Below are positions 1-28,402 of a stretch of 28,402 nucleotides of DNA, one piece after another. The first letter of the stretch is position 1; the number at the start of each line of letters is the position of its first letter. The notes under the pieces are model-generated. The model was not told the origin of the DNA. It saw only the letters and a list, made by a program, of their open reading frames with translations, and searched no databases. The stretch spans positions 1 through 28,402 of the IMG/VR virus record IMGVR_UViG_3300031997_000048; one strand, given 5' to 3'. The position numbers and the translations under genes are program-made. The DNA comes from a virus.

Positions 1-185
1 GCCGCGAGCGCCCCTTCCTCCAGTTCCTCCACCAGGTCAATCGTGATCCGACAGAGCTTGCCGTCGGCGGCGGTGACGCTGTGGACCTCGAATACCGTCG
101 GCACCCCGGCGTAGCCGGGAACGTAAATCCCCGTTACGAGGTAGTCGCCGACAGGCAGGTTGGTGTATTCGATTCCGGATGGCAT
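1..185 (-). CDS. Hypothetical protein, 3' end outside window (61 residues visible)
   Basis: An open frame starts MPSGIEYTNLPVGDY and runs off the left edge without a stop. The start is supported by a strong upstream purine run (AAAGGGGGAT) about six bases before the ATG. The visible part is rich in Val, Thr and Tyr in a beta-strand-like pattern (LVTGIYVPGYAG, TVFEVHSV, KLCRITIDLVEEL), ending in an acidic helix-like stretch. I do not recognise the family. It is the last visible member of the leftward small-gene operon and follows the 33-aa membrane peptide after a 12-base gap. Function unknown; the call rests on the open frame and ribosome binding site only. Confidence 0.65.
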   Translation of the reverse strand, partial: MPSGIEYTNLPVGDYLVTGIYVPGYAGVPTVFEVHSVTAADGKLCRITIDLVEELEEGALA

Positions 186-197
186 GTGATCCCCCTT

Positions 198-299
198 TCA
201 GTAGCAGAAGGCCATGAAGGCCAGAAGCCAGACGTAAACTACCACCACGATCCCGCCCGCGAGCTGGGCGGCGAAGTCAAACCAGTCATCCCTGGTCAT
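198..299 (-). CDS. 33-residue single-pass membrane peptide
   Basis: A very small gene reading MTRDDWFDFAAQLAGG followed by a hydrophobic segment (IVVVVYVWLLAFMAF) that fills the C-terminal half, ending CY. This is the pattern of a one-helix membrane peptide. The frame is open further upstream, but that part is Arg-rich and overlaps the zinc-ribbon gene; the ATG at 299 has a GGAGG box at the right distance, so I chose it. Its start overlaps the end of the upstream zinc-ribbon gene, which implies translational coupling. Function unknown; small membrane peptides in phages can be holin-like, superinfection-exclusion or host-takeover factors, and nothing here separates these. Confidence 0.55.
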   Translation of the reverse strand: MTRDDWFDFAAQLAGGIVVVVYVWLLAFMAFCY

Positions 300-459
300 C
301 GCCGCCTCCGACTGGCGCCTCGATCCAGGTCGGCTTCGAGGTCCGCTCCGGGGCCGGGTCCGCCGCCGCCTGATCCCCATTCCGTTTCGCCCGGCACCGC
401 GGGCAGTAGGTAAGGTCGGGGTCGGAAAAGCGGAAGCCGCAGGAAGGGCAGGTCGGCAT
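286..459 (-). CDS. 57-residue zinc-ribbon protein
   Basis: A short frame encodes a protein that starts MPTCPSCGFRF and continues to TYCPRCRAK. The two CPxC knuckles (Cys4/Cys7 and Cys19/Cys22) form a compact four-cysteine zinc ribbon. The C-terminal half is Pro/Ala/Gly-rich and probably disordered. A GGAAGG box lies about eight bases before the ATG. The gene sits two bases after the 66-aa gene and overlaps the start of the membrane-peptide gene. Zinc ribbons of this size bind nucleic acid or proteins; no catalytic residues are visible. It is the second zinc ribbon in this operon, with no obvious similarity to the other outside the knuckles. Confidence 0.65.
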   Translation of the reverse strand: MPTCPSCGFRFSDPDLTYCPRCRAKRNGDQAAADPAPERTSKPTWIEAPVGGGDDQG

Positions 460-461
460 CG

Positions 462-662
462 CTACACCTTCCGATAGACGTTCAGTCCGACGGTGACGCC
501 CGTAATCTGGAGGTTACCGAGAGTGGAGGCGACGCGATGAGACTTGCCGCTGGCGCTGGGGCCGTGATCTTGTGCCCGATTGAAGCGAAGGTAGACGAGG
601 TCGCCGTCCACGGCCACCTCCAGATTAACCGCTCCCTGCACCTGTTCAAAATTCAATGCCAT
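462..662 (-). CDS. Conserved small protein, 66 residues, GPSxSGK / GLNVYRK motif
   Basis: Starts MALNFEQVQG after a very strong AAAAAGGAGGATCAA leader, which decides the start over a longer frame reaching 818. The protein alternates beta-strand-like segments (AVNLEVAVDGDLVYLRF) with a conserved-looking core (QDHGPSASGKSHRVASTLGN) and ends GVTVGLNVYRKV. I recall small bacterial and phage proteins sharing the GPS-SGK-VAST-GN...GLNVYR pattern, but cannot attach a function. The GPSASGKS stretch looks like a phosphate-binding loop, but the protein is too small for a P-loop NTPase and lacks a Walker B motif. It lies in the leftward small-gene operon between two zinc-ribbon genes. Confidence 0.7.
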   Translation of the reverse strand: MALNFEQVQGAVNLEVAVDGDLVYLRFNRAQDHGPSASGKSHRVASTLGNLQITGVTVGLNVYRKV

Positions 663-697
663 TTGATCCTCCTTTTTGGTTGAAAGCCTCATCATCT

Positions 698-907
698 CTA
701 TCGAGGTAGGGGCTGCATAAAATAGGCAGCCTTGAATGATACCGGCCATTCGTTTTCGATCCAGGGCCACTTTATTAAATGGGTCGTGGCCTGTAGTTTG
801 GTTCCACAGCGAGGGCAATAGGCATCCTTCAGCCTCGACACCTCACGGCGCGGATGGAAACGAAAGGCGATCTTGCAAGTTGGACATTTCCCTTGAATTT
901 CTCGCAT
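698..907 (-). CDS. 69-residue zinc-ribbon protein
   Basis: Starts MREIQGKCPTCKIAF after an AAAAAAAGGAGGG box about eight bases upstream; a longer frame to 970 lacks a comparable site. Two cysteine pairs, CPTC (residues 9-12) and CPRC (near residue 31), are separated by a basic stretch (RFHPRREVSRLK), giving a four-cysteine ribbon. The C-terminal 30 residues are rich in Trp and aromatic residues (KWPWIENEWPVSF). Zinc ribbons in small phage proteins usually contact nucleic acid, ribosomes or RNA polymerase, but no specific role can be read from the sequence. It is the third gene after the strong promoter near 1606. Confidence 0.7.
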   Translation of the reverse strand: MREIQGKCPTCKIAFRFHPRREVSRLKDAYCPRCGTKLQATTHLIKWPWIENEWPVSFKAAYFMQPLPR

Positions 908-982
908 CAATAATCCCTCCTTTTTTTGAAGCCTCATCAGTGCCGGTCCCTCCGGCGGACGGGGGCGCACCCCCCGTTTCGG

Positions 983-1309
983 CTAACGCGTCTGGTTCAA
1001 GGTATCGATCAGAAACCGAAAAACATCGGAGCGAATAGAATCAGGGATGCCGAGGTTGAATGCCTCAATGACTCGCGATCTGACATATTCGGCCCTGGTC
1101 GGGCGGGTGTCGGGCCGGGCGGTGGAAGTCGTAGAGCCGGTGGCCTCCACGTCCTCACGGGCGTTGCGGACGGCCTGGGCGTGCTCGCGCAGGGTCCGGC
1201 GCGTAACGGCCAGGTGGCGGAGGCCGGGGGACTGGCGCTCGGCTTCGGTCAGTTTGTGCGGGGCGTTAAGGTAGCGGCTAATGGTCGGGTGCATGAGTAA
1301 CTTTTCCAT
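983..1309 (-). CDS. Hypothetical protein, 108 residues, helical and basic
   Basis: Starts MEKLLMHPTISRYLN after a GGGAGGAACAATC ribosome binding site; the frame extends upstream to 1417, but that part overlaps the neighbouring gene and reads as Arg-rich shadow. The N-terminal two-thirds is predicted helical and rich in Arg, Ala and Glu (TRRTLREHAQAVRNAREDVEA), then a Thr/Ser/Pro linker (GSTTSTARPDTRPTRAEYV), then a final helix (DSIRSDVFRFLIDTLNQ). No motif is recognised. The low-complexity middle suggests two short helical modules joined by a flexible segment. It is the second gene of the operon driven by the promoter at 1606-1634. Confidence 0.6.
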   Translation of the reverse strand: MEKLLMHPTISRYLNAPHKLTEAERQSPGLRHLAVTRRTLREHAQAVRNAREDVEATGSTTSTARPDTRPTRAEYVRSRVIEAFNLGIPDSIRSDVFRFLIDTLNQTR

Positions 1310-1362
1310 GATTGTTCCTCCCTGTTTGGCGGTCTGGTTGGAAGTCCCGGCCCGGCGGCGGG

Positions 1363-1569
1363 CTAATGAGCCATCTCTCCGAAGGAAACGGAAACGTCTT
1401 TGAGATAACGTGACCATGCCCGATCAACGGCGACCTGCCGGTCCAAGGTGAAAACGTCATAGATCATACCGCCGACCTTGACCCGGAAACCAACGGGATT
1501 CCCATTGGAAGTGCGCGGGGTAACGACCATCGCCGCCTTGACTTCCTCATCGCTGATTATCTTTTGCAT
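1363..1569 (-). CDS. Hypothetical protein, 68 residues, first gene of small-gene operon
   Basis: Reads MQKIISDEEVKAAMVVTPRT and then NPVGFRVKVGGMIYDVFTLD, ending FGEMAH. Two in-frame ATGs compete. The one at 1599 lies only about six bases beyond the -10 element, so a transcript starting normally would leave it leaderless. The one at 1569 has a GGGGGAACGGGG purine run before it, and I chose it. The central part looks like a small beta-barrel (VGFRVKVGGMIYDVFTL), followed by a helix (RQVAVDRAWSRYLKD). No family is recognised. As the promoter-proximal gene it should be the most strongly expressed of the group. Confidence 0.65.
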   Translation of the reverse strand: MQKIISDEEVKAAMVVTPRTSNGNPVGFRVKVGGMIYDVFTLDRQVAVDRAWSRYLKDVSVSFGEMAH

Positions 1570-1605
1570 CCCCGTTCCCCCTTTTTCTTTTTCGATCATG
1601 TAAAG

Positions 1606-1634
1606 AGTATAACATATCGTTTTATATTTGTCAA
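1606..1634 (-). promoter_or_regulatory. Strong sigma70 promoter, extended -10
   Basis: On the minus strand TTGACA (1634-1629, full consensus -35) is followed by exactly 17 bases and TATACT (1611-1606, one mismatch to TATAAT). TG lies one base before the -10 (TGTTATACT), giving an extended -10 element. The expected start site is around 1599-1601, so it transcribes the leftward small-gene operon. The surrounding 1600-1745 stretch is much more AT-rich than the rest of the window. Confidence 0.88.
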
Positions 1635-1683
1635 GAGATTTATTTGCGATCCCGCATATTTTTTTTCACGGCTATATTGGCTT

Positions 1684-1710
1684 TTGGCACGATATTAGCA
1701 ATCCTATAAT
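1684..1710 (+). promoter_or_regulatory. Possible rightward promoter (sigma54-like, overlapping a TATAAT)
   Basis: On the plus strand TGGCACG-N4-TAGCA (1685-1700) matches the sigma54 -24/-12 consensus TGGCACG-N4-TTGCA with one mismatch and correct GG-GC spacing. A perfect TATAAT follows at 1705-1710, with TTGGCA 15 bases before it, short for a sigma70 spacer. Either could drive a rightward transcript into the parS region, antisense to the endolysin. No supported gene lies on that strand, so this is a weak call. Confidence 0.22.
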
Positions 1711-1730
1711 ATGCGGTTTCCAGGGGCTAG

Positions 1731-1748
1731 TGTAGCAAAAATGCTACA
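1731..1748. repeat. Inverted repeat, possible operator
   Basis: TGTAGCA-AAAA-TGCTACA is a perfect 7-bp inverted repeat with a four-base spacer, ending nine bases before the parS palindrome and about 100 bp upstream of the leftward promoter. Its size and symmetry fit a dimeric repressor or activator site. As RNA it would form only a short AT-containing hairpin without a T-run, so an operator is more likely than a terminator. The binding protein is unknown. Confidence 0.45.
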
Positions 1749-1757
1749 GTTAGAGAA

Positions 1758-1773
1758 TGTTTCACGTGAAACA
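1758..1773. promoter_or_regulatory. parS: parS centromere site (ParB-binding palindrome)
   Basis: TGTTTCACGTGAAACA is a perfect 16-bp palindrome, flanked by one more symmetric A/T pair. It is identical to the consensus parS bound by chromosomal ParB/Spo0J proteins across bacteria. Reading across it in both directions gives the peptides NVSRET and MFHVKH, the usual translation shadows of parS. It lies in the non-coding hub between the late-operon terminator and the leftward promoter, not inside a gene, so selection for the DNA site itself is the simplest reading. Function in a phage context is inference: loading host ParB, for segregation or gene control. Confidence 0.9.
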
Positions 1774-1891
1774 TTGGCGGCGGACAGGCCCGAATCCCGC
1801 AATCTAGGGGCCAAACTCGGGCAAGGCGGCCTGTTTGGGCCTCCCCGGTTGCCGAGTACCCGGCTGGCGTCGGCAGGCAGTCTAGGGGCGC

Positions 1892-1930
1892 AAAAACCGC
1901 GACCACCGGGGGATCACCAGTGGTCGCGGT
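1892..1930 (-). terminator. Rho-independent terminator of the late operon
   Basis: On the minus strand ACCGCGACCAC pairs perfectly with GTGGTCGCGGT across a 13-base loop, and the stem runs straight into TTTTT then G. The GC-rich 11-bp stem plus U-tract is a classic intrinsic terminator. It lies about 45 bases after the endolysin stop, so it ends the long late transcript before parS and the next promoter. In the plus direction there is no T-run after the stem. Confidence 0.88.
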
Positions 1931-1974
1931 CGGGGGCGCCAGGGGAAAAAGGTTAAAAGCCCCGCGCCCCGAAC

Positions 1975-2397
1975 TTAGGCAGTTACCCGTTCGCCCAGGA
2001 TGCGGAGGGCGGCCTTGAATCCCATGGGCCTCTTCAACCCATCCTCCGCCCACCGCGCCGTCTCCGGCCTGACGTCGAGGTGAATCCAGCCGCCTGGCCG
2101 GAGATAGATGCCGACGCCCTTGACCATCGGCACCCGCATCGCGGCCTTGTAGAGCTTCCACAGGTCGGGCGCCTGCACGTCGGCGGCCATGCCGAGCATG
2201 TGCTGGCTGTCCTTGGCACCGCCACAGGCTTTGTTATGGCCGGGACAGCGGTAGCCGGAGACGATGTGCAGGGGTTCCCCGACCTCGACCCGGACGGCCT
2301 CAAGCGCCTGGAGGAGCCGGGGCTGAACCTCGCACCGGCCGCACCCGCAGTGGCATTGGAACTCGGAGGTCGAGAAGTGAGCAGAGAGGTCGCCCAT
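1975..2397 (-). CDS. Endolysin, M15-family zinc peptidase
   Basis: A 140-residue single-domain peptidase of the M15A (D-Ala-D-Ala carboxypeptidase-like) family, cleaving peptidoglycan cross-links. It opens with the family's HFSTSEFQC segment, then SGYRCPGHNKACGG (residues 47-60), then SQHMLGMAADV with zinc ligands His66 and Asp73, and later GGWIHLDVR with His106 and Asp108. There is no signal peptide and no cell-wall-binding domain, so release should depend on a holin. A Cys-rich CHCGCGRC stretch follows the N-terminal helix. I chose the ATG at 2397, four bases after the upstream gene; the frame extends to 2490 but that part overlaps the membrane-protein gene and looks like shadow. It is the last gene before the late terminator. 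Confidence 0.88.
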   Translation of the reverse strand: MGDLSAHFSTSEFQCHCGCGRCEVQPRLLQALEAVRVEVGEPLHIVSGYRCPGHNKACGGAKDSQHMLGMAADVQAPDLWKLYKAAMRVPMVKGVGIYLRPGGWIHLDVRPETARWAEDGLKRPMGFKAALRILGERVTA

Positions 2398-2401
2398 GAC
2401 G

Positions 2402-2911
2402 TCACCCCTTCCCGCGCCGGGTGAGCAGGGCCAGGAATCGCTCACGCAGGGGCACGGCGGACCCGTCGGCGCGCTTGATGCTGGCGTCAAGGAATCGGCC
2501 GGCCAGGGCGGTCAGGACCGGGGCCGCCGATTCGACCTGCCGCTTGACCGCCCGTATTTTTCGGGGCAACGATTCCTCGGCAATCTCGGCTGAGGTCGTC
2601 ACCAGGTCCAGGGCGGAGACCGCGGCCTCCTTTCCCCGGCGCTGGTGGATGGCCCCGATGATGGCGGCGACGGCGACCCCGAAGGCCACGATCAAGGTCT
2701 GGTTCACCACCACCCACTCCATCGTCTCCTTGAAGGTCTGGAGCCAGCGCCCGAGATCGAACCCGGTCTGTACGACCGTGGCCGTGGTGTCGGCGGTCCA
2801 ACCCGTCAGCGGAAAAAGGCCGATGGTGGCATAGGCCCAGGCCATAACCACCACTAGCCACATGGCGGCAATGCCAACCGACCACAGCAGAGAGATTATG
2901 AGCCGTTTCAT
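2402..2911 (-). CDS. Two-helix membrane protein, candidate holin
   Basis: A 169-residue protein with two clear hydrophobic segments: residues about 4-32 (LIISLLWSVGIAAMWLVVVM onward) and about 67-88 (VVVNQTLIVAFGVAVAAIIGAI). Between them lies a soluble loop with GRWLQTFKETMEWVV. The second helix is followed by a basic HQRRGK and a long cytoplasm-like helical tail rich in Ala, Glu, Lys and Arg. It lies directly before the endolysin, where holins normally sit, but 169 residues is longer than most two-helix holins and the tail is unusual. Topology and context support a lysis role; the exact class is inference. Its start has a GGGGTGAC box and follows the upstream gene by four bases. Confidence 0.6.
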   Translation of the reverse strand: MKRLIISLLWSVGIAAMWLVVVMAWAYATIGLFPLTGWTADTTATVVQTGFDLGRWLQTFKETMEWVVVNQTLIVAFGVAVAAIIGAIHQRRGKEAAVSALDLVTTSAEIAEESLPRKIRAVKRQVESAAPVLTALAGRFLDASIKRADGSAVPLRERFLALLTRRGKG

Positions 2912-2915
2912 GGCG

Positions 2916-3323
2916 TCACCCCACCTTGACCTGCTGAACCTGTTTCAGAATTTCCCCGATGATGGGGACGAGCCAGGTCGGAATCTTGCCGCCGGCCATC
3001 ACGACCTGGACGGCGATCCAAAAAGCCTCGCGCTCGACGAGGCCGGTGTTGAATCCAATCACGCTGGTGGTGTCGCTCCCGGTATTCTTCGCCATCGCCT
3101 CCGCCCGGCCGGCCTCACCTTTCAGGATGGCGGTCACGAACGCGCCCAGTCCCTCGCCGCCCTCCGTGGCCCACCGCTCGAAGCGGGGCTTGTTCAGGAT
3201 CAGCCACGCCTTGACCCCGACGGCGACCTTGTGCAGTTCATCCGTGAACGTATTAAGGTTGTAATGCCACTCCGCTTTCAGGTTCGCGTTCAACGCCGCC
3301 AACTGATTCACCTTGTCCGCCAT
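2916..3323 (-). CDS. Hypothetical protein of lysis region, 135 residues
   Basis: Starts MADKVNQLAALNANLK after an AAGGAGGGGATC site, which decides the start over a longer frame reaching 3407. The protein appears mainly helical, with several Trp and a mildly hydrophobic C-terminal part (AFWIAVQVVMAGGKIPTWLV), but no convincing full membrane helix. The ending IIGEILKQVQQVKVG looks amphipathic. I do not recognise a family. Lying between two membrane-protein genes and upstream of the endolysin, it may belong to the lysis cassette or be a virion protein; nothing in it decides. Confidence 0.6.
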   Translation of the reverse strand: MADKVNQLAALNANLKAEWHYNLNTFTDELHKVAVGVKAWLILNKPRFERWATEGGEGLGAFVTAILKGEAGRAEAMAKNTGSDTTSVIGFNTGLVEREAFWIAVQVVMAGGKIPTWLVPIIGEILKQVQQVKVG

Positions 3324-3352
3324 GATCCCCTCCTTCCGGGGCCGCGCCCCGT

Positions 3353-3550
3353 CTATTCGGCCTTTTCGCCTTCCATAAAAGACAGCCGCTTTTCGTGATT
3401 GAGGCATGATATTTCGACGTCAACCATGTCCTTTTCGATCCGCTCAAAACGGTCGATCAATCGCCCCCAAGCCATCCAAAAGAAGGCTCCGACTATTCCC
3501 GATGATACTAGGCCGGATATAAGTCCGGTTGAGATATCGTTCCAATTCAT
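3353..3550 (-). CDS. Small membrane protein with coiled-coil tail
   Basis: A 65-residue protein with one N-terminal hydrophobic helix (residues about 8-29, GLISGLVSSGIVGAFFWMAW) followed by a charged heptad-like helix (RLIDRFERIEKDMVDVEISCLNHEKRL). This resembles, in reversed order, the haemolysin-XhlA-type phage proteins that pair a short coiled coil with a membrane helix next to lysis genes. Such proteins can act as holin partners or membrane anchors. The ribosome binding site is weak (GGTGACGTAA). With the 169-aa membrane protein downstream it makes a plausible two-component holin set. Function is inferred from topology and position. Confidence 0.6.
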   Translation of the reverse strand: MNWNDISTGLISGLVSSGIVGAFFWMAWGRLIDRFERIEKDMVDVEISCLNHEKRLSFMEGEKAE

Positions 3551-3601
3551 TTACGTCACCGCTTTCCGGTTCCTCGCCCTTGTGCCGCGGCCTCGCGGGC
3601 C

Positions 3602-3949
3602 TCATCCTTTCAAGTATGATATTGTCAACTGTCCATCCGTGGTCGCCGCCCGAATCGCGGCGAGATAGGGCGCGGCAATGTTCGGCGTCAAGACCGTTTC
3701 GCAGGTGCCGCCCGCCAGGTATTGACTCCCGTCCGTCGCGCTGGTAGTCGCTGCCGCCGCGACCGTCACGTCGCCGAGTTTATAGTAGCAGTTGACCGTG
3801 GCCTTGACCTGGATCAAGCGGTTCGGCAGCACCGCGATTCGGGCCGAAGCCGTGGCGCTGGCAATTTGGATCGGCGACACGTCGCCCTGGATCGGCGCCG
3901 GGCTGATGGGCTTCAAGTTTCCGTCAAGGGCCTGGTTTCCGCTGGGCAT
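3602..3949 (-). CDS. Tail-end small protein, paralog A
   Basis: A 115-residue protein clearly paralogous to the next gene upstream. Both share an N-terminal PISP-P-GD/A region, the core IAVLPNRLIQVK with CYYKLG, an AAAATTSAT stretch, SQYL, and the end LTISYLKG or MTISYLKG. The pattern suggests a compact beta-sandwich. It has the extended GGAGGATAC ribosome binding site also used by the capsid, tube and beta-helix genes, so high expression is likely. It follows the tail-hub region and precedes the lysis genes, so a role as a distal tail, fibre or decoration subunit is plausible but inferred. No database family is recognised. Confidence 0.65.
   Translation of the reverse strand: MPSGNQALDGNLKPISPAPIQGDVSPIQIASATASARIAVLPNRLIQVKATVNCYYKLGDVTVAAAATTSATDGSQYLAGGTCETVLTPNIAAPYLAAIRAATTDGQLTISYLKG
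3804..3838. repeat. 35-bp direct repeat, copy 1
   Basis: Thirty-five bases identical to 4155-4189, starting TTGACCTGGATCAAGCGG and ending AGCACCGCGAT. They encode the conserved AVLPNRLIQVK core of the two paralogous tail-end proteins. The start-to-start distance is 351 bp, close to one gene length, marking the tandem duplication. Confidence 0.85.
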
Positions 3950-3958
3950 GGTATCCTC

Positions 3959-4303
3959 CTATCCTTTCAGGTATGAGATGGTCATTTGACCGTTGCCGGT
4001 TTTACGGATGGCGGCGAGAAAAAGAAACGCTCCGGTTTCGACAATTTCCCCGACCCCGGCGGGCAGGTACTGGCTGGCGATGGTGGCGCTGGTAGTGGCC
4101 GCCGCCGCGATGGTGTCTGCCGCCCCCAACTTGTAATAGCAGTCCGTATTGGATTTGACCTGGATCAAGCGGTTCGGCAGCACCGCGATATTGGCGGAAG
4201 CGTCGGTGTAGTCGAATTGGATCGGAGCCGTGGCCCCGTCAATCGGCGGCGGGCTGATAACCTTGCCGCCGCCATCGGTTGCTTGCGCTGAACTGGTGCT
4301 CAT
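3959..4303 (-). CDS. Tail-end small protein, paralog B
   Basis: A 114-residue protein beginning MSTSSAQATDGGGK, homologous over its full length to the neighbouring downstream gene. The most conserved block is NIAVLPNRLIQVK-(6)-CYYKLG, in which 35 consecutive bases are identical between the two genes. Compared with paralog A it has a shorter loop before the final strands. The ribosome binding site is GAGGAG. Tandem duplication with divergence suggests two subunits of one assembly or variants with different specificity. Likely a small structural protein of the tail tip or a surface decoration; inferred from position only. Confidence 0.65.
   Translation of the reverse strand: MSTSSAQATDGGGKVISPPPIDGATAPIQFDYTDASANIAVLPNRLIQVKSNTDCYYKLGAADTIAAAATTSATIASQYLPAGVGEIVETGAFLFLAAIRKTGNGQMTISYLKG
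4155..4189. repeat. 35-bp direct repeat, copy 2
   Basis: Second exact copy of the 35-bp segment inside paralog B. Exact identity over this length, while flanking DNA differs, points to a young duplication or to gene conversion of the core. It is also a possible substrate for recombination that would delete one gene copy. Confidence 0.85.
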
Positions 4304-4331
4304 TTTTATCTCCTCGGGCGCAACGCGCCGG

Positions 4332-4823
4332 TTATTGACCGCAGTATATAATTACCCCGTCTAGTACAAAATTTCGGGCGCTTCCGGAATTGTCGTTATG
4401 GGAATTGATTAATACATCTTTCAATCCGCCAGAAATAACGGTTACCGATTGCGCCGTCTGCCAGTCGGAACTGGCGATGGCTGGAAGAGAAGCAAACGTG
4501 ATAACGTGACCATCAATGGTCACGTCGTAATGGCAATCGGCGTTGGTGCGCGAGCATCCCGCCTTGATCGTGCAATAAATTTTCAGTGCTCCCGACGGAA
4601 CCATTATTTTAATTTCCGCGAGCGCGGCTTTGGAGGTGTTATTGGATTGAGAGCCATAGGTTGCCGGTGGATCAACGGCGGTTGCCACCGCATCTACGTA
4701 GTAGGACCCGCGCCCAAAATTATAAAGAACGCCCTGCTCTAATTGTCCCGTTCGGATCGCATCCATCAAGGTCTGATCGACCGGGCTTTGTGAATCCGTC
4801 TGGCTCGCCGTAATTCCCATCAT
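4332..4823 (-). CDS. Distal tail-associated protein, 163 residues, beta-rich
   Basis: Opens MMGITASQTDSQSPVDQTLMDAIRTG, a short helix, and continues as strand-rich sequence (VLYNFGRGSYYVDAV, AEIKIMVPSGALKIYCTIKAG, YDVTIDGHVITF), ending FVLDGVIIYCGQ. The polar strand and loop pattern fits a single jelly-roll or fibronectin-like virion domain. An AGGGGGTT box lies just before two adjacent ATGs, either of which could be used. It follows the large hub protein by six bases, so it is probably made with the tail tip and could be a receptor-binding or fibre-attachment protein. I do not recognise the family. Confidence 0.6.
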   Translation of the reverse strand: MMGITASQTDSQSPVDQTLMDAIRTGQLEQGVLYNFGRGSYYVDAVATAVDPPATYGSQSNNTSKAALAEIKIMVPSGALKIYCTIKAGCSRTNADCHYDVTIDGHVITFASLPAIASSDWQTAQSVTVISGGLKDVLINSHNDNSGSARNFVLDGVIIYCGQ

Positions 4824-4829
4824 AACCCC

Positions 4830-7058
4830 CTAGAATATAACGTACCCGGCCTCATCGGCCGTCCCGTCGCCATCGCTATCCAATAGGTTATCAGAATCCC
4901 CGATGAAAGCATAGCGGCGGCGGAAATCGTCGCTGGCGCCGGAGTAGAGAATCAGCACTTGATCGCCGACCTCATGGGAATCCGGCGTGGTCCCCAGGGC
5001 CCCGCGAACGCAGGTCAACAATGCCACCTTGGGAGTCGAAAGCGGCCAAACTACATCATCGTATATTTCCCCGATGGTGATTTTTTCGTCCCCGATCCGA
5101 ATCTGCCCGCCGGTCCTGAAGTCAGCGGCGGTTAATCGGCCGCTTCCGCCGATCCCCACGGTGTCCCCTACCTCAATATAAATAAAGGTATCGTCATTGT
5201 CAATCGCCGTTACCAGCGTCCCCATCGCCGGAGCAATTAGGCCGTAACGGTCATCGCCATAGCCGGTGTCCGTCGCCTCAACCACGATCTCGTTATCCTC
5301 TTTCGGATCACGACAAGTGACCTTGTAAAGTTTCGACACCGCCGCGCCGGTCTCGCCGACTATCTCCGGCACGATGAGTCGGAGCAAGTCCCCGAGCCGG
5401 ATTGAGGCATAGTAGGTTTCGAGGCTGAAGGTCAGGATCGGGCACGCTTTTTTGTAGCGGTTGAACAGCTTGACCGCGAGCCAGTTTGCTTCCGCCGCCT
5501 GATATATCCAGGGGCAGTATCGAGTCTTGATCTGCGCCTTGCCATAGTTGACCGCGGCTTCGGCATCGGCATCATAATAAACCCGCAGCGCCCCGTAATT
5601 TTCCGGGGTCTCGCCGGGGTCGGGCAGCGGCGCGGAATGAAAAAGATATACTCGGGTGCATCGGGACTCATCGTAAAAATTGACCTTGCGCGAGTTGCGC
5701 CAGTGGTCGTCGCGGGTCAAGGCCGAAACGTCGGTCCCGATAACCGGCGGAGCCTGAATACTAAAGGCAATCTTACCCGATTCATTTACGAATACATCCG
5801 CCATGTTATCGGCGGCGAGGGTCTTGACCAATTCCCCGATGCTCGTTTCCTTTTCAACCTTGCGGCGGAAAGTCGCGCCCGCGTGCCAGCGATTGACTTC
5901 GGACGAGCAGGTAGAAATATAGACGATGGCGGCGGTGTCGTGGGCGACGGCAGTTGTCCCCCACACGCCCCGAACGATCCCGCTCAAGAGGGTATCTGTT
6001 CGCGTGGTATAGGCACACCATTCATCGTCTATCCGTATAACCCCGGCGTCGGGCAGGTAGTTTCCGCCGGTGACATCGAAGGCCGTCTCGGAATTATCAA
6101 GCGCCTCGTTCAAAACACAACCGTCATCGGCCACTTCCCAATAACCCGCGCCGATGCCGGACAGATAGAGCAGGTCATAAAGGATAAGGTCGGGCGCGAT
6201 CCCGGCGGTGAAAGCGGCGTTACCGTAGGCCAGCACCTGGGCGATGGCCAGTCCCGCGACGTGCTGCGCCGCCGACGTGCCATAGGCTCCGCGCCCCAGG
6301 CCGGTCAAGGTATTCAGCGTCGTATTGCGTCCAGTATAAGTAATGTATTCGCTTTCAATTTTAATGATCCGGGGATGCTTGGCCGAGGCGTCGAGGAAAC
6401 CGGCGGCGTCCACCACTTCCAAAGTCGCGCCCCCGATGGCGAGGGTGACATAGACCGTGTTCGATTCATCGATCTTGGCCGGGAGTTTCGCTTCCTTGGC
6501 TTTGTAGAGCAGGTCGCGGGCCATGATCTCCGCGCCGTCTCGGGAGACCGTGATATTTTCGATGGTGCCCGAGAACATCAATTCAAAGTCGGCCTCTAAT
6601 ACTCCGGCGTATCCCTCATAGACCTTGATCATCCGTCCCTGATAATTCGGGTTACGGGCTATCAGGTTGGGCCAGAATGATCCCACGTCGGCCTCGGAGG
6701 TGGTCTTGTTGACACAAACCAGCGGGGCGGCGGTGTCGGGCGCGAACTTTAACCTCCATTCTCCGGCCGAAACCTCGAACTTATCCTGCAAAATGCGGGA
6801 GCCGAGCGGATCGAACTTGAGCAGCAGGGGAAGCGCCCCGAGCAGGGATGGCGCTCCCCGGTTGGTAAACTTGTAATTATATGTCGATTGGGTATAGTTG
6901 GCGGTGTCTTTGCAAGTGGGCCAGGTGTAGGCGCACCGCCCGCCCGAGGCCGTGCAAGGCGCGACGCCGTACTCGTTGCCGCATTGATCCAGCTTCAGTA
7001 TAACCAGCCGGATCAACTGGCGCGAGGCGTCGGCGCGGGCAGCGGCCATCGTGGTCAA
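4830..7058 (-). CDS. Large tail-hub / baseplate-type protein, 742 residues
   Basis: The N-terminal region carries LDQCGNEYGVAPCTASGGRC and CKDTANYTQSTYNYKFT (residues about 23-68), a cysteine-containing pattern I associate with siphophage tail-tip proteins following the distal tail protein. The middle has two similar blocks, each with RIIKIESEYITYTGR- or RIDDEWCAYTTR-like strands followed by a GRGAYGT or RGVWGT turn; a third (RIGDEKITIG ... CVRGALGT) occurs near the C terminus, so the protein holds repeated small beta domains. It ends with an acidic loop, LLDSDGDGTADEAG, like calcium-binding type-3 repeats. A TTG at 7058 is favoured by a GAGGAA box six bases upstream; an ATG at 7049 is the alternative. 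Inferred role: hub or adhesin platform at the tail tip. Confidence 0.75.
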   Translation of the reverse strand: MTTMAAARADASRQLIRLVILKLDQCGNEYGVAPCTASGGRCAYTWPTCKDTANYTQSTYNYKFTNRGAPSLLGALPLLLKFDPLGSRILQDKFEVSAGEWRLKFAPDTAAPLVCVNKTTSEADVGSFWPNLIARNPNYQGRMIKVYEGYAGVLEADFELMFSGTIENITVSRDGAEIMARDLLYKAKEAKLPAKIDESNTVYVTLAIGGATLEVVDAAGFLDASAKHPRIIKIESEYITYTGRNTTLNTLTGLGRGAYGTSAAQHVAGLAIAQVLAYGNAAFTAGIAPDLILYDLLYLSGIGAGYWEVADDGCVLNEALDNSETAFDVTGGNYLPDAGVIRIDDEWCAYTTRTDTLLSGIVRGVWGTTAVAHDTAAIVYISTCSSEVNRWHAGATFRRKVEKETSIGELVKTLAADNMADVFVNESGKIAFSIQAPPVIGTDVSALTRDDHWRNSRKVNFYDESRCTRVYLFHSAPLPDPGETPENYGALRVYYDADAEAAVNYGKAQIKTRYCPWIYQAAEANWLAVKLFNRYKKACPILTFSLETYYASIRLGDLLRLIVPEIVGETGAAVSKLYKVTCRDPKEDNEIVVEATDTGYGDDRYGLIAPAMGTLVTAIDNDDTFIYIEVGDTVGIGGSGRLTAADFRTGGQIRIGDEKITIGEIYDDVVWPLSTPKVALLTCVRGALGTTPDSHEVGDQVLILYSGASDDFRRRYAFIGDSDNLLDSDGDGTADEAGYVIF

Positions 7059-7061
7059 GGT

Positions 7062-7838
7062 CTATTCCTCATACAATCCGCGCAAGGCCAGCGTGAGCGG
7101 GCCGCGCCAGGCGGAATTAATGAAAGGGACGCTCATGGCGTCAACATCGAACTCCATTAGGTATGCCGCCGCCGCGTAATTCTCGGGATCATGGCAGAAT
7201 ATAAACGGGGTGGCATATTGAGCGTTCCAAAAAGGGAACCACGTCGCGTTAATCCAAGTGGAGGATAGGTAAGAAAACGAGACATTCACCGTTCGGGAGC
7301 GGAAGTCAACCGTGGTCCCGAGTATGCGGCCGGTGTCGCCCTGGGCCGAACTCTTGTTGATCCGATGCGCGTCTGGATCAAATGGCGTGGTGAGGTACTC
7401 GGGAAATTCGAGATAGTTTCCGACAAAGAGGACGCCGATTTCGGGGCTGAATACCGCCCCGCCGTTGTTGTCGATGGTGAAGCGAGTATACTTTTTAGAT
7501 ACTTGGGTAAAAAATAGCGCCAGCGTTTTATTGCTTGACGGAGTAGTATAAGCGACTCTTTCAACCCATGTCGAATCGTCATCGCAATCTTCTACCTTAA
7601 AACGAGCGCCGCAAGTGAAAAGGTTGTGCCCACTAATGGCAACGCTTTGATAGGAAAGGGAGGTTGCCCCGTTGTATATTTTTATAACATAGGAGTTCGC
7701 GCCCGACCATGCCGCCCGGTAGTAGTCGCGCCAGGTGGTGAGCAGGGAAAGCGGGTGCCCGACCGTCACCGTGCCGCCGGTGGTGGTGAGGGTCGCCGCC
7801 GGTACTCGATTCTGGTAAAGGATGCGCGGGTATCCCAT
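7062..7838 (-). CDS. Distal tail protein (Dit-like), 258 residues
   Basis: Lies between the tape measure (11 bases upstream) and the large hub protein (three bases downstream), the standard position of the distal tail protein forming the ring at the end of the tail tube. The sequence is strand-rich and aromatic (WRDYYRAAWSGANSYVIKIYNG, KYTRFTIDN) with a late segment NVSFSYLSSTWINATWFPFWNAQ typical of proteins packing against a tube-like ring. It ends LTLALRGLYEE. No catalytic motif is seen. I infer the role from gene order and composition, not from a diagnostic motif. The weak GAGG box overlaps the end of the tape-measure gene, suggesting coupling. Confidence 0.65.
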   Translation of the reverse strand: MGYPRILYQNRVPAATLTTTGGTVTVGHPLSLLTTWRDYYRAAWSGANSYVIKIYNGATSLSYQSVAISGHNLFTCGARFKVEDCDDDSTWVERVAYTTPSSNKTLALFFTQVSKKYTRFTIDNNGGAVFSPEIGVLFVGNYLEFPEYLTTPFDPDAHRINKSSAQGDTGRILGTTVDFRSRTVNVSFSYLSSTWINATWFPFWNAQYATPFIFCHDPENYAAAAYLMEFDVDAMSVPFINSAWRGPLTLALRGLYEE

Positions 7839-7849
7839 TTAGTTTAGCC

Positions 7850-9790
7850 TCATGCCGCAAACTCCATGTGAACGTCACGCCGCTTGGCCTGGTTCATTTC
7901 ATCAAGGAACTTTCCCACGATGTCGGCGTAGTCGCCCATTACGAAGCGGCCCCGGAGCCGTTCGATTCCTTCAAAGGTGACAGAGGCGGAGCCGATGGAG
8001 GTTGCCGCCGCGCCGCGATTCGGGACCTCGTGGCCGCCGTGACCGCCGCCGCTGGCCCGGCCCGCCCCAGCGCCGCTGCCACTACCTCCCATTAAAGCGC
8101 CCAAGGTTTTGAGGGCCGTGCCCTCAACTATTTCTTTTCCTCCCGCCGCCCACAAAAGCGCGCCCCATCCCGGCGTTAGTGGATTCGCGCTTAGGGCTTC
8201 GGCCTTGACCATATCCGCGACGCCCGTCGCAATTAACGACGTTCCCATTTGGGATAGGACCCCGCCGAACATTTGACCGGCCGCCTTCATCATCCCCTTG
8301 GCCGAAACCTTTTGGCCCTGGATCATGCGGGCAAGGCAGTCGGCCATTATGTCCGTGCCGCCCTGGAAGGTAGCCGTGGCCGCATTGAGATACATCTGTT
8401 GGAACTCGGCTTGCCGGGCAAGGATGGCATTATTCTTTTCAGTTTCGGCGGCGACCTGAGCCGCCTTAGCTTTGTCTATATCAGCCAATTCCGCCTCGGC
8501 ATCGGCCCGGCGCGATTCCCGCAGCCCAGCCTCATAATCGGGAATGGCATATCCTTGCGCATCAACATCGGCCCGATGTTCTTTGTCCCATGCGGCCTGC
8601 TCCTTGGCAGCCTCCTCGGCAGCAATTTGAGCGGGAGTTTTCCCGGCGGCGCGACCGCCGGTGCCAGTACGGGCCGGGGTTGTCGGTTTGCCGCCCAGGG
8701 CAAATGCCATGGCGGTATCGGATTCGAGGCTGCCAGAGCCAACCGGAGCAGGTCCAGCCGATCCGCCCGCTTGTGATAATATCTTCAAGATTCGTAACAG
8801 TTTAATCATACCGGCCATTTTTTCACTAATGATCGGAATGATTATTCCCATCGCGCTCATTGCTATTTCAGCTCGGGCCATCGGCCCGATAACCCCCGCG
8901 AATGCGACTCCTAGTTCTTTCCAGTGAGTAACCAACATTGTGGTTATATTTACAACGTCAGTTAAGGGTCCAATTAATGGAGTTACCGCTTCCTTTTTCA
9001 GTCCAGTAAAAGCGAATTTTAATTCATCGATGGAATCTGTTAGGTCCGCCGCCGCCTTCGCGTCCTCCGTGCTCCATACGATCCCCAGTTCCTTGGCCTT
9101 GGCTATCTGCTCCTCAATCGCCACCCGGCCCATATTCATAATCGGAATCATGTCGGCCCCGGCCCTGCCAAACACCTTCAAGGCCAGCGCGGACTTTTGC
9201 GCCCCATCCGGCATACTTTGAAATTTATCGGCCAGGTCCATCAATACGTCATTCGTATCACGGAGACGGCCGTTGACTTCAACCGGAATATCCAGCGCGG
9301 CGAAGAGCTTGTCCTTGTCCCCAGCTTCCGCCGCCGCCACCATCGCCTTCTGCATCTTGTTGATGGCCGAACCCATCGTCTCAATCGACATCGAGGATTT
9401 GGCGGCAACCAACTGAAGGCCGGAAAGAGTCTCTACCGACACGCCGGTCTTTTGCGCCAGTTCATCGAACATATCGCCCTGATTGGCGATCTTGATGGTA
9501 AGTGCAGTGATAGCAACTCCGGCGGCGACAACGGCCCCGCCGACGGCCAGGACGGCCCCACCTACCATTGCCACCGGCCCGAGCGCCCGAGTCGCCGCCG
9601 CGGTGAACGATCCCATTGACAGCGTGCCCGTTTCAGCCTGTTTACCGATCTCCGCGAAAAATGAGGGCTTGCCCTTACCCGCCGCCGCCATCTTCCCCGC
9701 CGTCTGCTCCGCCTGCGCCCCGATCTTTTTCAGCACATCCGAAACCGTATCGGTGGTTTTTATCAGGATGGATAATTCTTTATCGGCCAT
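7850..9790 (-). CDS. Tape measure protein, 646 residues
   Basis: Sets tail length and is ejected during infection. The N terminus is an amphipathic helical region (ELSILIKTTDTVSDVLKKIGAQAEQ), then a strongly hydrophobic Gly/Ala/Val segment at residues about 72-99, then the common TMP block DMFDELAQKTGVSVETLSGLQLVAAKSSMSIE with KVFGRAGADMIPIM. A long Ala/Lys/Glu coiled coil follows (residues about 410-470), then a second hydrophobic part and a Gly-rich tail with GGGHGGHE. At roughly 1.5 angstrom per residue the tail would be near 100 nm, a short to medium siphovirus tail. It starts two bases after the frameshifted chaperone gene, as expected. Confidence 0.9.
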   Translation of the reverse strand: MADKELSILIKTTDTVSDVLKKIGAQAEQTAGKMAAAGKGKPSFFAEIGKQAETGTLSMGSFTAAATRALGPVAMVGGAVLAVGGAVVAAGVAITALTIKIANQGDMFDELAQKTGVSVETLSGLQLVAAKSSMSIETMGSAINKMQKAMVAAAEAGDKDKLFAALDIPVEVNGRLRDTNDVLMDLADKFQSMPDGAQKSALALKVFGRAGADMIPIMNMGRVAIEEQIAKAKELGIVWSTEDAKAAADLTDSIDELKFAFTGLKKEAVTPLIGPLTDVVNITTMLVTHWKELGVAFAGVIGPMARAEIAMSAMGIIIPIISEKMAGMIKLLRILKILSQAGGSAGPAPVGSGSLESDTAMAFALGGKPTTPARTGTGGRAAGKTPAQIAAEEAAKEQAAWDKEHRADVDAQGYAIPDYEAGLRESRRADAEAELADIDKAKAAQVAAETEKNNAILARQAEFQQMYLNAATATFQGGTDIMADCLARMIQGQKVSAKGMMKAAGQMFGGVLSQMGTSLIATGVADMVKAEALSANPLTPGWGALLWAAGGKEIVEGTALKTLGALMGGSGSGAGAGRASGGGHGGHEVPNRGAAATSIGSASVTFEGIERLRGRFVMGDYADIVGKFLDEMNQAKRRDVHMEFAA

Positions 9791-9792
9791 CG

Positions 9793-10598
9793 TCAGTCAC
9801 GCTCGCGGGGTTCGGCCCCGGCCCGGTTAATCGCCGTCTGCAAAACTTCCATGCCGTCCACCAGGGAAGCGGGCAGGTCCGTGATCGGCCCCAGCCGCCC
9901 GGCCTCGTAATGATTCCACAGCCGCATCATGCCCCGCGACAGGTCCGTTAGCTCCGACACCGGACAACGCGAGAGCGGACCGAATCCGGGGACGTCATCG
10001 AACAGCGGGCGCGGCGTCGGCTCATAACAGCCCCGCTGCCGCTTCATCGCTTCCCCATTTATAGGATTCAGTTTCGACACCGCTTCGCAATCCTCGCAAT
10101 TCCAACCTTTGAACTTGCCGGCCAGAAATCGGCCGGCCAGGGCTAGTTTTTTCTTTCGGCTTCCTCCAGATAGGACATACGGAAAAGTTCATTGAACAGT
10201 TCCACTCCCCAGGTAGTCGCGTTAATATATTCGAGCTTGGCCGCGTCCAGAATCTTTTTCCCATCGGGAAATTCGATCAGCGTTCCGTTCGCGTCCTTGA
10301 AATTTTCCCATCCGATAAGGCCGAAGCGGAGGCCGAGTTCCACGAACTCAATCGGAGGCCGATTGGTTTGCACCATTTTCAGCACCGCCGCCCGCTCCGC
10401 CCATCCCCAGGAGCGGAGGATAAAGACGGTTTGGGATGCGGCGTCGGGGCGGATAAAGGTCAGGGTGCAATCCGGCTCCTTGCCCGAGCACTTGTCCGCC
10501 ATCGGGCAGCCGCCTGCCCCGGCCCGGCGGTCGGAACAAAGCCTCTCGGCCTCCAAAATATACGAAAACCTTTCAGTCTTGGTCAATGCGATTGGCAT
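9793..10598 (-). CDS. Tail assembly chaperone GT fusion made by -1 frameshift (268 residues)
   Basis: The frame that overlaps the end of the G-like gene is open from 10146 to a stop at 9793, and is entered by slipping one base back on A AAA AAC. The fusion joins the 151-residue G-like protein to a 117-residue T-like extension beginning LALAGRFLAGKFKGWNCEDCEAV and ending RAGAEPRERD. In lambda-type siphophages the GT protein binds the tape measure and recruits tube protein. Position directly before the tape measure, frame direction (-1) and the slippery site all fit. An isolated GTG at 10080 exists but has no good ribosome binding site, so separate translation of T is unlikely. Confidence 0.85.
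10117..10152 (-). promoter_or_regulatory. Programmed -1 ribosomal frameshift signal
   Basis: The heptamer A AAA AAC (10152-10146) is in the correct X XXY YYZ phase with the G-like frame and is followed at once by the TAG stop (10145-10143). Eight bases after the heptamer begins a perfect 7-bp all-GC stem, GCCGGCC (10137-10131) pairing with GGCCGGC (10123-10117), with one extra G-U pair and a five-base loop. Slippery heptamer, spacer and stem match the known layout of -1 frameshift stimulators, and the -1 frame stays open for 117 codons. Confidence 0.9.
10143..10598 (-). CDS. Tail assembly chaperone G-like protein, 151 residues
   Basis: The unshifted product begins MPIALTKTERFSYILEAERL and ends EEAERKN at a TAG directly after the slippery sequence. 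The second half has the pattern common to siphophage chaperones (ELGLRFGLIGWENFKDANG, KKILDAAKLEYINATTWGVELFNELFRMSYLEEAE). Residues 21-44 contain four cysteines (CSDRRAGAGGCPMADKC then DC), a possible metal-binding insert I do not know from the classic family. It has a strong GAAGGGGGGGATCAA leader. It lies between tail tube and tape measure and should be made in excess over the frameshifted form. Confidence 0.82.
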   Translation of the reverse strand: MPIALTKTERFSYILEAERLCSDRRAGAGGCPMADKCSGKEPDCTLTFIRPDAASQTVFILRSWGWAERAAVLKMVQTNRPPIEFVELGLRFGLIGWENFKDANGTLIEFPDGKKILDAAKLEYINATTWGVELFNELFRMSYLEEAERKN

Positions 10599-10616
10599 TT
10601 GATCCCCCCCTTCTTT

Positions 10617-12038
10617 CTACTCGAAAATGATGGACAGATCCGTAGGATTCTCGACCCTGACCGTAAGCGGATGAGTCACTTCGGCCCCGCCATTGTCCTG
10701 ACCGCCGTCATCCGAAACCCGGCAATGGAGCGCCAAGAAGGTGATCTTGTTGCCCGCCGTCGCGCCCACGCGGGCGAGCCAGAAAAGGTCCGTGCCGCTG
10801 CCCTGGTAGGCCCGAAGATTGCGGGTGGCGTCCAAGACCTCCAACGGTGACATCGTGATCTCCGGATTCTGGCCGAGAATCTTGGCCAGATAATACCCGC
10901 CATGATTGTAATTCGGAGGATTGTCCACGTTGTTTCCGAGCTTGAGTTCCACGTCGCCGAAAATCATTTCCGGCTCGGAGGCCCCGACCAGGATGCAGCC
11001 GACGTTTTCAAGGGAAATGGCGGCATAGGTCGTGCTCTTTTTCTGGCTCTGCTGCGCCCCAACCGCACAGGCGATGGTGCCGATCTTGATGTAATTGGTG
11101 TCACTCCCCGTCCAGTCGCCTTTGAGGACAACGTGGTAAGGAGTGGTCCCCGCGCATGTCGGCGGCGTGGCGAACTCCAGAATTGTATACTGCTTGGTCG
11201 TGCTGATAAGCGTGGTGAGTATTTTGGCGGTCGTGCCGTTGGTAATCGCCGTTCCGCTCGGGTCGCCGGTTGAATCGGCCTGAATCTCCGCCCAGAATCC
11301 CAAAGTTTCGCCCGCCGGGGTGCCGACCTTTTGGGTTATGACCACCAGGTATTTCGGTTTGAAGGCCGCGGCCTGGTTGATGGTGACGGCCAATTCCTCA
11401 CCGACTCCCGTCGCCATCCGCAACCCCTCGTAATCGGAGCCGGAGGGCAGAGCATATACGTTATCGGAATGGTGTTCGAGCAGGTACATGGCGCCGATGG
11501 TGAGTAGCGGTTTCGGGAAATCGCTCGGATCCGCCAAGGGATTTTCGTCGCCCGTGGCGACGAGCCCGCCCTTGCCGGAATAATCGAGGCCGAGAAGTTC
11601 ACCGGCCTTGAATTTGAAAGAGCCGTCACCCCGGAGGCCGAGGCCGGTGAGATATTTCCCGCCGACGTTACCTTTGGCCGTTCCCGATCCCACCGATGAA
11701 ACGGAAGGATCGGCCACCCCCGTATAAGTCACCCGATGCCCGGAATCAGCGACTTCGGCGAGGGCCAGGCTCTCCAGGATATCGCCTAGGATGGTGTTCG
11801 GCGTGCCCGGCGTGCCGCTCCCCTTCATCTCGAACGTGCCGGTTAGTTCAACCTCTTCCGATCCCCTGATAGGAACCAGATCGGGAGTGACGTTGCGAAG
11901 CACGTTTCGAGCCTGGGGATGGGAAACGATTTTCAGCTTGCCATCCTTGATATAGATGGCTTCCGAAGCGGTGATGGTTTCGGCCGTCCCCGGCGTGGTC
12001 TCTTTTTTGAACGCGAAACTTCCGATCTTTGATAACAT
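10617..12038 (-). CDS. Major tail tube protein, 473 residues
   Basis: The N terminus (SFAFKKETTPGTAETITASEAIYIKDGKL) and VPIRGSEEVELTGTFEMKGSG are typical of siphophage tube proteins that build the inner beta-barrel ring. The C-terminal strands (PEMIFGDVELKLGNN, EITMSPLEVLDATRNLRAYQGSG, TFLALHCRVSDDG, HPLTVRVENPTDLSIIFE) complete the barrel. Residues about 150-330 form a long Gly/Thr-rich insert (VVITQKVGTPAGETLGFWAE, DSTGDPSGTAITNG) likely to be an extra domain on the tube surface. At 473 residues it is about twice the length of simple tube proteins. It uses the GGAGGATAC leader and directly precedes the tail chaperone gene, as in lambda-like gene order. Confidence 0.8.
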   Translation of the reverse strand: MLSKIGSFAFKKETTPGTAETITASEAIYIKDGKLKIVSHPQARNVLRNVTPDLVPIRGSEEVELTGTFEMKGSGTPGTPNTILGDILESLALAEVADSGHRVTYTGVADPSVSSVGSGTAKGNVGGKYLTGLGLRGDGSFKFKAGELLGLDYSGKGGLVATGDENPLADPSDFPKPLLTIGAMYLLEHHSDNVYALPSGSDYEGLRMATGVGEELAVTINQAAAFKPKYLVVITQKVGTPAGETLGFWAEIQADSTGDPSGTAITNGTTAKILTTLISTTKQYTILEFATPPTCAGTTPYHVVLKGDWTGSDTNYIKIGTIACAVGAQQSQKKSTTYAAISLENVGCILVGASEPEMIFGDVELKLGNNVDNPPNYNHGGYYLAKILGQNPEITMSPLEVLDATRNLRAYQGSGTDLFWLARVGATAGNKITFLALHCRVSDDGGQDNGGAEVTHPLTVRVENPTDLSIIFE

Positions 12039-12071
12039 TTCCGTATCCTCCCTTGGCGGCCTCCGCCGCGA

Positions 12072-12836
12072 TTATTGCGAGTATGGATTGCCCCGCTTTG
12101 TCCTAAACCAAATAATATACTCGGCATAAGCGATGCCGCGTCCCATGAACTCATCCGGCATGACGGCCTCGCGCTCCACGCCCCCGACGGCGGCAGTGTC
12201 AATCGCATACCCGCCCCGCGTTATATCTATTGCCAGCGCCCGCTCCACGTCCGCCATCAGCCGTTCCAACGCCAGCGCCGGGTTATCCCCGCTCATCGTG
12301 AATCCCCGGACCACGAGAGTTTGATGGTGGTCGGTATAATTGATCTGCGATTGCTCCCGGCTCTCATCTTCAATCCAGGCGGTAAGAGTCGGATAGGTCG
12401 CCACGTTGGGGTCGTTAAGCGGCCGGGTCCGCTCCACTTTCGCCACGGTCTGATTATAGCCAGCGGAGAGAGTTATTCCTTGGAGCGTGGTGACTACGTT
12501 GTCAAAAATCAGGCCGGAGATTGGAGCATTGACCGGGGTGACGACATAGGAGGCGGCGACCACGTCGAAAGCATATTGGAAGGAATCGGAGGCCATACCC
12601 GCCGCGCCGGTATAGGTCCAGGCGTGATGCCATTGACCGGCGGGACCGGCGGCGGGTATAGTATAGGTTATAGAATAAATGCCAAGACTGAGGCGCGTCG
12701 GCGTGAGGGTCGCCATGACCGTGCTTGACGGGTCAAGGATGCGGACGGAGCCGACGGCATAGGGATCGTATAGGCTTCCGTTGCGGGTGAAGCGGACGGT
12801 GAAGGTGGCGGTCTGGCTGGCGATATAGGACGCCAT
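12072..12836 (-). CDS. Ig-like domain fused to tail-terminator-like protein, 254 residues
   Basis: Two parts are visible. Residues 1-95 form a beta-sandwich-like domain (QTATFTVRFTRNGSLYDP, VRILDPSSTVMATLTPTRLSLGIYSITYTIP, GQWHHAWTYTGAAG) resembling bacterial Ig or fibronectin-type folds. Residues about 100-254 resemble tail completion/terminator proteins: an N-terminal strand-helix region, then LTAWIEDESREQ, THQTLVV-type strand HQTLVVRGFT, the helix NPALALERLMADVERALAI, and a final strand AEYIIWFRTKRGNPYSQ. Position immediately upstream of the tube gene supports a terminator capping the tail. The fused Ig-like domain could decorate the neck and stick to host surfaces. The domain split is my reading and not tested by alignment. 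Confidence 0.6.
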   Translation of the reverse strand: MASYIASQTATFTVRFTRNGSLYDPYAVGSVRILDPSSTVMATLTPTRLSLGIYSITYTIPAAGPAGQWHHAWTYTGAAGMASDSFQYAFDVVAASYVVTPVNAPISGLIFDNVVTTLQGITLSAGYNQTVAKVERTRPLNDPNVATYPTLTAWIEDESREQSQINYTDHHQTLVVRGFTMSGDNPALALERLMADVERALAIDITRGGYAIDTAAVGGVEREAVMPDEFMGRGIAYAEYIIWFRTKRGNPYSQ

Positions 12837-15410
12837 CTAGGAGTTGTCCTCCGTCTCGTAAACATTGATGGTAACGGCCACGTCAGAGGGCTTGGCGGCG
12901 GGGAAAGCGGCCAGAGCCGCTGCCGCGTCTGCCTGCACATCAGCATCCTTGGGGACGGGATAGGCCGTAAGCGCGGCGGCGGCGCCCGCCTGGGCGGAGG
13001 TCTGGACGTCGGCCGCCTTCGGCACCGGGAAGGCCGTCAGGGCGGCGGCGGCGCTGGCCTGGACATCGGCGGCCTTGGGCACCGGGAAGGCCGTCAGGGC
13101 GGCGGCAGCGGCGGGTTGGAGTTCGGTGGTTTTTGCCAGCAGTCCGACCGGGGTGGTGAGGTCGGGCGCGTCGTGGAGGTCATCGAGTTGCTGTTTCGTC
13201 CCGGTGATCTTGACGGTCTCGCCGTCGAGGGTGGCCTTGAGGTCCTGCTCGCCGGTCCCGGCGGCAAAAGAGAGCTTGGCAGTTTTGAGTTTGATGTCGT
13301 CCACCACGGTCTTGACCGCAGCCAGCGGGGTGGTGAGATCGGGCGCATTGTGCAGGGCGGTTATATCCGTGGTGAGGGCGACCCCGGTGAGGTCGGCCAC
13401 GATAGGCTGCGGGTCTGCGCCCGCCGCGAATTTGAGGTGGTCGGTTTGGGACTTAATTAAAGCAATCGCTTTTCCAAAAGAACCAGAATCATCATTGGTC
13501 ACTAATAGTGCCCCCCAAACCTGATCAGGAATGCCTAAACAATGTTTCAGAATTGCTCCAGCTTTATCACTCTCTATAATAGTAGGAATCACATAATCCC
13601 ATAAAGCATAAGGGATTTTATCCAAACTGCTAGTAGTACAATTATAATCGGCTCCGCCATTGTCATCTACCATTTTTGTCAACATACTCGCCAAAGTAGC
13701 AAGACCGGGAATATCCCCGTGAATATCCAGCGCAACCGGCGTCCCGATAGCGGCCTTGATGTCGTCCACGATCCCATCCACCGTGGCGAGCGGAGAGGTC
13801 AGGTCGGGCGCGTTGTTGAGGTTGGCCACCGACGCGGCTCCGGCCAGGTAGTTGGTCGGGAGCTTGTTGACCACCTTCGCCAGTTCCGTTGCCAGGGCCA
13901 TTGTGCCGGAAACGTCGGGCGCGTTGTTCAGCCCGGTAATCGCGGCCTTGATCTTATTCTGGCTGTCAAACTCGGCATTAAACGTCGCGCCGTTGTTGTC
14001 GTCCGCGAGCTTTTGCAGGTTGCCCGCAAGCGTGGCCGCGCCGCCATCGAAAGCAACCGGCGTCCCGACCGCCGCCTTTATTTTATTCTGTGAATCCGTC
14101 GTAGCATCAAAGGTCAAACCGCCATTATCGTCGGCCAGCTTTTTAAGGTTGTCCGCGAGGGTCGCGCCCCCGCCGTCAATGTTCGCCGGGGTGCCGAGCG
14201 TGGCGATAATCGCCGCCGTATCAACCTTGACTGCCGCCACCGCTATTGATAAAAGCATGTCCGTAATAGTACAATTAACAACATTAACACAATGCGTCAA
14301 GGCACTACCGTACCAGTTATAAAGCGGTCGGATTGAAGTCGAAGCATCTACATCGGTAAAGATGGCCCCAAAGATTTTACAGTTATCAACCGGCCCCTGA
14401 TAATTGAGGTTAGCATAATTAGGGCTTGTACCGGACTTGAGGGTAACGGTCCCCGCATCGGGGGCACTGGAGATATAAATTAAAGTTGAAATCGAAACGG
14501 TCGTCCCGGCAGCCCAGGTAAAGGATAAGGGACCGGCACTTGTTGCATAACACTTAAAATTGGTTATCGCTACATTAAACGCTCCGGCAAAAGTCATGTT
14601 ATAGGCAGTTTGAGTAAAGTTGATAGCATCGAAGTTTGTGGTCAAGGTAACGATGGACGTTGCTCCTAAGTTAATTGTATTCCATATCAGGGCCGCGCTT
14701 GCCATAGTGCAGTTACCAGATATATTTAGGATGGGAGTGGAAGCGAAAGTTATTGCCCCTGCCGTATAAGTAAAAGTTCCCGTTTTGTATTGCACCGTTC
14801 CTGAGAAAATATAGTCAGTACAATTAACGGTCATGCTGTTTGAAACGGAGAAGTTTCCCGACCAGGTTCCACCCGAGCCTCCCAGGATCAGCACCGTCGT
14901 TCCCGAGATGGCGATGGCGAGAGTAAATCCGCCGTTCATTGTCCAGGTATGGGCGAGGTTAGCGGAGTTCAAAACCAGGGCGTTGGAAATTGTAGTCACG
15001 CCCGTTATGATCCAAGAGTTTACCACTGCCACCGTCCCGGTAATGGCAAAGTTCACGGCTCCGGGAAAGGTCAAGCCTGCGCCATTGGTCAAGGTAGCGG
15101 CCGCATTTATTTTCAGCGTTCCCGTTCCCGATAAAGTCATCCCGGCAAAGAAGGTCACGCTGCCGGAAACAATCAAAATTGTGGAAACGGCGAAAGCGAT
15201 ATTATTATTGGCGCTCTGGCAGGTGACGGTTTTGGCAAGGCTGGTGGTAGTCCCGACCACGGTCACGGCCGCGACGGCCCCGGCATCAAAGATACAATCA
15301 TCGCCAGCGCCCGGAATCGTGCCGGACGAAGCACCAGCCGAAGAAACCGTCCGCCAGGTCCCTATCGTGGTCCAGTTACCGCCGTTAGTCCAAGCGTAAA
15401 GTGTTGCCAT
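12837..15410 (-). CDS. Mosaic fibre-like / beta-solenoid structural protein, 857 residues
   Basis: Residues 1 to about 350 are repetitive Ser/Thr/Gly/Ile strands (TLSGTGTLKINAAATLTNGAG, TMNGGFTLAIAISGTTVLILGG) typical of a parallel beta-solenoid. Residues about 395-560 hold repeats of the type KAA(V/I)GTP...LADDNGG. Residues about 571-656 are a non-repetitive insert (IPYALWDYVIPTIIESD) on AT-rich DNA. Repeated NAPDLTTP modules follow, then four copies of a 19-residue repeat (AAAALTAFPVPKAADVQ) at residues about 765-845. A GGAGGAG site precedes the ATG. The repeats suggest a fibrous trimer, perhaps a neck or head fibre or receptor-binding protein, since the gene lies in the head-tail joining region rather than at the tail tip. 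Function is inferred from composition and context. Confidence 0.65.
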   Translation of the reverse strand: MATLYAWTNGGNWTTIGTWRTVSSAGASSGTIPGAGDDCIFDAGAVAAVTVVGTTTSLAKTVTCQSANNNIAFAVSTILIVSGSVTFFAGMTLSGTGTLKINAAATLTNGAGLTFPGAVNFAITGTVAVVNSWIITGVTTISNALVLNSANLAHTWTMNGGFTLAIAISGTTVLILGGSGGTWSGNFSVSNSMTVNCTDYIFSGTVQYKTGTFTYTAGAITFASTPILNISGNCTMASAALIWNTINLGATSIVTLTTNFDAINFTQTAYNMTFAGAFNVAITNFKCYATSAGPLSFTWAAGTTVSISTLIYISSAPDAGTVTLKSGTSPNYANLNYQGPVDNCKIFGAIFTDVDASTSIRPLYNWYGSALTHCVNVVNCTITDMLLSIAVAAVKVDTAAIIATLGTPANIDGGGATLADNLKKLADDNGGLTFDATTDSQNKIKAAVGTPVAFDGGAATLAGNLQKLADDNNGATFNAEFDSQNKIKAAITGLNNAPDVSGTMALATELAKVVNKLPTNYLAGAASVANLNNAPDLTSPLATVDGIVDDIKAAIGTPVALDIHGDIPGLATLASMLTKMVDDNGGADYNCTTSSLDKIPYALWDYVIPTIIESDKAGAILKHCLGIPDQVWGALLVTNDDSGSFGKAIALIKSQTDHLKFAAGADPQPIVADLTGVALTTDITALHNAPDLTTPLAAVKTVVDDIKLKTAKLSFAAGTGEQDLKATLDGETVKITGTKQQLDDLHDAPDLTTPVGLLAKTTELQPAAAAALTAFPVPKAADVQASAAAALTAFPVPKAADVQTSAQAGAAAALTAYPVPKDADVQADAAAALAAFPAAKPSDVAVTINVYETEDNS
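13021..13106. repeat. Tandem repeat in fibre gene (57-bp period)
   Basis: A 29-base segment starting GGCACCGGGAAGGCCGTCAG occurs exactly at 13021 and 13078, encoding successive AAAALTAFPVPKA units of 19 residues. Two more diverged copies lie on the left side down to about 12850. The exact identity of the two central copies suggests recent expansion or slippage. Confidence 0.75.
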
Positions 15411-15546
15411 TATACTCCTCCGATCCTTGACACTGCGGCGCTCCCAACGCCACCGTGGTCTCGACCTCCGTCGCGTCGGCCAGCACGAAGACGACCCGCG
15501 CCGTCAGCCGGTCGCCGTTAAAACTCGTGGAAATTATTTTGAACAT
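15385..15546 (-). CDS. Small protein of head-tail region, 53 residues
   Basis: Reads MFKIISTSFNGDRLTARVVF and then VLADATEVETTVALGAPQC, ending NGNTLRLD. It looks like a three- or four-strand beta unit with a short unstructured end. Its last 26 bases overlap the start of the 857-aa gene, whose GGAGGAG ribosome binding site lies inside this gene, so the two are probably coupled. The region would otherwise be a 156-base gap in a tightly packed operon, which supports it. The ribosome binding site is weak (AAAGG, nine bases). No family recognised. Confidence 0.6.
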   Translation of the reverse strand: MFKIISTSFNGDRLTARVVFVLADATEVETTVALGAPQCQGSEEYNGNTLRLD

Positions 15547-15566
15547 CTCAAAAACCTTTCATCCCG

Positions 15567-16181
15567 TTATGACCTCTTCGCCGCCGCCCGCAGCGCGTCC
15601 ATGACCGCCTTTGTGGTCATTTCCCGAATCTCATTTTCATTGATGGCCTTGCGGGCATAGGCGAATGGAACGCGGCCCGGGAGTACGCCGCGATACTTGC
15701 CGTAAACCGGATGTGACTTTTTAGTATAGCGTCCGCCGGGAACGGCGGAACGGGTATCGGCCAGCGATGGGCCATATTTCATTTTTGATGCTGTCCACAT
15801 TTTATAGGTTCCATCCTCATTCATCCGAGCCTTGTAAAATCTATGACCGGCAGCGAAGCCGACTTCCACGCGGGCATAACCGCCCAATTTTTTCGCGCCC
15901 GATCTTTTGAAAATCCAGTCGCGGGTATGTCCATATTTTCCCGGCCCCACCCCGAGCGAATGAGGGCCGCGTCCGGAATATCCGACCGCGATAACCCTCC
16001 GCCGCACCTGCGATGCCATACGGGAAAACATACGCTTCATTAAGAAATTGCCTTGCTTCAATGTTCCTTCCTTGCAAAAGGAAACGAACGAGGCCAGGCT
16101 CGCCGGATCAAAGCCCATCTGTAAACTCGGGGCATTGGAGCCGCCCATGCGGATCGTGCCGGTGAAATTGACCGCCTGCAT
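15567..16181 (-). CDS. Neck protein, HK97-gp10-like, 204 residues
   Basis: Basic protein starting MQAVNFTGTIRMGGSNA, with a helix LASFVSFCKEGTLKQGNFLMKRMFSRMASQVRRRV near the N terminus and VPFAYARKAINENEIREMTTKAVMDALRAAAKR at the C terminus. Between them is a Gly/Tyr/Lys-rich strand region. This order (N-terminal helix, beta region with Arg/Lys, C-terminal helix after a P-FxxxA pattern) is that of HK97-gp10/neck or tail-completion proteins. The start is set by the TAATG overlap with the connector gene; a much longer open frame to 16616 is Arg-rich shadow. It follows the connector and precedes the tail terminator, as expected. Confidence 0.68.
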   Translation of the reverse strand: MQAVNFTGTIRMGGSNAPSLQMGFDPASLASFVSFCKEGTLKQGNFLMKRMFSRMASQVRRRVIAVGYSGRGPHSLGVGPGKYGHTRDWIFKRSGAKKLGGYARVEVGFAAGHRFYKARMNEDGTYKMWTASKMKYGPSLADTRSAVPGGRYTKKSHPVYGKYRGVLPGRVPFAYARKAINENEIREMTTKAVMDALRAAAKRS

Positions 16182-17068
16182 TAAAATCGCCTCACCCGAT
16201 GCCGCTCCAAGAGCCGGAGGTTGCGATTCAGCCAGCCGCCGGGAGGAACCCACGTTACCCCCACCCCGCCGACATTCTCGCTCACGATCCCCTGCCGCGC
16301 CCGCATGGTCCAATCGTTTGCGGTCTGGCCGGCGATGGCCGACGCGATCAAAGGCCAGTCGTGAATGATGCTCGTCCCGTTGGAATCCAGGACGTAAAAT
16401 CTTTGATCCGTGGTCGACCCGGAGGTAAAGGCCGCCGTCACGGTCAACTGCGTTTCGGATTGAACCGACAAGACGGTCCAGGTGGTCGGAGAATTTAATC
16501 CATTCAGGATTTTCAGCTTGCACCCGGCAACCACGCCGTCGGTAACAAAACTCCCGACTGCCGAGGTGAAAACGCCGATACCGCCCGCGCCGGTGTTGGC
16601 GCTCGCCCCATCCCATCCCCAGGCCCCGGTGATCGTGCCCAGGCCGCCGGTGTAAACGATTCGGAGAGCCTCGATCAGGTTCCCAAACTCGCTCTCGATA
16701 TAGACCTCTCCCCGCGCCGCCCGATCCGTCCCGAGAAAAATATCCTCCGCATCAACCAGGTCGGCGGCATTGGTCCACACCCGCGGCGTGTCCTGATTGA
16801 TCCGGGCGATGATTCCAACTACGGTATCAATCGGCGGCGACGAAACGTAAAAAGATTTTTGACCGGGCCGAATGTCCAGGGTTTCCGTCCGCGACTTCCG
16901 GACGATTCCCCGATTCATGATGAGCATAGCCTCATAGGATAACTCGGCTATCCTCTGCCGTATCAAGGAATCGTCCGGGGACTTGGCTTCGCTGCGGGCA
17001 AGGAGCGGCCACACCTGCTGGAGCGCGCACAGGTTCAATACCGTTTCCATTTTCAGCGGTTCGCTCAT
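16181..17068 (-). CDS. Head-tail connector (gp6-like) with inserted domain, 295 residues
   Basis: The first 140 residues are helical then stranded (SLIRQRIAELSYEAMLIMNRGIV, TETLDIRPGQKSFYVSSPPI, EALRIVYTGGLG), typical of connector proteins binding beneath the portal. The last 65 residues resume with a helix and WTMRARQGIVSENVGG. Between them, residues about 145-230 form a Gly/Thr/Val-rich beta module (GVFTSAVGSFVTDGVVAGCKL, TTWTVLSVQSETQLTVTAAF) apparently inserted into the connector fold. Position between head and neck genes supports the role. It overlaps the neck gene by one base at TAATG. The family call is moderate; the inserted module is visible as a change of composition. Confidence 0.65.
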   Translation of the reverse strand: MSEPLKMETVLNLCALQQVWPLLARSEAKSPDDSLIRQRIAELSYEAMLIMNRGIVRKSRTETLDIRPGQKSFYVSSPPIDTVVGIIARINQDTPRVWTNAADLVDAEDIFLGTDRAARGEVYIESEFGNLIEALRIVYTGGLGTITGAWGWDGASANTGAGGIGVFTSAVGSFVTDGVVAGCKLKILNGLNSPTTWTVLSVQSETQLTVTAAFTSGSTTDQRFYVLDSNGTSIIHDWPLIASAIAGQTANDWTMRARQGIVSENVGGVGVTWVPPGGWLNRNLRLLERHRVRRF

Positions 17069-17093
17069 GCCAAGCCCCCGGATGCGGCGGACG

Positions 17094-18545
17094 TTATCGG
17101 GACGCGATGGTCGCGCCCGCGCTCAATCGCTTCCAGACACAGTTGATGATGAAGGTGCCGCCGGCGTTAAAGGTCTGCGTGTCGGCCCGGATGTAGATTT
17201 TCTTGCCCGAGGCCAGCACCACGTGGCGGCCATAGACGGTCTTGGCGATGGTGTTGACCGTGGTGGTTCCGGTGGTGACTCCGACAATGGTAAAGGTATA
17301 ACTGTCCATGCTGATCGTATCCTGCGCGGTCAGGCTGGTCTGAATGATATGCATGAACTGGTCCGTGCCCTTAACGTTGTCGGTGTAGAACTCCAAGGCG
17401 GCGGTCCCGTTCGCCGACGCCAGCGCGGTCGCGCCCACCTGAATAGTAACGTCCATCAGCAATAGGGTGCCGGAGGCCGCGCCGGTCAAGGCCATGCCGC
17501 CAGTAGCGATGGAAGCGCCAGCCGCGACGGTCGTGGTGGTATAGAAAACAGTTCCGATCGGCAAAACGGTTTCGAGTGTAGTGCCGATCATCTCCGGAGC
17601 CGCGCCGTCGGTGGTCACCACATAATTGCTGAACCACGAACAGGCCGCGGCGACGATGGCGGCGTCAGGGTTGGCCAGGCTGGTACTCTCAATCTCATTG
17701 TCAGCCAAGATGCCGGTCGTGGCCGCCGCCAATTCGATTCCCGGCTCCTGGTCCTTGATCTTGATCCGGTTATCGAGAATGTTAATCTCGGTAACCGCGG
17801 TCGTGCCGTCAATGATGGCGGCGGTCGAGTAGTTGCCGTAAAAATAGTTGTCCTCGATGCTGGTCCGCGCCACGGCTCCACCCATGCCGAGATTGATGGC
17901 CGCTGTGCATGAGGCGTCGGTGATGGCAGTAAAAAACTTGTTGCCACGGATGGTAACATCGTCGGCTCCGGTATTCAGTTCCACCGCCACAACGAACTCA
18001 TCCGTGCCGCTGGCTTCCCCAACGGCGAACTCGCAATTCTCGATCAGGGCATAATCGCCCGCGGCCTCGATGGTGATGCCCAGGGCGGTCGAGGTAATTC
18101 CCGGTCGGAATACCAGATTTTTCAGGGTGACGTTGGCGGCCCCGATGGTCGCCGTCGAATCGGCATAATTGTAATCGAAGCGCGGACGGTCCGATCCTGA
18201 CCCAAGGCCAATGATCGAAATGCCCGCCACATCAGCATCAAAGAACTGCGTCGCGGCGGCTCCCTCCTCGACGTGCCCCGGCATGACGTAGATCGTGTCG
18301 GCCTTGTTATCGGTACAGAGGCCGATGGCATAGTCAACCGTGCCGCACGGACGGGACGGGCTTCGGCCGCAACTGGCATAGTTGGAGCCGACCACGCTTG
18401 ACACATAGAACACCGACCCCGGCTCGGCCGCCTTGTCGATCCAGATCAGGTCGCCGCCTACCTGCCGGTAAGTCACCAGGGCGCCGATGCTCAGGCTGGC
18501 GATGATAACCAGCATGGCGGTCAAAAGCGAAACTTTCTTATTCAC
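17094..18545 (-). CDS. Right-handed beta-helix protein with N-terminal signal/membrane segment, 483 residues
   Basis: Starts with GTG after AAGGAGGATACGAAC. The first 27 residues (NKKVSLLTAMLVIIASLSIGALV) look like a signal peptide or membrane anchor, unexpected for a virion protein. Residues about 45-320 show pectate-lyase-type beta-helix coils: FYVSSVVGSNYASCG, ADTIYVMPGHVEEG, ISIIGLGSGSDRPRFDYN, NVTLKNLVFRPG, YALIENCEFAVG, DVTIRGNKFFTAI, RTSIEDNYFYGNYS, EINILDNRI, GILADNEIES. Residues about 330-483 form a separate beta domain ending FIINCVWKRLSAGATIASR. No obvious catalytic triad of Asp/Glu can be assigned. Located between the capsid group and the connector. It may be a secreted or surface-exposed head fibre or depolymerase-like protein; function inferred. 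Confidence 0.72.
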   Translation of the reverse strand: MNKKVSLLTAMLVIIASLSIGALVTYRQVGGDLIWIDKAAEPGSVFYVSSVVGSNYASCGRSPSRPCGTVDYAIGLCTDNKADTIYVMPGHVEEGAAATQFFDADVAGISIIGLGSGSDRPRFDYNYADSTATIGAANVTLKNLVFRPGITSTALGITIEAAGDYALIENCEFAVGEASGTDEFVVAVELNTGADDVTIRGNKFFTAITDASCTAAINLGMGGAVARTSIEDNYFYGNYSTAAIIDGTTAVTEINILDNRIKIKDQEPGIELAAATTGILADNEIESTSLANPDAAIVAAACSWFSNYVVTTDGAAPEMIGTTLETVLPIGTVFYTTTTVAAGASIATGGMALTGAASGTLLLMDVTIQVGATALASANGTAALEFYTDNVKGTDQFMHIIQTSLTAQDTISMDSYTFTIVGVTTGTTTVNTIAKTVYGRHVVLASGKKIYIRADTQTFNAGGTFIINCVWKRLSAGATIASR

Positions 18546-18612
18546 GTTCGTATCCTCCTTGTTATGGAGAGGATCGGGGATCGGCGTCCCTCGTTATCCT
18601 TTCCCCGTATTG

Positions 18613-19155
18613 TTAGACCAGCGGGTTCGCCATGTTTACCGGGGCCGCCTCGTTGGTCGGGTCCAACCCAAGGTAAATCATGGCCGCGACTTTGGCGGAG
18701 GCGGCGGCGGTCAGGCTGCATTTGAAATAGATGAAGCCGCTGTCCACGTCCAGGTCCTCCTGCCGGATTTCCAGGCAGATGATGCCGCACTGTTCGCCGG
18801 AATCGTCATCAGTCCAGACCTCATCCGCGACAACCTGGGTCTCTTCCGTCCAGCCGCCGGTGAGCTGGGCATAGGCGGCATAGGTGGCCGCCACCTGCGC
18901 ATAAATGCGGCCCGTCACCAGGGCATTCAGCACCTTGTCGCTGCTGTCCCCGTTGGCGACGGTCTTTGACTGACTGAGGGTGGCAACGATGTCGCCGGTG
19001 GTGGCGGTGCCATCACCAAAGGCGATGATGACCAGGCACCGGCGGTATTTCGACATGTTGAAATAATCGCCGGTCATGCCCGGACTGTTGAGGTCGATGG
19101 GAGCGCCGGCCAAAACCGGATAACACCGTTCAAGTCCTTTGACATTCTGTCCCAT
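18613..19155 (-). CDS. Possible accessory head protein, 180 residues
   Basis: Starts MGQNVKGLERCYPVLAGAPI after AAGGAGAATATC, 24 bases after the capsid gene. The sequence alternates strands and small helices (CLVIIAFGDGTATTGDIVATLSQSKTV, EQCGIICLEIRQEDLDVDSGFIYFKCSL, AAMIYLGLDPTNEAAPV). A decoration or head-completion protein is common in this position, but no family-specific motif is seen. Its strong ribosome binding site and place right after the capsid gene suggest high copy number. The first segment (PIDLNSPGMTGDYFNMSKYRR) is polar and could lie on the capsid surface. Confidence 0.55.
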   Translation of the reverse strand: MGQNVKGLERCYPVLAGAPIDLNSPGMTGDYFNMSKYRRCLVIIAFGDGTATTGDIVATLSQSKTVANGDSSDKVLNALVTGRIYAQVAATYAAYAQLTGGWTEETQVVADEVWTDDDSGEQCGIICLEIRQEDLDVDSGFIYFKCSLTAAASAKVAAMIYLGLDPTNEAAPVNMANPLV

Positions 19156-19179
19156 GATATTCTCCTTCGTCTTGCCCGC

Positions 19180-20589
19180 TTACCGGGTAGCAAGCGTGAC
19201 AAACGGGCTGAGGGTGTTGGCCGCCGCGCCCTTGCGCGGGACCATCGGCTTGTCCCAGAGGGGACGGCCGTCCAACTCGAACGTCGCGCGGAAGGCCGTC
19301 TCGTCATAGTTGAACCGGAGGTGGATGGAAATATCCATCCGGGGAACGTCCGAGCCGTAAGTCACGAGGCCGTACTGATTGAAATTTCCGTAGCAGATGT
19401 CGCCCTGATCGCCAAGAGCCAGGCAGTGCTCGCTCTCATAGGCGGCGCGGCCTTTCAGCCGACCCCAGGGCGCGTCGGCCATGCCGCCCGGCGGCATGTA
19501 GATCGGGATGGCGCTGGCGCCGATGTCCACGGTCATGGCGTCGAGCTGCGGCCCGACCTCGGAGTTGTGGTAGAAGGCGGAGCCGGCGCGGACGGCGGCG
19601 AAGAGCCGATAATACATCTTATTGATGTTCGCGGCGACCACGGTGTCCGTCGTCTGCGGACCGGATTCGATGGCCACGGCCACAAGCGCCGGGTTGGTCG
19701 CGGCGAAACCGCCCAGGGGCTTGCCCGCGCCGGAGCCGAACATGATGACCTCGATCATTTCGTCACGGATGGCGGACAGGATGGCGGGCATGAGAATCGA
19801 CTCGAAGTTGACCGCCTGCCGGAGCAATTCGGAAGTGGCATAGGAAAGTACGGCCATCTTGTGCGTCCGGAACTCGATCATTCGGGTCTTGACCTTGGAG
19901 GCCGTGATCTCGCCGCCCTCGCCCGGCCAGTAGACGATGACGCCGCCGTTTCGGTAACTCGAACTGGAGCGGTCGTAATCGTCCACGGCGGGAACGGCCA
20001 GGGAGTTGCCGGTGATCGCGTACCGCTGGCACTGGCCGATGATCGGCAGGTCCTCGGGGGTCTGACGTGAGAACACGCCGGCCGCGAACTCGGGCGGAAC
20101 CAGGAAGCCGCCGTCGGCGCCAACGAACGTCGAGGCCCCGGCCGCGGCCCGGACGGAATTGAACGCATCTCCGATCCGGGCGAATTTTTCCGACCGGAAA
20201 GGGTTGCCGAGCTTGGCGGCGCTGCCGGCGGCGATAACGTTGCAAATGAACTCTTCGGCGTCGGCCAGGCCGAAGCGCGGGTCGCGGAGCACCTCGGGAA
20301 TCCCGACCTCGATGCTGGCGGCCAGCGCAATGGCGGCGGCGGCCGGCGGAGGCGGGGGAGCGGCGCGGCGGTCAAGGCCGGCGGTAACGTCGGCGGTGGC
20401 CTGATCGTGGGTGGCCAGGGAATCGCGGAGCTTGTCGCCTTTGACGCGGTTGTCGGTGAATTCGGCAGTGGCCGTCTCGAAGGCGGTCGCCTCCTCGTCG
20501 GTCATGTCACGGCCTTCGGCCTTGGCCTTGGCGAGAATGGCGTCCGCCCGTTTCTGGGCTTCGGCGGCCAGTCGATAATACTTATTCAT
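19180..20589 (-). CDS. Major capsid protein, HK97 fold, 469 residues
   Basis: The N-terminal 110 residues form a charged coiled coil (YRLAAEAQKRADAILAKAKAE, TDEEATAFETATAEF, DKLRDSL), matching the scaffold-like delta domain removed by the prohead protease. The mature part shows the HK97 pattern: GGFLVPPEFAAGVF, VPAVDDYDRSSSSYRNGGVIVYW, the long helix segment MIEVIMFGSGAGKPLGGF, and GDQGDICYGNFNQYGLVTYGS with DISIHLRFNYDETAFRATFELDG near the C terminus. A Pro/Ala-rich linker (RRAAPPPPPAAAAI) near residue 75 lies inside the delta region. It has the GGAGGATAC leader and follows the S49 protease gene after 49 bases. Confidence 0.9.
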   Translation of the reverse strand: MNKYYRLAAEAQKRADAILAKAKAEGRDMTDEEATAFETATAEFTDNRVKGDKLRDSLATHDQATADVTAGLDRRAAPPPPPAAAAIALAASIEVGIPEVLRDPRFGLADAEEFICNVIAAGSAAKLGNPFRSEKFARIGDAFNSVRAAAGASTFVGADGGFLVPPEFAAGVFSRQTPEDLPIIGQCQRYAITGNSLAVPAVDDYDRSSSSYRNGGVIVYWPGEGGEITASKVKTRMIEFRTHKMAVLSYATSELLRQAVNFESILMPAILSAIRDEMIEVIMFGSGAGKPLGGFAATNPALVAVAIESGPQTTDTVVAANINKMYYRLFAAVRAGSAFYHNSEVGPQLDAMTVDIGASAIPIYMPPGGMADAPWGRLKGRAAYESEHCLALGDQGDICYGNFNQYGLVTYGSDVPRMDISIHLRFNYDETAFRATFELDGRPLWDKPMVPRKGAAANTLSPFVTLATR

Positions 20590-20638
20590 CTTGCGTATCC
20601 TCCATCATGGGTTAAAGTTTACGTTTCGGGACTCTGCC

Positions 20639-21544
20639 CTACTGCGCCTTGCCGAGAGACAGGCCGCGGCTATGCGCGTCCGCCTCCATTTCCGCCAGGG
20701 CCAGCGAGGCCCCGGCCATCCGAGTCGATAGCCGCCCATCGGGACTCTGCCCGGCGGCGGCGAGATTCGCAAAGGTGGCGGAGAAGTCGCTTATCCCGTC
20801 GATCAGCCGATTGGTGACATTCTCCGCTCCGATCCAGATTCGGCCATCGGCCAGGGCGAGCACGGCCTCGCGGGTCATGGCCCGGCCCCGAGCAATGTCC
20901 GCGACAAAGGCATTGAAAAAGGTGTCAACCACCCGTTGCCGATCTTTGATGATGGCCTCGGTGATCGGTTGCCCGACCTCACCCGCGCCCTTGAACTCTC
21001 CCGTCGTTACCAGATGGACCTTGACACCCTGCAACTCATACGCTTGGGAATCATCCACCACCAGGGCATAAACCCCGATGCTTCCCACGGCGTCGAGTTC
21101 ATGGGCTACGATCTTCGTGGCCTGACTCGCGGCCCAATAAGCGGCGGAGGCGGCGAGGCCATCCACCTGGGCCACAACCGGCTTCGCGGCGCGGGACTGA
21201 TAGATGGCGTTGGAAAGTTCCTTGATTCCGACCACCTCGCCACCGGGAGAATCTACCACCAGCATGATCGACTTTACGGCCTTGTCCGCCGCCGCCTGCT
21301 TGACCGCAACCGTCGCGGCGATAGTCGAAGTCTCGCCCATCCACATCGGGTCTTTTACCATCAGTCCCTTGAGCGGAATCAGGGCGACGCCGTTGTTGAC
21401 GGAATAGTATTGCCGGGTGCCGTTGACCGCCGCCTTGATCCCGGCCAGTTCCTCTTCGGCCAGCAACCGGAGCGGACGGAAGTGCGCTCCCCACAGGTCG
21501 GGCGGGGCGACAAACATCAGGCCGTGGCGGATGTCATCGGGCAT
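20639..21544 (-). CDS. Prohead protease, S49 (SppA/protease C-like), 301 residues
   Basis: Cleaves the capsid delta domain and portal-associated scaffold during head maturation. The crotonase-like fold is visible as IMLVVDSPGGEVVGIKELSNAI (residues 93-114), then VDGLAASAAYWAAS with the nucleophile Ser133, and VTTGEFKGAGEVGQP with the general-base Lys185, giving the Ser-Lys dyad of the S49 family. The C-terminal tail after residue 250 is Ala-rich helical and could serve as scaffold-like extension. I chose the ATG at 21544 because GAGGAG lies just before it; an earlier in-frame start exists at 21562. It overlaps the end of the portal gene by 11 bases. Confidence 0.87.
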   Translation of the reverse strand: MPDDIRHGLMFVAPPDLWGAHFRPLRLLAEEELAGIKAAVNGTRQYYSVNNGVALIPLKGLMVKDPMWMGETSTIAATVAVKQAAADKAVKSIMLVVDSPGGEVVGIKELSNAIYQSRAAKPVVAQVDGLAASAAYWAASQATKIVAHELDAVGSIGVYALVVDDSQAYELQGVKVHLVTTGEFKGAGEVGQPITEAIIKDRQRVVDTFFNAFVADIARGRAMTREAVLALADGRIWIGAENVTNRLIDGISDFSATFANLAAAGQSPDGRLSTRMAGASLALAEMEADAHSRGLSLGKAQ

Positions 21545-23219
21545 GGCCGTACTCCTCCTCAATCGCTTGCATAATGGTATCTGTCACCTTTTCCGCCAGG
21601 GTATCGCGCCAGGATTCACAGAGCGCCAGCACCGACTCGGGTCCGCCGGCAAAGGCCGCGTCCGCGTCGCGGGCGGAAGCCTCCGCCGTCTCCCGGCACA
21701 CGGTCTCATAATTCAGACTCGGAGGCTGGCCCAAGGCGGCGGAATAGGCATCAGCCACGGTCCCCATCGCCGCCCGCCAATAGTTGCCCTGCTTGGCAAA
21801 AAACACCGGACACCACGCTCGCCAGTCGTCGGCCTTGGCCGAGGCCCGGTGCCAGGTAGCCTTGGCCTGCTTCTCGACACACCTCTCCGCCGCCGCGAAA
21901 AAGAGCGGGCGGAAGATGGCGGCCTGCTTCATCTGGGAGGTATCGGGCCCAGGTTCCTCCACCGGATTCGGGGACTCACCGGCGGCGGGGTTACCTCCCT
22001 TGGCCGATCCGAGTGACCGGCCCTCGACCACCATTGACAGCGGGGCCATATTGGTCGGAACGAGCAGCACGTCGCCCTCGGGTCCGGCGGTGTTCTCATT
22101 CTCCATCCGCTTCGCCTCGTTCGGGGTCATGGTCCCCGAGTATATGCGCGTCCGCTGCACATTGGCGCGGGTGGTCGGGCTGCCCCGGAGCATGGCGTTC
22201 ATGTCGGTTTCGATCAGGACGGACTCGCGTTGGTCGTCATCCAAGAGCTTTCGCTTGCATTCCTGATCGAATAAAACGCACAGGGGATGAATGGTCTCGG
22301 GGTAGTAACCCTCGCGCATGGCCTCGACGTTGGAATAATTGTTGTCGAACAGTCCAAGCATGGCGACGGGAAAACGCCCGAGCATACAGAATTGCCGGGC
22401 CGTGAACTGGCGCGACTGTAGCAGTTGCGCCTTCTCGGGATCAATGTCAAATCGCTCCAGCTTGAGCTTGCCCGACAGGACGGCCACGCCATGCGGCCCC
22501 TCATGCTGGTTGATCCACCATTGCCGGAGTTCGGCTTGCTGCTCATACTTCAATTCCTCTTCGTGGATCAGGGCGACGCTCGGGGTGGTATCATCCTTGA
22601 AAAACTTTGCCGCATATTGCATAAGGGTCTGGCCCAGGCCGAAAAGGTTGCGGCCCTGCTTCGGCAGAATGTAACCCCGGAAACCGTCAGGGCCGAAACG
22701 GTGAAAGTCAAAAATCTGCCAAGCCTCGCGGCGGACCGGAGCCACGCCCACGTCACTCGAATTGATCTCATAATAGACGGTCCCCTTGTCGGTTTTCAAT
22801 TTGATTCGGCCGGGATGAATCGGCCATAGGGCGAGTGGTGAGCCGTTCTTGAACTCTATCTCCGCCCGGAAAGCCTCCCAATTATAGGCCCAATTCACTA
22901 CCAACTGCTTGAAATTCATGGCGCTGATATTCGGGTTCGGCATATCATGGAGCAGGGAATAGAGCGGGGTGCCGCGGGCGCGGGTCCGGTTACCGCCCCG
23001 GTCCTCATCATAAACGAAGGTCGGGAGCTTGCCGAAGTCATCCCCGATGTTGGAAACCAGCGATAGCCATTCCGGGATGTCGAGCACGGTATCGGGGGTT
23101 ATGACTGCGCCGGACTCGGAGCGGATGAAATACGAATTGTAATTGAGGCCGTCAAAGATGGCGTCGTTGTTTGTGCTTAACCAGCCGCCCGCCGCCGCCA
23201 TAATCGCCGGTCCAAACAT
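21534..23219 (-). CDS. Portal protein, HK97 family, 561 residues
   Basis: Forms the dodecameric DNA channel at the head vertex. Family features in order: a segment near residues 45-70 (LDIPEWLSLVSNIGDDFGKLP), the block PLYSLLHDMPNPNISAMNFKQLVVNWAYNWEAF, the clip region ALWPIHPGRIKLKTD with VYYEIN, the helix GLGQTLMQYAAKFFKDD, and the long stem region ELRQWWINQHEGPHGVAVLSGKLKLERFDIDPEKAQLLQSRQFTARQFCMLGRFPVAMLGL. The C-terminal 150 residues are helical and Ala/Glu-rich, larger than in many HK97 portals. A GGGAGGA box precedes the ATG. It follows the small membrane protein with its start directly adjacent. Confidence 0.9.
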   Translation of the reverse strand: MFGPAIMAAAGGWLSTNNDAIFDGLNYNSYFIRSESGAVITPDTVLDIPEWLSLVSNIGDDFGKLPTFVYDEDRGGNRTRARGTPLYSLLHDMPNPNISAMNFKQLVVNWAYNWEAFRAEIEFKNGSPLALWPIHPGRIKLKTDKGTVYYEINSSDVGVAPVRREAWQIFDFHRFGPDGFRGYILPKQGRNLFGLGQTLMQYAAKFFKDDTTPSVALIHEEELKYEQQAELRQWWINQHEGPHGVAVLSGKLKLERFDIDPEKAQLLQSRQFTARQFCMLGRFPVAMLGLFDNNYSNVEAMREGYYPETIHPLCVLFDQECKRKLLDDDQRESVLIETDMNAMLRGSPTTRANVQRTRIYSGTMTPNEAKRMENENTAGPEGDVLLVPTNMAPLSMVVEGRSLGSAKGGNPAAGESPNPVEEPGPDTSQMKQAAIFRPLFFAAAERCVEKQAKATWHRASAKADDWRAWCPVFFAKQGNYWRAAMGTVADAYSAALGQPPSLNYETVCRETAEASARDADAAFAGGPESVLALCESWRDTLAEKVTDTIMQAIEEEYGHAR

Positions 23220-23410
23220 TATCGGGTCCTCCCATGAGGCAAGGTGTCAAGCCACGATTCCAACCAGGCATCGGCCAGGATGATGGCGCCAAGGGTAAGC
23301 AGGGCATGGGGCAGGCCGAAAAGAAGATACGTGCCAGCGCCGATCAGGATCAGCGCGGCGAGAGCGCGGGCGAGGATTTGGAGGCGTGCGGCCACTTCGG
23401 TTCGTTTCAT
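23219..23410 (-). CDS. Small membrane protein between terminase and portal, 63 residues
   Basis: Reads MKRTEVAARLQILARALAALI, then two hydrophobic stretches (ALAALILIGAGTYLLFGL and ALLTLGAIILADAWL) separated by a short Pro-containing turn, and a short polar end. The charged amphipathic start plus helical hairpin is typical of small phage membrane proteins often found between terminase and portal genes, with unknown function. Its ATG overlaps the terminase stop (ATGA), and its own stop overlaps the portal start by one base, so it is locked into the translational chain. A GAGGAT box precedes it. Confidence 0.65.
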   Translation of the reverse strand: MKRTEVAARLQILARALAALILIGAGTYLLFGLPHALLTLGAIILADAWLESWLDTLPHGRTR

Positions 23411-25281
23411 CTTCCATCCTCTGAAACGGTATCATGAACTACCCGGCCATCTTTGTCAAGCCGGGGAGCTTTTTGGGCGTAAACCGACTGCCAGGCCGGG
23501 GCGTCTTTCACCTCCGCCGTCTCTATTTTCCCTAGTATATTGCCATTTCCATCCAGCTTCGGCGCGGGCTGTGCATAGGGCGAAACCTTGTCCGCTGCCG
23601 TCACCAGCCGCGACAGCGCCATGATCGCCGCGACCGTGCCGTCAATTTTCAACTCGCGCTTCTTGGAGCGGACCGGACGGCACTGCTTCCCCGACGCATC
23701 CTGCTGAAGCACGGTGTTGCCGGTCATCCAACGAAACACCGGGTTGCCGCCGTGATTGATTTTCCGCTCCGCTATCCGTTTCTCAAACTCGATGCAGGGC
23801 GCGGTCATCTGATCGTAATTCTGCCTGACGGTGACAATATCAAAATGCTCTTCCTTGATAAGCCGTTGACAAAGGCCCTGCCCGTCAAAGGTCGTATCCG
23901 CTCCGATCTGGCGAATGCCCAGGGGGACACAGATGCGCTTGATTCCATGCAAAAGCGTATCGTCGTCCATAACCTCGCCGGGCGTGGTGATGATGAATCC
24001 CCTGCCAATCCACTCCTCATACCGCTCCCGGTAAACGCCGCTTGATCGCCACGGCCCATTCTCCGGCACCCATAAATATGGAAAAATGATGGTCCGGCCG
24101 CCCATGACCCATTCGAGTACCAGGGCGAAGAAGTCATCGGTCCGGGCGATGTCGAGGCCGGCGAAGATGGCGTTGCCCTTCATCCGGGCCTCCATGTAGT
24201 CGCGCCAGTCCTCCGGGTCCGTCGGCTCGCCCGGCGACGGCCCGCACTGATCCCACTTCCCCATGTCAATCCACATGGTCTCGGATTCGGTTCGATAGTT
24301 GCAGTTCAACCGGAAAAAAGTATTGAGGTACGACGGCATCTTTTGCGCGTTGCCCCAGGCCTCCAACATATTCGATTCAAGTATGGAAGTGCCGAGGCCG
24401 GGATTGGCCTTGCGGAAAATGCCGAGCAGGGTTTCACGGTCGCCCTCGCCCGGCTTCAGCCCGCGCAGAAAATTGATGTCCGGCTCATCCACCTTATAAA
24501 TGATCGGGAGGAAGTAGGGATCGTCAACCGTCCCGTCAATAATCTGCTGCGCATAATCCTGAATGTCGTTGCAGATCGAAACCTGGTCATAATCGGAGGT
24601 GGTAAGGTAAAGGCAGAGGGACTGCTTGCGTTTCATCAGGCCCGCGACGAGGGTATCAACCAGGTCGCGCTCGACCACATGCAATTCGTCAATGACTACC
24701 AGGTTCGGAATCTTGCCGTGTTTCGTCTCGGCCTTACTCGAGAGGATGGAGAAAAAGTCCGGCTTGCCCTTGAGCTTGATTGACCGCTTCCAAGGCTCAC
24801 ATCGCTCCGCCAACCAGGGGTCGTCAAGCACCTGCTCCTTGGCGATCCCGAAAAGCATGTCGGCGGTTTCAGCGTCGGCGCTGGCAACGAATATCTGCTT
24901 GCCCGCCTCCGGGTCCTTGGTCAGAACCAGCAGGGCAATCGCCGCCGCCAGGGTGGTTTTGGAATTGCCCTTGCCGATGAAATAAAGCGCCTTGCGATAA
25001 CGCCGGGTGCCGTCGGCGCGCTTCCATCCAAACAGGTTGGCAACCAGGGCCTTCTCATGCGCGCCCAGGATGTAGGGCCGGTGGCCGAGTTCGCCGCTGA
25101 CGTGCTTGAAATGTTTTTCGATCCACTCGATAGCGACGGCGGCATTGCCCGCATCAAATACGAGTTCCAATTCCGCCGCTCCACGGCAGGGATCGTAGTT
25201 GGGAACGGCGCGGATGATGGCGAGCCATTCGGCGGGAATATCGGCGGGAGCATAGAGCAGCTTCGGCTTGGGTTTAGTCAT
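23407..25281 (-). CDS. terL: Terminase large subunit, 624 residues
   Basis: DNA-packaging motor and nuclease. The ATPase has Walker A GKGNSKT at residues 103-109 (FIGKGNSKTTLAAAIALL) and Walker B LVVIDE at 194-199, with a coupling-type LTTSDYD after residue 226. The nuclease domain shows GLDIARTDDFFALVL (Asp377), IGADTTFDG (Asp462) and ELKIDGTVAAIMALSR (Asp547), the three acidic positions of an RNase-H-like fold. Length is normal for the Terminase_1/HK97-like group. The start at 25281 overlaps the upstream ParB-like stop by four bases (ATGA). Unusually, it is separated from the small subunit by a four-gene cassette. Confidence 0.93.
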   Translation of the reverse strand: MTKPKPKLLYAPADIPAEWLAIIRAVPNYDPCRGAAELELVFDAGNAAVAIEWIEKHFKHVSGELGHRPYILGAHEKALVANLFGWKRADGTRRYRKALYFIGKGNSKTTLAAAIALLVLTKDPEAGKQIFVASADAETADMLFGIAKEQVLDDPWLAERCEPWKRSIKLKGKPDFFSILSSKAETKHGKIPNLVVIDELHVVERDLVDTLVAGLMKRKQSLCLYLTTSDYDQVSICNDIQDYAQQIIDGTVDDPYFLPIIYKVDEPDINFLRGLKPGEGDRETLLGIFRKANPGLGTSILESNMLEAWGNAQKMPSYLNTFFRLNCNYRTESETMWIDMGKWDQCGPSPGEPTDPEDWRDYMEARMKGNAIFAGLDIARTDDFFALVLEWVMGGRTIIFPYLWVPENGPWRSSGVYRERYEEWIGRGFIITTPGEVMDDDTLLHGIKRICVPLGIRQIGADTTFDGQGLCQRLIKEEHFDIVTVRQNYDQMTAPCIEFEKRIAERKINHGGNPVFRWMTGNTVLQQDASGKQCRPVRSKKRELKIDGTVAAIMALSRLVTAADKVSPYAQPAPKLDGNGNILGKIETAEVKDAPAWQSVYAQKAPRLDKDGRVVHDTVSEDGR

Positions 25282-25835
25282 TTAATTTTCTCGTTCAAAA
25301 CATCCTTGCGGGCGACGGAAAACGTGGCCCCGCACTCGGGACAGGATAGGCTGATCATGCTCTCGGCCTCTTGCCCCGCTCCGCCCACATCATCGAAGCG
25401 GGCGGCGGCGCTTTCGGATTCTGCCCGCGCCTGCTCGTTAGTTACCGCCTTATTCCCTACCCCGATAAGATTGTCAATATCTTCAAAGAATACTTTGAAG
25501 TCAAAGGCGTTGTCTATTTCCCGCAATTCCGGGATAAGTTTATCCCAATCCCATTCGGAAAATTCACTGGTTCTATTATCCGCTATCCGATATTCCTTTA
25601 CCTTGCCGGGCGGCAGGTCCACTATAACGCAGTCGGCCTCATCCATTCCCAGATTCATCAATGCCCGGTAACGGGTATGACCGGCGATGATGGTCAATTC
25701 CCGATCCAGGATCAAGGGAGTATTGAAGCCAAACCGCTTGATTGATTCCTCCACCGCCTTGACCGCCCGCTCATTCTTTCGCGGGTTACGCCAGTAGGGT
25801 TTTATCAGCGCCAGCTTAATCTTTTCCGTTTGCAT
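25278..25835 (-). CDS. ParB/sulfiredoxin-fold protein, 185 residues
   Basis: The N-terminal 95 residues match the ParB N-terminal (ParB/Srx) fold: IKLALIKPYWRNPRKNERAV, FGFNTPLILDRELTIIAGHTRYRAL with the nucleotide-contacting GHTRYRA motif at residues 52-58, and a final strand ADCVIVDLPPGKVKEYRIADNRTSEF. There is no ParB-type helix-turn-helix after it, so it is not a canonical segregation ParB. The C-terminal part holds a CPEC pair (165-168), half of a possible zinc ribbon. Phage relatives are often annotated as ParB-like nucleases. Its ribosome binding site (AAGGAA) lies inside the upstream gene, which it overlaps by 20 bases. Confidence 0.8.
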   Translation of the reverse strand: MQTEKIKLALIKPYWRNPRKNERAVKAVEESIKRFGFNTPLILDRELTIIAGHTRYRALMNLGMDEADCVIVDLPPGKVKEYRIADNRTSEFSEWDWDKLIPELREIDNAFDFKVFFEDIDNLIGVGNKAVTNEQARAESESAAARFDDVGGAGQEAESMISLSCPECGATFSVARKDVLNEKIK

Positions 25836-26379
25836 CTTGCCATTCCTTTTTCAGCCGTATCTGCCGGGTCGTTTCCCACGCCTTACGGTATTCCGTATTT
25901 TCAAAGAGCTTGGCGAACCCGGAAATATATTTCATGCGGACCAACTCGTCGGCCTCCATGCCAAGATCCCGGCAGATGGCGGCATCGTCCATCCCGTTTT
26001 CAAGCATGTTGAAAACCATGTTGCTCATCCCGGCGACGGAGTGCTTTCCCCGCGCCCGGTTATGCCTGATGGTCGAGGCCATGCGGTCATTGATCGGCTT
26101 GTCGATCACCACGACGGGAAGTTCGCCCCCGGTCCGCTCATAAATATCGGGATAAAGTTTCATCACCAGGTGCCGGTGAAAGCCGTCAACGATGATATAC
26201 TTATCCGTAATTGAATCGTAAACGCAGACAACCGGCTGCGTATAGCCGTCATGGAGGATGGAAGTATAAAGTAAATGCAGTTCATTGTCGGCGACGGAGT
26301 TGGGGTTATAATCGTTCGCCTGCACCTGGGCGAGCGACACCCACTTAACGCCCGACACCGGCTGGTCATCGTGGTTCAA
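25816..26379 (-). CDS. IbrB-like ParB-fold protein, 187 residues
   Basis: ParB/Srx core: WVSLAQVQANDYNPNSVADNEL, GYTQPVVCVYDSITDKYIIVDGFHRHLVMKLY with DGFHRH (65-70) at the nucleotide-binding position, and LPVVVIDKPINDRMASTIRHNRARGKHSV. The RHNRARGKHS segment followed by a helical region with SNMVFNMLENGMDDAAICRDLGM (helix-turn-helix-like) and a final helical part is the pattern of IbrB proteins, which pair with DUF3440/IbrA enzymes. The start is a TTG with a GGGAG box; no better ATG is available. It lies just after the 113-aa protein (14-base overlap) and downstream of the IbrA-like gene. Confidence 0.78.
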   Translation of the reverse strand: MNHDDQPVSGVKWVSLAQVQANDYNPNSVADNELHLLYTSILHDGYTQPVVCVYDSITDKYIIVDGFHRHLVMKLYPDIYERTGGELPVVVIDKPINDRMASTIRHNRARGKHSVAGMSNMVFNMLENGMDDAAICRDLGMEADELVRMKYISGFAKLFENTEYRKAWETTRQIRLKKEWQDANGKD

Positions 26380-26707
26380 CTATTGACTCCCGATTGATGA
26401 TAAAAGTTTCCGGCTCCGTTCCCCGATGCGGATGTCCGGCGGGATAGATCGGGCACCCCATCGTCCAGTATTTCCATCCGTCGAGTTCAAGATAAACGTG
26501 AACCTTTTTGAAAAAAGGTTTAGGGTCGCCCTGGTCCCGGATGAATTGAGCGAACCAGCAGAACTCCGCGTCGAACTCCGGCATCTTATCCCTTACCGTG
26601 TACCAATGAGGGAAGGTCTTGGCATAGGTCTTAGCCCACACCCAAGGCACGGACGCGATGTAGGCGCGGGCGCGATCCCAATCAGGCTTCGGCGGCAAGC
26701 TCGGCAT
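26366..26707 (-). CDS. Hypothetical protein of the IbrAB-like cassette, 113 residues
   Basis: A compact, aromatic-rich protein: ARAYIASVPWVWAKTYAKTFPHWYTV, EFDAEFCWFAQFIRDQGDP, KKVHVYLELDGWKYWTMG, and the end PETFIINRESIVEPR. The strand KVHVYLELDGWKYWTMG and the FIINR end look like a small alpha-beta enzyme-associated domain. I recall related standalone domains in phages but cannot name a family or activity. The gene begins inside the 3' end of the IbrA-like gene (26-base overlap) and overlaps the IbrB-like gene, so all three are likely translated together and may work in one complex. Confidence 0.6.
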   Translation of the reverse strand: MPSLPPKPDWDRARAYIASVPWVWAKTYAKTFPHWYTVRDKMPEFDAEFCWFAQFIRDQGDPKPFFKKVHVYLELDGWKYWTMGCPIYPAGHPHRGTEPETFIINRESIVEPR

Positions 26708-27815
26708 TCGCTTTCTCTTTCAATTCAATCCGCAACTGGCACCGGCCCGGCGCGTCATCAAAGTTTTTCAGCTTGATCCCTTCCCAGTCATTCGTAAGTA
26801 TAGACTGAATTTGCATCTTGTAAAGTTTATCCCCGTACTCGCCCCGATAGGCTTTCTCTTGCGAGTCGATCTTCTTGCGGAATCCGGCCCGCCATTTCGG
26901 GTTAGTGAATAAATGCTCTAACAAATAATCACGGTATTCTTTCCAGGATGAGAACATAAAGGGCAAGGTCCGCTGAAAGTAATCGGCCTTTCCCATCTTG
27001 CCCGCCATGTCGATCCCCGATATTCTTTGACACAACCGCTCATAGGTAGCGGGTTCAATTTCTTGCAAATAAAAAAGGGAGTGGACCGCCGTTTCATGGT
27101 GGACATTAGAAACCCGCATACCAGAAACCGGCACCCCATATTGATACATTAAGTCATATATCCTATTATACGGCCACTTATTACAATGAATTGCTTTCCA
27201 AACGTCGGTGTAACTCCAATCGTAAATAGGATAGAAAGTATAATGCCCGCGCTTCTTGTCCTCTACCTTCCCCCAGGTAGCCCACTTATAGGTCCGATAT
27301 GAAGTCAACCCAAACGCCCGTGACGGTGACTCTTCCGCCCTAACTCCCGCAAGGTGACAGGCCGGAGACGAAGGGAAGTCGTGAACCATGAATGCTTTAA
27401 ACATATCATGGAAGCGATCCTTCCCATATACGTTTTCCTTTATCGAGATAGGGTCTTTGGGCCGCATCCAACGGGCCTCTTCTTTCGGGTCCCAACAGTT
27501 AAGCCAATGCTCCTCTACCGACGTGGCATTAAACAGCCGGAAGGGAATCTGATACCACAAAGGAAGGACATCGGGCCGGTACATGATCTCGCGCACGGTG
27601 TCCGCCGTCGCTTGCCACTCCGCCTCCTGGTCAAGCCACATAACCCGGAGCGGCAACCGGCCCCGCTCTTGCGCCACCATCATCGCTAGATTGAAAATAA
27701 CCGTCGAATCCTTGCCGCCGGATATGTCAATTACTATATTTTCAAACTCATCGAATACGAAGCGGATGCGTTTCAGAGCTTCATCAAAAACGTTGGTTGA
27801 CTTATAAATCTTCAT
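26682..27815 (-). CDS. PP-loop PAPS-reductase-like enzyme (DUF3440/IbrA type), 377 residues
   Basis: An ATP-pyrophosphatase (PP-loop) signature IDISGGKDSTVIF has SGGKDS at residues 32-37, as in PAPS reductases, DndC and IbrA. Later family features are MWLDQEAEWQAT, ACHLAGVRAEESPSRAF (157-163 core GVRAEES), YPIYDWSYTDVWKAI (195-209) and RVSNVHHETA (234-243). These fit DUF3440, the family of E. coli IbrA, better than a cysteine-pathway PAPS reductase. Chemistry is adenylation of a substrate via ATP; the substrate is unknown. The start overlaps the small-terminase stop (ATGA). With the two ParB-fold genes it forms an IbrA/IbrB-like cassette. Confidence 0.83.
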   Translation of the reverse strand: MKIYKSTNVFDEALKRIRFVFDEFENIVIDISGGKDSTVIFNLAMMVAQERGRLPLRVMWLDQEAEWQATADTVREIMYRPDVLPLWYQIPFRLFNATSVEEHWLNCWDPKEEARWMRPKDPISIKENVYGKDRFHDMFKAFMVHDFPSSPACHLAGVRAEESPSRAFGLTSYRTYKWATWGKVEDKKRGHYTFYPIYDWSYTDVWKAIHCNKWPYNRIYDLMYQYGVPVSGMRVSNVHHETAVHSLFYLQEIEPATYERLCQRISGIDMAGKMGKADYFQRTLPFMFSSWKEYRDYLLEHLFTNPKWRAGFRKKIDSQEKAYRGEYGDKLYKMQIQSILTNDWEGIKLKNFDDAPGRCQLRIELKEKANAELAAEA

Positions 27816-28354
27816 TCAAGGTCCGGCTCCTCTTCCGGAACTTCCGACACCGGCAGCGCCTTCACCCTCACCCGATCACTCGGCGTCAACCCGAACGTCG
27901 CATAAGCCCGATCCAATCTCTCCGTCAACCGGATCAACTGAGCGAACTCCGGCCGCTCCTCATACCCCAACACCGGACCCGGCTCCCAGCGGAGCTTGCC
28001 ATCCTCATCCATCACCCGCTCCGACTTGCCCCTGATAGGGCGATTCAACTGGACCGTCTCCGAATCCTTCGGATACAGCCGGTCCCGGGTGGTGAACCAC
28101 ATAGCCTCCAACTCGCACAGCCTCACCAACGCCCCAACGTCGGCGCGGGTCATAACCTGCAAGCCGTCCGGCCCCACCCGCCGAGCAACACGCTTCCAAA
28201 CCACCCGACCCGCCGCCGTCAACTCCGCCGGCGGACGCGGCAGGCAGGTTTCAAGCTGAGGCTCTCCCTGATCTTCCCGCGCTTTGCCGCGCCACGAGCC
28301 GCGCATGTCCAGCACCTTCGAGGGGGTGCTCAATGGACCGTGCCTACCACTCAT
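27812..28354 (-). CDS. terS: Terminase small subunit, P27-like, 180 residues
   Basis: Recognises phage DNA and starts packaging with the large subunit. It begins MSGRHGPLSTPSKVLDMRGSWRGKARE, close to the 'LRGN' leader of P27-type small terminases, followed by the helical DNA-binding part PPAELTAAGRVVWKRVARRVGPDGLQVMTRADVGALVRLCELEAMW. The middle carries RPIRGKSERVMDEDG and the end has the helix PEFAQLIRLTERLDRAYATFGLTPSDR typical for the family, with an acidic tail. A GAGGTCAGCC box precedes the ATG. It is followed directly by the IbrA-like gene rather than by the large subunit. Confidence 0.78.
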   Translation of the reverse strand: MSGRHGPLSTPSKVLDMRGSWRGKAREDQGEPQLETCLPRPPAELTAAGRVVWKRVARRVGPDGLQVMTRADVGALVRLCELEAMWFTTRDRLYPKDSETVQLNRPIRGKSERVMDEDGKLRWEPGPVLGYEERPEFAQLIRLTERLDRAYATFGLTPSDRVRVKALPVSEVPEEEPDLE

Positions 28355-28402
28355 GGCTGACCTCGGGCGAAAGTTGCGAACTCGGGAGCGAAAAAATTGT
28401 AT
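28351..28402 (-). CDS. Possible 3' end of an upstream gene (16 residues)
   Basis: One frame entering from the right edge reads YNFFAPEFATFARGQP and ends at a TGA that overlaps the small-terminase ATG (ATGA), the same coupling used between several genes here. Too little is visible to identify it. Phages often have an HNH or regulatory gene in this place. Low confidence. Confidence 0.35.
   Translation of the reverse strand, partial: YNFFAPEFATFARGQP

Follow-up and report, generated by a model that had tools for sequence, protein, structure and literature searches.

A host-type parS site on a phage genome fragment and the spread of such orphan sites among unrelated phages

Why does a stretch of phage DNA carry, letter for letter, the site at which bacterial chromosomes are bound by ParB? 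The window (the whole 28,402-base stretch analysed here) is an IMG/VR virus fragment, and the genome beyond its ends may hold a ParB of the phage, an integrase or more sites. The 16-bp core TGTTTCACGTGAAACA at 1758–1773 is the parS consensus with 0 mismatches in a scan of the window, i.e., an exact match to TGTTNCACGTGNAACA, and it is embedded in a perfect 20-bp palindrome. The sequence-only reading that drew attention to the locus had described a perfect palindromic parS at 1757–1774; perfection and place are both confirmed, the palindrome proving longer than claimed, while the exact span is not, being one base too wide on each side of the core. No other perfect palindrome in the 28.4 kb reaches 16 bp, and a search for extra copies found no other parS with ≤3 mismatches anywhere in the 28,402-base record. 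A first-order Markov model gives an expected count of 2.4e-6 for the 16-mer in the window, close to the 7e-6 proposed earlier. No credible ORF covers the site, which is in non-coding DNA, and the two elements said to flank it, a terminator and a promoter, are both real and both on the minus strand. The features at this end of the window are as follows.

1–1569, minus strand: leftward cassette of seven tiny ORFs (33–108 aa), driven by the promoter at 1634–1606
1606–1634, minus strand: strong sigma70-type promoter, TTGACA-17-TATACT, 11/12 consensus match
1652–1716, no strand: spaced inverted repeat upstream of the promoter, arms CCGCATATT (1652–1660) and AATATGCGG (1708–1716); possible operator pair
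1731–1748, no strand: another inverted repeat and possible operator, TGTAGCA-AAAA-TGCTACA, separated from the parS palindrome by 7 bp
1756–1775, no strand: parS, 20-bp perfect palindrome AATGTTTCACGTGAAACATT, from palindrome and motif scans
1896–1930, minus strand: intrinsic terminator (14-bp arms, 7-nt loop, T run; −39.3 kcal/mol, z −7.2) closing the leftward late operon
1975–2490, minus strand: M15-family endolysin, last gene of the late operon

The late genes point leftward, with the small terminase subunit (28354) at one end of the series and the endolysin (1975–2490) at the other. The “late/early boundary” suggested for this region is a fair guess, in which the left operon is a candidate early operon. 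The −35 hexamer of the promoter begins 122 bp from the edge of the parS palindrome, and the full TGTAGCA-AAAA-TGCTACA element occurs once in the window. Most ORFs of the cassette are preceded by Shine–Dalgarno-like purine runs (GGAGG or GGGGG), and two of them (286–459 and 698–907, minus strand) encode tiny zinc-ribbon-like proteins with paired CxxC motifs.

No relative that spans the parS locus was found. IMG/VR searches with TerL, the endolysin, and the promoter-side 20-mer returned no relatives, a search with the major capsid protein (MCP) returned one 99% sister of 8.2 kb (L122) that ends short of parS, and a genome search with TerL found no relative. TerL is ~32% identical to that of phages of Firmicutes, and the nearest IbrA-like genes in genomes, 29% identical, are in Lachnospiraceae MAGs.

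The parS sequence itself, by contrast with control palindromes, is widespread among viruses. Our survey counted exact matches only, and its IMG/VR counts for parS are lower bounds: the 16-mer is present in at least 120 stretches, and the 20-mer palindrome alone in more than 120. Because 16 of the 120 16-mer stretches listed contain the 20-mer, which by itself exceeds 120, we estimate ~900 or more 16-mer stretches in IMG/VR, an extrapolation that assumes the same record order in both scans. Among annotated phage records, 286 of 50,697 contain the exact 16-mer and none contains the control palindrome TTGTTCACGTGAACAA, which has identical dinucleotides and occurs in 5 IMG/VR stretches in a complete scan; a second control palindrome, TTTGTCACGTGACAAA, occurs in 11. 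In the same collection, the parS 16-mer thus outnumbers the controls by a factor of 10 to 24 or more. TTTGTCACGTGACAAA is a poor control and probably itself an element, since 9 of its 11 contigs (L240–L250) encode a tyrosine integrase, with matches that span almost identical parts of the profile; a single phage group may use the sequence as an att or operator element. A plasmid search with the 16-mer gave 0 matches, but in a collection of a size at which no 16-base match passes the E-value limit. The TGTTTC form of the site is dominated by phages of Gram-positive hosts, and the TGTTCC form is most frequent in Pseudomonas phages.

Most loci have one site (103 of 120). The densest array seen by far is that of bajarodino virus 6 (PQ006149.1, Inoviridae), in which six exact copies of TGTTTCACGTGAAACA (at 635, 662, 1414, 2857, 4096, and 5628) share 5.9 kb, several of them in intergenic gaps. 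In the Gordonia phages Orchid and MrWormie (L131, 8481; L257, 5511 and 5932), longer GC-rich inverted repeats have parS at their tip, for example AGGCGCA-TGTTTCACGTGAAACA-TGCGCCT, as though the site were merged with a terminator hairpin. Arthrobacter phage JasmineDragon has five parS-like sites, four with an altered outermost base (e.g., TGTTTCACGTGAAACC/G), hinting that a shorter 14-bp core may be recognised in actinobacterial hosts.

Terminase, portal, capsid, and lysis genes are among those adjoining the 120 sites, and no neighbouring gene family recurs apart from one TerL family. This family, the phrog_38 terminase large subunit, adjoins parS at 10 of the 120 IMG/VR loci (L002–L121) versus 2 of 109 in the control set, which suggests a lineage with parS fixed beside TerL. 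A preference for the endolysin gene, as the layouts of the phi29-like phages, Voltaire, L062, and the window might imply, does not hold in general, few endolysins being found by the 120 sites.

These sites are orphans. The canonical ParB DNA-binding domain HTH_ParB (PF17762) was found in 0 of the 93 parS-bearing viral records tested, in a search that matched 9 of 14 control genomes, and a ParA-type ATPase in 0 of 34 carriers. Integrases are few (tyrosine type in 3 of 34 carriers, serine type in 3 of 50; raw counts without a matched base rate), which agrees with the sites residing on unintegrated DNA; the chromosome would then be left undisturbed by them. Within the 28.4-kb fragment, HTH_ParB is likewise absent, both ParB-fold proteins included, and no ParA-like gene is present among the identified proteins, so that no parA/parB pair was found in the fragment and the window differs from the self-contained parABS type (P1, RedRock). 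P1/N15-type plasmid prophages, whose partition systems are also based on ParB–parS, have their own ParA and ParB and parS sequences unrelated to that of the window. Mycobacteriophage RedRock is an extrachromosomal phage with a centromere, but it encodes ParA and ParB itself, and the RedRock parS consists of eight copies of an 8-bp direct repeat and is not host-type (PMC7157519). The closest sequence is the chromosomal bacterial parS, identical over 16 bp, from which the window copy differs in being single, on phage DNA, and with no parAB nearby.

Variation among the sites fits a ParB reader. Over the 120 loci (1.05 Mb), one-mismatch copies are concentrated at position 5 (15 copies, T to C) and position 1 (5 copies), with one at position 8 and none at the remaining five half-site positions; the control palindromes have no copies or near-copies in these loci. 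Judged by the letters, this pattern is the known tolerance of ParB, with the consensus TGTTNCACGTGNAACA. Additionally, T is favoured in the flanks at +1 (57%) and +2 (50%); the window has T there, and its A/T flanks agree with the extended motif of phage parS sites.

The best precedent is phi29, which has four perfect consensus sites, including sites inside the coding regions of genes 10, 15, and 17. The site at the end of gene 10 is kept in 5 of 5 phi29-like phages from three genera, in which the neighbouring sequence has diverged, and orthologous sites of these phages vary solely at the N positions of the consensus. The site after gene 16 is present in phi29, Goe23, and Chedec 11, and has been lost in B103 and Goe1. 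In phi29 and other Salasmaviridae, a host-consensus parS is an orphan in a phage with no canonical ParB, as it is within the 28.4 kb of the window, and the phi29 site at 17243 immediately follows the last late gene, next to a bidirectional terminator, a layout similar to that of the window. Unlike phi29, whose small protein-primed genome holds four sites and whose sporulating host is known, the window phage is siphovirus-like and has one known site. The window site is a real host-type parS on phage DNA, of the phi29 kind, and is almost certainly functional.

The likely reader is the host ParB, because the carriers tested lack a canonical ParB, the sites vary as ParB sites do, and they are conserved in the phi29 group; with high confidence, we would assign the window parS to that protein. 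ParB binds CTP, loads at parS as a clamp, and slides along DNA (PMC12704722). In phi29, according to the part of PMC9437464 that cites Meijer et al. (2005), Spo0A halts the lytic cycle and Spo0J (ParB) carries the phage chromosome into the spore. We infer both the binding of host ParB to the window site and its benefit to the phage, as follows. Host chromosomal ParB–CTP clamps would load at 1756–1775 and slide onto the flanking phage DNA, coating the neighbourhood, and the bound ParB would link the phage genome to the host ParA/Soj and SMC machinery. An unintegrated genome could thereby be held and positioned while its host grows slowly, divides, or differentiates and is not ready for lysis. 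We regard this overall explanation, a host-ParB loading site serving genome positioning and retention, as moderately probable, and for the purpose taken singly, retention or positioning of the unintegrated genome, we lean slightly in favour.

The capture of host ParB, already proposed in the sequence-only reading, is strongly supported by the comparative data and the phi29 precedent, although that reading named neither this precedent nor the very wide occurrence of the site in phages; segregation, compaction or positioning, and promoter control are roles between which the window cannot decide. Segregation as an episome does not hold up as the general purpose, because many carriers, among them the phi29-like phages and the Listeria P100-type phages, are virulent.

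The main rival is promoter silencing. ParB would spread from parS over the promoter 122 bp away and repress the small-ORF operon, or make it conditional on the cell-cycle state of the host, partition being incidental. The position of parS between a terminator and a strong promoter would suit such a switch, and P. aeruginosa ParB does repress genes beside parS3 and parS4 (PMC5521831). Furthermore, about a third of the IMG/VR sites (33 of 104) are intergenic, versus 6% at random, as counted with a crude ORF caller. Many phage sites are nevertheless intragenic, such as those in the phi29 genes, and across phages no particular neighbour gene recurs, so that a position next to a promoter is not general. 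We consider a transcription switch possible but rather unlikely as the explanation.

Less probable still, and in our view improbable, is that parS acts as a decoy, replicating phage genomes titrating ParB away from the host origin and upsetting segregation and replication control to the advantage of the phage. Multi-copy carriers would suit this idea, with six exact sites in the 5.9-kb inovirus and five in 6.3 kb in another locus (L017), and so would virulent carriers, to which partition is of no obvious use. The window phage, however, has one known site, as do the large majority of loci counted above, and a lone high-affinity site would be a poor titrator early in infection; the decoy fits multi-site phages better than this one.

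Two proteins of the window have a ParB fold and might be thought to read the site themselves.

25278–25835, minus strand: ParB_N-domain protein (phrog_620), without an HTH_ParB domain
25816–26379, minus strand: IbrB-like ParB-fold protein (phrog_2159), paired with an IbrA-like PAPS reductase at 26682–27815

The IbrB-like protein is 57% identical to proteins annotated as IbrB beside IbrA in Streptococcus phages. Between the terminase subunits (25278–27815) lie the IbrA-like PAPS reductase, with DUF3440, a small unknown gene, the IbrB-like gene, and the second ParB_N gene; the same gene types are also clustered at another parS-bearing locus, L080. Both proteins have ParB_N similarity, and a low-confidence single-sequence model places an HTH-like helix pair at 132–160 of the IbrB-like protein. 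On the other side, neither contains HTH_ParB, and their TIGR00180 scores of 17.2 and 24.3 bits are far under the 58.45-bit cut-off, in keeping with the earlier remark that neither has the full canonical ParB layout. The site is, moreover, the host-type consensus of unrelated phages. Of 50 parS carriers, just 4 have a member of the IbrB-like family, one of them with a strong match; phage parS is therefore not usually read by this family, and a phage IbrB in that role is not supported. The window PAPS reductase and ParB-fold gene do resemble phage IbrA/IbrB pairs, but with no sign of action on parS. That either protein reads the site is, accordingly, very doubtful.

It is equally doubtful that the left 1.9 kb is host chromosome, a prophage flank near oriC. 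The parS lies 1.8 kb from the contig end, and no convincing database match was found for the left-end ORFs. Against this, the left end is a compact cassette of tiny genes on the same strand, mostly with strong Shine–Dalgarno sequences, and in base composition and tetranucleotide signature it is much like the remainder of the contig, so it looks like phage DNA and not host flank; this also meets the concern, raised at the outset, that the segment might be chromosomal. The structural and lysis genes (terminase, portal, capsid) next to parS in other viral contigs further argue against host contamination, which we reject. Finally, a chance 16-mer, for which one site in one contig is all that might be said, is refuted statistically by the low expectation in the window and the rarity of the controls, and its probability is negligible.

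Loading of host ParB thus remains our preferred reading, and we think it likely to be general: the orphan host-type parS would be a device for borrowing host ParB that many phages without close kinship, most of them non-integrating, each acquired on their own (tailed phages, phi29-like phages, microviruses, and inoviruses), with phi29 merely the first case and the window phage an example outside the phi29 group. The phi29 trick with host ParB is known; the surprise is its breadth, far wider than one case implies, and the wide spread among unrelated phages is a more interesting result than the window site itself. We found no systematic account of orphan phage parS in the open-licence papers searched. 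The survey yields a list of isolates for testing, together with a simple sequence signature. ParB–parS is the most widespread bacterial chromosome-segregation mark, and if many phages copy parS, then host ParB, ParA, and SMC would be common points of phage–host interaction. If so, the role of a lone parS in a virulent phage would be testable in culture, with phi29 relatives and with Arthrobacter, Gordonia, and Microbacterium phages.

Follow-up and report, generated by a model that had tools for sequence, protein, structure and literature searches.

The gene chain at the terminase block

The window (the whole 28,402-nucleotide stretch of viral DNA analysed here) carries a minus-strand chain of genes—TerS, IbrA, p113, IbrB, ParB2 and TerL—whose reading frames overlap end to end, by 4, 26, 14, 20 and 4 nt from TerS to TerL as counted from the sequence; such start/stop overlap is commonplace in phage operons. 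The chain begins with a P27-type terminase small subunit (TerS; 27812..28354, minus strand; PF05119 8.3e-8, phrog_83 1.2e-9, with TIGR01558 at 9e-8 below cut-off) and ends with an HK97/P27-type terminase large subunit (TerL; 23407..25281, minus; PF03354 3.7e-25, PF20441 2.3e-23, phrog_9 1.6e-112). Between them lies a four-gene cassette, in the gene order and at the coordinates that the original prediction had given, and both the domain matches and the overlaps agree with it.

The first cassette gene, IbrA (26682..27815, minus), encodes a 377-aa IbrA/DUF3440 PP-loop enzyme of the N-type ATP pyrophosphatase/adenylyltransferase fold, in which a PAPS_reduct domain (PF01507, 55.6 bits, 8.5e-15) is followed by DUF3440 (PF11922, 39.8 bits, 5.3e-10), both above the curated cut-off (phrog_2302, 7.8e-84). 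Its ATP site is intact (SGGKDS 32–37, D62/E64, GxRxxESxxR 157–166, PxxDW 196–200 and R234), and no cysteine is conserved across 92 aligned non-redundant IbrA sequences, the best column holding 59/92. NCBIfam CysH/PAPS models reach only residues about 153–225 with scores far under cut-off, the CysH C-terminal model has no match in IbrA, the DndC equivalog scores 28.5 bits where the cut-off is 290.4, and PDB matches span the motifs only (35 and 67 profile positions). As the cysteines are not conserved and the CysH models are weak, we rejected IbrA as a true PAPS reductase of sulfate assimilation. With SGGKDS kept and cysteine not conserved, AMP transfer fits IbrA better than sulfur transfer.

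IbrB (25816..26379, minus; 187 aa, TTG start; phrog_2159 3.7e-72) carries the motifs DGFHR and NRAxGxH and matches Noc/ParB in sequence (5.5e-7 to 1e-4), and sequence and model (pLDDT 85.6) together place a ParB/Srx NTPase-fold domain beside a helix-turn-helix domain. In structure comparison the model matches KorB (Z 14.0), whose DNA-binding domain superposes on it with Z 9.7 and an rmsd of 1.0 Å over 56 residues; as modelled, IbrB resembles this DNA-binding ParB-type protein. A second ParB-fold protein, ParB2 (25278..25835, minus; phrog_620 3e-43), matches the phrog_498 DNA methyltransferase over residues 1–131 (7e-33) and PADLOC MTase_II over residues 1–115 (1e-20), and by these profile matches is the standalone form of a ParB domain found elsewhere N-terminal to phage DNA methyltransferases. 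By eye, its C-terminal tail (CPECG) looks zinc-ribbon-like. A simple partition system was rejected, as ParA was not seen among the scanned window proteins and two distinct ParB-fold proteins flank the enzyme set.

The remaining gene, p113 (26366..26707, minus), encodes a 113-aa protein with no match in Pfam, PHROGs, NCBIfam or PDB sequences. Judged from an alignment of 26 rows, it is a conserved family absent from those databases. Its AlphaFold2 model (pLDDT 90.3, pTM 0.83) is alpha+beta and gave no confident fold match (Foldseek best E 0.56, VIA best Z 4.2); matches this weak neither name a fold nor rule one out. Three tblastn queries for p113 in phages returned zero matches, and among phage records the profile search alone picked it up, in Microbacterium phage Hendrix. 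Hendrix, whose isolation host was M. foliorum NRRL B-24224, encodes a GT, a p113–MTase fusion, an acetyltransferase, IbrA, three ParB proteins and terminase. Bacterial p113 occurs as fusions with GmrSD_N and NUDIX domains; in relatives of the cassette the fusion partners are a class I MTase (PF13649, 8.8e-10) and an AdoMet decarboxylase (PF02675, 5.4e-11).

Terminase linkage and gene order in relatives

Relatives of the cassette were found in many viral contigs, bearing out the expectation of a real, recurring, terminase-linked unit. The lists compared hold the best 80 of 324 and the best 80 of 116 matches, so the frequencies below describe those samples. One locus (L004, same contig as L020) was removed before counting, phage records L011–L019 and genome loci L178–L230 were left out of the IbrA-seeded locus and TerL-distance counts, rows with <4 kb downstream and no TerL were dropped, and the tree excludes IbrA outside 300–520 aa.

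Among the matches listed, TerL lies within 5 kb in 38/40 non-redundant loci with p113 versus 14/30 without, and where local profiles found TerL it is downstream on the same strand in 35/35 p113 loci. With TerL so close in 38 of 40, placement of the cassette in the p113 clade is non-random among these matches, and the random placement named beforehand as evidence against the original prediction was not seen there. The TerL proteins near IbrA come from at least five PHROG families (phrog_9, phrog_2, phrog_15, phrog_979 and phrog_38); candidate TerL frames in two loci (L047, L151) had no PHROG match, and a third (L161), matching weakly at 5.6e-4, was scored as TerL. A paired tree test of p113 against TerL linkage, with 5 independent pairs, gave no significance.

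Among the matches listed, IbrA adjoins p113 in 77/78 p113-seeded viral loci (the exception stops ~300 nt past p113), IbrB lies within 1.5 kb of IbrA in 85/90 loci, and ParB2 and IbrB are each present in 42/45 non-redundant p113 loci. p113 is upstream of IbrA in 46/49 such loci, the window, where p113 separates IbrA from IbrB, being among the 3 exceptions. Of the order terS–IbrA–x–IbrB–ParB–terL named in the original prediction, the recurrence near TerL holds, while p113 usually sits elsewhere, as does TerS: in the relatives examined (L003, L006, L028, L055) TerS is downstream of the cassette, beside TerL, which makes the window's TerS–cassette–TerL order unusual. A scan with the window TerL as query found no viral relative; of three distant TerL relatives inspected (about 30% identity), two carry TerS directly before TerL and the third has no annotated TerS.

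In other clades, IbrA–IbrB pairs lie 8–30 kb from any detected terminase, or no terminase was detected. Phages of Streptococcus, E. coli and Rhizobium have the pair near lysin/antirepressor/RNR genes, away from terminase. As the pair also occurs apart from terminase, coupling to packaging is not obligatory, and the suggestion in the original prediction that the enzyme acts at packaging stays conjectural. The window shares with the IbrA/IbrB pair (DUF3440 PAPS-reductase-like plus ParB-like) both proteins, their adjacency as a pair, SGGKDS and the two IbrB motifs, and differs from it in having p113 between, ParB2 after and the cassette within the terminase block.

The variable enzyme slot

Between p113 and IbrA, relatives carry a slot of quickly exchanged glucosyltransferase-, GNAT- and methyltransferase-like enzymes; no slot enzyme was found in the window. 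The matches include glucosyltransferases of phrog_854 (1.9e-15, 1.1e-6, 4.1e-5), GNATs of phrog_1249 (down to 1.3e-7), a GT2 (PF00535, 1.8e-6), a DNA-methylase-like protein (PF01555, 2.3e-4, below cut-off) and saccharopine dehydrogenase. On the IbrA tree we counted 21 changes for GNAT, 20 for MTase and 18 for GT versus 9 for p113, with the slot labels (GT, GNATm, MTc4) library-checked for a few members. Among the matches listed, recognised slot enzymes lie near IbrA in 28/37 loci with p113 and 28/53 without, and 42/45 non-redundant p113 loci have either a recognised slot enzyme or a long p113 ORF. We take a further group, OG29, to be oxygenase-like, a tentative label as are Csf2/Csf3; the library gave no match for the members tested.

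Two specific identities were rejected: the GNATs are not Mom-like, as their PHROG matches are acetyltransferases outside the Mom-like family, and CmoA was not detected in the slot among the proteins tested, as no CmoA model appeared among NCBIfam matches to 1e-3 for seven class I MTases from 7 relatives (the window cassette has no MTase). Instead of DNA, the substrate of the slot enzymes could be RNA, protein or a small molecule.

A candidate pathway for DNA-base hypermodification

These data are consistent with the four genes being the conserved core of a cassette that hypermodifies phage DNA bases and sits beside the terminase genes, a reading to which we give an even chance. Of the DNA modification raised in the original prediction, a role on DNA draws support from the neighbourhood (swappable glucosyltransferase/GNAT/MTase-like enzymes, the KorB-like fold of IbrB and a ParB2 domain otherwise fused to DNA methylases), while the backbone-sulfur version fares badly, given an IbrA without conserved cysteine. 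More tentatively, with somewhat less than even confidence, we propose a new pathway whose parts would hold jointly: the Cys-free PP-loop IbrA and KorB-like IbrB would furnish DNA bases with a shared activated handle just before packaging, the hypervariable slot (glucosyltransferase, GNAT, MTase, oxygenase-like, AdoMet-decarboxylase) would make different final bases in different phages, and p113 would be a recognition domain for modified nucleotides, fused in bacteria to restriction enzymes of the GmrSD type and to NUDIX hydrolases.

Specifically, IbrB and ParB2, both putative NTP-binding proteins of the ParB type, the former with its KorB-like DNA-binding domain, would bring the complex to phage DNA. 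The PP-loop site of IbrA would convert ATP to AMP and PPi, adenylation activating a group on the DNA base to which a nucleophile would then be attached; p113 would recognise the altered nucleotide or act as an accessory domain for it, and in most relatives one to three more enzymes (glucosyltransferase-, GNAT-, methyltransferase- or oxygenase-like) would elaborate the product. The window's phage would have the cassette in minimal form; any tailoring enzyme would lie beyond the 28.4-kb fragment. The likely gain is that packaged DNA would be shielded from host nucleases.

Handle first and tailoring next is also the order that phages M6 and ViI, among others, reportedly follow in 5hmdU-derived hypermodification, to which we liken the proposed cassette; kinase and transferase genes of that pathway were not found within the cassette. 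A closer likeness in chemistry is the CmoA–CmoX–CmoY system for carboxymethylcytosine of phage S-B43, where the asparagine-synthetase homolog CmoY ligates glycine, its proposed target for adenylation being a carboxyl on DNA cytosine, and contigs of CmoX partners often encode ParBc proteins (PMC12783734). Both would combine an ATP-dependent, AMP-forming ligase on DNA with an MTase partner and ParBc neighbours; they differ in that CmoY is an asparagine-synthetase homolog, and IbrB and p113 are not reported in the passages of that source consulted (PMC12783734). The cysH-like protein of type IV-B CRISPR is, like IbrA, a Cys-less PP-loop protein proposed to AMPylate (PMC8175902). IbrA–IbrB have csf-like genes and a CysH-like protein as neighbours in some viral contigs, unlike the p113 loci, where csf genes lie near IbrA in 0/37 among the matches listed. 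A terminase-side IbrA–IbrB unit with a variable enzyme slot was not found in the literature searched.

Other explanations account for parts of this pattern. Sulfur chemistry, in which IbrA would produce phosphorothioate or thio-bases as a sulfurtransferase of the DndC/SspD or CysH kind, could draw on weak DndC (2.9e-7) and BrxP (1.4e-8) matches and on the likeness to Dnd/Ssp, where a PP-loop enzyme (DndC) also has a ParB-superfamily partner (DndB; PMC10853773). IbrA differs from these in lacking conserved catalytic cysteines, and this absence across the 92 sequences, with that of a CysH C-terminal match, led us to discard phosphorothioation or sulfur transfer as the main reading; a like cysteine loss made others doubt phosphorothioation for type IV-B CysH (PMC8175902). 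General library scans of the window proteins gave no match to DndD/DndE or SspB/SspC. From sequence comparison, then, phosphorothioation by the cassette is unlikely, and sulfur chemistry as a whole we regard as highly improbable. That the cassette is a mobile moron or a defence/counter-defence passenger, unconnected with the packaging or modification of DNA, would suit its GC content (49–55%, below TerL at 58% and TerS at 64%) and the presence of IbrA relatives on 586 of 72,556 plasmid records (215 of 50,697 phage records); the non-random, same-strand position upstream of TerL across diverse phages and the overlap of cassette frames with those of TerS and TerL make it distinctly improbable.

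A role in gene expression, or on an RNA or nucleotide substrate, would reduce the terminase-side site to a means of late transcription. Database records call relatives IbrA/IbrB and annotate them as "co-activators of prophage gene expression", KorB represses transcription, and the lysin/antirepressor/RNR neighbours of the pair in the three phage groups above would fit; yet the swapping enzyme slot, p113 and the tight TerL linkage of its clade are left unaccounted for, and we consider this role unlikely. Alternatively, IbrB and ParB2 could form clamps gated by NTP and so tag phage DNA non-covalently for terminase, with IbrA supplying or consuming the nucleotide ligand. The constancy of two ParB-fold proteins adjoining TerL and the ParB/KorB/Noc structures that top the IbrB matches speak for such a packaging factor, whereas IbrA and the slot enzymes would go unexplained and the pair is kept in phages where it is distant from terminase, which renders it improbable.

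For the hypermodification reading, the variable slot allows a direct guess at the IbrA/IbrB product, namely that it sits on phage DNA and is then elaborated. If true, the cassette would represent a further, unmapped route to modified DNA bases, its enzymes already at hand, would explain the terminase proximity of IbrA–IbrB in one large clade, and would make p113 a domain to seek in systems of modification and anti-modification. The cassette may likewise be relevant to the Cys-less, CysH-like protein of type IV-B CRISPR, a neighbour of IbrA–IbrB in some contigs.

Anatomy of the terminase-side cassette

The window, a virus record of 28,402 bases, is probably a fragment and carries, in order on its minus strand, a P27-type small terminase subunit (TerS), an IbrA/DUF3440 PP-loop enzyme, a 113-aa protein (p113), an IbrB-type ParB, a second ParB-like protein (ParB2) and the large terminase subunit (TerL), with genes for a 63-aa protein, the portal, an S49 protease and the capsid downstream of TerL. 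The original observation of four overlapping genes between TerS and TerL was borne out, the junction sequences giving successive overlaps of 4, 26, 14, 20 and 4 nt. These four genes are lower in GC (49–55%) than TerS (64%), TerL (58%) and the whole window (58%), which fits acquisition. TerS adjoins TerL in two of three distant relatives of the window TerL (about 30% identity; the third has no annotated TerS), and a scan of viral contigs with the window TerL gave no close relative with an empty site.

Two further observations concern gene placement. In Streptococcus phage Javan113 (L231, 1-1958), adenine- and cytosine-methyltransferase genes lie directly upstream of TerS-TerL, a further set for DNA modification at this position. 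Between the capsid and tail genes of the window, the long minus-strand frames 10617-12038, 12837-15410, 15567-16616 and 17094-18545 lack a PHROG match to 1e-3.

Recurrence and terminase linkage

The window IbrA retrieved 10 relatives from viral contigs, followed by IbrB in all 10 and accompanied by ParB2 in seven and p113 in six; a distant TerL (25–28% identity) was present in three, several contigs stopping before that point. A wider scan retained the best 80 of 324 relatives, and in the 90 IbrA-seeded viral loci (window included) IbrB lay within 1.5 kb of IbrA in 85 and p113 within 4 kb in 37. An independent p113-seeded scan gave 78 new loci from the best 80 of 116 (the 71 full-length rows fall into 28 groups when clustered at 75% IbrA identity, and some contigs duplicate those of the IbrA-seeded set); IbrA lay within 4 kb in 77, and the contig of the remaining locus stops about 300 nt past p113. 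In bacterial genomes, most p113 frames (48 of the 52 loci that have one) are not accompanied by IbrA.

IbrA mostly lies close to TerL where p113 is present, but not in some p113-less clades and some isolated phages. Among non-redundant viral contigs of the best-80 samples in which TerL was detected or the sequence ran on for 4 kb or more downstream, TerL lay within 5 kb of IbrA in 38/40 p113 loci versus 14/30 without p113 (Fisher p 1e-5, descriptive only as rows share ancestry). When at least 4 kb downstream was demanded of all rows in these samples, the counts were 29/31 and 6/22. TerL was downstream on the same strand in all 35 p113 rows where local profiles detected it. The nearby TerLs span five PHROG families, namely phrog_9 (window, L003), phrog_2 (L031, L006), phrog_15 (L085), phrog_979 (L021, L159) and phrog_38 (L025, Microbacterium phage Hendrix); among the loci behind this tally, p113 was not detected in L006, L025 and L085. 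In the unlinked p113-less clades (L008, L015, L058, L062, L066, L069, L090, L093), TerL is 8 to 30 kb off, as calculated from contig ranges. The TerL frame of L010 (1841-4504) is 887 aa long, with a seeming intein- or homing-endonuclease-like insertion by eye.

Isolated phages show both arrangements. Mycobacteriophage Kamiyu has ParB-x-x-IbrA-ParB-terminase, Arthrobacter phage Wheelbite ParB-IbrA-ParB-MTase-TerS-TerL and Flavobacterium phage FCL-2 TerL-x-x-x-ParB-IbrA-x-portal, while the pair is away from terminase in Streptococcus CHPC1230, E. coli PhiR5_2 and Rhizobium L338C phages. The right record end of Hendrix carries glycosyltransferase, methyltransferase (with a p113 domain by profile match), acetyltransferase and IbrA genes, whereas three ParB genes, one HTH gene and the terminase sit at the left end; the genome is reported to be circularly permuted (PMC7302621), which makes the two ends contiguous.

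Other settings were also seen. In L008 (2868-7649), L009, L061, L065, L066, L074 and L091, csf2/csf3-like type IV CRISPR genes (by eye), a cysH-like PP-loop gene and a further family, c10, adjoin IbrA-IbrB, tying the pair to a type IV-B-like setting. The c10 family, found beside IbrA-IbrB in csf-like loci, occurs in 12 of 53 p113-less loci (best 80 of 324), and a SNF2-type helicase (by eye) lies upstream of the pair in 14 of these 53 (L058-L098) and in Flavobacterium phages FCL-2 and 6H.

A variable enzyme slot and the p113 domain

Among relatives of the window, the enzymes between p113 and IbrA, or nearby (the slot), vary among phages. Of 45 non-redundant p113 viral loci (best-80 samples), 42 either carry a recognised slot enzyme no more than 3 kb away or have a p113 frame 190 aa or longer; the window is one of the other three. 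Library checks of some members identified glucosyltransferases (phrog_854; 1.1e-6, 4.1e-5, 1.9e-15), acetyltransferases (phrog_1249, down to 1.3e-7), a GT2 member (1.8e-6), a saccharopine dehydrogenase (1.5e-13) and p113 fusions to a class I MTase (8.8e-10) and an AdoMet decarboxylase (5.4e-11); a DNA-methylase-like protein (PF01555, 2.3e-4) fell under the cut-off. On an IbrA tree of 92 non-redundant sequences (quick method), p113 changes 9 times (shuffled mean 30.9), GNAT 21, MTase 20 and GT 18; by these counts the core is stable and the slot fast-changing. Slot enzymes also occur outside p113 loci (28/37 with p113, 28/53 without; IbrA-seeded, best 80 of 324).

The p113 model (pLDDT 90.3) had no sequence match and no confident fold match in sequence and structure searches. 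Bacterial p113 is fused to GmrSD_N (2e-34), NUDIX (5e-20) and EEP (8e-8) domains, and probably to a class I MTase region that shares some p113 frames. Given these fusions, p113 is perhaps a modified-nucleotide recognition domain; GmrSD enzymes are said to cut modified phage DNA (PMC12409352). The chromosomal fusions (NUDIX, EEP, GmrSD_N, probably class I MTase) are in L199, L212, L229 and L190-L197. A recurrent chromosomal architecture in six flavobacterial-type loci (L192, L194, L202, L210, L211, L213) places p113 after a conserved N-terminal region, which we take to resemble DUF488; the one locus tested, L192, had no Pfam match to 0.01.

Predicted chemistry and role of the cassette

In IbrA, S32, S37, W108, P196, D199, W200, Y220 and R234 are present in 92/92 non-redundant sequences and K35, D36, D62, E64, R159, E162 and R166 in 91/92, and the window protein retains every one. 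No Cys is conserved (best column at most 59/92), and profile matches in the PDB, confined to short motif stretches, are to FAD synthase (8e-10), CysD (2e-8) and CysH (2e-4). Together these features fit AMP transfer from ATP by IbrA and argue against sulfur transfer. The IbrB model (pLDDT 85.6) matches KorB, ParB and Noc. Its residues 99-154 overlay the DNA-binding domain of KorB with an rmsd of 1.0 Å (56 residues), and its N-terminal part gives weaker matches to SerK, SbnI and sulfiredoxin. In library searches, ParB2 matched the ParB portion of DNA methyltransferases from phages.

Action at the moment of packaging, as originally proposed, is one reading of the terminase-side position, but late expression fits that position equally well. 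Searches of full-text literature, with subscription papers mostly outside coverage, found neither a description of a terminase-side IbrA-p113-IbrB unit nor a DNA-modification role for IbrA/IbrB; in published papers, IbrA/IbrB are annotated as co-activators of prophage gene expression and PAPS-reductase-like phage proteins as metabolic genes.

The closest tested precedent is phage S-B43, in which CmoY, an ATP-dependent ligase, attaches glycine to the carboxymethylcytosine of DNA, carboxyl adenylation being proposed for this step; proteins with a ParBc domain are frequent neighbours of CmoX (PMC12783734). The anatomy, conservation and folds of the cassette are established here, and we see an even chance that it forms the core of a DNA base modification whose substrate and chemistry we infer. 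IbrB and ParB2 would bind phage DNA, IbrA would use ATP to activate a group on it, p113 would recognise or present the product, and slot enzymes would complete the modification.
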